Origin: Halobaculum gomorrense
GTDB lineage: Archaea > Halobacteriota > Halobacteria > Halobacteriales > Haloferacaceae
Direction: 5' to 3'
Length of the DNA stretch: 64,000 bases
Assembly: GCF_900129775.1 (NCBI RefSeq)
Contig: NZ_FQWV01000007.1
Coordinates: 62,001 to 126,000, forward strand
In this document: one piece after another, positions 1 to 64,000 of the stretch
Numbering within the stretch: position 1 is the stretch's first letter
Layout: each line of letters opens with the position of its first letter
Position numbers and translations under genes: made by a program
Notes under the pieces: model-generated
The model's database searches: none
What the model was told of the DNA's origin: nothing
What the model saw: only the letters and a program-made list of their open reading frames with translations

Positions 1-568
1 GCGACACGTCGTCCGGATGGATCGCCTCCAGGAACGCTACCGGGTCGTCGTACAGTCGCTCCGGGTTGATCCCGTAGATGTCCTGTACCGCGTCGTTCAC
101 GAACAGCGTCTCGGACCAGTCGCCCGTGAACAGCCAGAGGCCGTCGCTCGACACCGACGCGATCGTGTTCAGCCGAGCGGCGGCCTCCTCCCGGATCTCC
201 TCGGCGGTCACCTGGTCGGTGATATCCCGGGAGCTCACGACGTAGCCGTCGATCGCCTCGTCCGTCAGGTTCGACATCCGGCTCTCGAGCCACACCCAGT
301 CCCCGTCCCTGGTTCGGTGCCTGTACGTGACGATCGTCTCGTCGTACGGATCCGACCGCACCGTTCGCTCGAACTCCCGTCGCACCATCGGCGCGTCGTC
401 GGGGTGGACGTACTCGAAGGCGTTCTCGCCGACCAGGTCGTCCGCGTCGTATCCCACGATCGACTCGGCGGCGTCATTGACGTAGGTGAACGTGCCGTTC
501 TCGGTGAGTACGGCGATCTTGTCTTGAGCGTGGTCGAGGAGGATCTCGCCGAGGGACAGATCGCCCAT
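1..568 (-). CDS. PAS-domain sensor protein, probable histidine kinase (3' part cut by window edge)
   Basis: The frame starts at an ATG at 568 and stays open to base 1, so only about 189 N-terminal residues are visible. It opens MGDLSLGEILLDHAQDKIAV and contains one complete PAS/PAC unit (roughly residues 10-125): GTFTYVNDAAESIVGYDADD, then a YRHRTRDGDWVWLES PAC segment ending SRDITDQ. A second PAS domain begins near residue 135 (SSDGLWLFTGDW). In Halobacteria such PAS tandems usually precede a HisKA/HATPase kinase or a bacterio-opsin-activator output domain. Which one applies lies outside the window. No transmembrane segment is seen, so a cytoplasmic sensor is inferred. Confidence 0.8.
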   Translation of the reverse strand, partial: MGDLSLGEILLDHAQDKIAVLTENGTFTYVNDAAESIVGYDADDLVGENAFEYVHPDDAPMVRREFERTVRSDPYDETIVTYRHRTRDGDWVWLESRMSNLTDEAIDGYVVSSRDITDQVTAEEIREEAAARLNTIASVSSDGLWLFTGDWSETLFVNDAVQDIYGINPERLYDDPVAFLEAIHPDDVS

Positions 569-651
569 GGGCGCGCTCTGGCAGGAGGTCTCAAAAAACT
601 GTGTGTTGCTCTCTCAGCGCTGATAGGGCCCGCCGGGTCGGCGGCGACAGC

Positions 652-2220
652 CTACGCAAGCACCGCCGCCGCGATCCGAGGGGTGAGGAACGCCTCGATC
701 GCCGCCGCGACCACCAGCAGGACCCCGACTCCCACGAGCACGTACGCCGCCCGCTGCAGTTCGCCCGCGACGGTCTCCGCGCTCGCGCGATCCCTGACCG
801 CGCGCCAGCCGACGCCGCCGAGGTGCAGGCCGAGCCCCCCGGCGACCGCGATCACGGGGAGTTCGAGCACGCCGTGAGGGGCCACCAGCGCCAGGAACGC
901 CGTCCGGTCGAACACCCCCGCGAGCGCGCCGACGAGGACGCCGTTGAACAACAGGCCCGACACTGCCGGGACGCCGAACGCGATGCCGCCGTAGGCGAGC
1001 CCCGCGCTGACGAGCCAGTTGTTCGCCGCGATGGTGACGAACGGTCCGATCGGCACCGTCCCGAACACGCCCGCCACGTCGGCCGGGCCGGACGCGGTCA
1101 CGCCGTAGGGTGCGGTCGTCGCGTACCCGGCCGCGACGCCGCCGGCGAGCGTCGCCAGGGCGGCAAGCACCGCGACCGCGTGGCCGCGGACGAACCCCGC
1201 GAACTCGCTCCACCCCAGTCCGAGCGTCCGTCGGACGCGTGTGCGGACCCCCGGGTGCTCGACGGGCGTCGGTCCGGGGCCGCCCGCGTACAGTGCTGTC
1301 GCCCCGGCGTTCAGTAACGGGCTGACGAGCAGCGGGAGGACGATCCCCCCGAGGCTGCCCGCGCCCGCGGCGTTGGCGACGCCGACGGCGACCGCGGCGG
1401 CGACGTAGCCGCCGACGGCGACAAGCGCGAACCCGACCGCGTGCGCCGGGTGATCGCGGACGAACCCGAGGCTGGCGCGGACCGACGGGAGCGCCCCTGT
1501 CCCGTCGACGATTGCCGCCGGCTCAGCGAACGCGAGCAGAAAGACCGCCCCGATCGCCACGACGGCCCCGAGCGCGGCCAGCCCCAGCGTGGCGAGGATC
1601 GCGACCGCGCCGGTCGCCGGGTCGCCGGCGATCACCGACGGCGTGACGGCGAGCGCCGAGGCGGCCGCCAGCGGCGCCGCGACCGCGACGCCGACCGCGG
1701 CGAGACGGACCACCGCGATCCCGAGGAACGTCCGCCAGCGACCGGCGGCTCGCACCCCCGCGACGAGCGGGGCACGCCCGTCGATCCCGCCCCAGACGGC
1801 GCCGTACGTCACCGCCGATCCGAGCGCCCCGGCGAGCAGGCCGACGAGGAACGCGAGCACGAGGCCGAGCCCGAGCGCGGCCACGACCGTCGGCGTCACC
1901 GCGTTCGCCGCGGCGTCTGCCAGCGCCTCGGCGACGCCAGCGGGGACGCTTCCGGGCTCGGTCGCGCTCGGTCCGCCCGCCCCGCGCACGGCCTCCTGGA
2001 GGTCGACGACGGCGCGAACGAGCGCTTCGAGCCGCCCGGTCGCCGCGAGCGACGCGGCGGCGACGCCGACGCCGACCGTGAGGGGAACCCGAGCGGCGGT
2101 CGTGAGGCCGATCGACAGCAGATACGCCGGGAGGACGGCGGCTGGATGGTCGCGAAGGAGCCGCCCCGCCGCCGCGAGGGCGGTCGAGACGGAGCGCGAC
2201 TCGTGAGAGGGACGTGACAC
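652..2220 (-). CDS. SpoIIM (stage II sporulation protein M)-like integral membrane protein
   Basis: A 522-residue, Ala/Gly/Val-rich protein with many predicted membrane helices and a GTG start. The N-terminal half (about residues 15-300) is a multi-helix membrane domain common in haloarchaeal paralogues. The C-terminal third (from about 320) resembles the DUF95/SpoIIM family: an amphipathic start (GLGWSEFAGFVRGH), then helices carrying FVTIAANNWLVSAGLAYGGI and APHGVLELPVIAVAGGLGL. The FxHGxxE-type motif appears here as APHGVLELP. The molecular role in archaea is unknown; a membrane-organisation or transport role is often guessed. It is convergent with no gene and stands alone. Confidence 0.7.
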   Translation of the reverse strand: MSRPSHESRSVSTALAAAGRLLRDHPAAVLPAYLLSIGLTTAARVPLTVGVGVAAASLAATGRLEALVRAVVDLQEAVRGAGGPSATEPGSVPAGVAEALADAAANAVTPTVVAALGLGLVLAFLVGLLAGALGSAVTYGAVWGGIDGRAPLVAGVRAAGRWRTFLGIAVVRLAAVGVAVAAPLAAASALAVTPSVIAGDPATGAVAILATLGLAALGAVVAIGAVFLLAFAEPAAIVDGTGALPSVRASLGFVRDHPAHAVGFALVAVGGYVAAAVAVGVANAAGAGSLGGIVLPLLVSPLLNAGATALYAGGPGPTPVEHPGVRTRVRRTLGLGWSEFAGFVRGHAVAVLAALATLAGGVAAGYATTAPYGVTASGPADVAGVFGTVPIGPFVTIAANNWLVSAGLAYGGIAFGVPAVSGLLFNGVLVGALAGVFDRTAFLALVAPHGVLELPVIAVAGGLGLHLGGVGWRAVRDRASAETVAGELQRAAYVLVGVGVLLVVAAAIEAFLTPRIAAAVLA

Positions 2221-2297
2221 ATCACCGACTCTCCGGCGCGGTTGGTAAGCGTGTCGCCGGCGAGGGGTTCAAGCGTCGCACCGACGTACGCCTCTGC

Positions 2298-2927
2298 ATG
2301 GACGCTGACGCCTTCTCCAGTGAGTTCCGCGACGACAACGAAACGCCCCTCTCACGGCTCGGCTCCTCGAAATCGCTGTACGCACTCGCCGGCGGCGAAA
2401 TGGACGCCGGTCCCGTGCGCACCGCCGTCGCCGCCGAGTTCGCGCTCGCGGCTCGAACCTTCGAGGCGTGGAGCGCCGACGAGGCCAACGGCGACGCCGC
2501 GGCGCTGTTCGGCGGCGTCGCCGAGGACGCGCGCGAGCACCGCGACACCGCCGACCCCGAGTTCGACGCCGAGACGGACGACCCACACGAGTACCCCGAG
2601 TACGACGCACTGGACGGCCTGACGGGTACAGTCGAGCGCGTCGGCGGACTGTACGGCCGGCTCGTCGTCGCGCACACCCGCGCCGAGCAGACAGTCGGGT
2701 TCTTCGTCGGCGACGCGGACCCCACCTCGGCGAGGGACTTCCGCGGCGTCCGCGACGACCTCGACGAGCGCCTCGACGACGCGCTCGACGCGCTCGCGGA
2801 GGTGTGTGACGACGGCGACGACTGGGATGCCGCCCGCGACGCCGCCGACGCGGTCGTCGACGCCGCCTACGACGACTACGTCGCGACGCTGGAGTCGATG
2901 GGCGTCAAGCCGAAGAACGTCTGCTGA
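2298..2927 (+). CDS. Rubrerythrin-like helical protein (haloarchaeal)
   Basis: A 209-residue, very acidic protein. The ATG at 2298 (MDADAFSSEFRDDNETPL) is preferred over upstream alternative starts because the family begins there. It has Glu-rich helices with ferritin-like spacing (AVAAEFALAARTFEAW and VAEDAREH). These resemble the haloarchaeal proteins annotated as rubrerythrin family. No CxxC rubredoxin knuckle is present, and not all di-iron ligands can be assigned by eye, so metal binding is unproven. It is divergent from the SpoIIM-like gene, with a spacer of under 80 bases. Confidence 0.6.
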   Translation: MDADAFSSEFRDDNETPLSRLGSSKSLYALAGGEMDAGPVRTAVAAEFALAARTFEAWSADEANGDAAALFGGVAEDAREHRDTADPEFDAETDDPHEYPEYDALDGLTGTVERVGGLYGRLVVAHTRAEQTVGFFVGDADPTSARDFRGVRDDLDERLDDALDALAEVCDDGDDWDAARDAADAVVDAAYDDYVATLESMGVKPKNVC

Positions 2928-2967
2928 GGCGGTCGACCGGTCGCGACTGTCGACCCGGCGGCCCCGA

Positions 2968-3237
2968 TCAGACGCCCGACACGCCCTCGCGGTACTCGTT
3001 GATGGATTCGACGGCCGCCTCGGCGTGTCCCTGCGCCTCCTTGCCCGCGTCGTCCGCGGCGTCGCGGATGGTGTGGGTGTGCTTCGCCAGCCAGCCGTGG
3101 TCGACGCCGCTGTCGTCGGCCGCCGCGGTCGCCAGCGCGTCCGCTTCCCGATCGAACCGATCCGCCACGTCGCCCTCGGCGGCGTCGGCCGCCCGCCGGA
3201 GGTGATCGCTCGCGTCCGCGAGTAGGTCTGCGGTCAT
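2968..3237 (-). CDS. Small conserved haloarchaeal helical protein (DUF7553-like)
   Basis: An 89-residue acidic, Ala-rich, all-helical protein starting [20 protein letters not shown] at the ATG at 3237. Longer in-frame versions run into low-complexity DNA and lack family character. The pattern (two helices, a [12 protein letters not shown] segment, then a Glu/Ala helix ending in [11 protein letters not shown]) matches small uncharacterised proteins that are common in Halobacteria. No catalytic motif is visible. It is divergent from uvrB, about 240 bases away. Confidence 0.65.
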
Positions 3238-3476
3238 GGATCGTACGTCTCTGCTCCGGGTTGTATGCGTTTCGCTGGGTGCAGTCGGCGCCCGTATCTC
3301 GATCACCGCGACGGCCGCGCTCTGCTCACGGGTCGCTCCGCTCCCCGTTCGCTGTCGCGGTCTCCGTGGGCGGAGCGGCACTGGGACCGCTCCGCTGTTG
3401 GCCGTGGTCTCGTTCGCTCGGTCGCTCCGTTCGCTCGACCGCGCCCGTCAAGTGCCTCCACGCCCACAAATCGCCA
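3238..3476. other. uvrB upstream spacer with haloarchaeal GCTCGCTTC/CGTTCGCTC-type low complexity
   Basis: This non-coding spacer lies between two divergent genes. Bases 3320-3450 are built from short overlapping words such as TCGCTCCGTTCGCTCG and GGTCGCTCCGCTCC, a composition also seen at 13640-13795, 29190-29390 and 44230-44350. No convincing TATA box could be chosen. Confidence 0.5.
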
Positions 3477-5561
<2,085 letters not shown>

Positions 5562-5591
5562 GTCCGCTCCGCTCGCCTGTTTCCCGGCGAC

Positions 5592-6995
5592 TCAGTCGGT
5601 GGAGGCGCTCCCGCCGGCGTCCTCAGCGGCCCGTTCGTGCAGCCCCTCGCCCGTCGAGTAGCGGAAGTAGCCGACCAGCCCGAGGGCGGCGACGACGTTC
5701 GAGACCGTCACCGCCCAGAACGGCCCGAGCGCGCCCCACCCGAGGACGAACGCGCCGATCGCCGCGACGGGCACCCGGACCGCCCAGTACTGCAGGATCG
5801 TCGCGTACATGCTCACGTCGGTGCGGCCGGCGCCGTTGAAGCCGGCCTCGACCGTCCAGATCGTCCCGAGCGCCCAGTAGCCGAACGCGAGGATCTGGAG
5901 GTACGCGACCGTCAACGTGAGCGCCTCGCCGGCGATCCCGGGAACGAACAGCGTGGCGACGGCCTCGGGCAGCAGGTACTGGACGACGCCGATCGCGCCG
6001 AGGCCGATCGCACCGATGCCGACGGCGAGCCACGTCGCGCGCGTCGCCCGGGCGGGGTTGTCGGCGCCGAGGTTCTGGCCGACGAGCGTCGTGCCGGCCG
6101 AGCCGATCGCGGCGGCGGGAACGAACACGACGGTCGCGACCCGTGCGCCGATCGTGTAGGCGGTGAGCGCGGCGGCGCCGCCGGTGATGGAGACGATCGC
6201 GACGACCACGAGCCTGGCGACCTGTCGAGCGACGCCCTGACCGATCTTCGGGACACCGACGGCGAGGAGTTCGCGAAACTCCCCGCGGTCGAGCGAGACG
6301 GCGTCGAGGTGGAAGGTGAAGCCCCGCCGTCCCGAGCGTGCGGCGGCGATCATGACGAGCCCGCCGACGCCGAAGCCGATCGCCGTCGCGTAGGCGGCGC
6401 CCGCGATCCCGTACCCCGGGATCGGACCGTAGCCGAAGATGAGCACCGGATCGAGGCCGATGCTGACGCCGATCGACAGGAGGTTCACCAGCAGCGGCGT
6501 TCGGGAGTCACCGGCGCCGATGAAGCCGTACTCGAACACGTCGCTGACGGTCGAGACGGTGTACGCCACCGCCATCGTCCCGAGGTAGACCGCGCCCAGC
6601 CGGGCGACCTCCGCGCCGGGATCAAACAGCGCGGTCAACTGACGGCCGACCGTGTTCGTGACGAGCACCATCACGAGCATCACTGTGACGCCGGCGACGA
6701 GCGCGTGAAATACCGCGCGGCTTGCCCCCCGCTCGTCGTCGTCGCCCACGCGCTGAGAGACGAGCACGTGTTCGCCGGTGAAGACGCCGCTGACCGCCGC
6801 CGTCATCAGCCCGATCAGCGGGGCGACGAGCCCGACGGCGGCGACCGCCTCGCCGCTGAGCCGCCCGAGCCAGAGCACGTCGACGATGCTCTGGGCAGTG
6901 ACCGCGAGCTGCTGGGCGACGATCGGGATCGAGAGGAACGCGAGCGCTCTCCCCAGCCGCCCGTCGGTGATCTCTTCGGGCGAGACGTCGAACAT
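5592..6995 (-). CDS. MATE family efflux transporter
   Basis: A 467-residue, 12-helix antiporter of the multidrug and toxic-compound extrusion (MatE/DinF) superfamily in the cytoplasmic membrane. The two six-helix repeats are visible. The first begins PIVAQQLAVTAQSIVDVLWLGRLSGEAVAAVG. The second has FVPAAAIGSAGTTLVGQNLGADN, and the family motif GxNxGA occurs as GQNLGAD. The end (STGEGLHERAAED) is a short cytoplasmic tail. Haloarchaeal members export drugs or polyspecific cations, usually with sodium or protons; the substrate cannot be read from sequence. It is divergent from lipA, and the 155-base gap carries a clear 8-bp inverted repeat just upstream of its start. Confidence 0.92.
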   Translation of the reverse strand: MFDVSPEEITDGRLGRALAFLSIPIVAQQLAVTAQSIVDVLWLGRLSGEAVAAVGLVAPLIGLMTAAVSGVFTGEHVLVSQRVGDDDERGASRAVFHALVAGVTVMLVMVLVTNTVGRQLTALFDPGAEVARLGAVYLGTMAVAYTVSTVSDVFEYGFIGAGDSRTPLLVNLLSIGVSIGLDPVLIFGYGPIPGYGIAGAAYATAIGFGVGGLVMIAAARSGRRGFTFHLDAVSLDRGEFRELLAVGVPKIGQGVARQVARLVVVAIVSITGGAAALTAYTIGARVATVVFVPAAAIGSAGTTLVGQNLGADNPARATRATWLAVGIGAIGLGAIGVVQYLLPEAVATLFVPGIAGEALTLTVAYLQILAFGYWALGTIWTVEAGFNGAGRTDVSMYATILQYWAVRVPVAAIGAFVLGWGALGPFWAVTVSNVVAALGLVGYFRYSTGEGLHERAAEDAGGSASTD

Positions 6996-7017
6996 CGCTG
7001 AGTCTATTGCAAGACGT

Positions 7018-7044
7018 AACCGATAGAATAAATCGTTATCGGTT
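7018..7044. promoter_or_regulatory. Inverted repeat AACCGATA-N11-TATCGGTT in the MATE/lipA intergenic region
   Basis: Two perfect 8-bp arms (7018-7025 and 7037-7044) flank an A/T-rich centre that contains, on the minus strand, a TATA-like CGATTTATTC. The site lies 23-49 bases upstream of the MATE start codon, where a repressor would block the basal machinery. The regulator is unknown. Confidence 0.55.
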
Positions 7045-7150
7045 CAATATGTTATCACCTCCGGAGTGGAGACATGCTCGCTCCGCCGACGCAGCGCACG
7101 TTCGAGGGGATATACCGCACGCTTTTGCCCCCCGCGACCAAGGACGAGGT

Positions 7151-8095
7151 ATGAGTAGTCGGCGGCGGAAGCCGGACTGGCTAAAGATGCGACCGCCGTC
7201 GGGGCGGCGCTTCACCGAGATCAAGTCCGTCCTCCGCGACCGCGACCTCCACACCGTCTGCGAGGAGGCGAACTGCCCGAACCTCGGGGAGTGCTGGTCG
7301 GGCGGGAGCGGTCCTGGCGACGGGCCGGGCACGGCGACGTTTATGCTGCTCGGCGACCGCTGCTCGCGCGGCTGTAACTTCTGCGACGTCGAGACCGGCG
7401 GGATGGAGCCGCTGGATCCCGACGAGCCCGCCAACGTCGCCGACGCGGTCGCCGAGATCGGGCTAGACTACGTCGTGCTCACCTCCGTCGACCGCGACGA
7501 CCTCGCCGACGGCGGGTCGCGACACTTCGCGGAGACGATCCGCGCGATCAAGCGGCGCGACCCATCGATCCTCGTCGAGGTCCTCATCCCCGACTTCGGC
7601 GGCGATCCCGACGCAATCGACCGGATCATCGACGCCGACCCGGACGTGATCGCCCACAACGTCGAGACGGTCGAGCGCCTCCAGTGGCCCGTGCGCGACC
7701 GCCGTGCCGGCTACCAGCAGACGCTCGACGTGCTCGAACGCATCGACCGTAGCTCCGACATCCGCACGAAGACGAGCGTCATGCTCGGCCTCGGCGAGTA
7801 CGACCACGAGGTGTACCGCACGCTGCGGGACCTGCGCGGCGTCGGCGTCGACATCGTCACGCTCGGGCAGTACCTCCAGCCGTCGCGCTCGCACCTCGAC
7901 GTGTTCGAGTACGTCCACCCGGACGCGTTCGACACCTGGGCGCGCGTCGCCGAGGAGGAACTCGGCTTCCTCTACTGCGCCTCCGGCCCCATGGTCCGCT
8001 CGTCGTACAAGGCTGGGGAGTTCTTCGTCGAGGCGCTCGTCCGCGACGGCGCCAGCGTCGAGGAGGCACGCGAGGCCGCGCAGGCGGCCGACTGA
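7151..8095 (+). CDS. lipA: Lipoyl synthase
   Basis: A 314-residue radical-SAM enzyme that inserts two sulfurs into octanoyl groups on E2 and GcvH lipoyl domains. The auxiliary cluster ligands CxxxxCxxxxxC are C37, C42 and C48 (TVCEEANCPNLGEC). The radical-SAM cluster ligands are C71, C75 and C78 (CSRGCNFC). The C-terminal RSSYKAGEF holds the serine ligand of the auxiliary cluster. The start MSSRRRKPDWLKM at 7151 is the family start. A TATA-like GATATACC lies about 35 bases upstream (7109-7116). Position directly before the pyruvate dehydrogenase genes fits a role in lipoylating their E2. No lipB or lplA is seen nearby. Confidence 0.96.
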   Translation: MSSRRRKPDWLKMRPPSGRRFTEIKSVLRDRDLHTVCEEANCPNLGECWSGGSGPGDGPGTATFMLLGDRCSRGCNFCDVETGGMEPLDPDEPANVADAVAEIGLDYVVLTSVDRDDLADGGSRHFAETIRAIKRRDPSILVEVLIPDFGGDPDAIDRIIDADPDVIAHNVETVERLQWPVRDRRAGYQQTLDVLERIDRSSDIRTKTSVMLGLGEYDHEVYRTLRDLRGVGVDIVTLGQYLQPSRSHLDVFEYVHPDAFDTWARVAEEELGFLYCASGPMVRSSYKAGEFFVEALVRDGASVEEAREAAQAAD

Positions 8096-8369
8096 GCTCG
8101 GCTGACGCCCGGCCGCGTGCCAGCAACGTCGCGTCGTGCGCCCGGCACGCCGGAGCCTGCATTAACGATTGTCAAGAATACGGTTCCCTTTCCGTTCGTT
8201 CGCACAGCTACTTCGGAGATCTCCCGCACTATTCGAATGATCGTCGAATTCAATCCGATCTCGCTCGACGCCCTGCCAATTCTTGGCAGTATTTCTGTCC
8301 ACAGTAAACTATTTACGAAAACACTATCAGGCGGGACGGACAGCGTTCTGGTATGCGAAGGTGGGTACC
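8096..8369 (+). promoter_or_regulatory. PDH operon upstream region with probable TATA element near 8305-8315
   Basis: This is a 274-base spacer, clearly more A/T-rich than its surroundings. AGTAAACTATTTACG at about 8303-8317 is the best TATA candidate and sits about 55-60 bases before the GTG start, giving a short leader. It contains a small hairpin-like CCAATTCTTGG at 8276-8286. No coding potential is evident. Confidence 0.4.
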
Positions 8370-9485
8370 GTGAGCACGCTCGAGCGCGACCCCGACGACG
8401 GGATGGTTCAGGTCATCGACGAGGAGGGCGGCGTCGTCGGCGATGTCCCGGACCTCTCCGAGGACGAGTTCGTCGCGATGTACCGCCACATGAAACTCGC
8501 CCGCCACTTCGACGAGCGGGCGGTCTCCCTCCAGCGACAGGGACGGATGGGAACGTACCCGCCGCTATCCGGACAGGAGGGCGCGCAGGTCGGCTCCGCG
8601 ATGGCGCTGGCCGAGGACGACTGGATGGTCCCCTCCTACCGGGAGCACGGCGCCGCGATGGTTCGCGGCCTCCCGTTGAAAGAGACGCTGCTGTACTGGA
8701 TGGGCGACGAGCGCGGGAGCCACATCCCCGAGGACGCGAACATTTTCACGCCGGCCGTCCCGATCGCGAGCCAGATCCCGCACGCGACGGGGATGGCCTG
8801 GGCGGACAAGCTCAAACACGACGGCGAGACAGACCGGGCGTTCATCTGCTACTTCGGCGACGGCGCCACGAGCGAGGGCGACTTCCACGAGGGGTTGAAC
8901 TTCGCGGGCGTGTTCGACACGCCGAACGTGTTCTTCTGCAACAACAACCAGTGGGCCATCTCGGTCCCGCGCGAGCGCCAGACCGCCAGCGAGACGCTGG
9001 CGCAGAAGGCCGTCGCCTACGGCTTCGAGGGCGTCCAGATCGACGGCATGGACCCGCTGGCCGTCTACAAGGCGACCGCCGAGGCGCTGGAGAAGGCGAA
9101 GAACCCCGACGAGGGCGAGCGCCGACCGACGCTGATCGAGGCGGTCCAGTACCGTTTCGGCGCGCACACGACCGCCGACGACCCGAGCGTCTACCGCGAG
9201 GACGACGAGGTCGAGCAGTGGAAGGCGAAGGACCCGATCCCGCGCTTGGAGCGGTTCCTCCGCGGGCAAGGCGTCCTCGACGACGACCGCGTCGCCGAAG
9301 TCGAGGAGTCCGTCCGCGAGGAGGTCGCCGACGCGATCGACGCCGCCGAGTCCACGGTGCGACCGGACCCCGAGTCGATGTTCGAGCACGTGTTCGCCGA
9401 GCAGACCCCGGAGATCCGCCGACAGGCCGAGGAGTTCGCGCAGTTGCGCGAGAGACACGGAGACGAAGCGTTCGTGGAGGAGTGA
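8370..9485 (+). CDS. pdhA: Pyruvate dehydrogenase E1 component, alpha subunit
   Basis: A 371-residue thiamine-diphosphate decarboxylase subunit of a 2-oxoacid dehydrogenase complex. The TPP/Mg motif GDGATSEGDFHEGLNF...NNNQWAIS is at about residues 162-192. FRYGAHTT-type text (YRFGAHTTADDPSVYR) marks the phosphorylation-loop equivalent. The GTG at 8370 (VSTLERDPDDGM) is preferred; an earlier in-frame TTG at 8283 would add 29 residues atypical of the family. It is four bases from pdhB. In Halobacteria these complexes were long thought non-functional for pyruvate, which is oxidised by ferredoxin oxidoreductase, and some paralogues act on branched-chain acids. Substrate assignment is therefore tentative. 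Confidence 0.9.
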   Translation: MSTLERDPDDGMVQVIDEEGGVVGDVPDLSEDEFVAMYRHMKLARHFDERAVSLQRQGRMGTYPPLSGQEGAQVGSAMALAEDDWMVPSYREHGAAMVRGLPLKETLLYWMGDERGSHIPEDANIFTPAVPIASQIPHATGMAWADKLKHDGETDRAFICYFGDGATSEGDFHEGLNFAGVFDTPNVFFCNNNQWAISVPRERQTASETLAQKAVAYGFEGVQIDGMDPLAVYKATAEALEKAKNPDEGERRPTLIEAVQYRFGAHTTADDPSVYREDDEVEQWKAKDPIPRLERFLRGQGVLDDDRVAEVEESVREEVADAIDAAESTVRPDPESMFEHVFAEQTPEIRRQAEEFAQLRERHGDEAFVEE

Positions 9486-9488
9486 GAC

Positions 9489-10496
9489 ATGAGCACGCAA
9501 GATCAAGAGCAAGCAGCCACGCAGAACCTGACGCTGGTACAGTCGGTGCGCGACGCGCTCGCGACCGAGATGGAACTGGACGACGAGGTGCTCGTCATGG
9601 GCGAGGACGTGGGCAAGAACGGCGGCGTCTTCCGCGCCACCGAGGGCCTGTACGACGAGTTCGGCGAGGACCGCGTCATCGACACCCCGCTGGCGGAGTC
9701 GGGCATCATCGGCACGGCCGTCGGCATGGCCGCGATGGGGCTGAAGCCGGTTCCCGAGATCCAGTTCTCCGGGTTCGCCTACCCCGGCTTCGACCAGATC
9801 GTGAGTCACATGGCCCGGCTGCGAACGCGCTCGCGGAGCCGCTACACGCTCCCGATGGTGCTGCGCATGCCCTACGGCGGCGGCATCCGCGCGCCCGAGC
9901 ACCACTCGGAGTCGAAGGAGGCGTTCTACGCTCACGAGGCCGGGCTGAAGGTGGTCATCCCCTCGACGCCGTACGACACGAAGGGGCTGCTCATCTCGGC
10001 GATCCGCGACCCCGACCCGGTCGTCTTCATGGAGCCGAAGCTCATCTACCGCGCCTTTCGGGGCGACGTGCCGGAGGGCGACTACGAGGTGCCGATCGGC
10101 GAGGCCGTCACGCGCCGTGAGGGGTCGGACGTGTCCGTGTTCACCTACGGCGCGATGACCCGGCCGACGATGGAGGCCGCCGAGGAACTGGCCGGGGAGG
10201 GAATCGACGCGGAGGTCGTCGACCTGCGCACCGTCTCCCCGATGGACCGGGAGGCGATCGTCGAGTCGTTCAAGAAGACCGGCCGCGCGTGCGTCGTCCA
10301 CGAGGCGCCCAAGACCGGCGGCCTCGCCGGCGAGATCACCGCGACGCTGCAGGAGGAGGCGCTGTTGTACCAGGAGGCGCCGGTCACGCGCGTCACCGGC
10401 TACGACGTGCCGTACCCGCTGTACGCGCTGGAGGACTACTACCTCCCGAACGCGGCGCGAGTCGCCGACGGTATCAAGGAGGCCGCGGAGTTCTGA
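9489..10496 (+). CDS. pdhB: Pyruvate dehydrogenase E1 component, beta subunit (transketolase-like)
   Basis: A 335-residue partner of E1-alpha, with a transketolase pyrimidine-binding domain (about 10-190: VLVMGEDVGKNGGVFRATEG, IIGTAVGMAAMGLKPVPEIQ) and a C-terminal transketolase domain (about 205-325: VVDLRTVSPMDREAIV). It ends YYLPNAARVADGIKEAAEF, typical of the family. It lies three bases downstream of pdhA and three upstream of the E2 gene, so the three are surely co-transcribed. Confidence 0.94.
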   Translation: MSTQDQEQAATQNLTLVQSVRDALATEMELDDEVLVMGEDVGKNGGVFRATEGLYDEFGEDRVIDTPLAESGIIGTAVGMAAMGLKPVPEIQFSGFAYPGFDQIVSHMARLRTRSRSRYTLPMVLRMPYGGGIRAPEHHSESKEAFYAHEAGLKVVIPSTPYDTKGLLISAIRDPDPVVFMEPKLIYRAFRGDVPEGDYEVPIGEAVTRREGSDVSVFTYGAMTRPTMEAAEELAGEGIDAEVVDLRTVSPMDREAIVESFKKTGRACVVHEAPKTGGLAGEITATLQEEALLYQEAPVTRVTGYDVPYPLYALEDYYLPNAARVADGIKEAAEF

Positions 10497-10499
10497 CCC

Positions 10500-12155
10500 A
10501 TGGCAGAAAAGGAGTTTAAGCTCCCCGACGTCGGCGAGGGCGTCGCCGAAGGGGAACTCGTCAACTGGCTGGTCGCGCCCGGCGACACGGTCACCGAGGA
10601 CCAGCCGGTCGCCGAGGTCGAGACGGACAAGGCGCTCGTCGAGGTGCCGTCCCCGTACAACGGGACGGTGAAGCAGTTGCACGTCGAGGAGGGCCAGATG
10701 GTCCCCGTCGGCGACGTGATCGTCACCTACGACGTGCCCGAGGCGGGCGACGACGTGTCCGATGCCGACGCATCGAAGGCCGCCGCCGACGAGGCGGCCG
10801 AACCGGCGCCCGAATCCGAACCGGCTGCGGACGCGGGCGCGGCCACCGAAGCCGAACCCGCCGATGAGGCGCCTGAGCCGGCGTCCGGCCGCGTGTTCGC
10901 GCCCCCCTCCGCGCGCCGCCTCGCGCGCGAACTCGGCGTCGACATCGCTACCGTCGACGGCAGCGGTCCCGGCGGCCGGGTCACCGAGGGCGACGTCCGC
11001 GCGCACGCGGAGTCGGGCGGGGCCGGGGACGACGGCGCGGGCGACGCCGCCGAGTCGTCCGGCCCGAAGCCCATCGACATTGAGAGCACCAGATCTGCCG
11101 TCTCCAAGGCCGGAGACGCTGGCACCGCCGGCGTCGGCGCCGTCGCGGACGACGACGCCCCGTCGCCGACCCCGTCGTCCGTCGAGGCCGCCGGCCGCGA
11201 CCGCACGCTCGCCGTTCCCGCGACCCGCAAGGCCGCCCGAGACGCCGGCGTCGACCTGAACGACGTGCCGACCGACGAGACGCGCGACGGCGAGGCGTTC
11301 GTGACGGCCGATCAGGTCACTCAGTACGCCCAGACCGTGACGGAGGCGAAGGCCGCGGAGGCCGCCGATACCGGCGCGACTGGCGGCGCCGACGAGACGG
11401 GTGCGTCCACCGCCGATCCCGACACTGCGGCCGGCAACGGCGCCGCCGCCGGCTCCCGCGAACCGGAGTCGGTGCCGTACCGCGGCGTCCGCCGCACCAT
11501 CGGCGAGCAGATGGAGACCTCGAAGTACACGGCGCCGCACGTCACCCATCACGACACCGCCGTCGTCGACGACCTGGTCGACGTGCGCGCCGACCTGAAG
11601 GAGCGCGCCGCTGAGCGCGACGTGAGACTCAGCTACATGCCGTTCGTAATGAAGGCGCTCGTGGCCGGGCTGAAGGAGTTCCCGTCCCTCAACTCCGAAC
11701 TGCGCGAGGACGACGAGGAGATCCTCCTGAAGAAGGAGTACAACCTCGGGATCGCCGTCGCCACCGACGCGGGGCTGATGGTCCCCGTCGTGAAGCACGT
11801 CGACGAGAAGTCGATCCTCGAGCTCGCCGCGGAGGTGAACGACCTGGCCGCCCGCGCCCGCGATCGGAAGGTCTCCCGCGAGGAGATGCAGGGCGGCACC
11901 TTCACGATCACCAACTTCGGCGCCATCGGCGGCGAGTACGCCACGCCGATCATCAACTACCCCGAGACGGCGATCATGGGGCTGGGCGCCATCGACGAGC
12001 GCCCCGTCGCCGAGGACGGCGAGGTCCGCGCGGCCCACACCCTCCCGCTGTCGCTGTCGATCGACCACCGCGTCATCGACGGCGCGGAGGCGGGCCAGTT
12101 CACGAACTTCGTGATGGAACGGCTGGAGAACCCGAGCTTGCTGCTGTTGGAGTAG
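10500..12155 (+). CDS. pdhC: Dihydrolipoamide acyltransferase E2 with two E3-binding domains
   Basis: A 551-residue E2 core of the 2-oxoacid dehydrogenase complex. The N-terminal lipoyl domain carries the modified lysine in ETDKALVEVPS (K44). Two peripheral-subunit-binding domains follow: about 131-170 (APPSARRLARELGVDIATVD...GGRVTEGDV) and about 234-276 (AVPATRKAARDAGVDLNDV...FVTADQV). They are separated by Ala/Glu/Asp-rich flexible linkers. The catalytic acyltransferase domain (about 325-551) ends with the active-site motif SIDHRVIDGAEAGQF. One binding domain is usual in most bacterial E2s; the second here is visibly divergent. No E3 (lpdA) gene follows, unlike many haloarchaeal operons. 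Confidence 0.93.
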   Translation: MAEKEFKLPDVGEGVAEGELVNWLVAPGDTVTEDQPVAEVETDKALVEVPSPYNGTVKQLHVEEGQMVPVGDVIVTYDVPEAGDDVSDADASKAAADEAAEPAPESEPAADAGAATEAEPADEAPEPASGRVFAPPSARRLARELGVDIATVDGSGPGGRVTEGDVRAHAESGGAGDDGAGDAAESSGPKPIDIESTRSAVSKAGDAGTAGVGAVADDDAPSPTPSSVEAAGRDRTLAVPATRKAARDAGVDLNDVPTDETRDGEAFVTADQVTQYAQTVTEAKAAEAADTGATGGADETGASTADPDTAAGNGAAAGSREPESVPYRGVRRTIGEQMETSKYTAPHVTHHDTAVVDDLVDVRADLKERAAERDVRLSYMPFVMKALVAGLKEFPSLNSELREDDEEILLKKEYNLGIAVATDAGLMVPVVKHVDEKSILELAAEVNDLAARARDRKVSREEMQGGTFTITNFGAIGGEYATPIINYPETAIMGLGAIDERPVAEDGEVRAAHTLPLSLSIDHRVIDGAEAGQFTNFVMERLENPSLLLLE

Positions 12156-12226
12156 TCCGGTTCTCCAGACACCGGCTTCCGATCCGCGCAACTTTTGCAC
12201 CGCGCTGGTGACACCGCCAGCAACGA

Positions 12227-13345
12227 ATGACTTCCTCCGTCACGATCACCGACGTCCGGCGGGCGCGCGAGCGGTTCGACCCCGACATCGTCCGCGAGAC
12301 GCCCGTCGAGCGGTCCCGGTCGCTCTCGGAGATGAGCGGCGCGCACGTGCGCCTCAAGATGGAGCACCTCCAGCGGACGGGCTCGTTCAAGACCCGCGGC
12401 GCCTCGAACAAGCTCCACGAGATCGTGGCCGCCGGCGACGCGGAACGGGTCGTCGCCGCCAGCGCGGGCAACCACGCGCAAGGCGTCGCGCTCGCGGCCG
12501 CGAACGCCGGGATCGCCGCGACAGTCGTCATGCCCGGGGATGCCCCGCAGGCGAAGGTCGACGCCACCCGCGGCTACGGCGCGGAGGTCGTCCTCCGCGG
12601 GCGCGAGTTCCCGGAGGCGGTCGGGCACGCCCGCGACCTCGCCGAGGAGCCCGGATCCGTCTTCGTCCACGCCTACGACGACCCCGACATCGTCGCCGGG
12701 CAGGGCACCCTCGGCCTCGAGATCGCCGAACAGGTGCCCGATCTCGACACCGTGATCGTTCCCATCGGCGGCGGCGGCCTCATCGCGGGGATCGCCACCG
12801 CGCTCGCGGCCGTCGCCCCCGAGGTCCGCGTCGTCGGCGTCCAGGCGGAGGACGCCGCGACCGTGCCCGAGAGCCTCGATAAGGGAGAGCCGGTCGACCG
12901 CGAGCACACGCGGACCATCGCCGACGGCATCGCGACCGGCGGCGTCGCCGACCTCACCTACGAACTGATCGAGCGGCACGTCGACGAGGTGGTCACCGTC
13001 AGCGACGACAAGATCGCCCACGCCATCCTCACGCTGCTCCAGCGCGCCAAGCAACTGGTCGAGGGCGCCGGCGCCGCCAGCGTCGCCGGCCTGCTGTCGG
13101 GCCGCGTCGACGTGACCGACGAGACGGTCGTTCCGCTGCTGTGCGGCGGCAACATCGACATGTCGATGCTCGACACCGTGCTCGAACACGCGATGACCGA
13201 CCGCGACCAGCTCCTCCGCTTGCGGGTCCGCATCGAGGACGAACCCGGCGAACTGTCGACGCTCTCGACCGTCCTCGCCGACCGCGGCGCCAACGTCCGC
13301 CACGTCCGCCACGACCGCGGCTACGAGGTCGCCCGCGTCAACTGA
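12227..13345 (+). CDS. ilvA: Threonine ammonia-lyase with internally shortened ACT domain
   Basis: A 372-residue fold-type II PLP enzyme that deaminates threonine to 2-oxobutyrate, the entry to isoleucine synthesis. The PLP lysine is K55 in TGSFKTRGA, the SAGNHAQG loop is at 79-86, and the PLP-phosphate loop PIGGGGLIAG is near 180. The C-terminal ACT domain begins normally (LLRLRVRIEDEPGELSTLSTVLADRGANV...) but jumps from RHVRHDR straight to GYEVARVN and the stop. Family members are about 400 residues, with some 30 residues (the middle ACT strands and helix) between these two points. An in-frame deletion is inferred. Catalysis should persist; allosteric control may be lost. Confidence 0.9.
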   Translation: MTSSVTITDVRRARERFDPDIVRETPVERSRSLSEMSGAHVRLKMEHLQRTGSFKTRGASNKLHEIVAAGDAERVVAASAGNHAQGVALAAANAGIAATVVMPGDAPQAKVDATRGYGAEVVLRGREFPEAVGHARDLAEEPGSVFVHAYDDPDIVAGQGTLGLEIAEQVPDLDTVIVPIGGGGLIAGIATALAAVAPEVRVVGVQAEDAATVPESLDKGEPVDREHTRTIADGIATGGVADLTYELIERHVDEVVTVSDDKIAHAILTLLQRAKQLVEGAGAASVAGLLSGRVDVTDETVVPLLCGGNIDMSMLDTVLEHAMTDRDQLLRLRVRIEDEPGELSTLSTVLADRGANVRHVRHDRGYEVARVN

Positions 13346-13782
13346 CCCCGGTCGCCGCCGGCCGCGCGAGCGCCCCCGTGTGCCGCCCGCCGCATGCCCG
13401 CTCACGGGCGTTCACTCGCGTCGTGGTACCGATCACCATTCCAGTCGAAACCAGGGGGTCGTCGCCGTCGCGTCTAACAATAATCTGATATTTTCAAACG
13501 AGTATCTCGTTCCTCGTTGTCTGACAGACGACTGACGCCAAGCTCGCGGACGGCCCACGCTCGACGGACTCGTTCGTCGCCGCCGACACGTCGGTTCTCG
13601 CCCCGTCGCCGTCGACGCGACGTTTCGGGAGCGGGTGGCCTGCGGGGGTTCGCTCGCTCGGTGCCGCTGCTCACGGCTCACTCCGTTCGCCGTTCGCGTC
13701 CCGAGGCCTCACGTTCGTTCGGCCTCGCCCGTCTCGCGGGTCACTCCGCTTCCCGCTCGATACGATGCGTCGTTCGCTCCGC
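13346..13782. other. 437-bp spacer between convergent genes: ORB-like site, A/T-rich patch, low-complexity tail
   Basis: No gene is supported here. Bases 13436-13458 look like an origin recognition box. An A/T-rich stretch (13476-13510, TAACAATAATCTGATATTTTC) follows at once. From about 13640 to 13795 the DNA consists of short repeated words such as CTCACTCCGTTCGC and TCACTCCGCTTCCCGCTCG. This could also hold the terminators of both convergent genes. Confidence 0.55.
13436..13458 (+). promoter_or_regulatory. Origin-recognition-box (ORB)-like element
   Basis: The sequence TTCCAGTCGAAACCAGGGGG closely follows the haloarchaeal ORB layout: a TTCCAGTGGAAAC-type half-dyad, then a run of G (the G-string). 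It differs from the consensus as I know it at only a few positions and is followed by A/T-rich DNA. Only one copy is seen and no orc1/cdc6 gene is adjacent, so an active origin is not claimed. Confidence 0.45.
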
Positions 13783-15750
13783 TCACTCCGCACCGCTTGC
13801 CCGATGTTCGGAGATGATCTCGTCTACCATCGCCTCCGTCTGCTCACGCTCGCGCTCCGCGGCCCGGTCCTCCCAGTCGTCGATCACCGCCTCCACGTCG
13901 CTCTCGCGCGCGACCGCGAGTTCGTCCACCTCCTGTATCGCCACGTCGTCGGCGGGGCCGACTGGGACATCGTGCTCGAACAGCACGTCGTCGGCGGCGT
14001 CCGACAGCCCGCCCGAGCGCAGCACCACTCGCGGCTCCGTCTCGGCGAGGCGCTCGGCCGTCGCGCGCCCCGCCCCGGAGGCGTCGCGGAGGTACACCAC
14101 GTCGCCGGCGGCGAGCCCGTACTGCTCGTCGGCGCGCTCGATCGCGCGCTTCGTGAACTGCTCGACCACCTTCACGGGGACCAGATCGCGCCCCTTCGAG
14201 ACGTCGGCGAAGTTGTCGTGATCCAGCTTCCACAGCGTCTTCATGCGCGCGAGCTTCTCCTCCAACTCTTCGACGGTCTCTTCGGCCTCGTCGCGCTCGC
14301 GCTCCAGGCGACTGTTTTCGCGGCGGATCCGCGTGACCTCACGGTCACGCCGGGCTTCGAGGCGCTCCTCGCGCCGGGCGTCCGACAGCTCCGTCTCCAG
14401 ATCCTCGATCTCGTCGTCCTTCTCGTCGATCTCGTCGTTGAGGTCATCGACGTGCGATTGGAGGCGCTCGACCTGCGATTCGAGGTCGCGGATGCGGCGC
14501 TCCTCGTCGGTGAGTTCGCGCGGCTCCGGTCCGGACTCCTCGGGCTCCTCGCCGTCGTCGTCGCGGAGGTCGGCGAGCGCCCCCTCGACGGACTGCTCGT
14601 CGGCGACGACGCGGGCGATCACCTCCGCGCGGTCGATCCCGGCCGGCGTCTTGCGACCGACGCGCTCGAACTGGTCGGCGTGGTCGTCGACGGCGAACAG
14701 CGCCGCCGCGAGCGCGTCGCGCTCGTGGTCGTTGTCGTACGCCTCCTCGCGCGTGCGGTGGAGCTTCTCGTCGACCGGCAGGTCGCTGTCGGGCGTCCAC
14801 CCGGCGGCGTCGAAGCTTCGCCGGAACGTCTCGACCGTCTCTGGCATCGGCGTCACGTCGGCGGCGACGATGACCGGCCGCCCGCGCTCGATCAGCCACT
14901 CGATCACCTCGGCGGTGTCGGCGGTCCTGGTCGAGAACACGTCGAAGACGGTACCGTCGAGGCCGACGACGGCCGCCGCGGTGGTCGTTCCGGGGTCGAT
15001 GCCGACGATCACGCGGTCGCGGCGCTTGACGAGCGGCTCGAACTCGATTCCGTCGCGGCGCTCGCGCTCGATCTCGACGCGCGTGTCGCCCGAGCGGTGG
15101 GCGCTCACCGGAATGTCCTGCGGCCGCGCCGACACGGAGAAGACGGCGTTCTGGTAGCCGCCGTATTTCTCGGTGATGTCGACCTCGTAGTCGAGACCTG
15201 CGTCGTCCAACTCGGATTCGACTTCACGCGCGCGTCGCTTCACGTTCCCGTGGATCCGACGGGTGTAGCGGTCCTGACTCCAGCCGCCCTTGCCCGTCGA
15301 GCGCCCGCGCGACACTTTCACCGTCGTCGTATCAGTGAAGGCGGTCACCTCGTAGCCGACGTTCGCCGCGGCGAGGCGGGCGCTGGCCTCCGCCTCCTTC
15401 ATCGGCTCCTTGCCGTAGGGGACGCCGTGGCGTGAGGCGACCCGCGAGAGAGGCTCGGGCCGCTCGTCGCCGGTCACCTGCACGAGCGCCGTCCCGTGGG
15501 GGAGCGCCCGCAGGAACCGGATGAGGTCGCTCTTGTCGGCGGCGAGTTCGTAGGCGTTGTCGGTTGCGACGACGGCGGGCTCGTCGCTTTCGATCCGCCG
15601 CCGGAGCTTTCGGTGAGAGACGACGTCCCGCTCGATCGACTCGCCGTCGAAGACGACGAGCGCGTAGGAGGGGGCGTCGCCCCGGATGTCGCCGCTCTGG
15701 ATGTCGACTCCGAACACGAGGGAGTCGAGCGCGCTCGTCCGGGCGTTCAC
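13783..15750 (-). CDS. DUF460/COG2433 protein: RuvC/RNase H-like fold with long coiled coil
   Basis: A 655-residue protein. The N-terminal domain (about 1-190) starts at GTG 15750 (VNARTSALDSLVFGVDIQSG). The RNase H-like domain follows (about 235-390), with VIVGIDPGTTTAAAVVGLDG and DNDHERDALAAALFAVDD; the conserved acidic residues fit a RuvC-type metal site. Residues about 440-560 form a charged coiled coil (RRIRDLESQVERLQSHVDDL onwards). A C-terminal region with two conserved strands and AVARESDVEAVIDDWEDRAA closes the protein. The family is archaeal and uncharacterised; a nuclease or nucleic-acid-binding role is inferred from the fold. Upstream in-frame sequence overlaps the next gene's region, so the GTG start is preferred. 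Confidence 0.82.
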   Translation of the reverse strand: MNARTSALDSLVFGVDIQSGDIRGDAPSYALVVFDGESIERDVVSHRKLRRRIESDEPAVVATDNAYELAADKSDLIRFLRALPHGTALVQVTGDERPEPLSRVASRHGVPYGKEPMKEAEASARLAAANVGYEVTAFTDTTTVKVSRGRSTGKGGWSQDRYTRRIHGNVKRRAREVESELDDAGLDYEVDITEKYGGYQNAVFSVSARPQDIPVSAHRSGDTRVEIERERRDGIEFEPLVKRRDRVIVGIDPGTTTAAAVVGLDGTVFDVFSTRTADTAEVIEWLIERGRPVIVAADVTPMPETVETFRRSFDAAGWTPDSDLPVDEKLHRTREEAYDNDHERDALAAALFAVDDHADQFERVGRKTPAGIDRAEVIARVVADEQSVEGALADLRDDDGEEPEESGPEPRELTDEERRIRDLESQVERLQSHVDDLNDEIDEKDDEIEDLETELSDARREERLEARRDREVTRIRRENSRLERERDEAEETVEELEEKLARMKTLWKLDHDNFADVSKGRDLVPVKVVEQFTKRAIERADEQYGLAAGDVVYLRDASGAGRATAERLAETEPRVVLRSGGLSDAADDVLFEHDVPVGPADDVAIQEVDELAVARESDVEAVIDDWEDRAAEREREQTEAMVDEIISEHRASGAE

Positions 15751-15857
15751 GCCCGCATGTTGGCGGCTGGCGCGTAAAAGCTCCGCGCCGGGACCGGCCC
15801 TCCGAGGGTGACCCGCCGCGGCACGCGGTGGGAGATTCCGCCCCATCGGGGCCCCAG

Positions 15858-16307
15858 CTACCGGCGAGGCGTCGACCTCCCGTGCGTCGCACGACTCACC
15901 GCTCGCACCCGGTTCGCGAGCCTGCAGAACGTTCCCTGTCGACCCTTCTCGACGTACGCGTCGGCGACCGTCCAGGCGGCGTCCGGGAGCGCCCACGGTG
16001 GCGCGCCCGTCACAAGCACGACCGGCGACCGCAGGCCGAGCCACGCCGCGCGTCGAATCTCCACCTCGCCGCCGACGCCGGGGTCGACGACGACGCAGTC
16101 CGGAATCCCCTCGACGGTCGCCGCGTCGGCGGCGTCGCCGACGCCGATCACGTCGAGGCCGTGGTGATCGAGCAGCGCCGACGCGGCCGACCGGAACTCG
16201 GCGTGTGGGTCGACGAGCAGGACTGACAGTCGATCGGTCGCGGCCGGCGACTCCTCTCGGGCCGCGGTCTCACGCGCCGCCTCCTCGGGCCTCCGGGTCG
16301 CGCTCAT
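15858..16307 (-). CDS. Single-domain response-regulator receiver protein
   Basis: About 149 residues, starting MSATRRPEEAARE at the ATG at 16307; a GTG/ATG 12 bases earlier is possible. The receiver fold is recognisable: LSVLLVDPHAEFRSAASALL (acidic pocket), the phosphoacceptor strand CVVVDPGVGGEVEI, the threonine position in VVLVTGAPP, and the lysine in DAYVEKG. The helices are shorter and more divergent than in HalX proteins. There is no output domain, so it would act through protein partners, as CheY-like proteins do. No kinase gene is adjacent. Confidence 0.7.
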   Translation of the reverse strand: MSATRRPEEAARETAAREESPAATDRLSVLLVDPHAEFRSAASALLDHHGLDVIGVGDAADAATVEGIPDCVVVDPGVGGEVEIRRAAWLGLRSPVVLVTGAPPWALPDAAWTVADAYVEKGRQGTFCRLANRVRAVSRATHGRSTPRR

Positions 16308-16419
16308 TACCGAACCCACGCCGGGTTCGGGACTTAACGGGTGCTATGACCCCGGCGTACGGCTGCGTACGGCTATTGAGTCATCAGTCGCGTCCGTCCG
16401 CTCCGTGCGAGCCGACGGC

Positions 16420-17385
16420 TCACTCGACATCGGGCGCCGCCCCGCCGTCGGCCGCGTCGTCGGCGTCGGGGTACGGCACCTCGACCTCGTCGCCGTCGTC
16501 CGGGAGGAACACCTCCCCGTCGAACGCGCGCTCGGCCTCCCGCTCCAGTCCGCGCTCGCGGCCGGCATACCGCGAGGAGACGTGGGTAAGCGCGAGGCGT
16601 TCGGCGCCCGCGCGGCCGGCGATCTGGGCGGCCTCGGCGGCCGTGGAGTGGGCGGTCTGGCGCGCGCGGTCGCCGTCCTCGTCGAGGAACGTCGCGTCGT
16701 GGACGAGCAGGTCCGCCCCTTCTGCGGCCTCGACGGTGGCGTCGACCGGGCGGGTGTCGCCCGTGTAGACGACCCGGCGGCCGGGGCGGGGCGGGCCGAC
16801 CACCTGCTCGGGCTCGATCACGCGGCCGTCGTCCAGCTCGACCGTCTGGCCGTCGTGGAGCTTGCCGTACGCGGGTCCCGGGGGGATGTTCAGTTCCTGC
16901 TCGGCCGTCTCGCGGTCGAACCGCCCCTTCCGGTCGGCCTCGACGAGCGCGTAGCCGAGCGAGGAGGTGTGGTGCTCCGTCTCGAACGTCCGGACCTCGT
17001 ACTCCTCGCGGTCGAGGGCGACGCCGCCGGGGCGCTCCTCGTGAACCGTCACGGGGAAGCTCGGGTCGTGGCCGGCGGCGTGGACCAGGTCCCTGAGGTG
17101 CCGCTTCGACCCCGGCGGGCCGTGGATCGCGAGCGGCTCCTCTCGGTCGTTGAAGCTCAGGCTCTGGATCAGTCCCGGGATGCCGAGCACGTGGTCGCCG
17201 TGGAGGTGCGTGACGAACAGATGCGAGAAGCCGAAGCCGGTGCCGTAGCGCATCATCTGTCGCTGGGTCCCCTCCCCGCAGTCGAAGAGGAACTCGTCGC
17301 CCTCGCGGTTCAGGTGCAGCGCGCTCGGCGCGCGCGCCACCGTGGGCACCGCGCCGCTCGTCCCGAGGAAGGTGACCCGGATCAT
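16420..17385 (-). CDS. rnz: Ribonuclease Z (tRNA 3' endonuclease)
   Basis: A 321-residue metallo-beta-lactamase-fold enzyme that removes 3' trailers from tRNA precursors. The Zn-binding signature HLHGDH is at residues 60-65 (FVTHLHGDHVLGIPGLIQSL). The exosite region lies near GPPGSKRHLRDLV. Further metal ligands occur in YTGDTRP and LLVHDATF, with the C-terminal His motif in LALTHVSSRY. The start MIRVTFLGTSGAVPTVARAP at 17385 is the family start. Length is normal for archaeal short-form RNase Z. The acidic C-terminus is typical of halophilic proteins. Confidence 0.96.
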   Translation of the reverse strand: MIRVTFLGTSGAVPTVARAPSALHLNREGDEFLFDCGEGTQRQMMRYGTGFGFSHLFVTHLHGDHVLGIPGLIQSLSFNDREEPLAIHGPPGSKRHLRDLVHAAGHDPSFPVTVHEERPGGVALDREEYEVRTFETEHHTSSLGYALVEADRKGRFDRETAEQELNIPPGPAYGKLHDGQTVELDDGRVIEPEQVVGPPRPGRRVVYTGDTRPVDATVEAAEGADLLVHDATFLDEDGDRARQTAHSTAAEAAQIAGRAGAERLALTHVSSRYAGRERGLEREAERAFDGEVFLPDDGDEVEVPYPDADDAADGGAAPDVE

Positions 17386-17454
17386 ACCCGGGAGTGGTGG
17401 TGCCGCCGGTGAAACGCTGTCGGAGCGCGCCGCCGACCACCGGTGTCGACCGTC

Positions 17455-17494
17455 GGACGCCGCCCGTCTGCGTTGGACGCCCCCCGTCTGCGTC
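17455..17494 (+). repeat. Two tandem 20-bp units upstream of the DUF4382 lipoprotein gene
   Basis: Unit 1 is GGACGCCGCCCGTCTGCGTT and unit 2 is GGACGCCCCCCGTCTGCGTC, 18 of 20 identical and directly abutting. The function is unknown; a recent slippage duplication is the simplest reading. Confidence 0.6.
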
Positions 17495-17515
17495 GGGGCC
17501 GAATCCGACGCCTGC

Positions 17516-17576
17516 TCCGGATTAATTCGGCTGAATCCTGGTCGAATCCGGATTTGTGGCCTCTCCGGTATATATT
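17516..17576 (+). promoter_or_regulatory. Inverted repeat plus TATA box of the DUF4382 lipoprotein gene
   Basis: TCCGGATT (17516-17523) and AATCCGGA (17545-17552) form a perfect 8-bp inverted repeat with a 21-base spacer. It ends 17 bases before TATATAT (17569-17575). The TATA box is 27 bases upstream of the ATG, implying a leaderless transcript. An activator-type binding site upstream of the TATA/BRE is inferred. Confidence 0.6.
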
Positions 17577-17601
17577 GGTGCCGCTGCAACGACCGCTTGC
17601 A

Positions 17602-19242
17602 ATGACCCGACACACGACCGGCTGGGCCGCCGCTGCCGCGGCCCTGATGTTGGTCCTCGCCGGCTGCGCTGGCGGCGTCACCGCTCCCGGAACGGAGCGC
17701 GGCGCGTCCACAGCCAGCGGGGACGACGGGGGAACCGTCAACTTCTACATCAGCGACCAGCAGAACGCGATCGACCAGTTCGAACACCTGAACGTCACGA
17801 TTACCCAGGTCACGCTCGTCCAGGCCGACGGTGACGACGAGTCCGAGACGGAGTCCACCGAGAACACGACGACGGAGACCGCGACGCCCGAGTCGGACGA
17901 CGCGGACGATGGCGGACAGGTCACCTACCAGGTCGACAACATCACCGTCGATCTGACCGAGCTGCAGGGCGCCAACGCCTCCAAGCTGGGCTCGGTGCCG
18001 GTGCCCAACGGCACGTACACGAAAGTGTTCGTCGAGGTCTCGTCGGTGAACGGGACGCTCACCGACGGATCCTCGGCGGACGTGAAGCTGCCGTCGAACA
18101 AGCTCCAACTGAACACGGACTTCACCGTGAGTAACGGCGAGGCGGTCGACTTCGTCTTCGACGTGACCGTCTTCGAGCGCGGCCCCAACGGCTACATCCT
18201 TAAGCCGGTCGCCAGCGAGTCCGGCACTGGCGACGAGGTGGAGATCCGGGCCGTCGGCGACCGCGGCGAGTCGGGCGACGGCGGAGCCGACAACGAGGAG
18301 TCCGGTGACGACGCGGGCGGCGAGTCCGACCGCGGCGGCAACGCCTCCGACGGCGCGTCGGGGCAGTCCTCGATGGACTTCTACCTCAGCGACGAGCAGA
18401 ACGCGATGGGGGACTTCGCCCACCTCAACGTCACGGTGACGAAGGTCGGGATCCACGAGGCGAACGGATCGTGGATCGAGAAGGATGTCGCCGATCAGAG
18501 CGTCGACCTGACGACGCTGCAGGGCGCGAACGCGACGAAGCTCGGCACCTTCGGCGTCGAGAACGACACCTATGACAAGGTGTTCGTCTACGTCGACGGG
18601 ATCGACGCGACGCTGGAGAACGGCGACTCCGCGAACGTGAAGCTGCCGTCGAGCAAGCTCCAGTTGCACACGGAGTTCACCGTCGGCGACGGCGAGGAGA
18701 TCGACTTCGTCTACGACATGTCGGTGTTCAAGGCTGGCAAGTCGGGGAAGTACATCCTCAAGCCCGTCGTCAGCGAGTCCGGCACCGGCGAGGAGGTCGC
18801 CATCGAGGATATCGACGAGCGTGAAACCGAGTCCGAGACCGAGGGCACCTCCGAGAACGGCTCAGGCGACGCCGAGACGGAGATCGCGGCGCTGAACGCC
18901 TCCTTCGTGGGGAACGTCTCCGCGGGCGCGAACGCGACCGTCGAGGTGACGCGCAACGGCTCCGCCGTCGAGAACGCGACCGTCGTCGTCACGCAGACGG
19001 CTGACGGCAACGAGACGAGCGAGACGTACACCACCGACGCGAACGGAACGGTCGCGTTCGCGGTCGACGCGAACGCGACGACGCTCACCGTCGAAGTGAC
19101 GGACGCCGACGGTGAAGTCGAACTCGAACGCGAGTTCGAGGGTGAGGCGATGGCCGGCGGTTCCACTGAGACGAGCGCCGGCAGCGACGATGCCGGCGCC
19201 GGCGGCGACGACAGCGCGGCGCTGCGATCCGCCGCCGTCTGA
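17602..19242 (+). CDS. Lipoprotein with duplicated DUF4382 domains and C-terminal beta domain
   Basis: A 546-residue exported protein. The signal peptide ends in the lipobox LAGC (lipidated Cys21), followed by a Ser/Thr/Asp/Glu-rich linker. There is no twin arginine, so Sec export is likely. Two DUF4382 domains are visible, at about 45-215 (FYISDQQNAIDQFEHLNVTI) and 258-415 (FYLSDEQNAMGDFAHLNVTV). Both contain a LQGANA(S/T)KLG segment, a KLPS(N/S)KLQL segment and YILKPV. The last ~100 residues form an Ig/transthyretin-like domain with Asn-rich NATVEVTRN. Numerous NxT/S sequons suggest N-glycosylation. Its role at the cell surface is unknown. Confidence 0.88.
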   Translation: MTRHTTGWAAAAAALMLVLAGCAGGVTAPGTERGASTASGDDGGTVNFYISDQQNAIDQFEHLNVTITQVTLVQADGDDESETESTENTTTETATPESDDADDGGQVTYQVDNITVDLTELQGANASKLGSVPVPNGTYTKVFVEVSSVNGTLTDGSSADVKLPSNKLQLNTDFTVSNGEAVDFVFDVTVFERGPNGYILKPVASESGTGDEVEIRAVGDRGESGDGGADNEESGDDAGGESDRGGNASDGASGQSSMDFYLSDEQNAMGDFAHLNVTVTKVGIHEANGSWIEKDVADQSVDLTTLQGANATKLGTFGVENDTYDKVFVYVDGIDATLENGDSANVKLPSSKLQLHTEFTVGDGEEIDFVYDMSVFKAGKSGKYILKPVVSESGTGEEVAIEDIDERETESETEGTSENGSGDAETEIAALNASFVGNVSAGANATVEVTRNGSAVENATVVVTQTADGNETSETYTTDANGTVAFAVDANATTLTVEVTDADGEVELEREFEGEAMAGGSTETSAGSDDAGAGGDDSAALRSAAV

Positions 19243-19373
19243 TCGGCGATCGCGGATGGACGATCGAGCGGTACGGCAACGCTCGCACGACTTTCGACGG
19301 CTTTCAACCGCTGGGAACCACCTCCGGTTTATACCGGGATAGCCGTGCAATCAACACCTGTGAGGTGAGACCC

Positions 19374-19898
19374 ATGGCATACTCGGAAACAAACCCGTTG
19401 GCCGCGGACTTCGGCTTCGACATCGGCGGACCGCTCGCCGCCTACTGGATCGCCCTGCTCCGGGTCATTACCGGCTGGTGGTTCTTCCACGCCGGCGTGA
19501 CCAAGCTCATCGAGAGCGGGCTGAACTTCACCTACGGCCCGATGTACCTGAAGGGGATGACCGGCACCGCACTCGGACCGATCCCGGTGTGGATGGGGAA
19601 CAACCTCGCTCCGGTCATCGAGGCGGGCGTTCCCCTCGGGGAGACGCTCATCGGTCTCGGCCTGATGGTCGGCGCGATGGTCCGGCTGGCCGCGCTCGCC
19701 GGCGGGTTCTTTATGACCCTGTTTTGGGTCGGGAACGCCGGCTTCGGTCACGGCCTCGTCAACGGCGACCTCATGGGCCTGCTGCTGTTCGGCACCATGA
19801 TCGTCTTCGGCGCGGGCCGCTACTACGGGCTGGACGCGATCCTCGAGAAGACGCGACTGGTGGAGGCGTACCCAAAACTCCGCTACCTGCTCGGCTAA
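19374..19898 (+). CDS. DoxX/DoxD-type small quinone-linked membrane protein
   Basis: A 174-residue membrane protein with four to five helices, starting MAYSETNPLAADFGFD. The DoxX hallmark region is WIALLRVITGWWFFHAGVTKLIESG, followed by GLMVGAMVRLAALAGGFFMTLFW. DoxD is the large subunit of thiosulfate:quinone oxidoreductase in Acidianus, but the superfamily is broad and no terminal-oxidase genes are nearby, so the reaction is not assigned. An SD-like GTGAGGTGAG precedes the ATG at 19374. A TATA-like GTTTATACC lies at 19326-19334. Confidence 0.8.
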   Translation: MAYSETNPLAADFGFDIGGPLAAYWIALLRVITGWWFFHAGVTKLIESGLNFTYGPMYLKGMTGTALGPIPVWMGNNLAPVIEAGVPLGETLIGLGLMVGAMVRLAALAGGFFMTLFWVGNAGFGHGLVNGDLMGLLLFGTMIVFGAGRYYGLDAILEKTRLVEAYPKLRYLLG

Positions 19899-19911
19899 GG
19901 AGGTGACACCC

Positions 19912-20202
19912 ATGAAACAACCAGATATCATCGACAAGGTGGCAATGGCGTTCAGCGCGGCCCTGATGCTCGTCGGCATCGTGGGGCTCGGCATCGTCGA
20001 GATCATCGCGGGGAAGCCCTACGGGGCGGCCCCGCTGACGAACGAGGCGGGCGAGGTCATCGCGACTCCCGCCGTCGACCCGACGCTGCGGACCGGCCTG
20101 GTCATCCTCGGCCTGCTGGTCCTCGCGGTGTGGGGCCTCTACCGGATGGCCTCGACCGAGCCCGCCGAGGGCGACGCCCGCCGCGAAGTGACGGCGGACT
20201 GA
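19912..20202 (+). CDS. Small two-helix membrane protein partnered with DoxX gene
   Basis: A 96-residue protein starting MKQPDIIDKVAMAFSA at 19912, preceded by an unusually good Shine-Dalgarno sequence AAGGAGGTGA (19897-19906). It overlaps the DoxX stop region by position only. Two hydrophobic helices (about 8-28 and 60-80) are separated by an extracytoplasmic loop. Tight spacing to the DoxX gene suggests a complex or shared pathway. No named family is recognised with certainty. Confidence 0.7.
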   Translation: MKQPDIIDKVAMAFSAALMLVGIVGLGIVEIIAGKPYGAAPLTNEAGEVIATPAVDPTLRTGLVILGLLVLAVWGLYRMASTEPAEGDARREVTAD

Positions 20203-20430
20203 GCGAGCACCGGGAGCCGACCGCCGATCCGACCGCACGGGTCGAACCCGAGTTCGACCGCTATTTTCGCGGTGCACCCGACCCGACAGCGGTGCCGCCG
20301 CGGTAGCCACCCGCCGCTTCGTCCGCGCCTCGAACCGGGCTATCACTGCCCCACCACCGGCCCATCACTGCCCTGCCACGGCAGCGCCGAACGGCAGGGT
20401 TCAAGCCGTCCGGGCGGCTACCACGCGGTA

Positions 20431-21480
20431 ATGGACGGCCCGCTGTGGACGGACACGCACGCCCCCGCGCTCGCGGACCTCCCGCAAGACGACGTTCGCG
20501 AGCGGCTCTCGCGGGCGGTGGACGAGCCGATGAACCTCGTGGTCCAGGGTCCGCCAGGGTCGGGCAAGACCGCCGCCGTGCGCGCGCTCGCGGCGGCGGC
20601 CCACGGCGACCCCGACAACGACCTCATCGAGATCAACGTCGCGGACTTCTTCGGCCGCACGAAAAAAGAAATCCGCGAGGACCCCCGCTTCGAGTCGTTC
20701 CTGACGGGGCGGTCGCGGATGGCGAAACGCGACATGATCAACCGCGTGCTCAAGGAGTCGGCGGCGAACGCGCCGATGTCGGGGTCGTACAAGACGGTCC
20801 TGCTGGACAACGCCGAGGCGATCCGCGAGGACTTCCAGCAGGCGCTGCGGCGCGTGATGGAGCAGTACCACCGCACCACCCAGTTCGTCATCGCGACGCG
20901 CCAGCCCGCGAAGCTCATCCCGCCGATCCGCTCGCGCTGCTTCCCGGTGCCCGTGCGCGCGCCGACGACCGACGAGACGATCGACGTGCTCGCGGACATC
21001 TGCGAGGCGGAGGGCGTCCCCCACGACGACGACGGCCTGGAGTTCGTCGCCAGCGCGGCCGCTGGGGACCTCCGGAAGGCGATCCTCTCGGCCCAGACCA
21101 CCGCCGTCGAGCACGACGAGGTGACGATGACGGCCGCCTACGAGACCCTCGGCGAGGTCGGCACCGACGACGCGGTGCTCGCGGCGTTGTCGGCCGCCCA
21201 GGCAGGGGAGCTGACGGAGGCTCGATCCGCCCTCGACGACCTGCTCCACGACGACGGGTACGGGGGCGGCGACCTCCTGCGGGAGATCCTCCGCGTCGCC
21301 CGCTCGAAGTCTGACGCCTCGCCCGAGGCGGTCGCCCGACTGCACGCGCTCGCGGGAGAGGTCGACCTCGACCTCGTCGAGGGGAGCGACGATCGCATCC
21401 ACCTCACCCACCTGCTCGCCGCGTGGGGTGCCGGGCGGTCGACGACCGAGGCGGCCGTCCGCGACCCCGCCGACGCATGA
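20431..21480 (+). CDS. rfcC: Replication factor C small-subunit-like AAA+ ATPase (RfcC type)
   Basis: A 349-residue clamp-loader-type ATPase. Walker A is QGPPGSGKTAAV near residue 45. Walker B is VLLDNAEAIREDFQQALRRV, so the usual DE-D box is DNAE. Sensor 1 is TQFVIATRQPAKLIPPIRSR, and the SRC motif follows in IRSRCFPVPV. Then come the RFC lid and collar helices. The haloarchaeal paralogue set (RfcA, RfcB, RfcC) loads PCNA. The altered Walker B suggests weak or absent hydrolysis in this subunit. Its stop codon overlaps the next start (ATGA). Confidence 0.85.
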   Translation: MDGPLWTDTHAPALADLPQDDVRERLSRAVDEPMNLVVQGPPGSGKTAAVRALAAAAHGDPDNDLIEINVADFFGRTKKEIREDPRFESFLTGRSRMAKRDMINRVLKESAANAPMSGSYKTVLLDNAEAIREDFQQALRRVMEQYHRTTQFVIATRQPAKLIPPIRSRCFPVPVRAPTTDETIDVLADICEAEGVPHDDDGLEFVASAAAGDLRKAILSAQTTAVEHDEVTMTAAYETLGEVGTDDAVLAALSAAQAGELTEARSALDDLLHDDGYGGGDLLREILRVARSKSDASPEAVARLHALAGEVDLDLVEGSDDRIHLTHLLAAWGAGRSTTEAAVRDPADA

Positions 21481-22226
21481 GCGCGGCACCTGACTCGACG
21501 GCCCCGGCAGCCCGATCCGCCTCGATCGAGCCGCGGTCGCTGCCCGACCCGCTTCCAGACATCGCACACGGGAGCGGGCGCCGCGTCGTCGCCCCATTCG
21601 CGCTCGCGCTCCCGTTTCTGGTACTCGTCCCGCCGGTGGGCCTGCTGCTGCTCGCGGTCGGCGCCTTCTCGGTGTACTTCTACCGCGACCCCGAGCGCGA
21701 CCCGGCGGGCGAGGGGATCGTCTCGCCGGCCGACGGTCACGTCTCGGTGATCCGCGAGGACGGCGACCGCGTCCGCGTCGGCGTGTTCATGAGCCCGCTC
21801 GACGTCCACGTGTGTCGGGCGCCCGCCGACGGGGCGGTGACGCGCCTCGACCACCGCGGCGCGGCCCACAAGCCGGCGTTCGCCAAGGAGTCCGAGCGCA
21901 ACGAGCGCTTCGAGTACAGCCTCATCGACAGGGAGGGTGACACCGACGGCGAGGGCGGGACCGCCGACGATGGCGATGCGGACGACCAACCGAGTACGGA
22001 CGCCGACCGCACCGACGGCGCGCTCATCGCGGGCTGGTTCGCGCGCCGGATCACCCCCTACGTTTCGCGTGGAGACGCGCTCACACGCGGCGAGCGACTC
22101 GGCTACATCGCGTTCGGATCGCGCGCCGACGTCGTGCTCCCCGAGGGGTACGACGCCGCAGACGTGCGCGTACGCCGGGGAGAGAAAGTCAGAGCGGGCG
22201 AGTCGGTCATCGCGCGCCGCGACTGA
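21477..22226 (+). CDS. Phosphatidylserine decarboxylase-type (archaetidylserine decarboxylase) protein
   Basis: A 249-residue membrane-associated proenzyme that would convert archaetidylserine to archaetidylethanolamine. Two helices near residues 45-65 anchor it. The conserved stretch VSPADGHVSVIREDGDRVRVG precedes VFMSPLDVHVCRAPADGAVT. The self-cleavage site equivalent to GST is FGSRADVVLP near residue 215, where Ser would give the pyruvoyl group. An acidic, low-complexity insert (about 155-185) is a halophilic addition. It overlaps rfcC by four bases (ATGA). In many Halobacteria this enzyme serves lipid-linked archaeosortase protein anchoring. Confidence 0.88.
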   Translation: MSAAPDSTAPAARSASIEPRSLPDPLPDIAHGSGRRVVAPFALALPFLVLVPPVGLLLLAVGAFSVYFYRDPERDPAGEGIVSPADGHVSVIREDGDRVRVGVFMSPLDVHVCRAPADGAVTRLDHRGAAHKPAFAKESERNERFEYSLIDREGDTDGEGGTADDGDADDQPSTDADRTDGALIAGWFARRITPYVSRGDALTRGERLGYIAFGSRADVVLPEGYDAADVRVRRGEKVRAGESVIARRD

Positions 22227-22316
22227 CTGGACCCGAATCTGCCCCCGCTGTTCACTTACACTCCGCACTCCCTCGCGACCGTGTGGGTTATCCGCACCAC
22301 CGAGCCACCTTCTGCC

Positions 22317-22805
22317 ATGCCGGGGAATCCGAAGGGCGACCGCCGGGAGCGCGAACTCGTCAACAGGCTCCACGACGCCGGCTTCGCGGTGATGCGCGCG
22401 CCCGCCAGCGGCTCCTCCACCGACCGCGAGCTCCCGGACGTGCTCGCGGGCGACGGCCGCGTCTTCTACGCCGTCGAGGCGAAGTCCTCCTCGGGGGACC
22501 CAATCTACCTCCGCGGCGAGGAGGTCGAGGCGCTCATTTACTTTGCGCGCAACTTCGGCGCCGCCCCGAAGATCGGCGTCCGCTTCGACCGCGAGGACTG
22601 GTACTTCTTCCACCCGGGCGACCTGCACGTCACCAACGGCGGCAACTACCGCGTGAAGAAGGAGGCGGCGCTGGCCGACGGCGAGACCATCGACGACCTG
22701 CTGGCGGCCAGCGAGGACACCGAGTCCGACACCAGCGTGAGTGAGGTGCTCAACGCCGTCGAGCAGGGCGTACTCTCGGCCGAGGAGGCGGAGGAGATGC
22801 TGTAA
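22317..22805 (+). CDS. hjc: Holliday junction resolvase Hjc
   Basis: A 162-residue archaeal structure-specific endonuclease that cuts four-way junctions. The PD-(D/E)XK core is complete: [20 protein letters not shown] (E11/E13 region), RELPDVLAG (D41) and [10 protein letters not shown] (E54, K56). A region with [20 protein letters not shown] follows. The acidic C-terminal ~35 residues ([20 protein letters not shown]...) extend beyond crenarchaeal Hjc. The start [11 protein letters not shown] matches the family. Confidence 0.95.
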
Positions 22806-22836
22806 GTCGGTTGGTTGCGGCTGCCGGGTCGGTTCG

Positions 22837-23628
22837 CTACACGTAGCCGCTCACGACCTCGACCGCACGCTCGTACGGAAACGGCCCGCCGAGGTCGGAT
22901 AGTCGCTCGTGAAGCGCCGACTCGAACGCGCGCCGCCGGTCGCCCAGCGTCTCCGGCGAGCAGAACGACAGCGACAGGACGTAGCCGACGACCGCGTCGG
23001 CATCGAGGACACGCCGCTCCGTCGTCGTCGCCGATTCGACCGCCGTGAACCCGGCGTCTCGGAGGTGGTCGCCCCACGTGCGGTCGTACTCGACGGGGCC
23101 GGTGCGGTCGGGGACGTCGTCGACGTACTCCGCGACGACCTCGTGCACTGTCTCCTGCCAGTCCTCGGTTCCTTTCGTGAGCCACTCCGTGTCCGAGACG
23201 AGCGCGACGCCCCCGCCCGGGTCCGTCACGCCGCGGATCCGTTCGAGCGTCGCCGCGCTGTGCATCCAGTGGAACGACCGGCCCATCGTCGTGAGCTGGA
23301 ACGCCCCCGAGAGGGCGTCGAGGCTCCCGATATCGGTGTCGTCGCCCTCGACGAACCGGACCGACTCTGCGCTCGCGTCGCCGGCGCGCTCGCGGGCGGC
23401 CGCGAGCATCGCCGGACTCGGGTCGACACCGACGACGGCGGCCGCGTGGGACGCGAGCGGGACGGCGAGTTCGCCGGTGCCACAGCCCACATCGAGGACC
23501 CGCGCGCCAGGGTCGTCGGCGCGGAGGTCGAAGCGGTCGCACAGAAGCTCGACCACCGCGTCGCCGTAGCCGGGCCGGTGGCTGGCGTAGTGGGTGGCCG
23601 TGCTCTCGAAGCGTGGCCCGTCGGCCAT
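22837..23628 (-). CDS. Class I SAM-dependent methyltransferase
   Basis: A 263-residue Rossmann-fold methyltransferase starting MADGPRFESTATHYASHRPG at the ATG at 23628. Motif I is VLDVGCGTGELAVPLA (about 42-57), the acidic ribose-binding residue follows in VGVDPSPAML, and motif post-II is VRFVEGDDTDIGSLDALSG. The opening pattern resembles UbiE/MenG-like and bacterial type 11/25 methyltransferases. The C-terminal part (VVSGYV end) carries the substrate pocket, whose ligand cannot be inferred. It is convergent with hjc. Confidence 0.85.
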   Translation of the reverse strand: MADGPRFESTATHYASHRPGYGDAVVELLCDRFDLRADDPGARVLDVGCGTGELAVPLASHAAAVVGVDPSPAMLAAARERAGDASAESVRFVEGDDTDIGSLDALSGAFQLTTMGRSFHWMHSAATLERIRGVTDPGGGVALVSDTEWLTKGTEDWQETVHEVVAEYVDDVPDRTGPVEYDRTWGDHLRDAGFTAVESATTTERRVLDADAVVGYVLSLSFCSPETLGDRRRAFESALHERLSDLGGPFPYERAVEVVSGYV

Positions 23629-23673
23629 CGTGGGCGTCAAACGACGCGCCTTGATAAAAGGGCTGTCGTCGCC

Positions 23674-24447
23674 TCAGATCCCGATCACGGGCGTCCCCGG
23701 CCGCTCGCCGGGGTCGAGCCGTCGGAGCCGTGAGGCGGGGAAGCCGTACCGCTTGCGCCCGGAGACGTCAAGCGGGCCGGGGCTGGCGGGGGCGTTCCCG
23801 ACGTACACCGCCTCGATCACCGGCTCGTGGACGCCGTAGTCGGCGTTGGTCTCGTAGTCGCTGATCCGCTTCCCGTCCTTGGTGCGGTACTCGTCGGCCC
23901 GCGTCGCCCTGATGCCGGTGACGACGAGCAGCTCGTCGGTCTCGCGGTCGCGGACGAACGAGCCGACGGCGGGGCGGTGGTCGCCACAGAGGAACGCCCC
24001 CGTCTCGCGGGCCGGGACGAACACGCCGCTTCCGCAGACCGCGCAGGCGGCGACGCGCTCGCCCGGAGCGGGCACGCGGCCGATGCCGACCGCCATGTCG
24101 ACCCGGCGGAGGTGCTTACAATGGTTCCCGCGGATCGCGTGGTCCGGGCAGGTGCAGGTCTCGCTCCCGAGGTCGACGACGTACGTGCCTCCTTCGGTAT
24201 CGACGAGATACTGGTCGTCGTCGCGGAGGGCGTACACCGCCATCGGCTCCGTGCGAGCGCGGACGGTTCGCGCGGCGTCGCCGGCTTCGGCGTCGCCGCC
24301 GCCGTCCGGGCCGCCGGGTCCGTCGGGCCCGTCCGGTTCCTCGGGTGCGTCGCCGGGGATCGGAGTTCGACCGCGCGCGCCGCGGTCGTCCCGGACGCCG
24401 TCGCGACTTCGGCTCGGTCGCTCGTCGGTGGTGAGTGCGGGTGCCAT
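23674..24447 (-). CDS. SWIM zinc-finger protein
   Basis: A 257-residue protein. A disordered Pro/Gly/Asp-rich N-terminus (about 1-70) precedes the SWIM domain: the signature CxCx(n)CxH is TCTCPDHAIRGNHCKHLRRV. A second metal-site candidate is CAVCGSG with a later CGDHRP. The C-terminal part has NADYGVHEPVIEAVYVG and ends in RRLDPGERPGTPVIGI. SWIM proteins bind DNA or partner with recombinases such as Rad51 paralogues; archaeal members are uncharacterised. No recombinase is adjacent, although hjc is 1.6 kb away. Confidence 0.75.
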   Translation of the reverse strand: MAPALTTDERPSRSRDGVRDDRGARGRTPIPGDAPEEPDGPDGPGGPDGGGDAEAGDAARTVRARTEPMAVYALRDDDQYLVDTEGGTYVVDLGSETCTCPDHAIRGNHCKHLRRVDMAVGIGRVPAPGERVAACAVCGSGVFVPARETGAFLCGDHRPAVGSFVRDRETDELLVVTGIRATRADEYRTKDGKRISDYETNADYGVHEPVIEAVYVGNAPASPGPLDVSGRKRYGFPASRLRRLDPGERPGTPVIGI

Positions 24448-24604
24448 GTGAACGACCGAGATACGCGTCGAGCGAACCTAAGCCCTCGGTCGCTCCGAGT
24501 CGACCGCTCCAGACCGGACGGGTTCGCTCGTCCGCTGCGCGGCCGATCCGGGGGCTGGCGGTCGCTTCGAAGCCCTTTTGCCGGGTCCACGGGTACGCCG
24601 GAGC

Positions 24605-24811
24605 ATGGAACTCGACGCCGAAATGCGCCGCAAGATCGCCGTCTCCGTCGGCGCAGTCGTCGTCTTCATCGCGCTCTTGATTTTCATCGGGATCCAGTAC
24701 ACCAACGGACACGACCTCAGCGAGATCGGCGCGTACTACTTCGTCGGCGCGATCGGACTGTTCATCGTGCTGATGGCCGCCGCGGGCATGCTTCTCGACC
24801 GCGGCGAGTAG
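24605..24811 (+). CDS. Small two-helix membrane protein (DUF7472-like)
   Basis: A 68-residue protein starting MELDAEMRRKIAVSVGAVVV. Helix 1 spans about 10-29 and helix 2 about 43-62, joined by a short polar loop (QYTNGHDLSEIGA). It is widely conserved in Halobacteria by appearance, but no function is known. It is convergent with priL, with 11 bases between stops. Confidence 0.7.
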   Translation: MELDAEMRRKIAVSVGAVVVFIALLIFIGIQYTNGHDLSEIGAYYFVGAIGLFIVLMAAAGMLLDRGE

Positions 24812-24822
24812 GGTCGTCCCGC

Positions 24823-25923
24823 TCAGGCGGCCGCGCCGCCGGCGTCCGACTCGTCTCTGTCGCGCCAGTCGACGACCTCGTCGGCCTCGCCAAGCGACCG
24901 GCTGTAGTACTCCAGCGGATGCGGCGCGACGCTGCGGTGGTTGTGCTCGTTCTCGCAGATCCCGTACTCGCCGAGCGTCCGGCACGAAGGCGGGGGGTAC
25001 TGCGCGCCGGAGTCGTCCCGGAGGTACGCGAAGCGATCGGCGACGAGTTCGGGGTCTAGCCCCGACAGGGCGACGGCCTCCTCGGCGTCGAGGTTGAGCC
25101 CCGCAAGGAACGCGAGCAGCGAGAAGCGCTCGTGGGGGTCCAGGTCGTCCCCCGCCTGCGCGCGACCCAGCAGCTTCGCGACGCACGGCGGGAAGTGCTC
25201 GGGTGCGACCACGTCGAGGTCGGCCGTGACGCTCCGGTCGGCGAGCAGGTCGCGCAGGTCGCTGATCTCGGCTTCCAGTTCGTCGGCCAGCTCCTCGCCG
25301 ACGCCCTCGAACGGCAGCCCGTCGCCGACGCGGTCCTCGACGGCCTCGCGGAGCAGGCGATACAGCTCCTCGCGCTCGGTGCGCACCTCCCCGGCGACGA
25401 GTTCGCGGTTGACGAGCCGCCAGTCGTCGCCCCAGTCGGGGTCGACGTACGAGAGGTACGCGCCGACGCCGAGCCAGAGCCACGTCCCCTCCACCTGCCC
25501 GGGTTTCGGCTCCTCGACTCGGACGGCACCGTTCAGGTCGAACTCCCGTAGCAGCGCGTCCCGATCGACGCGTGCGGGGTCGCGGCGGGCGCCGTCGTCG
25601 CGGTCGCGCTCGACGTCCTCGGTGAAGCGGCGGTAGGCGGTGGCCGCCTCGGCCTCTGCGTACTTCTCGACGGCCGCGCGGGAGTCGAGCAGTGAGACGA
25701 GGATCCGCGCGATGGGATACGACAGGAGTTCGTCGCGGGCGTCCCACCCGCGGTCGTCGTCCGCCTCGACGGTGCCCTCGGTGAGCGCGCGCTCGACCCG
25801 CTCGCGGCCGCGGTCGACTGCCGGGTCGCCGTCGGCGACGAGCGCCGCGAGGTCGACGCCCGACTCGCGGACGGCCTCGCGGGCCGCCGCGAAGAACGGA
25901 TACCGGGCGTGTTGCGGCTCCAT
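24823..25923 (-). CDS. priL: DNA primase large subunit PriL
   Basis: A 366-residue regulatory subunit of the archaeal/eukaryal primase. The N-terminal helical domain starts MEPQHARYPFFAAAREAVRE. The C-terminal Fe-S domain has HFPPCVAKLL (Cys near 248), then PPPSCRTLGEYGICENE (Cys near 313 and 321) and the motif APHPLEYYSRSLG. Only three cysteines occur in the whole protein, whereas the canonical cluster uses four. The fourth would be expected just before HPLEYY. Acidic throughout. The catalytic subunit PriS is not in this window. Confidence 0.92.
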   Translation of the reverse strand: MEPQHARYPFFAAAREAVRESGVDLAALVADGDPAVDRGRERVERALTEGTVEADDDRGWDARDELLSYPIARILVSLLDSRAAVEKYAEAEAATAYRRFTEDVERDRDDGARRDPARVDRDALLREFDLNGAVRVEEPKPGQVEGTWLWLGVGAYLSYVDPDWGDDWRLVNRELVAGEVRTEREELYRLLREAVEDRVGDGLPFEGVGEELADELEAEISDLRDLLADRSVTADLDVVAPEHFPPCVAKLLGRAQAGDDLDPHERFSLLAFLAGLNLDAEEAVALSGLDPELVADRFAYLRDDSGAQYPPPSCRTLGEYGICENEHNHRSVAPHPLEYYSRSLGEADEVVDWRDRDESDAGGAAA

Positions 25924-25986
25924 GATCGCGTGTTGGTGGTGGTGGCCGGGGGTTAAGCGCGACGGTCTAGGGGGAACCGACGCGGC

Positions 25987-27090
25987 TCACGCCGACTCGA
26001 AGCCGTCCTCCCAGCGGAACGTCCCGTTCCGTTGAACCACCTCACCGTCGACGAACAGCCGCGAGTCCTCCGACATATCCGTGATCAGGTCGACGTGGAC
26101 CGCCGAGTCGTTGCCCGCCTCGCCATCGGGGAGGCAGGCGTCGTAGGCACGCCCGACCGCGAGATGGACGGTGTCGCCCATCTTCTCGTCGAAGAGAATG
26201 GAGTCGGTGAAGCGGTCGATCCCGCGATTCATCCCGATGCCGAGTTCTCCGAGTCTCCGTGCCCCCTCGTCGGTGTCGAGCACGTCCGCGATCGCCTCCT
26301 CGCCCTGTTCGGCGGCGAAGTCGACCACCTCGCCGTCCTCGAAGGCGAGCGAGACGCCCTGCACGCGCCGGGCGTCGATGGTCATCGGAACTTCGAAGAA
26401 CACCTCGCCCTCGGTGGCGTGGGGGGCGGTGAACACCTCTCCCGACGGGAGATTGTGGGAGTCGTAGGCGACCGAGGCTGCGGAATTGACCGCCGTACGC
26501 CCCTCGATGGACATCGTGAGATCCGTCCGATCCTTCTCGATGCGGACCTCGCTGCCGGCGTCGAGGACCTCCTTCATGTTCGCCATCTCGTCGGCCAGCG
26601 ACTCCCAGTCGCGGAGGACGGCGTCGTAGACGAACTCCTGATACTCCTCGTAGGCCATCCCGGCCTGCTGGGCGAGCGAGCGTGTCGGGTGGACGGTCGA
26701 CACCCAGTCGGTGTCCATCCGCGCCTCGCGGGCGGCCGTGCCCGCCTTGCGCGCGGCCGTCCGGCGGTCGCCGTCCACGTCCGCCAGCGCTGTGGTGTTT
26801 CGTCCGCCGCCGACGCGGAGATACACGTCTGCGGCCGAAAGCATCGCCAGTTCGGGGTCGCTGCCGGCCAACTCGCGGTCGTCGTCGCCGGCGCGGAGGA
26901 ACGCGCGGCTCACCTCGCTGGAGCCGTAGGTACTCAACAGCGTCGCCTCGCGCTTCCCCAGTTCCGCGGCCACCGCGACCGCCAGGTCGTGGGCGCCCTC
27001 GGCCACGTCCATCACGACCTGATCGCCCGCCTCAACGCGGGCGCTCCAGTCGACCAGCACCTCGGCGTGCTCGCGCACTCGGTCGTCCAT
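25987..27090 (-). CDS. M29-family (thermophilic-type) aminopeptidase
   Basis: A 367-residue metallo-aminopeptidase starting MDDRVREHAEVLVDWSARVE at 27090. Expected metal-ligand landmarks of the family are visible: LPSGEVFTAPHATEGEVFFE (first Glu), then a region ending in ELGIGMNRGIDRFTDSILFD. After it come EKMGDTVHLAVGRAYDACLPD (His) and AVHVDLITDM (His/Asp). It should release N-terminal residues from peptides in the cytoplasm. It stands divergent from gnd with a 147-base spacer. Confidence 0.88.
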   Translation of the reverse strand: MDDRVREHAEVLVDWSARVEAGDQVVMDVAEGAHDLAVAVAAELGKREATLLSTYGSSEVSRAFLRAGDDDRELAGSDPELAMLSAADVYLRVGGGRNTTALADVDGDRRTAARKAGTAAREARMDTDWVSTVHPTRSLAQQAGMAYEEYQEFVYDAVLRDWESLADEMANMKEVLDAGSEVRIEKDRTDLTMSIEGRTAVNSAASVAYDSHNLPSGEVFTAPHATEGEVFFEVPMTIDARRVQGVSLAFEDGEVVDFAAEQGEEAIADVLDTDEGARRLGELGIGMNRGIDRFTDSILFDEKMGDTVHLAVGRAYDACLPDGEAGNDSAVHVDLITDMSEDSRLFVDGEVVQRNGTFRWEDGFESA

Positions 27091-27237
27091 GGGGGATGAC
27101 TCGGCGGGTGCGCGCGTAAGTTCGACGCTTCCGGGCGGTCCGGCCGCGGTCCCGGCGCCCACGACGCCCCCGCACGCTGCGCCGCTCCCGCACATCGCAA
27201 CGCCTACGCCCTGCCTCGCCGACGCGCCGGTATGCGC

Positions 27238-28161
27238 ATGCAACTCGGCGTGATCGGACTCGGTCGCATGGGGCAGATCGTCGTCGACCGCGTTCTCGAC
27301 GCCGGTCACAACGTGGTCGCGTTCGATCTGGACGCGGAGGCAACCGCCGCGGCCGCCGAGGCCGGCGCGGAGCCGGCCGACTCGGTGGCGGACCTGTACG
27401 AGCGGCTCAGCGACGGCGGCGACGGCGAGGGAGCCGACGCAGGCGCCCGCATCTGGCTGATGGTCCCCGCCGGCGACCCCGTCGACGCCACCCTCGACGA
27501 GCTGGAGCCGCACCTCGACGGCGACGACGTGGTCGTCGACGGCGGGAACTCCTACTTCGAGGACTCCGTCCGCCGCGCGGAGGCGACCGACGCGGCGTAC
27601 CTCGACTGCGGTACTTCCGGCGGTCCCGCCGGCGCCGAGTTGGGCTTCTCGCTGATGGTCGGCGGCCCCGAGTGGGCCTACGAGGAGCTCTCTCCGGTGT
27701 TCGACGCCGTCGCCACCGGCCCCGACGGTCACGACCGCATGGGTCCGGCGGGCTCGGGCCACTACGTGAAGATGGTCCACAACGGCGTCGAGTACGCGCT
27801 GATGCAGGCGTACGGGGAGGGGTTCGAGCTGCTCCATCGCGGCCGGTACGACCTCGATCTGGAGGCCGTCGCGCGGACGTGGAACAACGGCGCGGTCATC
27901 CGCTCGTGGCTGCTGGAGCTGTGTGAGGAGGCGTTCCGCGAGGAGGGCAACGACCTCGGCGACGTGGCCGACCGCATCGAGGGCGGCTCCACCGGTACCT
28001 GGACCGTGCAGGAGGCGCTCGAACAGGAAGTCCCCGTGCCGCTCATCTACCAGGCGCTGGCCGAGCGGTTCGACTCCCGCGAGGAACGATTCGGGCGGCG
28101 GCTCGCCAGCCGGCTGCGGTACGGCTTCGGACGGCACGAGGTCCCACGGCGGGACGATTGA
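27238..28161 (+). CDS. gnd: 6-phosphogluconate dehydrogenase, decarboxylating
   Basis: A 307-residue NAD(P)-dependent oxidative decarboxylase of the short (GndA/YqeC-like) type found in Halobacteria, which use an oxidative pentose phosphate route. The Rossmann motif GLGRMGQ opens the protein. VVVDGGNSYFEDS and the substrate motif CGTSGGPAGAELGFSLMVGG follow. The catalytic Lys is in GHYVKMVHNGVEYALMQAYG (K and N of the KMVHN box). An ATG two codons earlier (27232) is also possible. An IS200/IS605-like hairpin starts within two bases of the stop codon. Confidence 0.93.
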   Translation: MQLGVIGLGRMGQIVVDRVLDAGHNVVAFDLDAEATAAAAEAGAEPADSVADLYERLSDGGDGEGADAGARIWLMVPAGDPVDATLDELEPHLDGDDVVVDGGNSYFEDSVRRAEATDAAYLDCGTSGGPAGAELGFSLMVGGPEWAYEELSPVFDAVATGPDGHDRMGPAGSGHYVKMVHNGVEYALMQAYGEGFELLHRGRYDLDLEAVARTWNNGAVIRSWLLELCEEAFREEGNDLGDVADRIEGGSTGTWTVQEALEQEVPVPLIYQALAERFDSREERFGRRLASRLRYGFGRHEVPRRDD

Positions 28162-28194
28162 CATCCTCCTCCGCCTGAAGGCGGAGGAATCCCG
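28162..28194 (+). mobile_element. IS200/IS605-type terminal hairpin remnant (could double as gnd terminator)
   Basis: CATCC is followed by a perfect 9-bp stem (28167-28175 with 28180-28188: TCCTCCGCC / GGCGGAGGA), a TGAA loop and then ATCCC. The motif ACATCCTCC...GGCGGAGGAATCCC is the form seen at the right ends of haloarchaeal IS200/IS605/IS1341 elements. No tnpA or tnpB is nearby, so this would be a solo end. A plain intrinsic hairpin terminator is the alternative. Confidence 0.5.
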
Positions 28195-28367
28195 ACGGCG
28201 TTTGGGATATTAGAGTTTGCAGTCTACCACTTGTTCCTGCGGTTGGAATCGAATTTCTATAAGTCGCCGTCGCTCCCGCGAACACGTTCGCCGTCGCCGA
28301 CTTCGGTGGTTCCCGCCGTCGGTGGATAATCACAACCCTTGTTACCCCCCGCTCCATAGCCGCGGGC
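28195..28367 (+). promoter_or_regulatory. Spacer before ferredoxin gene with TATA-like element
   Basis: This 173-base non-coding stretch is less G/C-rich than its surroundings. TTTCTATAAGTCG at about 28253-28265 and GGATAATCAC near 28323-28332 are the TATA candidates. The first 60 bases may belong to the IS-like remnant. Confidence 0.35.
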
Positions 28368-28949
28368 ATGGTAGACCCCGTGGCTATCGGGTTCGGCGCG
28401 GGCCTCGTGTTGGTCTTCGTCGCCCTGCACGTCGCCCGCGGCACCGGCTGGGAGGCCACCGCGGACATCTCCGAGGAGGTCATCGAGCGGCGGGCCTCCA
28501 CCGTCGAGGAGACGGAGTTCCCTGAGCCGGGGAGCCGCGCCATCGGGGGCGGGAGCGTCCCCGCGGGCGCGGTCGCCGCCGGCGAGGATGGGGAGCTGGA
28601 GGAGGGCGCGGCGGCCGAGGACTCGGTCGGTCCCGGCGACATTCCCGACGACGAGATCGAGTACTTCGAGGTCGAGTTCGCCAAGGAGGGCGACACTATC
28701 GAGGTCGCCAACAACGAGACCGTCTTAGAGGCCGGCGAAGACGAGGGCTGGGACATGCCCTACGCCTGCCGGCAGGGCCAGTGCGTCTCCTGTGCCGGGC
28801 AGATAACCTCCGGCGGCAACGCCGAGGAGTACGTCGAACACGACGACCAGCAGATGCTCGACGACGCCGAACTCGACGAGGGGTACACCCTCACCTGCGT
28901 CGCGTACCCCCGCGCCGACTTCGCGATCGAGACCGGCGAAGCGCCCTAA
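28368..28949 (+). CDS. fer: Membrane-anchored plant-type [2Fe-2S] ferredoxin
   Basis: A 193-residue electron carrier. A hydrophobic N-terminal helix (VDPVAIGFGAGLVLVFVALHV) anchors it, followed by a ~75-residue acidic linker. The ferredoxin domain (about 100-193) then carries the four cluster cysteines: C134, C139 and C142 in CRQGQCVSC, and C177 in TLTCVAYPRAD. The haloarchaeal acidic hyper-insertion segment typical of soluble halophilic ferredoxin is shortened. It resembles haloarchaeal Fer2/Fer-type proteins with a membrane anchor. The partner reductase is unknown. Confidence 0.92.
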   Translation: MVDPVAIGFGAGLVLVFVALHVARGTGWEATADISEEVIERRASTVEETEFPEPGSRAIGGGSVPAGAVAAGEDGELEEGAAAEDSVGPGDIPDDEIEYFEVEFAKEGDTIEVANNETVLEAGEDEGWDMPYACRQGQCVSCAGQITSGGNAEEYVEHDDQQMLDDAELDEGYTLTCVAYPRADFAIETGEAP

Positions 28950-29109
28950 CGCGCCGCAGCGACCCGCGACCTGTTCTTCCGAGTTCGCAGCGTTTCACCA
29001 CCTCGACCCTTCAGCGGCGGCATCGACCGCCGGAGCGTGGTCGCCCATGCGGTCCGTCTCGCGCCGGTTCCGAAGGCTTATTCGCCGGGGCGCGGTACGA
29101 GGCTGTGAG

Positions 29110-29181
29110 GGCGGCTAGTTCAGCGGACAGAACGCTTGGTTCCGGACCAAGAGGTCGGGGGTTCAAATCCCTCGTCGCCCG
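29110..29181 (+). tRNA. tRNA-Arg (anticodon CCG)
   Basis: A cloverleaf can be drawn: acceptor GGGCGGC/GTCGCCC, D arm GTTC/GAAC, anticodon arm CTTGG-TTCCGGA-CCAAG with anticodon CCG, and T arm with TTCAAAT and CCCTC. The discriminator is G and no CCA is encoded. The outermost T-stem pair is C-C as I align it. No intron is seen. Tail-to-tail copies of the T-arm region follow downstream. Confidence 0.92.
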
Positions 29182-29400
29182 CTATCTCTCGCACCACACC
29201 GTGACGAACGGCACGAACGTAGTGAGTGCCGTGAGGAACCGTGCCGCGTGTGTCGCTTCTGCGAGAGGGATTTGAAGTAGACCGGACGCGCGCAGCGCTA
29301 GCGAGCACGTCCAGGCGTGGTTCACGGACGAGCATCGCGAGTCCGTGCGCAGGGAGGAAGCGAGCGGCAGCGAGCGAAGCGACCGCGTTCAAATCCCTCG
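29161..29400 (+). repeat. Repeated tRNA-Arg 3' end (two direct copies, one inverted)
   Basis: GTTCAAATCCCTCG of the tRNA (29161-29174) recurs exactly at 29387-29400, and similarity continues for ten more bases (about 7 of 10). A 12-base inverted copy, GAGGGATTTGAA, lies at 29265-29276. This pattern is expected where an integrated element left an attachment-site scar beside a tRNA. The DNA between is low-complexity and non-coding. Confidence 0.6.
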
Positions 29401-29474
29401 CCGCTCGTTTTTCGGCGAACCACACCGCGCGCACCGCGAGCACGGCGTAGCGCGTGTGGACCGGGGGGACCGTC
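29182..29474. other. 293-bp non-coding region between tRNA-Arg and GNAT gene
   Basis: The region holds the tRNA-end repeats and short self-complementary words (CGAACGGCACGAACGTAGTGAGTGCC, GCGAGCGGCAGCGAGCGAAGC in part). No credible gene, although antisense frames encode the DEGFEPPTSW-like artefact of tRNA T arms. Confidence 0.5.
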
Positions 29475-30206
29475 TCAGAACGCGTACGTCATCATCGCCT
29501 CGTCGACGTGCTCGCCGTCGATGGTGTAGTGGTCTCTCCGGATCGCCTCGGTCTCCCAGCCGTGGTCGTCGAGGAACTCCAGTGCGGCGGCGTTCGTCAC
29601 CGGAACGCTGTTGTACACCTTCCGGAAGCCGTTGGCTTCCGCCCAATCGAGGCCGCGCCGGAGGAGCTTCCCACCGATCCCGGACCGGCGGTGCTCAGGG
29701 ACGACGCCCACGGTCTGCTGGGCGGTCTCACGCACCCGCGACACCTGCGGCAGGTCGAGGTGCGTCCACCCGACGAGGTCGCCGTCGACCGCGGCGACGA
29801 AGAACACCCGCGACTCAACCGAGTTGTGTCTCGTCACGGTGTCCTCGTACAGCAACTGCTCCGCGATGGTCTCGGCGACGACGTACGTCTCCTCGTCGGT
29901 GACCGCGCGGATCGCCGCGACCAGCCCCTCGAAGTCGTCCTGTCGCGCCGGTCGGATGGTGAACGTCGTGTTCGCGCTCCCGTACTCCTCGACGGCGCCA
30001 ACGTCGAGCGCGACGCGGAGCGTCCCGCCGTCCTCGTCGAGATACCCCCGTGACTCCAGTCGATCCAGTTCTCGCTCGAACTCTTCGGCCGGCGCCGACA
30101 CCGTCTGTTGGACGATGTGCCGGTTCGCAGTCCCGTGTCGCTCGACGTACTCGTAGATCCGCTTGCTCACCTCGGATTCGAACGTTGGCCGCTCGGCGAT
30201 CTCCAT
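29475..30206 (-). CDS. GNAT N-acetyltransferase with N-terminal winged-helix-like domain
   Basis: A 243-residue protein. Residues about 1-65 form a helical DNA-binding-like domain (SKRIYEYVERHGTANRHIVQ). The GNAT domain (about 80-240) has the acetyl-CoA motif A VVPEHRRSGIGGKLLRRGLD and the C-terminal VTNAAALEFLDDHGWETEA. It resembles the haloarchaeal family of N-acetyltransferases whose substrate (protein N-terminus or small amine) is not known. It stands alone, convergent with the tRNA region. Confidence 0.85.
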   Translation of the reverse strand: MEIAERPTFESEVSKRIYEYVERHGTANRHIVQQTVSAPAEEFERELDRLESRGYLDEDGGTLRVALDVGAVEEYGSANTTFTIRPARQDDFEGLVAAIRAVTDEETYVVAETIAEQLLYEDTVTRHNSVESRVFFVAAVDGDLVGWTHLDLPQVSRVRETAQQTVGVVPEHRRSGIGGKLLRRGLDWAEANGFRKVYNSVPVTNAAALEFLDDHGWETEAIRRDHYTIDGEHVDEAMMTYAF

Positions 30207-30279
30207 ACGGGACCGTTCGCGCCCTGAGGTTTAGCGTTTGGCACGTGGTACCATTCTACGTGGCACCTGGGGTACCGAC

Positions 30280-31323
30280 CTACTCCCAGGGCTTCACGAG
30301 CACCTTCACGGCCTCCCGTTCGTCCATCATGCGGTATCCCTCGGGGACGCCGTCGAGGTCCACGGTCTCGGTGAAGATCGGCGCGGGGTCGAGCGTCCCC
30401 TGGAGCACGTCGGCCAGCAGCTCCTCGGCGTACGCCCGGACGGGCGCGACGCCGCCGCGGAGCGCGACGTTGTCGCCGAAGAACGGGAACAGGTCGACGC
30501 CGCCCTCCATCCCGTGGGGGACCCCGACGTAGCCGACGGTGCCGCCCGGGCGGGCGGCCTCCACCGCGGTCTCCATCGCCGACGACGCGCCGACGCACTC
30601 GAGCACGTGGTTGGCGCCGCCGTCCGTGATGTCGAGCACCGCGTCGACGGCTGCCTCGCCGCGCTCGGCGACCGTGTGGGTGGCACCGAACTCCTCGGCG
30701 ATCTCCAGGCGGTCCTCGTGGTGGCCGACGGCGACGATCCGCTCGGCGCCCAGCCGGCGGGCGGCGGCGACGCCGCACAGGCCGACCGCGCCGTCGCCGA
30801 CGACGACCGCGTCCTCGCCGGCTTCGACGCCCGCCGAGAGGGCGGCGTGGTGGCCGGTCCCCATCACGTCGGTGAGCGGGAGCAGCGACCGGAGGGCGTC
30901 CTCGTCGTCGGCGTAGCGGTCGGGCACCCGGACGAGCGTGCCGTCGGCGTGCGTCGAGCGGACGAACTCGCCCTGGGCGCCGGCGTTGTCGCCGCCCCAG
31001 GAGTCGCGGTTCACGCAGGAGGTGTGCAGCCCCTTGCGGCAGAACTCACAGGAGCCGCAGGAGATGGCGAAGGGCGCGAGCACGCGGTCGCCCGGCTCGA
31101 CCGAGCGCACGTCGTCGCCGACCGCCTCGACGACCCCCATCGGCTCGTGACCGACGCCGGTGCCGGCGTCGCGGTCGCTCTCCCCGCGGTAGAACCACAG
31201 GTCCGACCCGCAGATCGCAGTGTGGGTCACGCGGACGATGGCGTCGGTCGGCTCCTCGATCTCGGGCTTGTCGACCTCCTCGACCCGGATGTCGCCGGGG
31301 CCGTGGAACACTGCTGCGCGCAT
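30280..31323 (-). CDS. Zinc-dependent medium-chain alcohol dehydrogenase
   Basis: A 347-residue NAD(P)-dependent dehydrogenase starting MRAAVFHGPGDIRVEEVDKP at 31323. The catalytic zinc site is C-GxD (TAICGSDLWFYRG), followed by GHEPMGVVEAVGDDV. The structural zinc cysteines are in CGSCEFCRKGLHTSC. The Rossmann motif is VVVGDGAVGLCGVAAARRLGA. Substrate could be an alcohol, polyol or formaldehyde adduct, and this cannot be told from sequence. It is convergent with no obvious partner. Confidence 0.9.
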   Translation of the reverse strand: MRAAVFHGPGDIRVEEVDKPEIEEPTDAIVRVTHTAICGSDLWFYRGESDRDAGTGVGHEPMGVVEAVGDDVRSVEPGDRVLAPFAISCGSCEFCRKGLHTSCVNRDSWGGDNAGAQGEFVRSTHADGTLVRVPDRYADDEDALRSLLPLTDVMGTGHHAALSAGVEAGEDAVVVGDGAVGLCGVAAARRLGAERIVAVGHHEDRLEIAEEFGATHTVAERGEAAVDAVLDITDGGANHVLECVGASSAMETAVEAARPGGTVGYVGVPHGMEGGVDLFPFFGDNVALRGGVAPVRAYAEELLADVLQGTLDPAPIFTETVDLDGVPEGYRMMDEREAVKVLVKPWE

Positions 31324-31452
31324 ACGAATCTCCACGGTTGCCCGCGGCTTCAACCCCAGCGTGTCGGCGAACGCGGGGGTCACCGCGTTGCGTGTCGCTT
31401 CCCGACGCCGTGTCGTCGCGTTCGACCATCGACGGCTCGCCGCGCTCGGGCG

Positions 31453-31650
31453 TCAGGCCGGCGGCGCCAGCTTCGACCGGCGGACCGTCAGGGTCGCGCC
31501 GCAGTCGGGGCACGTCAGCGCCTCGACGCCGTCGCGGTCGCGGTCGCGCACGACCCAGTCGCCGTCGGCCGGCGCGGCGTGGCCGCACTCGGGGCAAAAC
31601 AGCGTGTTCTTCGGGGGCGGTCGGGGGCTGGGTGTGGAGGGGTCGTCCAT
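31453..31650 (-). CDS. Small zinc-ribbon protein
   Basis: A 65-residue protein with a two-knuckle zinc ribbon: CPECGHAAPADG and, 20-odd residues later, TCPDCGATLTVRR. The Pro-rich N-terminus is disordered. Such mini zinc-ribbon proteins are abundant in Halobacteria and usually unstudied; nucleic-acid or protein binding is the usual guess. Confidence 0.75.
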   Translation of the reverse strand: MDDPSTPSPRPPPKNTLFCPECGHAAPADGDWVVRDRDRDGVEALTCPDCGATLTVRRSKLAPPA

Positions 31651-31728
31651 ATCCCCCGATACGCGCTCGGGACGGATAACCTCGTCCCCGGAATTCTCAC
31701 ACGAGAGAGTCTCTCACCCTCGATCGTG

Positions 31729-33318
31729 TCATAATCGGCCGCTCGGCGAGAACACCCTCTTGGGGTCCCACTCCCGCTTGGTCTCCCGGAGCCACTCGTA
31801 GTTGTCGCCGTACACGTCCCGCGCCGCGTCCTCGCCGCGCTCGGTGCCCGAGAAGTTCGGCAGTTCGCCGGACACGTCTCCCACGTCTCGGACCAGTTCA
31901 GCCGACTCGCGGGCCCACGAGACGTGCTCCTCGTCGGCGTCGGGGTGGCCCCAGCAGGCCTCGAAGTTGAGGACGACCTCGGCGTCGCGCTCGGGGACCG
32001 CCGTGTCGCCGGGGCCGAGGTCGGCGATCGCGCCGCCCATCGGCCAGACGACGACGGTGCTGTCGGGCCCCCCGTCCGGGGCGCCCGGGAGCGCGGCCAT
32101 CCGCTCGGCGACAAGGGCGACGAGGTCGTCGGTGAACGACTCGACAGCGACCGACTTCCAGTAGTAGCGCTCGCCGGCGGCCGAGTCGCCGCCGAGGTAC
32201 CGCTGCAGTTCCCGGTACGGAACGCGTTCGGCGTGGTCGAACAGCGGTTCCGCGGCGTCGCTGCCGCGGCTCGCGATGTCCTCGCTCTCCCGGTCGGCCT
32301 CGCGAGCGAGGTCACGAAACGGCGCGAGCGAGCGCTCGCCCTCGGCGGCCGGGCCGGCGTGGGCACCGATGACGCACAGCGCGAGATCGCCCGCGCGGTC
32401 GTCGGGGAACCCCGGCTCGTCGGGCACCCGCGCGACGTACGGCGAGACGTTCGTCTCCCGAGAGGCGTCCCGAAGCAGCCGTCGGTACGCGCGCAGCAGC
32501 GCCGCGATCCCGTCGGCGTCATCGACCGGGAACCACGTGTCGCACATCGCCACCTCCGCAGGGACCGACACGAGGTCGAACGCCAACTCGACGGCGACGC
32601 CGAAGTCGCCGCCGGCGCCCCGGACCGCGCGGAACAGGTCCGAGTTGGTGTCCGGACGTGCCGTGACGCGCTCGCCGGCGGCGGTCACCAAGTCGACCCG
32701 GCGGAGGCGGTCGCACGCCAGCCCGTGCGCCCGCGAGAGGTAGCCGGTGCCGCCGCCGAGCGTCAGGCCGGCCACGCCGACCTCCGGGGCGACGCCCTGC
32801 GGGGTCGCGAGGCCGTGTTCGGTCGTCGCCGCGTCGAGTTCGCCGATAGTGACGCCCGGCTCGACCGTCGCGGTCCCCGCCTCCGGGTCGACCGTCACCG
32901 CTCGCATCGCGCCCACGTCGCACACGAGCACGCCGTCGCCCGTCGAGGTGCCCACCGAGGAGTGGCCGCCCGACCGCGTCGCGATCCCGAGTCCGGTCTC
33001 CCGGGCGGTGTCGACGACGCGCGCGACGCCCTCGGGCGTCGTGGGGTACGCGACGGCCGCCGGGAACCCGGAGACGTACCCGTTCCAGACGCGGCGGGCG
33101 TCGCCGTAGCGATCGTCGTCGGGCATCACGACCGCCCCGGGAAACAGCGTCCGCCACTCGCCGACGGCCTCGCGCGCCACCGGCGCCGCATCGCCGGTCA
33201 GCGACGCCGCCAGCGACGCGAGCGTCTCCGCGTGCGCCTCGACGAGCCCGCGGGCGTCGTCGCGACTGAACTCCGCGTCGGCCGCCGCGGCCGCAGCCCG
33301 CTGCGATTCGTCGATCAT
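31729..33318 (-). CDS. FAD-binding oxidoreductase, berberine-bridge (BBE) type
   Basis: A 529-residue flavoprotein starting MIDESQRAAAAAADAEFSRD at 33318. The FAD_binding_4 domain has the covalent-flavin histidine in TRSGGHSSVG and the pyrophosphate loop VGVAGLTLGGGTGYLSRAHGL. The substrate domain follows, and the BBE tail is NYEWLRETKREWDPKRVFSP. Expected chemistry is oxidation of a sugar or hydroxylated compound with O2 or another acceptor. The second covalent (Cys) flavin ligand typical of bicovalent members is replaced: the GLTLGGG loop has no Cys. Confidence 0.88.
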   Translation of the reverse strand: MIDESQRAAAAAADAEFSRDDARGLVEAHAETLASLAASLTGDAAPVAREAVGEWRTLFPGAVVMPDDDRYGDARRVWNGYVSGFPAAVAYPTTPEGVARVVDTARETGLGIATRSGGHSSVGTSTGDGVLVCDVGAMRAVTVDPEAGTATVEPGVTIGELDAATTEHGLATPQGVAPEVGVAGLTLGGGTGYLSRAHGLACDRLRRVDLVTAAGERVTARPDTNSDLFRAVRGAGGDFGVAVELAFDLVSVPAEVAMCDTWFPVDDADGIAALLRAYRRLLRDASRETNVSPYVARVPDEPGFPDDRAGDLALCVIGAHAGPAAEGERSLAPFRDLAREADRESEDIASRGSDAAEPLFDHAERVPYRELQRYLGGDSAAGERYYWKSVAVESFTDDLVALVAERMAALPGAPDGGPDSTVVVWPMGGAIADLGPGDTAVPERDAEVVLNFEACWGHPDADEEHVSWARESAELVRDVGDVSGELPNFSGTERGEDAARDVYGDNYEWLRETKREWDPKRVFSPSGRL

Positions 33319-33442
33319 ATCACTGGGTACAACCTCTCGGAGGTGAAAAAACCCGTCGCGGCAGCGGTCGCCCGTGCCGCGTCGGGACCGCCGGCGACGC
33401 CGACAGCACAACGGCTTTCGGACCGGCGCGCGGACCCCCGGT

Positions 33443-33835
33443 ATGGACCGACGCCGGGCGGTGGCGTACGCGCGGGTCGGGGTCGCCTACCCCGTCGCCA
33501 GCGTCGCCGCCGCCGCGGGGCTCGCGTGGCTCCTCGGGTGGGACCCCGGGCTCGCGATCCTCGCGCTGTCGATGGCCGCTGCGGCGACGCTGACCGGACT
33601 GCTCGTCTCGGAGACCGGGGGGATGCGCCCGCCGGAGGCGGATCGGGGGCGCGAGCAACAGCGCGGGGTCCTCGGGCTCGGCGGGAACGGCGGCGGCCCC
33701 GGTGGGGCCGGGGACGCCGACCTCCCGGACGTGGCCCGGAGCCGTCGGGCGCGCCTACGGGCGTTCTCGCTGGGACTGTTCGTGCTCACCGCCGCGCTGG
33801 TGCTGGTGCTCGGCGGCGTCTTGCCCGGGATCTGA
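33443..33835 (+). CDS. Small membrane protein of unknown family
   Basis: A 130-residue protein starting MDRRRAVAYARVGVAYPVAS. Helices are at about 10-30, 36-56 and 106-126. A Gly-rich cytoplasmic loop (LGLGGNGGGPGGAGDADLPD) joins helices 2 and 3. The two-Arg N-terminus suggests a cytoplasmic start. No family is recognised. Confidence 0.65.
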   Translation: MDRRRAVAYARVGVAYPVASVAAAAGLAWLLGWDPGLAILALSMAAAATLTGLLVSETGGMRPPEADRGREQQRGVLGLGGNGGGPGGAGDADLPDVARSRRARLRAFSLGLFVLTAALVLVLGGVLPGI

Positions 33836-33844
33836 GCGGCCGGC

Positions 33845-34441
33845 CTACCGAACGCGCTTCCGGTACAGCGTGTTTGCCGAGCGCGCGTCGAGCCGGTCGA
33901 CCAGCCTCTCGGTCGTCTCCCCGTCGAAGGCCGACGGCTCGACGTAGATCCAGGGCTCGCCGTCGACGCGGCGGCCCCCGAGGACCCGGTCGCCGGCGTC
34001 AACGCGGCGGCGGGCCTCGCCGGGGTCGGGCCCGGCTCCCTGCACCAGCACCGCCCACGGTTCGTAGTCGCACGCGGCGTAGAACCCCTCCACGTCGCCC
34101 GCGACCGCGACCTCGACCCGGGGGGCCCGCTCGGCCGCGCGATCCTCGAACGCGGCGAGGAGCCGTCGGCCGATTCCCGCGCCGCGTCGCTCCGGCACCA
34201 CCGCGATCCGGTCGAGCACGACCGCGTCGGGCGCCTCGCCCGTCGGGTCCTCCTCGGGTCGCCGCGGCCGCCCGTGTGCCTCGCCGACGGGGTCGCCGTC
34301 GTCGTCGGCGACGACGAACAGGTCCGAATGGGCGTCGTACCGATCGCGGATCGTCCCGGGGGAGGTTTCGCCCCCGCCGTGCTCGCGGGCGAGACGGATC
34401 AGCGACGACAGGTCGTCGCCGTCGGCGGGTCGGACGTGCAC
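33845..34441 (-). CDS. GNAT family N-acetyltransferase
   Basis: A 198-residue acetyltransferase with a GTG start (VHVRPADGDDLSSLIRLARE). The acetyl-CoA motif is IAVVPERRGAGIGRRLLAAFED (Q/RxxGxG/A as RRGAGIG). The C-terminal extension with WIYVEPSAFDGETTERLVDR is unusual for minimal GNATs. The substrate is unknown. It is convergent with the membrane-protein gene at 33443, with 9 bases between stops. Confidence 0.82.
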   Translation of the reverse strand: MHVRPADGDDLSSLIRLAREHGGGETSPGTIRDRYDAHSDLFVVADDDGDPVGEAHGRPRRPEEDPTGEAPDAVVLDRIAVVPERRGAGIGRRLLAAFEDRAAERAPRVEVAVAGDVEGFYAACDYEPWAVLVQGAGPDPGEARRRVDAGDRVLGGRRVDGEPWIYVEPSAFDGETTERLVDRLDARSANTLYRKRVR

Positions 34442-34593
34442 GGCGTGGATCGACGGTCGCGACGAGCAAAACCGTGACGCGGTGGCGACGGACGACGCCG
34501 CCGCTATCGGACGAGGCGTCGAAAGAATCGTGGTCGGTCGGGAGGCGGTGCGCGTCGGCGTCGACGGTGGGGTGGTGCGTGCCTGACCGGCGC

Positions 34594-36291
<1,698 letters not shown>

Positions 36292-36533
36292 GAGTCACTC
36301 TGTGATTGTTTTCGATTCTATAAAAACCTTTCGGCAAGAGTTCGTCAACGGCTCGCACGGCTCCGTTGCGTGCGCATGTGATGCGTTCTCATGGTTTATT
36401 TATATACGGGACTGTCGGCGTCGATTCCCCTCGGTGTCTGGAGGTAGCAGTCGGTGACCCGCGGCTGGCTCCGGGAAGGATACGAGGAAGAATCGGAGAC
36501 TGAGGGCTGACGGCGAGCGCAGCGGCGGCCGCC
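36292..36533 (-). other. Spacer between thermosome and KH-protein genes
   Basis: This region is 242 bases long. The right part (36292-36360) carries the thermosome promoter. The middle (36385-36420) is A/T-rich (GTTTATTTATATACGGG), a second TATA-like run that does not head an obvious gene. The rest is non-coding. Confidence 0.45.
36316..36334 (-). promoter_or_regulatory. Thermosome promoter (TATA and BRE)
   Basis: On the minus strand CGAAAGGTTTTTATAG (36318-36333) reads as BRE (CGAAAG) plus TATA (TTTATAG), centred about 31 bases before the ATG at 36291. It gives a transcript with a leader of only a few bases. Haloarchaeal cct promoters carry a similar element. Confidence 0.7.
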
Positions 36534-37097
36534 CTACCGCGGCTCCTCGGCGTTGCCGGAGGGGGTCGACAGGTCGGGCGCGCCGTGGATCTCGTTGTGC
36601 TTGCGCTCCAGGAACGAGTAGACGGCGCCGTGGGGTGCGCCGTCGAGGATCATCCCCGTCGCGCGGCGGATGGCTTCGACCTCCTCGGGTTGGCCGATGA
36701 CGCCGAGGGTGGTCCCCTTGATGACGACTTCCGCGCCGGAGAGGTCCTCCATCAGTTCGCGCGTGCGGCCGTTCTCGCCGATGAGGCGGCCCTTCTGGCG
36801 CTGGAGGTCGTTCTTGTTGCGGGTCTCCGATGCGAGGTCGACCAACTCGAACCGTCGCAGGTCGTGCTCCAACAGCGAGAGGGCCGACTCGGGCGTGAAC
36901 CCGCGGCCGATGGCGCGGACGATGTCGGGAGCGACCAGGCCGGCGACCGGGTCGCCGACGGCATCGATGGCGACCGAGCCAGACTCGGAGTCGATGTCGA
37001 GTCGGACCTCGGCGCGGTCTTCGATCTCCCGCATCGTCTCGCCGCCCTCGCCGATGAGCACGCCGATACGGTCCTGCGGAACCTTCACGTGCTGCAT
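36534..37097 (-). CDS. KH-domain RNA-binding protein (archaeal Pno1/Dim2 homologue)
   Basis: A 187-residue protein with two KH domains. The first (about 1-75) opens MQHVKVPQDRIGVLIGEGGE, with the GxxG loop as IGEGGE. The second (about 95-170) has RQKGRLIGENGRTRELMEDL with the GxxG as IGENGR. Archaeal and eukaryal Pno1/Dim2 proteins help pre-40S/30S ribosome maturation. It sits in the order eif1A, rio1, KH, the same association as in many archaea. The acidic tail NEIHGAPDLSTPSG... is short. Confidence 0.9.
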   Translation of the reverse strand: MQHVKVPQDRIGVLIGEGGETMREIEDRAEVRLDIDSESGSVAIDAVGDPVAGLVAPDIVRAIGRGFTPESALSLLEHDLRRFELVDLASETRNKNDLQRQKGRLIGENGRTRELMEDLSGAEVVIKGTTLGVIGQPEEVEAIRRATGMILDGAPHGAVYSFLERKHNEIHGAPDLSTPSGNAEEPR

Positions 37098-37202
37098 ACA
37101 CCCGAATTTCGGCCGGACGCGGATAAGAGTTCCTTCGGGAACCCGCCGCGTCAGCGGGTCACACGCGTGAACTGTCGATCACACGCCGGCGGAGTCTCTG
37201 GG

Positions 37203-38138
37203 TCATTCGTCGGCACCACCGTCGCCGGCGCGGTCGGCCGGGTTCGGATCGGTGTCGGGCTCGGGGTCGGCGGCCGGCTCCGGCTCGGGGTCGGTGACGT
37301 ACTCGTGGAGGTCGTCGGCCTCCGTGTCGAGCCCCTGTCGGGAGAAGAAGGAGGCGACGTTGCGGCAGTCGCGTCGGAGGAACTCCTCGGCGTTCGGGTG
37401 GTGGACCGTCACTGCCTGCCCGAGATCGATGACGACCAGCTCCCCGTCGTGGATGATGAGGTTGTACTCCGAGAGGTCGCCATGGATCAGTCCCGCCGAG
37501 TACAGGCGGCGCATGTACTCGCGGACGACCTCGAAGGCGGTCTCGGGGTTCTCGACCGACACCTCGGCGAGCCGGCGCGCGCGGTCGTCGGCGTGGCCGA
37601 CCAGCTCCATCACGAGGACGTTGCGCTGGACCGCGATGGGCTGGGGCACACGCACGCCCGCCTTCCGCGCGCGATAAAGGTTCGAGAATTCCTTGCGCAC
37701 CCACGCGACGACGACCTGCTTCTTGTCCGAGCCGATCCCCTCGAAGCGGGGGTCGCCCTCGAGGTAGTCGCGCATGTGCCGGAAGTTCGAGGTGTTAATC
37801 CGGTACACCTTCGCGGCCACCTCGCGCTCGTCGGCGCCCAGCGCCTCGTACACGTTTGCCTCCTTCCCCGTGGACACCGGGCCGCCGAACGCGACGATAT
37901 GGCCGTCGCGGGTGAGCTTGTACAGCGCCGCGAGGGTGGCGTCGTCGAACACCGACGCCTCGACTTTGAACTGCTCGGTGTTCTTGACGCGCTTGCGGAA
38001 CTCGTCGAACTCGTCGTCCTGTCTGCGGGCGATCTCGTCGGCCTCGGTCTGGGCGATCTCCTCGAGGTCGAGGTCCTCCCACTCGTCGCCCGGCGCGTCC
38101 GCCTCGTCGGGTTCGACGAACCCGAACTCTCCGGTCAT
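37203..38138 (-). CDS. rio1: RIO1 serine protein kinase
   Basis: A 311-residue atypical kinase/ATPase for late small-subunit ribosome maturation. The RIO nucleotide loop is GGPVSTGKEANVYEALG. The lysine of VAAKVYRINT fits the ATP-binding Lys, and the catalytic loop is LIHGDLSEYNLIIHDG (HGDLSEYN). The metal loop is VVIDLGQAV (DLGQ in place of DFG). The N-terminal acidic extension (EPDEADAPGDEWEDLDLEEI) and the poly-Asp/Pro tail are halophilic. It lies downstream of eif1A with an 80-base gap. Confidence 0.95.
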   Translation of the reverse strand: MTGEFGFVEPDEADAPGDEWEDLDLEEIAQTEADEIARRQDDEFDEFRKRVKNTEQFKVEASVFDDATLAALYKLTRDGHIVAFGGPVSTGKEANVYEALGADEREVAAKVYRINTSNFRHMRDYLEGDPRFEGIGSDKKQVVVAWVRKEFSNLYRARKAGVRVPQPIAVQRNVLVMELVGHADDRARRLAEVSVENPETAFEVVREYMRRLYSAGLIHGDLSEYNLIIHDGELVVIDLGQAVTVHHPNAEEFLRRDCRNVASFFSRQGLDTEADDLHEYVTDPEPEPAADPEPDTDPNPADRAGDGGADE

Positions 38139-38217
38139 CTTCTCTTCTGTACGCGCTCGGGAGTGAAAAGCACCGGCACCCCGAGGGCGCCGTCGCGTCG
38201 CCGCGACCGGGGTCGAC

Positions 38218-38508
38218 TCAGGCGATGTGGCCCTCGTCGCGCAACTGATCGGCGTCCTGGCTCTCGTAGCGGTGTTCGATGTCCGCCTTCTCGTCCTGCC
38301 AGTCCCAGGGGCTGACGAGGACGAGGTCGCCCTCCCGGATCCAGGTCCGTTTTTGCATCCGGCCGGGGATGCGCGCGGTGCGTTCGACGCCGTCGTTGCA
38401 CCGGACCTTCACGCGGTTGGCGCCGAGCATCTCCGTCACCTCCGCGAACACTTCGTCGTCGTCGGGCATTCGGAGGTTCTTGCGACCCGTCGAGTCGCCG
38501 TCGCTCAT
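38218..38508 (-). CDS. eif1A: Translation initiation factor aIF1A
   Basis: A 96-residue OB-fold factor that stimulates initiator tRNA and mRNA binding to the small subunit. Landmarks: [38 protein letters not shown] and [16 protein letters not shown]. The N-terminus [20 protein letters not shown] is the usual basic tail of the family. The gene starts the eif1A-rio1-KH run. Confidence 0.97.
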
Positions 38509-38668
38509 ACTCTTGTGTTCTCACGTCCGACAGTTAAACTCGGTGGGTGCGTGGCCGAACGGAGGTGAGACCACGACAACGCGAACACCGTGCGCCGACA
38601 GCAGGGCGACCCGTAAGCGGGCACGACGAACTCGCCGCGCTTTTCACCGCCGATCGCCACGACCGGGT

Positions 38669-38848
38669 ATGATCGACAAACTCGGCACCGCCGGGATCGC
38701 CGGCGCCCTCATGCTGCTGGCGGGGCTCGCGCTCGTCGCGTGGTCGGCGCCGATCGTCGCGGTCGGCTTGGCGCTCGTGCTCGCGGGTACCGGCCTCGTG
38801 GTGAAGGGGCTCGCGACCGGCCTGCTGAAGCAGTTCGGATTCGCATAA
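38669..38848 (+). CDS. Small two-helix membrane protein (DUF7470-like)
   Basis: A 59-residue protein of two hydrophobic helices, starting MIDKLGTAGIAGALMLLAGL and ending GLLKQFGFA. Helix 1 spans about 7-27, helix 2 about 31-50. This small family is widespread in Halobacteria; its function is unknown. It is divergent from eif1A. Confidence 0.7.
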   Translation: MIDKLGTAGIAGALMLLAGLALVAWSAPIVAVGLALVLAGTGLVVKGLATGLLKQFGFA

Positions 38849-38902
38849 CACCGGTTTCCGGGACCTGGCGGCCGCGAACCCGACGACTCCCGTATTTCGT
38901 CG

Positions 38903-39919
38903 CTACGACCTGTCCAGCTCGCGCAGCACCTCACGGCCGGGCGCGATCAGCTCGTCGAGGTAGTCCGCGAGCGCGCCCTTCGCGTCCGCAGGGTGGAGCT
39001 CGCCCGCTTCCAGATCCGCCGCCAGCGGCTCGTAGTCGTCGTACGCGAGGTCCCCGCCGTACTGCTCGGGGCGCTCGACGACGACGGTGTCGAACCGCGG
39101 GAACACGGAGTACTCGAAGATTTCGAGCACGGGATTCTCGCGCTCGTTGCCCTCGTCGTCCGGCTCGGGATCGTGTGTCGGCGGACAGAACGCGCTGTTG
39201 ATCTTCTCCTCGATGTCAGCGGTCGAGTCCTCCATCGAGATGGTCGTGCCCGACGAGGAGGACATCTTGCCGACGCCGGTGTCCAGGTCCGCGAGGATCG
39301 GCGTGTGGAGGCACGGCCGCGCCTCGTAGTCGTGGTCGCTCTCGCCGTCCATCGCCGGGATCTGCTCGCGGTGGAGCATGTGGACCTTCCGCTGGTCGAG
39401 CCCGCCGACGGCGAGGTCGAGATCGAGGTAGACGATGTCGAGCGCCTGCATCAGCGGGTAGACGAGGTGGCTCACCTTCGCGGTGTCGCCGCCTTGGATC
39501 TCGGCCATCGCGCGCTGTGCGCGGTTGAGCGTCGTCGACACCTCCAGCTCGTGGGTGTCGAGGACGTACTCCTCGTCGAGTTGGAACTCGGAACCGTAGA
39601 CGAACTCCGTCGACTCGGCGTCGAGGCCGTACGCGAGGAACTGGTCGCGCATGCGCTCGGCGGTCTCGCGGATTTCGGCGAACGTCCCCTTGTCGTTGAG
39701 GTAGGCGTGCACGTCCGCGAGGAGGACGACGACCTCGAAGCCCGCCTCCTGCAGGTCGATGAGCTTCGTCGCCGTCAGCATGTGCCCGATGTGGAGGACG
39801 CCCGACGGCTCGTAGCCGACGTACACCCGCTTGCCCTCGGGGTCTTCGGCTAGCGCGCGCACCTCGTCGTTGGTGACCACCTCGGTCGCATTCCGGGTGA
39901 TCAACTCGTAGGCGTCCAT
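38903..39919 (-). CDS. tyrS: Tyrosyl-tRNA synthetase
   Basis: A 338-residue class I aminoacyl-tRNA synthetase of the archaeal/eukaryal type. The HIGH motif is HIGH at 43-46 (SGVLHIGHMLTATKL). The KMSKS equivalent is KMSSS at about 218-222. Tyr-binding landmarks are VYVGYEPSG and YPLMQALDIVYLDLDLAVGG. The C-terminal domain is short, as in archaea. Charges tRNA-Tyr. It is convergent with the small membrane-protein gene. Confidence 0.97.
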   Translation of the reverse strand: MDAYELITRNATEVVTNDEVRALAEDPEGKRVYVGYEPSGVLHIGHMLTATKLIDLQEAGFEVVVLLADVHAYLNDKGTFAEIRETAERMRDQFLAYGLDAESTEFVYGSEFQLDEEYVLDTHELEVSTTLNRAQRAMAEIQGGDTAKVSHLVYPLMQALDIVYLDLDLAVGGLDQRKVHMLHREQIPAMDGESDHDYEARPCLHTPILADLDTGVGKMSSSSGTTISMEDSTADIEEKINSAFCPPTHDPEPDDEGNERENPVLEIFEYSVFPRFDTVVVERPEQYGGDLAYDDYEPLAADLEAGELHPADAKGALADYLDELIAPGREVLRELDRS

Positions 39920-40001
39920 ACGCGAGGGTGTCGCGTGCGCCGAGTATGTCTTTCGGATGTGTGCGACCCGTTGCCCGGTCGCTACTCCACGTCCCCGATC
40001 G

Positions 40002-41132
40002 CTACCCCTCGATCCGCTCCAGCACCGGCTCGGGGTCGTACGCCAGCGAGATCGACCGCGAGCGCCCCCGCCCCTCGACCTCGGCGTACTCCGTCTCGAC
40101 GAGGCCGAGTTGGTCCAGCTTGTTGACGATCTCCGAGTACCGCGTGTAGCCGAGGTCGGTCCGCTCGTGGAACGCCTCGTACACCGAGCCGGCCTGCTCG
40201 CCGTCGTGCTCCGCGAGCACCGCCACGAGCGCCGTCTCGGAGTCGGAGAGCCCGCGCAGACTGCGCGACAGGTGGACGTACTTCGACTTCTCGTACGCTT
40301 CGTCCACGTCGTCGACGCTGATCGTCCGGGAGGCGCGCATCTCGGCGTTCAGTCCCGCCCGCCGCAGCAGGTCGATGCCGACGCGGAGGTCGCCGGACTC
40401 GGCCGTCAGCTCCGCGACCCGGTCGAGTTCTGCGGCGCCGAGCACGCCGTCGTGGAAGCCGCGCTCGGCGCGCTCGCGGAGGATGTCGACCACCTCGTCC
40501 ACGTCGTACTTCGGGAAGTACACCTCCTCGGGCCGGAACACCGACTGCACCCGCGAGTCCAGCTCCTCGATGACCGACAGCGACAGGTCCGAGGAGACGC
40601 AGATGACGCCGACCTTCGCGCCGGCGTGGGCCTCGTGGGCCCGAAGCAGCGAGTACAGCGCGTCCGACGCCTCGTTCTCGTAAAACAGATAGTTCACGTC
40701 GTCGAGTGCGACGGCGAGCACCTCGTCCTCCTCGACGAGGCGGTCGGCGATCTGGCCGAACAGCTTCTTGAACGAGATGCCGGAGCTGGGCGGCTCGTAG
40801 TCGAAGACGCTCTCGAAGATGCGCGAGAACACCGCGTAGCGGGTGGAGTCGACCTGGCAGTTGACCCGCACCGTGCGCACGTCCGTCTGCGCGCGGAGCT
40901 CCGAGAACAGCTTCTGGACGGAGGTGGTCTTCCCGGTTCCCGGCGGCCCGCGGACGACGGTGTTGAGCGGCCGCGACCCGCGCGCGGCCGGCCGGAGCGC
41001 GTACTTCAGCGACTCCAGTTGGCTCTCGCGGTGGCGGAACGTCTCGGGAACGTAGTCGATCTCGAAGACGTGCTCGTCCCGGAAGACGGACTCGTCCCAC
41101 GACAGCATCCCGTCTTCGGGGTCCCCGGTCAT
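40002..41132 (-). CDS. Orc1/Cdc6 family replication initiator protein
   Basis: A 376-residue AAA+ ATPase with a C-terminal winged helix. Walker A is RGPPGTGKTTSVQKLF at 61-69. Walker B is VALDDVNYLFYE, so the usual DEID is DDVN. Sensor 1 is GVICVSSDL. The ISM/lid and the winged helix (ALVAVLAEHDGEQAG, LGYTRYSEIVNKLDQLGLVE) follow. Halobacteria carry many paralogues; only some are tied to an origin. A TATA-like AATTAAG sits about 30 bases before the ATG (41158-41166). No cluster of ORBs is seen in the adjoining spacer. Confidence 0.92.
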   Translation of the reverse strand: MTGDPEDGMLSWDESVFRDEHVFEIDYVPETFRHRESQLESLKYALRPAARGSRPLNTVVRGPPGTGKTTSVQKLFSELRAQTDVRTVRVNCQVDSTRYAVFSRIFESVFDYEPPSSGISFKKLFGQIADRLVEEDEVLAVALDDVNYLFYENEASDALYSLLRAHEAHAGAKVGVICVSSDLSLSVIEELDSRVQSVFRPEEVYFPKYDVDEVVDILRERAERGFHDGVLGAAELDRVAELTAESGDLRVGIDLLRRAGLNAEMRASRTISVDDVDEAYEKSKYVHLSRSLRGLSDSETALVAVLAEHDGEQAGSVYEAFHERTDLGYTRYSEIVNKLDQLGLVETEYAEVEGRGRSRSISLAYDPEPVLERIEG

Positions 41133-41438
41133 GATACCGGACCCTCCCTCGCCCGATCACTTAATCGTTCCCCGGAGCCGGAGTGAAAGTGAAATCAGGA
41201 TGAGTACGCCGAATACCCGGATCTCAGCCCCGATACGATTTCAGTATCGCCGGGGTCGTCGACCGCCCGTCGGATGGGAGTAGTCGCGGGTCACGCTCGC
41301 GCTCGCGTTCAGCCGCGGTCAGTCGCGATCGATTCTTATCGCCACACTGTCACGACGGCTGTTTCGTCCACTGAATCCAGCTTAATCCGACGAACGTGTC
41401 GGCGGGGTTGAGGAGGGTCCCGATCGTCGTCCGGATCG
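41133..41438. promoter_or_regulatory. Orc1/HalX divergent spacer (306 bp) with inverted repeat
   Basis: It holds the two promoters. The inverted repeat CGATAC/GTATCG (41231-41236 and 41244-41249), with G/C-rich flanks CCCC and CCGGGG, sits near the centre. TTAATCC near 41392-41399 is the TATA candidate of the HalX gene. No ORB with a clear G-string was found. Confidence 0.45.
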
Positions 41439-42071
41439 ATGACAGAGGATATCGATGACGCTGAGGGGGATGGCGGTCCGGACCGGGCGGACCGTCCGCA
41501 CGTCCTCGTCGTCGACGACGAGGCCGACGTGCGGGAACTGTACGCGGACCTGCTCGCCGCCGAGTACGCCGTGTCGACGGCTGCCTCCGGCCCCGAGGCG
41601 CTCGACGTGCTCGACGACTCGGTCGATGTCGTCCTGCTCGATCGCCGGATGCCGGGCCTCCACGGCGACGACACGCTCGACCGGATCCGCGCGTCGTCGG
41701 TCGACGTCCGCGTGGCCGCCGTCACCGGGGTCGCCGCCGGCATCGACGTGGTCGGGCTCGCGGTCGACGCCTACCTCGAGAAACCGGTCGCCATCGACGA
41801 CCTCCGCGAGACCGTCGACCGACTCGTCCGCGTCGCCCGCTACGACGACCGCGTCCGTCAGTACTTCGCGGTGATGCAGAAACAGGCCGCGCTCGAAGAC
41901 GCCGGCGTCGGTCCGGTCGACGGCGAGTACGGAGAACTCGCTCACCGTCGCGAGACGCTGAAAGCCGGCCTCGACGACCTCCGCGCCCGGCTCGATCCAG
42001 AGGACTACGAGATCCTGTTTCGCGATCTCGATACGCCAGGTCACGAATCGCCCGCGGACCTGTACGCCTGA
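41439..42071 (+). CDS. HalX-domain response regulator
   Basis: A 210-residue two-component regulator. The receiver domain (about 20-135) has the acidic pair D26-D27 in LVVDDEAD, the phosphoacceptor D68 in VVLLDRRMPG, the Thr of VTGVA and the Lys of YLEKPV. The HalX domain (about 140-205) follows, with YFAVMQKQAALED and LRARLDPEDYEILFRDLD. HalX is a haloarchaeal output module of unknown target. It is divergent from orc1. No histidine kinase is adjacent. Confidence 0.92.
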   Translation: MTEDIDDAEGDGGPDRADRPHVLVVDDEADVRELYADLLAAEYAVSTAASGPEALDVLDDSVDVVLLDRRMPGLHGDDTLDRIRASSVDVRVAAVTGVAAGIDVVGLAVDAYLEKPVAIDDLRETVDRLVRVARYDDRVRQYFAVMQKQAALEDAGVGPVDGEYGELAHRRETLKAGLDDLRARLDPEDYEILFRDLDTPGHESPADLYA

Positions 42072-42120
42072 GCTCCCCTCGCCCACGCGAACGTCCGACC
42101 ACAGGGGACCGCTCGGCCCC

Positions 42121-44184
42121 TCAAAACTTCTTCAACAGCCCCTCGTAGAACGCCGGACCGCCGGCGTCCGTGTCGGTGGCGTCGGTCGCGTCGCTTCCGG
42201 TCGTCGCGCTCCCGGGCTCACCCCTCTCACCGTCGGCGTCCTCGCGCGCCTCCCGCGCCAGCTTCTCGACGATCAGCTCCGGCGTCGAGCGCGCAAGGTG
42301 GTCTTTCCGCGGCGAGCGGTTCACCACGAGCTCGCCGTCCTCCAGCCCCACGGCCTCGATGCCGTCGACCGCGACCTCGACGGCGGCGGCCTCGCGGATC
42401 TGTCGCGCGAGGTGGGAGACGAACACGCCGGTGGCGCCCTGCTCGTCGAGCGCCTCGAGGATGCCAGCGATGATCTTCGCGGAGGCGCCGGGCTCGGTGA
42501 TCGACTCCAGTTCGTCGACGAGCACCAGCCGTCCCGCCGCGCCCGATACGAGGTCGCCGAAGTCCCGCAGCGTCGACTCGAACGCGCCGGCGTCGAGCGT
42601 CCCCTGCGACTTCGCGTAGTAGTGCAGCTCCGAGACGCGCCCCACGCGCGCCGACTCGGCGGGGACGGGCAGCCCCATGTGCGCGAGTGTCACGATCAGC
42701 GCGACGAGGTCCAGCGTCGAGGTCTTTCCGCCGGAGTTGACGCCCGACAGGAGCGTGACGCCCGAGACCGCGTAGTCGACGGGCTCGGCCTCCGCGAACG
42801 GCACGTCCAACAGCGGGGAGCGCCCGCCCTCGATGTCGAAGCCGGCCCCCTCGTCGTCGATATCGGGAACCACGCAGTCGAAGTCGCGGGCGAAGCGCGC
42901 GACCGCCAGCTCCACGTCGAGTTCGAGCGCGTCGGCGACGAGGTCGGCGGAGGGGTCGCGCAGCGCGGCGAGATCCGTTGCGAGTTCCGACTTGAGCGCC
43001 ACCGCCCGCCGGTCGCGGGCGGTCTTCAGCTCGGTTCGTAGCCGGTTCAGCGGCTCCTCGTTGTGCTCGGTCGGAAAGGTCGGGTCGCCGGCGAAGATCC
43101 GCCCGGTGAACTCCGCTTCGCTCTCGTTCAGTCGGAGCGCGTCCGCGAGGTGCTCGCGCGCCTTCCGGATCGCGGCGTCGTACTCGTCGGCCAACTCCCG
43201 CGAGAGCAGGCTGTCGACGCGGGCGCCCTGCTCGACCAGCGAGAGGAAGTCGGTCCCTTCGATGGTCACGTCCTGCTCGCGGATCGCGTCGCGGAGGTGG
43301 TCGTTGGCGACCGACTCGGCCGTCGAGACGGCGGCGTCGAGGTCGTCGACGGCGTTCGCCAGCCGCGTCAGCTCCTCGTCGCCGCGGACGGTGCCGTCGT
43401 CGTCGAGCCGCGAGAGCGCGTCCCGGAGCGCCGCCGGGTCGACCGCGGGCTCGATGCCGGCGGCCTCGTGCACCTCCAGCGCCGCGAGCAACTCGGCACG
43501 GTTCTCCGCGAAGAACGCGAGCAGGCGCTCGGGGACGACCTCCTCCGGGTTGTTCTTGGGGTCGGTGATGACGCGCACGTCGCCCTCGACGTCGACGCCG
43601 GCGAACGTCTCGTCGAGCGCGACGACGGTGGCGTACGAGCGTGCCAGCTCCGACAGGTCGCGGGCGTCCTCGACGACCTCGACGGACAGCTCCGGGAACG
43701 CGTCCTTCACCGCCGCGTAGCGCTCGGCGTCGGCGGTCGCGAGCGCCCGCTCGCGGACCCGCAGCCCCCGCGGCTCCGACGGCTGTTCGACCCCCGAGAG
43801 CGCGTCGAGCACGTCGTCGCTCGGCTCGCACTCGACCGCCCCGGCGGCCCACTCTCGCACTTCCTCGATACGGGACTCCGTGGGCGAGGGGTAGATGGTC
43901 CGCAGGCGCTTCTCGGCGTAGTCGGTGACGGCGCGCTCTTGGAGGAGGCCGAGCGCGTTCTCGTACACCTCGCGGGCGCGGTCGGTCGCCAGCCAGCCGC
44001 CGGGGTCGTCGTGGCGCTCCCGGATGGCGCCGCGGGCGATGGCGGCCGCCCGTCCCTCGGTGAGTCCGCTGGCTCGGGCCAGCGTCGCCACGTCGCCGCG
44101 ACGCAGCGCCGTTTCCGCGCCGTCCAGATCCGCGAGGGCGTCGGCGGTCTTCTCGCCGACGCCCGGGACCGACGTGAACTCCAT
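42121..44184 (-). CDS. MutS5/MutS2-like ATPase with N-terminal helix-hairpin-helix
   Basis: A 687-residue DNA-binding ATPase of the archaeal MutS5 type. The N-terminal HhH (about 1-50: FTSVPGVGEKTADALADLDG) precedes the helical core and clamp. The MutS ATPase domain (about 465-620) has Walker A SGVNSGGKTSTLDLVAL, Walker B GRLVLVDELESITEPGASAK and the HLARQI motif. There is no Smr nuclease domain and no mismatch-recognition domain I. Archaeal homologues bind branched DNA. The C-terminal tail is Thr/Asp/Gly rich. It stands alone and is not a mutS-mutL pair. Confidence 0.88.
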   Translation of the reverse strand: MEFTSVPGVGEKTADALADLDGAETALRRGDVATLARASGLTEGRAAAIARGAIRERHDDPGGWLATDRAREVYENALGLLQERAVTDYAEKRLRTIYPSPTESRIEEVREWAAGAVECEPSDDVLDALSGVEQPSEPRGLRVRERALATADAERYAAVKDAFPELSVEVVEDARDLSELARSYATVVALDETFAGVDVEGDVRVITDPKNNPEEVVPERLLAFFAENRAELLAALEVHEAAGIEPAVDPAALRDALSRLDDDGTVRGDEELTRLANAVDDLDAAVSTAESVANDHLRDAIREQDVTIEGTDFLSLVEQGARVDSLLSRELADEYDAAIRKAREHLADALRLNESEAEFTGRIFAGDPTFPTEHNEEPLNRLRTELKTARDRRAVALKSELATDLAALRDPSADLVADALELDVELAVARFARDFDCVVPDIDDEGAGFDIEGGRSPLLDVPFAEAEPVDYAVSGVTLLSGVNSGGKTSTLDLVALIVTLAHMGLPVPAESARVGRVSELHYYAKSQGTLDAGAFESTLRDFGDLVSGAAGRLVLVDELESITEPGASAKIIAGILEALDEQGATGVFVSHLARQIREAAAVEVAVDGIEAVGLEDGELVVNRSPRKDHLARSTPELIVEKLAREAREDADGERGEPGSATTGSDATDATDTDAGGPAFYEGLLKKF

Positions 44185-44437
44185 TCGGCACCCGGTAGCG
44201 CGGCGGGGGTCAAAACCGTGCCGGGGGCGAGGCGGGAGCGTCGCGACCGCCTCGGAAACGCGAGCGAGGAACGGAGTGACTCGCGAGCGGGGCGAGGGCG
44301 AACGAAGTGAGCCCTACGATGCGAACGGTGAGCGCAGTGAGCCGTGAGCCGGGGAGTGCGCGGTCGACCAGCGGGAGACCGCGAAAACGCGAACGGAGCG
44401 ACTAGCCCGCAGACCAGCGCCAGAACGGCGCGAGCCG
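44185..44437. other. Non-coding low-complexity spacer
   Basis: This 253-base spacer has GAACGGAGTGACTCGCGAGCGGGG-type words: short inverted words GCGAGC, AGTGAGCC and GAACGGTGAGCGCAGTGAGC. It matches the composition of other spacers in the window and shows no gene. Confidence 0.5.
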
Positions 44438-44716
44438 TCAGTCGTCGCCGCCGTCGCCGCCGAGGAGGTCCCAGCCGACGCGGGCGTCGATCTCCTCGAT
44501 GAACGACTCGACGTCCTCGACAACGCCGCGGTCGTCGGCGACGCCGCCGTGACGGTCGCCCTCAACGACCCGTCCCCGGTCGGCGTCGTAGTAGAACGGT
44601 GCGCCCTCCTGGCTGATGCCGAACAGGTACGCGCCGTCGACATCCGTCGGTACGTCCGAGTGGTTAGTCGCGCTCACGTCCTCCGGATCGACCGCGTCCG
44701 GGCCGGCGCGGGACAT
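44438..44716 (-). CDS. Small conserved acidic protein of unknown function
   Basis: A 92-residue, Asp/Gly-rich protein starting MSRAGPDAVDPEDVSATNHS. The central part (DVDGAYLFGISQEGAPFYYD) has a beta-strand pattern and the C-terminus (VESFIEEIDARVGWDLLGGD) a helix. No known motif is seen. It is divergent from larE with about 110 bases between. It looks conserved in Halobacteria but is unclassified. Confidence 0.55.
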   Translation of the reverse strand: MSRAGPDAVDPEDVSATNHSDVPTDVDGAYLFGISQEGAPFYYDADRGRVVEGDRHGGVADDRGVVEDVESFIEEIDARVGWDLLGGDGGDD

Positions 44717-44826
44717 GTCCGGGCGGACGGCCCCCGGCGAGGAAGGCGTTGCGGCTGTCAGCTCGCTCGGACGCCGCGCGCGCCGGGGTCGGACGACTTT
44801 TGCGTGACCGTCCCGTCGTCCCGGTC

Positions 44827-45726
44827 ATGAACGACGACGTTGCGGCGAAGGCGGCGACCGCGCGCGAGCGACTCGCCGAGCGCGACGGGGCGCTCGTCGC
44901 CTTCTCCGGCGGCGTCGACTCGTCGGTGGTCGCCGCCCTCGCGCGCGACGCCCTCGGCGACGACGCGGTCGCGTGCACCGCCAAGAGCGAGACGCTCCCG
45001 GCCGAGGAGCTGGCCGACGCCCGCCGGATCGCCGACGACATCGGCATCGAGCACGCGATCGTCGAGTTCTCCGAACTGGACGACCCGGACTTCGTTGCCA
45101 ACGGCGACGACCGCTGTTACCACTGCCGGACGATGCGCCTCTCGCGGATGTACGACGCCGCACGCGAGCGCGGCATCGGCACCGTCTGCGACGGCACGAA
45201 CGCCTCCGACCCCGGCGAGGGCCACCGCCCCGGCCTCCAGGCCGTCGAGGAGCTCGACGTGGTGTCGCCGCTGCTGCAGGCGGGCATCACGAAGGAGGAA
45301 GTACGCCAGATAGCCGACCACTACGGCCTCGACGTTGCCGACAAGCCCTCAATGGCGTGCCTCTCCTCGCGCATCCCGACCGGGCTCGAAGTGACAGAGG
45401 AGCGCCTCACCCGGATCGAGCGGGCCGAGCGCCTGCTGCGCACGTGGGGCTTCTCGCAGTTCCGCGTCCGCGACCACGACGGCCTCGCGCGCATCGAGGT
45501 CGGCGCCGACGAACTGGAGACGGCGCTGAACCCCGATTTCGTCGCCGCCGCGCGCAACCACATGCTCGATCTGGGCTTCGACCACGTCACGCTCGACCTC
45601 CAGGGGTACGAGACGGGCAGTGTCAGCCCGGCCGGCGAGGCCGATGCCGGCGACGAGACGACCGTGAACCGCGACGGCGAGCCGGTTGTCGAGGACGTGT
45701 TCGCGCGCGACTACCCGACGTCGTAG
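44827..45726 (+). CDS. larE: LarE-type ATP-dependent sacrificial sulfur transferase
   Basis: A 299-residue PP-loop ATPase that builds the nickel-pincer cofactor of lactate racemase-type enzymes. The PP-loop is SGGVDSS (27-33). A CYHC pair (Cys97, Cys100) and the ACLSSRIPTG motif (Cys about 178) are present. In LarE of Lactobacillus plantarum the sacrificial sulfur donor is Cys176, which this Cys aligns with. The C-terminal part has GADELETALNPDFVAA and DHVTLDLQGYETGS. No larA, larB or larC gene is in the window, so the partner is elsewhere. The ATG at 44827 is chosen. Confidence 0.9.
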   Translation: MNDDVAAKAATARERLAERDGALVAFSGGVDSSVVAALARDALGDDAVACTAKSETLPAEELADARRIADDIGIEHAIVEFSELDDPDFVANGDDRCYHCRTMRLSRMYDAARERGIGTVCDGTNASDPGEGHRPGLQAVEELDVVSPLLQAGITKEEVRQIADHYGLDVADKPSMACLSSRIPTGLEVTEERLTRIERAERLLRTWGFSQFRVRDHDGLARIEVGADELETALNPDFVAAARNHMLDLGFDHVTLDLQGYETGSVSPAGEADAGDETTVNRDGEPVVEDVFARDYPTS

Positions 45727-45768
45727 CGCCAGAGCAGTGCGCCGCCGGCGCCACGACGGATCCGTCGA

Positions 45769-46443
45769 TTAGTAGTTCTCCTGCGTCGTCGACTCCGGGA
45801 GGAACGAGGTGACGTTCTCGCGGACCAGCGCCGCTGGGCGGTCGGCGTCGCCGTCGCCGCCACCGACGGGGTCGCCGTCGACGCGCACCTCGTTGACCGC
45901 GCAGTTCCCCTGGTCCTGATCGAGCACCGCGGCGACCAGATCGAGACGCTTCAACTCGCCCGTCACGACGTACAGCGGGCCCCCGTGAGCGACGACGGCG
46001 ACGGTCTCGTCGGGTCCGACCGCGGCGCGAAGCTCTGCGAACGCGGTCAGCACCCGCTCGCGCATGTCCAACAGCGACTCGCCGCCCTCCGGCGTCGTCT
46101 CGGCGGCGGCGTAGCCGATCTCCGAGAGCGTGTACTCGGGGTAGGCGCCGAACAGGTCGTCGTAGGTGAGCCCCTGTAGCCGTCCGAAGCTCCGCTCGCG
46201 CCATCGCGAGTCGAGCGTCACGGCCGCGCCCGTCGCCCGCGAGACGGCGCGGGCGGTCGCGGCCGCGCGCTCCAGATTCGAGGCGACGATCCGGTCGACG
46301 GCGTATTCGTCGGCGAGGAACGCGGCCAGTGCGTCGGCCTGCTCTCGGCCCCGCTCGGTGAGGTTGGTTGGCGCCCAGCCTTGCACCCGGCGGTCGCGGT
46401 TCCACGGCGTCTCGCCGTGGCGACACAGGAGGATCGTTCCCAT
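45769..46443 (-). CDS. Histidine phosphatase family protein
   Basis: A 224-residue phosphoglycerate-mutase-fold protein. The catalytic His motif is LLCRHGETPWNRD (RHG), the second is VAVVAHGGPLYVV, and the family Arg/Glu landmarks are RAAATARAVS and RERSFGRLQGL. A phosphatase or a cofactor-dependent mutase is possible. Neighbours do not help. It is convergent with larE, with a 42-base gap. Confidence 0.88.
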   Translation of the reverse strand: MGTILLCRHGETPWNRDRRVQGWAPTNLTERGREQADALAAFLADEYAVDRIVASNLERAAATARAVSRATGAAVTLDSRWRERSFGRLQGLTYDDLFGAYPEYTLSEIGYAAAETTPEGGESLLDMRERVLTAFAELRAAVGPDETVAVVAHGGPLYVVTGELKRLDLVAAVLDQDQGNCAVNEVRVDGDPVGGGDGDADRPAALVRENVTSFLPESTTQENY

Positions 46444-46523
46444 CGGTCGTGGGTGGGAGGTTGACGCCAAAAGTGTCCTCGGGTGGCTGCGCGCCGGGCC
46501 GCCCGGGCGTCTTTGAGACTCCG

Positions 46524-47093
46524 CTACTCGGTTGCCCGCCCCCGGAGCCGCTTGCGCATGCAGGTCGCGGACGCCGGACACAGCGCCGCGAACTCGGTGG
46601 TCGATCGGATCGCCGGCGGGACGGACTCGCGGTCGACCGCCCCGTACCCGAGTCGCCCAAAGAAGCCCGCTGCGGTCGTCGTCAGGAGGTACAGGGTCTC
46701 CACGCCCTCCCGGCGGGCTCGGTCCTCCAGTGCGGCACACAGCGCCGTCCCGTAGCCCTCCCCACGACTCGACTCCTCGACCGCCACCGAGCGGAGGAGC
46801 CCGGTCGGGCCGTGGCGCTCGACGCCGCCGACCCCGACGACTGCGTCGCCGCCGTCCCTCTCGTCGTCGCGGTCGCGGGCGAGGTAGAACTGCCCCGGGC
46901 CCGTTCGTACGTCCTCCGTCGGGAGGTCGTTCGCCGACAGCAGCGCCTCGACTCGGTCGAGGTCACAGGCGTCGGCTTCGGACAGCGTCTCCGTGGGGGC
47001 GGCCGTCGACGACGGCCTCGCCGACGCGTCCGTGTCGGTGCGGTTCCGGTCGCGTTCCGGCCCGCAGCCGACCCGTCGGTCAGGCGGCGCCAT
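46524..47093 (-). CDS. arsN2: ArsN2-type GNAT acetyltransferase
   Basis: A 189-residue protein. After a disordered, charged N-terminus (about 1-38), the GNAT core shows GLLRSVAVEESSRGEGYGTALCAALED as the acetyl-CoA loop, and the C-terminal pattern FGRLGYGAVDRESVPPAIRSTTEFAALCPASATCMRK. This last part, with the two cysteines, is the hallmark of the ArsN2 subfamily found in arsenic gene clusters. It lies downstream of an ArsR gene and overlaps the small membrane-protein gene by 14 bases, supporting co-regulation. Confidence 0.78.
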   Translation of the reverse strand: MAPPDRRVGCGPERDRNRTDTDASARPSSTAAPTETLSEADACDLDRVEALLSANDLPTEDVRTGPGQFYLARDRDDERDGGDAVVGVGGVERHGPTGLLRSVAVEESSRGEGYGTALCAALEDRARREGVETLYLLTTTAAGFFGRLGYGAVDRESVPPAIRSTTEFAALCPASATCMRKRLRGRATE

Positions 47094-47370
47094 CGTCGAC
47101 GGGGGGTCTCGTTACCGTGATCCGAAGTCTCCCGCCCAGGTCGACGGTGAACTCGCGGCAGACGCGCAGACAGCGGACCGCGGCGGCGACGCGGGGCGCG
47201 CCGAGGCGAACGACGGCGGCCGCCGCGAGGATCGACGCCGCGGCGGCCGGGTAGCTCATGGACCACAGGGACGCGAGGGCGGCGCCGATCAGGGCGTAGC
47301 CCGCGAGTATCCCCTGCCAACCGGGCTGTTCGGTTCCTGTACGATCGCTCGGGTCGGGTGGTCTGTGCAT
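47080..47370 (-). CDS. Small membrane protein within arsR-arsN2 run
   Basis: A 96-residue protein starting MHRPPDPSDRTGTEQPGWQG. Two adjacent hydrophobic helices (about 20-38 and 40-56) are followed by a soluble tail with CLRVC (CxxxC) and a RLRITVTRPPVDDG end. It is encoded between arsR and arsN2 with 14-base overlap to the latter. No family recognised. Confidence 0.6.
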   Translation of the reverse strand: MHRPPDPSDRTGTEQPGWQGILAGYALIGAALASLWSMSYPAAAASILAAAAVVRLGAPRVAAAVRCLRVCREFTVDLGGRLRITVTRPPVDDGAA

Positions 47371-47395
47371 GGGTGGTGTCGTCGCGACGGTCCGG

Positions 47396-47770
47396 TCAGT
47401 CGTCGTCCGTCCGCCTCGTCTCGTCGAGCACGCGGAGGAGTCGCTCGGCGCGCGGCGTCGAGCCGTAGTAGCGCCACCGGCCCTCCTTGCGGCGCTCGAC
47501 CAACCCCGCGCCGAACAGCCGCGAAAGCGCCTGGCTCACTGCGCTCTGGCTCACGCCGAGTGACGGCTCCAGTTCGCAGACACAGATGTCGTCCTCGGCG
47601 CCCGCGATGAGTCGAAGCGCCTCGTAGCGCGTGTCGTTTCCGAGCGCCGCGAGCGTCTCGACATCGGCGGCGATGTCGTCGTCTCGAAGGCCATGTTCAG
47701 ATGGGTGACAGTCACACGCTCGGTCGCGCTGCCCCTTGTCGGTCTCGGATTCCGGCTTCTGGCTACTCAT
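47396..47770 (-). CDS. arsR: ArsR-family arsenic-type transcriptional repressor
   Basis: A 124-residue winged-helix protein starting MSSQKPESETDKGQRDRACD at 47770. The HTH is VSQSAVSQALSRLFGAGLVE. The metal-sensing motif is DICVCELEPSLGVS (Cys63, Cys65), which matches the ELCVCDL As(III)-binding motif. An extra CDC pair lies in the N-terminal tail (Cys19, Cys21). The ATG at 47803 (MSAYSNIANTEMSSQ) is an alternative start, but the A/T-rich promoter-like region overlaps it. ArsR releases DNA on binding arsenite or antimonite. The small membrane gene follows 26 bases downstream. Confidence 0.85.
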   Translation of the reverse strand: MSSQKPESETDKGQRDRACDCHPSEHGLRDDDIAADVETLAALGNDTRYEALRLIAGAEDDICVCELEPSLGVSQSAVSQALSRLFGAGLVERRKEGRWRYYGSTPRAERLLRVLDETRRTDDD

Positions 47771-48027
47771 CTCAGTATTTGCAATATTAGAATATGCTGA
47801 CATATGTGTTTCTCCGAGACCGATCGACACCGAGGACGCGACGGCTGGCAGTCTGGAACACGGGATCGATCGCTCGCCAGGAGAGATCCCTCGACCGGCG
47901 CCGCCACTGGCTCGGTCGCTTCCGGCGACGGATCTCGTGACTAGGCGCTCGACGGCCGGACCGTTGAGGGAGCGAACAGGACCGCAACGGAGAGAGCGAA
48001 CAGGAGTCCGGCGATCCGCGTGGGCGG
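47771..48027. promoter_or_regulatory. Spacer between arsR and tatC, with arsR promoter/operator
   Basis: Bases 47775-47810 are A/T-rich and contain, on the minus strand, GTCAGCATATTCTAATATTGCAAATACTGA, a likely TATA (CATATTC) plus ArsR operator, about 27 bases from the ATG. The other end (47970-48005) has two 12-base GAGCGAACAGGA copies in direct repeat, 24 bases apart. No gene. Confidence 0.45.
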
Positions 48028-49443
48028 CTAGTTCCCGGTCCAGCGCAACAGCGCCAGCGTTCCCTCGAACAGCCCGATCATCGTCGCACCGACGATGATG
48101 GGCGCCATCCCGGTCGGGTCCGGCGAGACAATGAACGCCAGGCCGACGAACCCCGACCAGAACAGCAGCCGGCGGTCCTCCATCCACTCGCGGGTCACCA
48201 GTCCCATCATGATGGCCAACTGGATGAACAGCGGGATCTGGAAGACGATGGCCATGTAGCCCATCAGCAGCAGGATGAGGTTGAACGTCTCCTGGAGGCT
48301 GAACGCCAGCACCGCGCTCCCCTCGGTGTAGCTGATGAAGTAGTCGAAGATGACTGGGAGGACGATGAAGTGCGCGAACGCGACGCCGACGATCCCGAGG
48401 ATCAGGCTCGTGGGCACCGCCGCGAGGTAGTACCGGCGCTCGTGGGGGTAGAGCCCGGGGCGCATGAAGCGGTACGTCTCGTAGACGAACACCGGGAGGC
48501 CGACGAGCAGCCCCGCCAGCGAGGCGACCTTCAGCTTGGTGAGCAGGAACTCCAGGGGGCCGTACACCCGCGGGCGGTTCTGCTCGAAGCCGGCGTGAGC
48601 GTCCCAGAGGAACTCGATGATCTCCTCGGCGCTCGGCACCACCGGCGACACGGTGCCGACGAGCAGCACCACGACGACGACGACGCCGGCGATCCCGAAT
48701 ACGACGCCGAGGCGGCGCATCATCTCCTCGATGTGCTCGGCCAGCGGCATCTCCTGGTCGGAATCCGGGCCGCCGCCCTCGCCGCCGAGGGCCCCGACGC
48801 CCTCGTTGACGGCGGCCATCCCCTTCTGGGCGGCCGTCATGGCACCGCCTCCCTCGCTCGCGCTGCCGGCGCCGTTCGTCGCGGCTTCGCCGGCCACGCC
48901 CGGCGTCGCGGTCGCCGCCTGTCGGTCGTCGGACGCGGCGACCTCCTCGCCGTCGATGCCTCCCGGTTCCGGAGGCTCGTACCCGCCCTCGGCGTCGTCG
49001 TCGCCGCGGCGCTGGTCGGACTCGTCGCCGGCGCTGTCGCCTCCGACGGCGTCGCGTCCGTCGTCCGCGTACGGGCTGCGCCGGTCGATGTCGGGCGACT
49101 CCTCGCCGGCGTCATCACCGGTGTCGTCGTCGGTGTACTCGATATCTGGCGGCGCCTCGGCCGTCTCGTCGACGACATCGAGGCGATCGACCGGCTCCGA
49201 TTCGTCTCCGGAACCCGCTCCCGGTCCGTCACCTCCGCTCGCGTCGCCCTCGTCAGCCGCGCCGATACCGTCGTCAGTGCCGTCGTCCGGGTCCAGGTTC
49301 CACCCCTCGGCGTCGTCGGCGCTGTCGTCGGCGCCGTTGTCGGCCGCTCCGGTTGCGTCGTCGACGGACTCGGCAGTCTCGGTGTCGCGGTCACCGTCGG
49401 CGTCCGCCGACGGCTCCTCCGGCGGATCCGAGTCCGCGGTCAT
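48028..49443 (-). CDS. tatC: Twin-arginine translocase subunit TatC with long acidic N-terminal extension
   Basis: A 471-residue protein. Residues 1 to about 240 are a disordered Asp/Glu/Gly-rich extension. The six-helix TatC domain follows (about 245-471): PLAEHIEEMMRRLGVVFG at its start, then FEQNRPRVYGPLEFLLTKLK, YETYRFMRPGLYPHERRY and, at the end, FVSPDPTGMAPII-type text (LAFIVSPDPTGMAPIIVG). TatC binds Tat signal peptides. Halobacteria use this as a main export route. It is divergent from the double TatC gene. A TATA (CCTATAAC) sits about 27 bases before the ATG. Confidence 0.95.
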   Translation of the reverse strand: MTADSDPPEEPSADADGDRDTETAESVDDATGAADNGADDSADDAEGWNLDPDDGTDDGIGAADEGDASGGDGPGAGSGDESEPVDRLDVVDETAEAPPDIEYTDDDTGDDAGEESPDIDRRSPYADDGRDAVGGDSAGDESDQRRGDDDAEGGYEPPEPGGIDGEEVAASDDRQAATATPGVAGEAATNGAGSASEGGGAMTAAQKGMAAVNEGVGALGGEGGGPDSDQEMPLAEHIEEMMRRLGVVFGIAGVVVVVVLLVGTVSPVVPSAEEIIEFLWDAHAGFEQNRPRVYGPLEFLLTKLKVASLAGLLVGLPVFVYETYRFMRPGLYPHERRYYLAAVPTSLILGIVGVAFAHFIVLPVIFDYFISYTEGSAVLAFSLQETFNLILLLMGYMAIVFQIPLFIQLAIMMGLVTREWMEDRRLLFWSGFVGLAFIVSPDPTGMAPIIVGATMIGLFEGTLALLRWTGN

Positions 49444-49465
49444 GGGACCCACTCGCCCCCCGTGC

Positions 49466-49475
49466 GTTATAGGCC
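49466..49475 (-). promoter_or_regulatory. tatC promoter (TATA box)
   Basis: On the minus strand GGCCTATAAC (49466-49475) is centred about 27 bases upstream of the ATG at 49443, the spacing for a leaderless transcript. Confidence 0.55.
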
Positions 49476-49625
49476 TTTTCTGATTGCGTCCCGTTTTGAT
49501 CGCGTCACCCCGGCTATCGACCCCTCGGGCCAGCCCGGCGGCCGTCGCTGTCAGGTCTCCGGTCGGGCGTCGGCGGGACGCGGTTGTTGAAAAGGTTGAT
49601 AACCGGCAAGTCGTTCTTATCCGGT

Positions 49626-52427
49626 ATGTCGAGCGCGCTCGACGAGGACACGCGACAGACGCTGGCGGATGGCAGAGCCACCGCCGGCGCGATGCTTCGG
49701 TCCGCACAGAAGGACCTCCAGAAGGTGTTCCTCGTCTTCCTCGTCGGGTTCATGGGGACGTTCTACGCCCTCCGGTTATACGTCTGGGACTTCCTCAAAG
49801 GCGTCACGCGCGCGCAGCTCAGCGAGACGGTCGGCCAGCAGGTCGAGATCATCGCGCAGACCCCCTTCGACGTGATCCTCCTCCAGGCGAAGATCGGTCT
49901 GATCGTCGGGATCATCTTCGGGATCCCCCCGCTGTTGTACTTCTCGCGCGACGCCCTCCGGGAGCGCGGGGCGTGGCCACAGGCCCCCGTCGCCCGCTGG
50001 AAGCTCGCGCTCATCTTCGTGCTCGCCGTCGGCCTGTTCGCCGTCGGCGTCGCCTACGGCTACCTCGTGTTCTTCCCGTTCATGTTCGCATTCCTCGCGA
50101 ACAACGCCCTCTCGGCGGGTATCGAGCCCACGTACTCCATCGTGAAGTGGGCGCAGTTCATTGCGCTGCTCACCTTCTCGTTCGGGTTCGCCGCGCAGAT
50201 GCCGCTGGCGATCACGGCGCTGTCGTACGCCGAGATCGTCCCCTACGAGACGTTCCGCGACAAGTGGCGCCACGCGACCGTCGCGATCTTCGTCTTCGGC
50301 GCCGTCTTCTCCCCACCGGACCCGTTTACCCAGATCATGTGGGCCGCGCCGCTGCTGCTGCTGTACGGCGCGTCGCTGTACCTCGCGAAGATCGTCGTCA
50401 CCACCCGCCGCGGCTCCGAGCGGATCGATGTCGCGGCGGTCGCCCGGACCCGCTGGAACGTCCTCGCGGGCGTCGGCGTCGCCGTCGCGGCGGCCACGTA
50501 CCTCTTCCTCGCTCGCGGTGGTCCCGAGGCAGTCAACGGGGCGGTCTCGGGCCTGACGACCGTCCGGCTGCCGGTCGGGTTCGCGACCCCGGTCGCCGCC
50601 GCCGTCGCGCTCCTCGCCGGGGTGCTCGCGGTCGCCATCGCACTCGCGTACTTTGTGTACGCCGAACTCGACGCGGCGACCGCCGTCGTCGGCGAGGCCG
50701 GAGACCCCGACGCCATCGACCTGCTCGCGCTCGACGAGACGGGCGTGCGCGCCGCGCCGCCGGAAGCGTTCGAGGGGATGACCGAGTCCGAGGCGCTCGA
50801 AGCCGCCTCGACGGCCATGGACGCCGACAAACCGGGGAAGGCGCAGGCGATCCTCGACCGCTTCGACGAGGCCGCGACCGCGGGCGCGGCTGGGGACGAC
50901 GCCGCCGATGCCGCCCCCGCGAGCGACTCCGCCGGCGTCGCGTCGACCGGTCCGGCCCGCGACCTGTTCGCCGATGATGTCGGCCTCGTCGGGGCGCTCC
51001 GCCGCGGCGCCGGCTTCGTCGACTGGCGCGGCCGGTTCGGCTCGCTGTGGAACGTCCTCCTCGGTATCGCCGGCGTCGTCGCCGCCGCGGGGTACGTGCT
51101 CGTCGAGCGGCCCTCGCTCGCCGATTCAGTCCTCGTCGAGTACGGCACGAACGCGGACGCGATCCTCGGCACGCTCGGCGTGAGCGGCACCGTCGCGTTG
51201 CTCGCGTTCGTCGCAGGCGGGGTCGCGCTGGCGCTGCTGCTCGCCGGGCTCTTGGCGCTCTACTTCGCATATGCCGCGGGGACCGATCCCGCCGCCGTCG
51301 ACGTGGAGGCGCTCACGGCCGAGGACGTGCGCCGCGCTCCCGACGCGACGTTCGCGAGCGTCTCCGAGCGGCGCGCGAACTACCTCGCCGACCGCGCGGC
51401 CGCCGCCGGCGACTCCGAGAAGGCGCGGGCGATCCTCGACCGCTTCGACGACGTGCAGGCGGTCCGCGAGGCCGCCGCCGCGTCGACAGCCGACGGTTCA
51501 GCCGGCAGTGAGACCGGCGACTCCGCCGGTGGAGGCCCCTCGATCCCCGGCCTGTCCGGCGACGCCGGCGACCGCGCCTCCCGCGCCACCGGAACCTTCC
51601 TCGAGGGCCTCACCGACGGCGAGAGCGACGAGGACGACATCGGCGGCTACTACGACGACCTCGCGTTCATCGCCGGTTCGCTGCGCTCGCGGCTGTTCAT
51701 CCTGGTGAGCGTCTTCGGCGTCACGCTCGCGGGCGTGTTCGCGTTCCTCTATCTCGGCGGGATCGGGACGGTGAAGAACAACTTCGTGAACCGCATCCCC
51801 GAACAGATCGTCGGCCCCGACGCCGCCAACTTCGCCGTGATCGTCCTCCACCCGGTGGAGGCGCTCATCTTCGAGGTGAAGATCTCGACGATCGCCGGCG
51901 CCGTCGCGACCGTTCCGTTCGTGGCGTACTACGCGTGGCCCGCGCTGCGCGACCGCGGCTTCGTCCGCGGCCGCCGACAGGTCGTGTTCGGCTGGGTGGC
52001 CGCGCTCCTGGCCGGCCTGTTCGGCGGGCTCGCGCTCGGCTACACCGTCATCGCGCCGGCGGTCATCTCGTGGCTCGTCAGCGACGCGCTCCAGGCCGGG
52101 ATGGTGATCAGCTACCGCATCAGCGACTTCGCGTGGCTGGTGTTCTTCACCACGGTCGGGATCGGCTTCCTCGCGGATATCCCCGTGCTGATGGTGTTGC
52201 TCAACACAGCCGGCGTCTCGTATCAGGCGATGCGCTCGCGCTGGCGCGAGGTGACGATCGCGATCATGCTCTTGGCGGCGCTGCTCACGCCGGCGGACGT
52301 GTTCACGATGTTCCTCGTGACGATTCCGCTGATGGCCGCGTACGGGGTCGGCCTCCTCGTCCTGTGGGCGATGACGCTCGGCGGCCGGCGCAACCTCGCC
52401 GAACCGACGGTCGATCTGACACGCTGA
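49626..52427 (+). CDS. tatC2: Double-TatC protein (TatCt)
   Basis: A 933-residue fusion of two TatC domains, typical of Halobacteria. TatC-1 (about 20-265) includes QKDLQKVFLVFLVGFMGTFY and FSPPDPFTQIMWAAPLLLLY. Two linker modules follow, each with two extra helices and an acidic end containing KAQAILDRFDEA (about 400) or KARAILDRFDDV (about 605). TatC-2 (about 685-925) follows: AFIAGSLRSRLFILVSVFGV and LTPADVFTMFLVTIPLMAAYG. The linker duplication is visible by eye. It is divergent from tatC, and the two probably work together in the translocase. Confidence 0.95.
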   Translation: MSSALDEDTRQTLADGRATAGAMLRSAQKDLQKVFLVFLVGFMGTFYALRLYVWDFLKGVTRAQLSETVGQQVEIIAQTPFDVILLQAKIGLIVGIIFGIPPLLYFSRDALRERGAWPQAPVARWKLALIFVLAVGLFAVGVAYGYLVFFPFMFAFLANNALSAGIEPTYSIVKWAQFIALLTFSFGFAAQMPLAITALSYAEIVPYETFRDKWRHATVAIFVFGAVFSPPDPFTQIMWAAPLLLLYGASLYLAKIVVTTRRGSERIDVAAVARTRWNVLAGVGVAVAAATYLFLARGGPEAVNGAVSGLTTVRLPVGFATPVAAAVALLAGVLAVAIALAYFVYAELDAATAVVGEAGDPDAIDLLALDETGVRAAPPEAFEGMTESEALEAASTAMDADKPGKAQAILDRFDEAATAGAAGDDAADAAPASDSAGVASTGPARDLFADDVGLVGALRRGAGFVDWRGRFGSLWNVLLGIAGVVAAAGYVLVERPSLADSVLVEYGTNADAILGTLGVSGTVALLAFVAGGVALALLLAGLLALYFAYAAGTDPAAVDVEALTAEDVRRAPDATFASVSERRANYLADRAAAAGDSEKARAILDRFDDVQAVREAAAASTADGSAGSETGDSAGGGPSIPGLSGDAGDRASRATGTFLEGLTDGESDEDDIGGYYDDLAFIAGSLRSRLFILVSVFGVTLAGVFAFLYLGGIGTVKNNFVNRIPEQIVGPDAANFAVIVLHPVEALIFEVKISTIAGAVATVPFVAYYAWPALRDRGFVRGRRQVVFGWVAALLAGLFGGLALGYTVIAPAVISWLVSDALQAGMVISYRISDFAWLVFFTTVGIGFLADIPVLMVLLNTAGVSYQAMRSRWREVTIAIMLLAALLTPADVFTMFLVTIPLMAAYGVGLLVLWAMTLGGRRNLAEPTVDLTR

Positions 52428-52495
52428 CCCGCTGCCCAGCGACCCGGGCGCGCTGAAGTCCGAAGCTTCAATTATTCTCAGGGGATCCTCAGAGT

Positions 52496-52693
52496 ATGCC
52501 CAAAATAAGCGTCGAGATGCCCGGGGAGCTGCTCGCGGACCTCGACGAGCACGTCGGCGACGACGGCAAGTTCGTCAACCGGAGCGACGCGATCCGCGCG
52601 TCGGTGCGCAAGACGCTGGACGTGCTCGACGAGATCGACGAACGGCACGGGCGGCTCGACGCGGCGTCCGCCGGAGGGGAGGACGTCGAATGA
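52496..52693 (+). CDS. CopG-type ribbon-helix-helix DNA-binding protein
   Basis: A 65-residue protein: the N-terminal strand PKISVEMPGELLADLDEHVG and the following helices (RSDAIRASVRKTLDVLDEID) make a RHH dimer. It overlaps the transporter start by four bases (ATGA). A TATA-like AATTATTC is 20-25 bases upstream. An obvious reading is that it regulates this operon or a distant queuosine/archaeosine gene. Confidence 0.85.
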   Translation: MPKISVEMPGELLADLDEHVGDDGKFVNRSDAIRASVRKTLDVLDEIDERHGRLDAASAGGEDVE

Positions 52694-53421
52694 GCGCGGC
52701 CGACGGCGCCGCGACCGCCACCGCGGAGCCGCGCCCGCTGCGCGTGCCGCTCGCGGCGGTCATCCTCACCGCCCTGTTCGTCGCCGCGCTCGTCACCGCG
52801 CAGGTCATCTCGGCGAAGCTGTTGGCGGTCTCGCTGCCGGTGCTCGGCGTCGTCACCGCGCCCGGCGGGACGCTCGCGTACGCGGTCACATTCTTCGCCT
52901 CTGACTGCCTCTCGGAGCTGTACGGCAAGGCGTACGCCCGGAAGGTGGTGAACGTCGCGTTCGGGATGAACTTCGTCCTGCTGGCACTGGTGTTCGCGAC
53001 CATCGCAACGCCGGCCGCGCAGGGCTCGGTTGACCCCGCGGCGTTCGAGACGGTGCTGGGCCTCTCGGGCAACATCGTGCTCGGCTCGCTGGTCGCCTAC
53101 GTGATCAGCCAGAACTGGGACGTGATCGCGTTCCACCGCATCCGGGAGTTCACCGGCGGCGACATGCTCTGGCTGCGCAACGTCGGCTCAACGGCGACCA
53201 GCCAGCTCATCGACACGATCGTGTTCACCCTCGTCGCCTTCGCCGTCGCGCCCGCCGTGTTCGGTCTCGGTCCCGCCCTGCCCACGTCGGTGCTCGTGTC
53301 GCTCATCGTCGGGCAGTACATCGTTAAACTGCTCATCGCGCTCGTCGACACGCCGCTCGTGTACGCCGCCGTGGCGGTCGTGCGGGGGGACGACGGCGAC
53401 GCTGGCGGCGTGAGTGCGTGA
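52690..53421 (+). CDS. VUT/YhhQ family queuosine-precursor transporter
   Basis: A 243-residue membrane protein, with about six to seven helices. The family signature is SAKLLAVSLPVLGVVTAPGG, TLAYAVTFFASDCLSELYGK (the D-C-SE-YG motif) and NVGSTATSQLIDTIVFTLVA. Bacterial YhhQ imports 7-deazaguanine precursors (preQ0/preQ1). Archaea need preQ0 for archaeosine in tRNA, so salvage is the inferred role. It overlaps the CopG gene by four bases. Confidence 0.9.
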   Translation: MSAADGAATATAEPRPLRVPLAAVILTALFVAALVTAQVISAKLLAVSLPVLGVVTAPGGTLAYAVTFFASDCLSELYGKAYARKVVNVAFGMNFVLLALVFATIATPAAQGSVDPAAFETVLGLSGNIVLGSLVAYVISQNWDVIAFHRIREFTGGDMLWLRNVGSTATSQLIDTIVFTLVAFAVAPAVFGLGPALPTSVLVSLIVGQYIVKLLIALVDTPLVYAAVAVVRGDDGDAGGVSA

Positions 53422-53493
53422 GAGTGCACACCCCGTTCGACGCGACCCACTGCGAACGACCGCCGCAGGCGACGGGCCGGTCGTATCACTAAG

Positions 53494-53501
53494 TTTTATA
53501 T
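53494..53501 (+). promoter_or_regulatory. TATA box of the beta-propeller gene
   Basis: TTTTATAT at 53494-53501 is 25-32 bases upstream of the GTG start at 53526, matching a leaderless haloarchaeal promoter. A nearby ATG (53513) opens only a tiny frame. Confidence 0.6.
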
Positions 53502-53525
53502 CTAAATGTTTCATGGCCGTCAATA

Positions 53526-54854
53526 GTGATCAGCGGAGTCGGGCGACGGGAGTTTCTCACGGCGGCACTCACGGGGGTTGGACTCGCATCCGGTGAGACC
53601 CGGTCGGCCGGCGGTGAGCGATCCCAGACGAGTGCTGGCCGAAACACGGAACTGACCGCCCACAGGAACTGGCCGATGTTTCAGCAGAACCCATCGAACA
53701 CCGGGACGGCCATGGCCCCTTCGCCGCCCGAGGACGACGATATCAGGTTCGAATTCGACGCGGGTGGCGAGGTGATCTCTTCCCCGGCCATTTCGGGCGA
53801 TCGCCTGTACGTCGGATCCACCACTGGAACGGTTCACGCGGTCGACGTTCGGACGGGTGCGGAACGCTGGTCGTTTACGACTAACGGGACGGTTCATTCG
53901 TCGCCGGCGGTCGTGAACAACCGCGTGTACGTCGGATCGGCGGACGGAACGTTGTACGCCCTCACCCCGGCGTCCGGCGACCTCGTCTGGCGGTTCGAGA
54001 CGGAGGGTGAGGTGGGGTCGCCGGTCGTCGCGGACGACCGCGTGTTCGTGACCGACCGCGCCGGTACACTCTACGCCGTCAGCAGTCGCGACGGGAGCGA
54101 ACTGTGGAGCGCGGATGTGGGACCGGTATACCGCTCTGCACCCGCCGTCGAGGGAGCGACAGTCTGCATCGGGTCGAGAAACGGAACGCTGTCAGGGTTC
54201 GACGTCGCCGACGGGGCCCGGCAGTGGACCTACGAGGCGGGCCCGATCACGTCTCCGCCGACGGTGGTCAATGGCTTCGTGTACGTCGGCGATCGCGAGG
54301 GAGTGGTTCACGCAGTCGACCAGTCGACCGGCGAGGCGGCGTGGACCGTGAACACGGGCGCGAGGATCAACAAGTGTGCACCAGCGGTCGTCGGTGAGTA
54401 CGTGTACGTGGGCAACGACGATGCCACGCTCTCGGCGATCCGAATCACGGACGGTGAGGAGGCGTGGACCGTCGACGCCGACCGGTGGATCTCGTCTCCG
54501 CCTGCGGTGGCCGACGGCCGGCTGTTCGTCTGCGACGGCACCGGGAGACTCCTCGGCGTCGACGCGCAAGACGGCACGGTCGGATGGACCCGGTTGCTCC
54601 CAGGATACGTGACTTCGTCCCCGGCGCTCGCTGACAGCGCCGTGGTCGTCGGAACCGGGAGCGGGCAGGTGTTCGCTGTCGGGTCGCGTGAGGATTCGGC
54701 GAACGGGACCGAAGCCGCCACGGCTGGTGGGTCCGACTCCGACGGCATACTGTCGTTCGTTCTCGCTCACCCGGTTCCGTTCACGATCGCCGGCTGTGTC
54801 GCCAGCGTCGTCGGGTTGCTACACCAACTGTTCGCCTCGGGAGGAGACGGGTGA
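53526..54854 (+). CDS. Tat-exported PQQ-type beta-propeller repeat protein
   Basis: A 442-residue protein with a GTG start (VISGVGRREFLTAALTGVGLA). GRREFLTAALTG is a Tat signal (RR). Eight or so beta-propeller repeats follow, each with a pattern such as VYVGSxDGTLYALxxxSGDLVWRF (seen as VYVGSADGTLYALTPASGD). The C-terminus is a TM anchor (PVPFTIAGCVASVVGLLHQL). No quinoprotein catalytic Asp/Glu set can be assigned, so a structural or binding role is as likely as a dehydrogenase. It lies near the Tat genes but not in an operon with them. Confidence 0.88.
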   Translation: MISGVGRREFLTAALTGVGLASGETRSAGGERSQTSAGRNTELTAHRNWPMFQQNPSNTGTAMAPSPPEDDDIRFEFDAGGEVISSPAISGDRLYVGSTTGTVHAVDVRTGAERWSFTTNGTVHSSPAVVNNRVYVGSADGTLYALTPASGDLVWRFETEGEVGSPVVADDRVFVTDRAGTLYAVSSRDGSELWSADVGPVYRSAPAVEGATVCIGSRNGTLSGFDVADGARQWTYEAGPITSPPTVVNGFVYVGDREGVVHAVDQSTGEAAWTVNTGARINKCAPAVVGEYVYVGNDDATLSAIRITDGEEAWTVDADRWISSPPAVADGRLFVCDGTGRLLGVDAQDGTVGWTRLLPGYVTSSPALADSAVVVGTGSGQVFAVGSREDSANGTEAATAGGSDSDGILSFVLAHPVPFTIAGCVASVVGLLHQLFASGGDG

Positions 54855-54927
54855 CGAGACGACTTCGATCCCTTCGCCGACCGGCGGTTCGTGAAGACAC
54901 CAGCTTCGAGTGTCGGACCCGTCGGAG

Positions 54928-55734
54928 TTACTCGACGCGCTCGGCGAACCCGAAGCGCGGCTTCACGTCGTCGACGACGACCTCGACGGTTTCGCCAGCC
55001 TCCGTGCCGGGGACGAACAGGGTGTAGCCGTCGACGCGCGCGACGCCGTCTCCCTCCTCGCCGACGTCCGTCACGTCGACCGTGAGGCGGTCGCCAGCCG
55101 ACACCGGCGCGTCGGTGCGCCCGCGAGCGAGGAGGTAGCGCTCGGAGGAGCGCTTGCGACTCGCCTCCGGCGTGTACGCCCGGACGTACTGGAACTGGGC
55201 TTCGACGTCGTCGCGGAAGTCCGCGAGATCGGGACCGTCGAACACCTTCACGACGAAGTCGCCGCCGGGCTTGAGCAGTTCCAGCGCGGTGTCGAACGCC
55301 TGCCGGCAGAGGTGGATCGAGCGGGCGTGGTCCAACTGGTACTCGCCGGTCATGTTCGGAGCCATGTCGGAGACGACCACGTCGACGGGGCGGTCGGGCG
55401 TCCCCTCGGACTCGTCGGGATCCGGGTCGACGCCGAGCGCCTTCCGGAGGTAATAGCGCGTGCGCTCGTCGGTCATGTCGCCGCGAACCGTCTCGACGTG
55501 CGGGTGCTCCAACTCGTCGATGCGCTGGAGGTCGACGCCGACGACGGTGCCCGCTTCGGTCACCTCCTCGGCGGCGACTTGGAGCCACCCGCCGGGGGCG
55601 GCGCCGAGGTCGACAACGGTGTCGCCGCGGTCGAACAGGTCGACCTCCTCGTCGATCTGCCGGAGCTTGTAGGCCGAGCGGGCGCGATAGCCCTCCTGTT
55701 TCGCCCGGTTGTAGTAGTCGTCCTTGCGAGCCAT
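54928..55734 (-). CDS. rlmE: 23S rRNA 2'-O-methyltransferase RlmE (FtsJ/RrmJ) with TRAM domain
   Basis: A 268-residue SAM enzyme. The FtsJ core (about 1-195) shows YRARSAYKLRQIDEEVDLFD, VVDLGAAPGGWLQVAAEEV, the catalytic D in VVVSDMAPNMTGEYQLDHA and K in DFVVKVFDGPD. A C-terminal TRAM RNA-binding domain (about 205-268) has GDRLTVDVTDVGEEGDGVAR and GETVEVVVDDVKPRFGFA. It methylates 23S rRNA (U2552 equivalent) in bacteria; the same target is likely. It is convergent with the propeller gene. Confidence 0.95.
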   Translation of the reverse strand: MARKDDYYNRAKQEGYRARSAYKLRQIDEEVDLFDRGDTVVDLGAAPGGWLQVAAEEVTEAGTVVGVDLQRIDELEHPHVETVRGDMTDERTRYYLRKALGVDPDPDESEGTPDRPVDVVVSDMAPNMTGEYQLDHARSIHLCRQAFDTALELLKPGGDFVVKVFDGPDLADFRDDVEAQFQYVRAYTPEASRKRSSERYLLARGRTDAPVSAGDRLTVDVTDVGEEGDGVARVDGYTLFVPGTEAGETVEVVVDDVKPRFGFAERVE

Positions 55735-55832
55735 GGTCAGTTGCCCGGAGCTACCCGGCAGAAACGGATAAAACGCGCGTTCGCCGCGGGCACCCCGATA
55801 TCGACCCGCCCGGTTCCCCCGATCGACGCCCG

Positions 55833-57056
55833 CTACTGCGTCGGCGCGTCGGGGCTCCCGCCGGCCGCGCCGCCGTCCCCGTCGCCCGCGTCGAGGTCGA
55901 CCCGCTCGTGGATGGGCCCCTCGCGAGTCTTCAGGTGGCGCGGCTCCCGGTCGTTGGCGACCGCGAGCACCTCGGCGACGATGCTGTGTGCGATCTGGTA
56001 CGGCGACCCGCCGCCGAGGTCCAGTCCCACGGGCGTGTACAGCGGGTCCAACTCCGCCTCGGTGAACCGCCGCCCCTCGTCGGCGAACGCCTCCAGCATC
56101 TCCTCGAAGCGCTCGCGCGGCCCCATCAGCCCGACGTAGGCGACGCCGGCGTCCAGCAGCGTCTCCACGACGATGCGGTCGTCGACGAAGTTGTGGGTCA
56201 TCACCACCGCGTGAGTGCGGTCGTCGAGGCGGAGTCCGTCGGCTTCCTCGAGCCGTCCCGGGGAAGTCGTCACCGTCCGGTCGGCCTCGGGGAACCGCTC
56301 GGCCGGATCGACCGCGCCGCGGAAGCCGACCACCGTCACCCGGAAGTCGTTGCGCGCGGCGAGTTCGGTCACCGGGCCCACGTCGTGGCCCGTCCCGAAG
56401 ACGACCAGGTCCGTCGGCGCCGCGATGCCGTCGACGAACACCTCGACGGTCGTCTCCCCGTCGTCGAACACGAGCGTGTCGCCGCGGCCGCGCCCCGCGA
56501 GGTCGCCCGCCGCGCCGGTCAACCCCGCGGGCCAGTCGGTCGCGGGGTCGCCCGCGGGCGTCCGGAGGGTCCCGTCGTCCGGTCGGTAGTACGCCCGGTC
56601 GCCGCGCGCCAGCGGACCGTCGCCGCCGTCGAGGACGGTCGCCACCGCCACGTCGTGACCCTCGGCGAACGCGTCGACGGCGGGGCGGTACGTCTCCGTC
56701 AGCGGTTCCAGCAGCACGTCGATGACGCCGTTGCAGCCCACGCCGAGGCCCCAGATGTCCTCGTCGTCGTCCATGAGGTCGTAGGTGACGACCTCAGGGG
56801 TGCCGGTCTCGCGGATGCGCTCGGCGACGCTCGCGAGGTCCTCCTCCAGACAGCCCGCGGTGATCGCGCCGACGCCCTCGCCGTCGGGCGACAGCAGCAT
56901 CTTCGCCCCGGGTCGGCGGTAGGCGTTCCCCTCGACGCCGACGACCGTCGCGAGGACGTCCGGCGGGTCCGTCGCGCCCGCGGCGCGGTCGTCGAGGCTG
57001 TCTCTGATCGACTGTACGACTTCCGTCTCCGGTACGCTCCAGGTGCTTCCTGTCAT
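55833..57056 (-). CDS. XdhC/CoxI family molybdenum-enzyme maturation protein
   Basis: A 407-residue protein. XdhC_CoxI N-terminal domain: ATVVGVEGNAYRRPGAKMLL, GVGAITAGCLEEDLASVAER (conserved GCLE). The C-terminal Rossmann XdhC_C domain (about 240-380) starts VVFGTGHDVGPVTELAARND and has VMTHNFVDDRIVVETLLDAG, YVGLMGPRERFEEML. XdhC proteins bind molybdopterin cofactor and hand it to XdhC-dependent enzymes. Start at 57056, overlapping the previous gene by four bases. Last gene of the run. Confidence 0.9.
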   Translation of the reverse strand: MTGSTWSVPETEVVQSIRDSLDDRAAGATDPPDVLATVVGVEGNAYRRPGAKMLLSPDGEGVGAITAGCLEEDLASVAERIRETGTPEVVTYDLMDDDEDIWGLGVGCNGVIDVLLEPLTETYRPAVDAFAEGHDVAVATVLDGGDGPLARGDRAYYRPDDGTLRTPAGDPATDWPAGLTGAAGDLAGRGRGDTLVFDDGETTVEVFVDGIAAPTDLVVFGTGHDVGPVTELAARNDFRVTVVGFRGAVDPAERFPEADRTVTTSPGRLEEADGLRLDDRTHAVVMTHNFVDDRIVVETLLDAGVAYVGLMGPRERFEEMLEAFADEGRRFTEAELDPLYTPVGLDLGGGSPYQIAHSIVAEVLAVANDREPRHLKTREGPIHERVDLDAGDGDGGAAGGSPDAPTQ

Positions 57057-57985
57057 GGTTCGGGTGTCTCGTCGCTGTCGGGGACGTCGGCGCAGTCGCC
57101 GTGGTCGTCGGATCGCGTCGGGGTCGGTTCGGGGTCGAGGCCGAGGGCCGCGCCGGCGCCTTCGTCGCCGGCGGCGGCGACGACCCCCTTCCGCAGGCCG
57201 GCGTCGTGGAGGTCGGTCCCGCAGGCGCCGGCGCGGACGGCCGCCCGGACGCTCGCCGGGTCGTCGACGGCCGCGCCCGCGACGACGGCCGCGCCGGCCG
57301 CGAACAGCGGGTCGGGCACGACGGACGCCGTCGCCCCGACGACGACCACCGTCGCCTCGGGCGGCGCGGCCGCGAGGGCGTCGCCGAGCCCGCCGTACAC
57401 CAGCGTCGACCCGGTGACGAACACGACCGCCGCGCCGTCCATCGCCGTCGCCACCTCCTCGGGCGGATACGCCGACACCGTGACGCCCGGCGGCGTCTCG
57501 ACGCCCGCGGCGTCGACGGGGTCGCGCTCGACGACGCGCACCTCGACGTCCGCGAACTTCCGGAACGCCGGCCGGAACAGCCCCACCGTCGCGATGGCGT
57601 CGACCGCCGCCGGGAGCCGCTCCATCGGGTCGCCGTCGCGCCAGTCGACGAACGGCGCCGACAGCGCGTTCAGCGTCGCCACGCCGACCGCGCGGGCGAC
57701 GGTCGGGTCGCCGTCTGCGGGGGCCGTCCCCGTCGCCCACGACGCCAGCGTCTCGACGTCGGCGCCGTCGGCGTCGGGCGCGGCGCCGCGCGGGCGGTGC
57801 GCCAGCCCCGCGCGACGCGCGACGTCCCCGGTCGGCCCGTCGCCCCCGTCGCCGTCGGGGCCGTCGTCGCTGAGTTCGACGAAGACGGCCGCCTCCCCGA
57901 CGGTGACCCGGTCGACTGCGACGCCGTCGACGGCACCGCGCCGACGGAGGGCGTCGACCACCGCCCGCACGAGCGCGTCGCTCAC
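57053..57985 (-). CDS. DUF364 putative heavy-metal-chelation protein
   Basis: A 310-residue protein with a GTG start. The N-terminal part (about 1-150) has a DUF4213-like pattern (ALVRAVVDALRRRGAVDGVA, AVGVATLNALSAPFVDWRDG). The C-terminal DUF364 domain (about 185-270) reads VVFVTGSTLVYGGLGDALAA, VVVVGATASVVPDPLFAAGA, then VRAGACGTDLHDAGLRKGVV. The family name rests on structure prediction and weak metal-binding evidence. It overlaps both neighbours and lies inside the CO dehydrogenase maturation operon, a setting that suggests a role in the enzyme's Cu or Mo site. Confidence 0.75.
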   Translation of the reverse strand: MSDALVRAVVDALRRRGAVDGVAVDRVTVGEAAVFVELSDDGPDGDGGDGPTGDVARRAGLAHRPRGAAPDADGADVETLASWATGTAPADGDPTVARAVGVATLNALSAPFVDWRDGDPMERLPAAVDAIATVGLFRPAFRKFADVEVRVVERDPVDAAGVETPPGVTVSAYPPEEVATAMDGAAVVFVTGSTLVYGGLGDALAAAPPEATVVVVGATASVVPDPLFAAGAAVVAGAAVDDPASVRAAVRAGACGTDLHDAGLRKGVVAAAGDEGAGAALGLDPEPTPTRSDDHGDCADVPDSDETPEP

Positions 57986-59382
57986 GCCCGATCACCCCCG
58001 TCGCTCGCCCGCCGGCGCGGGTCGTGTCGATAGCCCACCGGTCCGCTCAGTCCGCGGCGTTCGATCTGGCGGGCGGCGGCCGCCAGGTCCTCGGGGCCCG
58101 CGAAGCCGAACAGCGCGTCGACGTACGGTTCACACGCCGCCATCCCGCGCGAACGCGGTTCGAACGACGGCGACACCGCGAGGGGGTTGAGCCAGACGAC
58201 GGCGGCCGCGCGCTCGGCGAGCCAGGTGATGCCGCGGTCGAGCAGGTCGGGGTCGCCCACGTCGAGGCCGTCGCTGACGACCACGACGACGGTTCGGCGG
58301 TCGACTGCGTCGGGGTGCTCGCGCCTGAGGGTCTCCAGCGCGGCGCCGATCTCCGTCCCGCCGCCCCATCGGATCTCCGCCTCTCGGAGCGCGGCGGCGG
58401 GGTCGCCGCCGGCGCGGGCGAACGCCGCGGTCGCGTCGGCCAACTCGGTGTCGAACAGGAACACCCGGGCGTCCCGCGCGGCCGCCGAGACCGCGTCGGC
58501 GACCGACAGGAGGGCGTTCCGGTCGGTCGTGTCCAGCACCGACCCGCTCACGTCGACCAGCAGGCAACAGCGCAACTCCGTCTCCGTCGCGGTCGTCGCC
58601 GGCAGGTCCACCGGCGCCCCGCCGGTGGCGAGACTCGACCGGAGCGCCCGCCGGGCGTCGACCTGTGCGCCGGTCGGCGACGGCCGCCGCCGCCGTCCGG
58701 ATCGGGCGGCGAGCGCGTCGACGAACCGCTCGACTGCGGCCCGCCCGTCGCGCGTCGTCGCCGGTCGCCCCTCGACGGCCTCCCCGCCGGAGACGGCGCT
58801 GGCGCGACGCCGGTCGTGCTCGCCGTCGTCGGTGGCGCGCTCGCCCGTCGCCCGGCGGCGGCCGGTCGGGATGCGCACCTCCGCCGGCGGGCCGTCGTCG
58901 TCCCCGGAGAGGTCCGGCGCCTCCGCGCCCTCGAGCGTGTCCGCGTCGGCTCCGTCGCTGGGTTCGACGGCGTCTGGCGGGTCGTCCTCGTCGTCGCCGT
59001 CGGCGGCGTCCGCCTCCGGTCCGTCGTGGTCGGTGGCGACCGCGGACAGCCCGGAGCGCAGGCGGTGCCAGAAGGTGGGGAACGCCTCGTCGAAGGCGTC
59101 GCCGTCGTCGACCGCGGACAGCAGCGACGCGCGCAGGGCGGCCGCCGCGCGGTCGCGGTCGGAGAGGCCGACAACCGACAGCGCGCGGGCGGCCGCGAGC
59201 GTCCCGCTTGGGGGCACGTCGACGCCATCGCGGCGGAGCACGGCCGCGAGCCTGACCAGTTCGATCAGGACGTGCCGCCGCGCGGCCCGAAAGTCCGGGA
59301 CGCCGTCGCCGCCGATCGCCGCGGGCGCGCCCGTCTCGGCGGGGGGCTCCTCCGCCGCGGGCACGTCGGTCCGGTCGGTCAT
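57982..59382 (-). CDS. coxE: VWA-domain protein, CoxE type
   Basis: A 466-residue protein. The N-terminal helical CoxE domain (about 25-115: RHVLIELVRLAAVLRRDGVD) precedes a long acidic/polar linker (about 120-225). The von Willebrand A domain (about 265-450) has the MIDAS motif DVSGS (near residue 275: CCLLVDVSGSVLD), TEIGAALETLRREH and VVVVVSDGLDVGDPD. CoxE is needed with CoxD to activate CO dehydrogenase in Oligotropha. It starts one base from the coxD stop and overlaps the DUF364 gene. Confidence 0.9.
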   Translation of the reverse strand: MTDRTDVPAAEEPPAETGAPAAIGGDGVPDFRAARRHVLIELVRLAAVLRRDGVDVPPSGTLAAARALSVVGLSDRDRAAAALRASLLSAVDDGDAFDEAFPTFWHRLRSGLSAVATDHDGPEADAADGDDEDDPPDAVEPSDGADADTLEGAEAPDLSGDDDGPPAEVRIPTGRRRATGERATDDGEHDRRRASAVSGGEAVEGRPATTRDGRAAVERFVDALAARSGRRRRPSPTGAQVDARRALRSSLATGGAPVDLPATTATETELRCCLLVDVSGSVLDTTDRNALLSVADAVSAAARDARVFLFDTELADATAAFARAGGDPAAALREAEIRWGGGTEIGAALETLRREHPDAVDRRTVVVVVSDGLDVGDPDLLDRGITWLAERAAAVVWLNPLAVSPSFEPRSRGMAACEPYVDALFGFAGPEDLAAAARQIERRGLSGPVGYRHDPRRRASDGGDRA

Positions 59383-59383
59383 C

Positions 59384-60415
59384 TCACTCCGCCGGTCGCT
59401 CGGCGGCGACCTGGTCGGGGTCCGCGTCGGCCGCGGCCGCCCGCAGCGCCTCCAGCAGGTCGGTGTCGACGTGGTCGACGTCCTCGACCTCCTTGAGCAG
59501 GCAGCCGATGGTGCGTTCGATCTCCTCGGGGGTCAGCGGGTCGTGTTCCTCCCCGTCGTCCTCGTCGTGGCGGAGGTGCGCGACCGCCCGCGCCCAGTCG
59601 AGCGTCTCGGCGACGCCAGGGCGCTTCAGGAACGCCTCCTCGCGGAGGCGGGCGACGACGGCGCACACCTCCGCGGCGACGGCGGCGTCCAACTCCGGCA
59701 CCTTCCGGCGGACGATCTCGTACTCCGTCCGGAACGACGGCGGCCGGACGTTGAGGTACAGACAGCGCCGCTTGAGCGCGTCGCTCAGCCCGCGCGTCCG
59801 GTTCGAGGTGAGGACAACGACCGGCGTCCGGTCGGCCGAGACGGTGCCCAGTTCGGGGATCGACACCTGGAAGTCCGACAGCAGTTCGAGCAGGAACGCC
59901 TCGAACTCCTCGTCGGCGCGGTCGATCTCGTCGATGAGCAACACCGGCGGCGTCTCGCCGTCGGTCCGCAGCGCCCGCAGCAGCGGCCGCTCCAGCAGGT
60001 ACTCCTCCGCGAACACCGACCCCTCCCGGTCCGTCGCGGACTCGCCCGCCGCCCCGTTCTCGGCCGGGGATGGCGTGTCGCCGGGCGGTGTGCTTGCCCC
60101 GACGCTGCCCTCGTCGGCCTGCACCGCGAGCAACTGCTTCGTGTAGTTCCACTCGTAGAGGGCGTTCTCGGCGGTGAGCCCCTCGTAACACTGCAGGCGG
60201 ATGAGGTCGGCGTCGAACGCCGTCGCCAACACCTTCGCGAGTTCGGTCTTGCCGCTGCCGGGCGGCCCCTCGATCAGCAGCGGACGCTCGAGCCGCAGGG
60301 CGAGGTGGACCGTCGTGACCGTGCGGTCGTCGGCGACGTAGTCGGCCGCCTCGAACCGCTCGGCGAGGTCGGCATCGGTGACCCGGGCGAACGGGTCGTC
60401 CGCGTCCCGGGTCAT
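59384..60415 (-). CDS. coxD: MoxR-family AAA+ ATPase, CoxD type
   Basis: A 343-residue ATPase. Walker A is GPPGSGKTELAK (50-57), Walker B is PVLLIDEIDRADEEFEAFLL and sensor 1 is VVLTSNRTRGLSDALKRRC. A disordered insert (about 105-135: GASTPPGDTPSPAENG...) interrupts the core. CoxD is a chaperone-like ATPase needed for sulfur insertion at the Mo-Cu centre of CO dehydrogenase. It overlaps the preceding gene by four bases. Confidence 0.92.
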   Translation of the reverse strand: MTRDADDPFARVTDADLAERFEAADYVADDRTVTTVHLALRLERPLLIEGPPGSGKTELAKVLATAFDADLIRLQCYEGLTAENALYEWNYTKQLLAVQADEGSVGASTPPGDTPSPAENGAAGESATDREGSVFAEEYLLERPLLRALRTDGETPPVLLIDEIDRADEEFEAFLLELLSDFQVSIPELGTVSADRTPVVVLTSNRTRGLSDALKRRCLYLNVRPPSFRTEYEIVRRKVPELDAAVAAEVCAVVARLREEAFLKRPGVAETLDWARAVAHLRHDEDDGEEHDPLTPEEIERTIGCLLKEVEDVDHVDTDLLEALRAAAADADPDQVAAERPAE

Positions 60416-61569
60416 CTCGTGGCCGCGCCCTCCGCGTCGAGGTACGACGACGGTTCCGCCGCGAACGACTCCGCACAGCCGCCGCAGCAGAAGTGGTACG
60501 TCTCGCCGTCGTGCTCGACGCTGTGGGCCGTCTCGGTCGGGTTGACGGTCATCCCGCAGACCGGGTCGATCGCCTCCTCGGGGGCCTCGTCGGGGCCCTC
60601 CGCGGCGGCGTCCTCGGGGGCGGCCGCGTCGACCGCGGTCCCCCCGGCGTCGTCGGTCGAGTCGCCGGACGCGGACGGGTCGGCCGCCTCGTCCGCGCGC
60701 TCGCCGCCCGCGACGCGGGGCGCGTCGCCCCGGCCGCGGCGCTGGTCGACGACCTCCGCGAGGACGCTGACGGCGATCTCGGCGGGCGTGTACGCCTCGA
60801 CGTCGACGCCGGCGGGGTTCGTCACCGCCGCGGCGACGGCGTCGGGGTCGCGCTCGGCCAGTGCCGCGGCGGTGTCGACCACCTCCTCGGCGCGCGTGGC
60901 GCTGGCGATCAGGCCGACGTACGTCGCGTCCGCGAGCACGCCCGCGGCGACGCCGCTGGCGTCGAACGACCCCATCGTCGCGACGACGACCAGCGGGTCG
61001 TGGCCGAGCGCGCTCGCGACGGTCGCCGGGTCGGTCTCGGTCAGGAGTTCGACGCCGTCGGGGAGGGCCGCCGCTTCCCCCGTGGGGTCGACGACGACCA
61101 CGTCGACGGCGAGTTCGCCCGCCAACCGCGCGAGGGCGTGCGCCACCGGCGACCCGCCGACGATCACCAGTTCGGGTCGGGGGTTCACCGGCTCGATGAA
61201 CAGTTCCAGCACGCCCTCGCTGTGGCACGTCATCGGGAACGCCTCCAGTCCCGGCCGGTCGACCGTGTCCGGCTCGGGCGCGATGCCGATCAGCCGCGGC
61301 CGCCCGTCGTCGATGGCCTCGCGGGCCTGCGTCGTGGCGATGGTCTGGGCGCAGGCGGCGCCGCCGATCCACCCGTGGAGGTCGCCCTCGCGGGTGACGA
61401 CGCCGCGGTCGCCGACGTTGGCCGACACCGGCGGCTCGCGCCGGACGACCGTCACGCGGGCGTACGGCTCGCCGGCGGCGGCCAGGTCGCGCTCCACGGC
61501 GGTCACGTCGCCGTCGGCGTCGGCGGGGCGGGCGGTCACGGTCGGTTCCTCGTCGGTGTCGCGTGTCAT
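60412..61569 (-). CDS. XdhC/CoxF-type protein fused to a C-terminal YHS metal-binding domain
   Basis: A 385-residue protein. The N-terminal part (about 25-115) is CoxF-like, with GGAACAQTIATTQAREAIDD in place of the usual GGGCLE and a MTCHSEGVLELFIEPVNPRP segment with a cysteine. The Rossmann XdhC_C domain (about 120-250: ELVIVGGSPVAHALARLAGE) follows, then a low-complexity acidic linker. A C-terminal YHS domain (about 334-380) has DPVCGMTVN, the Cys cluster FCCGGC and FAAEPSSYL. YHS domains bind copper or other soft metals. CoxF is needed in Oligotropha for insertion of copper into CODH. The fusion is unusual to me. Confidence 0.88.
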   Translation of the reverse strand: MTRDTDEEPTVTARPADADGDVTAVERDLAAAGEPYARVTVVRREPPVSANVGDRGVVTREGDLHGWIGGAACAQTIATTQAREAIDDGRPRLIGIAPEPDTVDRPGLEAFPMTCHSEGVLELFIEPVNPRPELVIVGGSPVAHALARLAGELAVDVVVVDPTGEAAALPDGVELLTETDPATVASALGHDPLVVVATMGSFDASGVAAGVLADATYVGLIASATRAEEVVDTAAALAERDPDAVAAAVTNPAGVDVEAYTPAEIAVSVLAEVVDQRRGRGDAPRVAGGERADEAADPSASGDSTDDAGGTAVDAAAPEDAAAEGPDEAPEEAIDPVCGMTVNPTETAHSVEHDGETYHFCCGGCAESFAAEPSSYLDAEGAATR

Positions 61570-61739
61570 GGGTTCGTTCCTGGGACGGATCGCATCGGAT
61601 CGAGTCGGGTGTCCTCGCGCGCGCGTACGCCTACGAGGACGGGTATCGGTTCGGGTCGGTCCCGGGCGGACGAAGCCGGCGAACGGTCGCGATCCCGCCC
61701 GAGCGGGCGGTCGCGGCCGTCGCGGGTGTCGCGGTCGGA
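61570..61739 (-). other. 170-bp non-coding gap between coxL and the XdhC-YHS gene
   Basis: The only sizeable gap inside the operon. It has the short palindrome-like CGATCCCGCCCGAGCGGGCGGTCG (61690-61713; CCGCCCG/CGGGCGG arms), which could be an internal terminator, attenuator or processing hairpin. No gene. Confidence 0.45.

Positions 61740-64000
<2,261 letters not shown>

Follow-up and report, generated by a model that had tools for sequence, protein, structure and literature searches.

A YHS domain fused to CoxF-type XdhC proteins beside form I CO dehydrogenase genes in archaea and bacteria: a candidate copper-loading module

The route of copper to the Mo-S-Cu centre of aerobic CO dehydrogenase (CODH) is currently described by a model built on a single alphaproteobacterium and on guesses from motifs. 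In Oligotropha, coxF mutants produce folded CODH that lacks copper, and CoxD is required for the sulfuration of molybdenum (PMC4240915). The stretch of DNA analysed here (the window, 64,000 nucleotides from Halobaculum gomorrense) contains a cox operon in which an XdhC protein carries an additional C-terminal YHS domain. This raises the question of which XdhC protein is concerned, how widely the join is kept and what the YHS domain may contribute to CODH.

The XdhC-YHS protein and its operon

The xdhC-yhs gene is located on the minus strand of the window (60412..61569) and forms an intact reading frame from the ATG at 61567-61569 to the TGA at 60412-60414, which encodes 385 amino acids. Membership of the N-terminal part in the XdhC/CoxI family is given by two Pfam domains: XdhC_CoxI (PF02625, residues 30-94, 61288..61482) scores 43.0 bits at a cut-off of 24.3, and the Rossmann domain XdhC_C (PF13478, residues 134-273, 60751..61170) 74.6 bits at a cut-off of 29.7. 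In agreement with this, the best structural matches of the whole model in Foldseek were the XdhC-like entries 2we7/2we8, which also support the XdhC_C assignment. XdhC proper (xanthine dehydrogenase factor) is a different assignment, for which the protein reaches 41.2 bits versus an equivalog cut-off of 161.6 (TIGR02964).

The C-terminal part, which the original prediction had taken for a YHS domain from its DPVCGM and FCCGGC motifs, was indeed detected as such by Pfam (PF04945, residues 334-379, 60433..60570) with an E value of 1.6e-13 and 50.9 bits versus a cut-off of 30.3. The TRASH_HVO_1752_C profile was marginally above its cut-off (27.5 versus 27). D335 opens the domain within DPVCGM and FCCGGC occupies residues 360-365, such that D335, C338, C361 and C365, the putative metal ligands, reproduce the YHS spacing D/C-x2-C-x22-C-x3-C. 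This is the sole YHS match in the whole genome (3.2 Mb, completeness 99.9). The HMA domain (PF00403) of CopZ/Atx1-type copper chaperones is absent from the Pfam domains of XdhC-YHS, and the HMA proteins of the genome are encoded elsewhere.

AlphaFold2 predicted the XdhC and YHS parts mostly with confidence and, between them, about 50 disordered residues. This linker (residues 279-333, 60571..60735) has a pLDDT of about 40-50 and is acidic, with 16 D/E and 3 K/R. Long acidic linkers are common to the haloarchaeal proteins, while those of Chloroflexota are often shorter (median of 54 versus 24 residues, by a rough measure). A chance join or frame artefact can be rejected as the source of the fusion, since many independent genomes have kept the same join. 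Together with the Pfam matches this confirms the fused protein that had been proposed at 60412-61569.

Oligotropha possesses two XdhC proteins, CoxF and CoxI (PMC2997495). The PMTCHSEG motif of XdhC-YHS, which contains the C-H-S-E-G signature (residues 115-119, 61213..61227), aligned opposite M107CPSHGTM, the proposed copper site of Oligotropha CoxF (PMC4240915); at this site both proteins have a C-x-S-x-G motif (MTCHSEG versus NMCPSHG). In a tree of the XdhC cores, CoxF of strain OM5 was placed inside the group holding the fusions and CoxI outside, with a support of 92 for the split and long outgroup branches. Furthermore, XdhC-YHS is encoded together with form I coxL, CoxD and CoxE. Motif alignment, grouping with OM5 CoxF and the form I operon thus support the predicted assignment of the window protein as a CoxF-type XdhC.

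The gene order on the minus strand is coxG-coxM-coxS-coxL-xdhC/yhs-moxR(coxD)-coxE-DUF364-xdhC2, with moeA and a mobA-like gene in divergent orientation upstream of the operon. The coxL gene (61740..63998, 5' end beyond the window) ends 170 nt before the start of xdhC-yhs and encodes a form I large subunit according to its AYRCSFR motif and a TIGR02416 score of 1236.8 bits (cut-off 991). The cysteine of this motif ligates copper in O. carboxidovorans CODH (VAYRCSFR; PMC4240915). On the other side, the ATG of the CoxD-like MoxR-type AAA+ ATPase gene (59384..60415) overlaps the xdhC-yhs stop codon (ATGA). It is followed by genes for a VWA_CoxE protein (CoxE, 57982..59382) and a putative heavy-metal chelation protein (DUF364/DUF4213, 57053..57985), both assigned by Pfam, and for a second XdhC (55833..57056), also recognized by Pfam, which is CoxI-type according to its VGCNG motif and has no YHS domain. 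As this second XdhC closes the operon, two XdhC proteins would serve one CODH, as CoxF and CoxI do in Oligotropha. The DUF364/DUF4213 gene was present in the haloarchaeal cox operon of nearly all relatives examined, and its product could be another metal factor. Elsewhere in the window (49584-52427) a large membrane protein of 947 amino acids is encoded, in which two TatC-type halves and an acidic joining region were recognized by eye.

Occurrence with form I CODH, ligand conservation and history

Form I coxL genes were called using the cut-off of TIGR02416, which all haloarchaeal positives passed with more than 1200 bits, the next match being at 742. Among 195 genomes of Halobacteria form I coxL was found in 19. 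The full XdhC-YHS model matched beside coxL in 18 of these, whereas the other 176 genomes gave no match. In the nineteenth, the XdhC part and a portion of the linker are left while the YHS domain is lost; a YHS domain hidden by a frameshift was rejected there, since the three reading frames of the stretch contained none. A hand count of the further XdhC matches in these haloarchaeal genomes gave about 88, all free of YHS. For the bacteria the counts by phylum rest on samples of genomes from Chloroflexota, Acidobacteriota, Bacillota, Deinococcota and Pseudomonadota. Form I coxL exceeded the cut-off in 54 of 251 Chloroflexota genomes, two of which have it at a contig end, and in all 52 that could be checked the fusion was found with the full cysteine set. 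XdhC-YHS was also obtained from Acidobacteriota (199 genomes), Bacillota (250) and Deinococcota (111). Of 349 Pseudomonadota genomes, 13 encode CoxF-type proteins, including the Afipia genome used as centre, and a YHS domain was present in one. An XdhC-YHS unique to the window or to haloarchaea is thereby rejected; the fusion is not rare but the usual form in haloarchaea and Chloroflexota.

The linkage to CODH was close. On the same strand and within 3 kb, coxL was found for 83 of 86 distinct intact fusions. The other three are encoded on short contigs from which coxL is missing; a CoxE-like gene is present on two of these contigs and a MoxR-like gene on one. Therefore, among the 86, no fusion was found that serves an enzyme other than CODH, although occurrence outside CODH operons had been named in the original prediction as evidence that would speak against it. 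A stand-alone YHS gene that could substitute for the fusion was not found in the YHS-less cox locus stretches examined. In one Chloroflexota genome XdhC-YHS is encoded twice, once beside coxL and once on a short contig with coxE-like and coxI-like genes. Natronorubrum bangense has apparently the same cox cluster on the chromosome and on a megaplasmid, with identical fusion tail and gene order. At five haloarchaeal loci, permease-like membrane proteins have YHS domains, one or two each, in internal or terminal position and with DP[VT]CGM and FCS..C motifs.

Conservation of the ligands was determined from alignment columns over 104 distinct tails. The D/C/C/C set is kept in all haloarchaeal (24/24), Chloroflexota (49/49), Acidobacteriota (4/4) and Bacillota (4/4) tails. 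C365 is present in 104 of 104, C338 and C361 in 86 each, and the exceptions are all from Deinococcota. In that phylum C338 and C361 are gone in 18 of 22 distinct tails, all 18 of which keep C362-x2-C365. The CxxC remaining in these degenerate YHS-like tails could still bind Cu(I). In the cox cluster of Deinococcus AJ005, a gene for a putative 2OG-Fe(II) oxygenase (PF13759; L048:4315-4986) lies between coxG and the XdhC gene with the degenerate YHS.

In the XdhC-core tree the haloarchaeal fusions form one clade (support 99), the YHS-less Pseudomonadota are placed among fusions, and the degenerate Deinococcota form two separate groups, each adjoined by intact relatives. This pattern suggests one old gain of YHS in CoxF, followed by its loss from most Pseudomonadota (Oligotropha among them) and, in single cases, from other lineages, and by decay in Deinococcota. 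The tree is a quick one with weakly supported deep branches, such that we infer the number and direction of these events. The degenerate Deinococcota and the YHS-less Pseudomonadota show that some lineages can do without the canonical site. Somewhat speculatively, and leaning slightly against it ourselves, we also consider that the CoxF-borne YHS may be the original copper-loading module of Mo-Cu CODH common to archaea and bacteria, in which case Oligotropha would be a derived exception that lost YHS and uses a substitute copper route.

A possible copper route and alternative explanations

The reading we favour, with moderate confidence, is that XdhC-YHS is a CoxF with a tethered YHS/TRASH copper-binding module that helps to load copper into CODH. 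A YHS domain fused to the adenylyl cyclase of Mycobacterium phlei (D178/C181/C204/C208) is needed for activation of this enzyme by 1-10 μM Cu2+, while none of the further transition metals tested had this effect (PMC4626032). What speaks against our reading is that YHS is also found in proteins without a known role in copper handling, such as toluene-4-hydroxylase, whose crystal showed no metal (PMC4626032). Taken together, the Cu2+ response conferred by the YHS domain of the cyclase and the phenotype of the coxF mutants make it likely that the YHS domain holds copper for insertion by CoxF; copper binding and transfer by the YHS domain of XdhC-YHS itself we infer.

For such a process the YHS domain would bind copper via D335, C338, C361 and C365. 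The flexible linker would act as a tether with which the domain may reach either the C-H-S-E-G site of CoxF or the entrance of apo-CODH, such that it would pass its copper either to the C115 motif or directly to CODH. Copper would be transferred to the Mo-SH centre once the MoxR/CoxD ATPase has carried out the sulfuration, CoxE being a partner. The likely chain would thus lead from the copper pool via YHS and the C115 motif of CoxF to the Cys-Cu-S-Mo site of CoxL. In lineages without YHS, the NMCPS motif of CoxF itself or another donor would take over. Delivery is favoured by the near-exclusive pairing with form I coxL and by the absence of YHS from the second XdhC of the operon. A universal need is contradicted by OM5 CoxF, which works without YHS, by the one haloarchaeon without YHS and by the loss of C338 and C361 in most Deinococcota.

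The strongest alternative is a copper sensor, since the fused YHS domain of the M. phlei cyclase behaves in this way (PMC4626032). Here, YHS would read copper and thereby turn CoxF or the maturation of CODH on or off, and would not donate its own metal ion. The ligand spacing, which is the same as in the cyclase, and the flexible tether in the AlphaFold2 model agree with such a role. The exclusive pairing with a copper enzyme, however, fits delivery as well, and CoxF has no known activity that could be switched; we regard a sensor as unlikely.

Next in line is a structural role, in which YHS binds zinc, like the TRASH-type zinc ribbons of eL24, and docks CoxF onto CoxL, CoxD or CoxE. With the YHS model alone, Foldseek returned no match to E 0.001, and the top entries were the YHS domain of phenol hydroxylase, also matched in sequence (E 1.6e-06), and zinc-ribbon-like eL24 TRASH folds. 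While these neighbours and the persistence of the domain in Deinococcota despite lost ligands speak for docking, the ligands are strongly conserved elsewhere and YHS pairs only with the copper enzyme and not with other XdhC clients; we regard docking as improbable. A relay in which the YHS cysteines carry persulfide for Mo-centre sulfuration is very improbable: XdhC proteins do serve Moco sulfuration (PMC2997495) and C362-C365 is kept in Deinococcota without the metal set, but XdhC of other Mo-S enzymes lack YHS, the D-C-C-C set has the pattern of a metal site and the C362 column is not invariant (78/104 tails).

That archaea and several phyla of bacteria have retained the fusion with a copper enzyme makes the putative copper module a concrete, mutable candidate site and the copper route a directly testable question. 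It also means that the experimental system, Oligotropha, is without a part that many other CO oxidizers have. When form I CODH of Chloroflexota or haloarchaea is to be made in another host, adding the YHS-bearing CoxF suggests itself.

Comparison with known systems

The original prediction knew of no described XdhC-YHS fusion. Likewise, our literature search, with most subscription journals outside its coverage, found neither CoxF with YHS nor XdhC with 'YHS domain'; the architecture may be contained in domain databases. Database records call the fusion proteins 'XdhC family protein', and the available part of a report on Thermogemmatispora gives its cox genes as coxMSLIG with the metal domain unmentioned (PMC6776052). 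What we regard as new is that a CoxF bears an extra metal domain and that this domain is conserved widely; the CoxF and YHS families themselves are known.

CoxF of OM5 (Oligotropha/Afipia carboxidovorans, WP_013913733.1, plasmid pHCG3) shares with XdhC-YHS the XdhC_CoxI and XdhC_C domains, the C-x-S-x-G motif, the form I cox operon and the tree group. It differs in its length of 280 amino acids without a YHS domain and in a gene order of L-D-E-F, while in the window xdhC-yhs is located between L and D. OM5 CoxF is also the one member for which a requirement for copper in CODH is known (PMC4240915). The XdhC of Thermomicrobium roseum (WP_143714800.1) has the same architecture with PMTCHSEG and DPVCGM and is encoded directly after form I coxL; this organism oxidizes CO (PMC2615216, PMC6776052). 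At about 40% identity, this bacterial protein has a short linker and is annotated just as XdhC family protein. The M. phlei adenylyl cyclase (PMC4626032) likewise carries a C-terminal fused YHS domain with D-x2-C-x22-C-x3-C; here, however, the partner is a cyclase and the domain a Cu2+-responsive regulator. The XdhC-like protein of M. smegmatis (PDB 2we7/2we8) shares the XdhC fold but has no YHS domain and is not CODH-linked in the present evidence.
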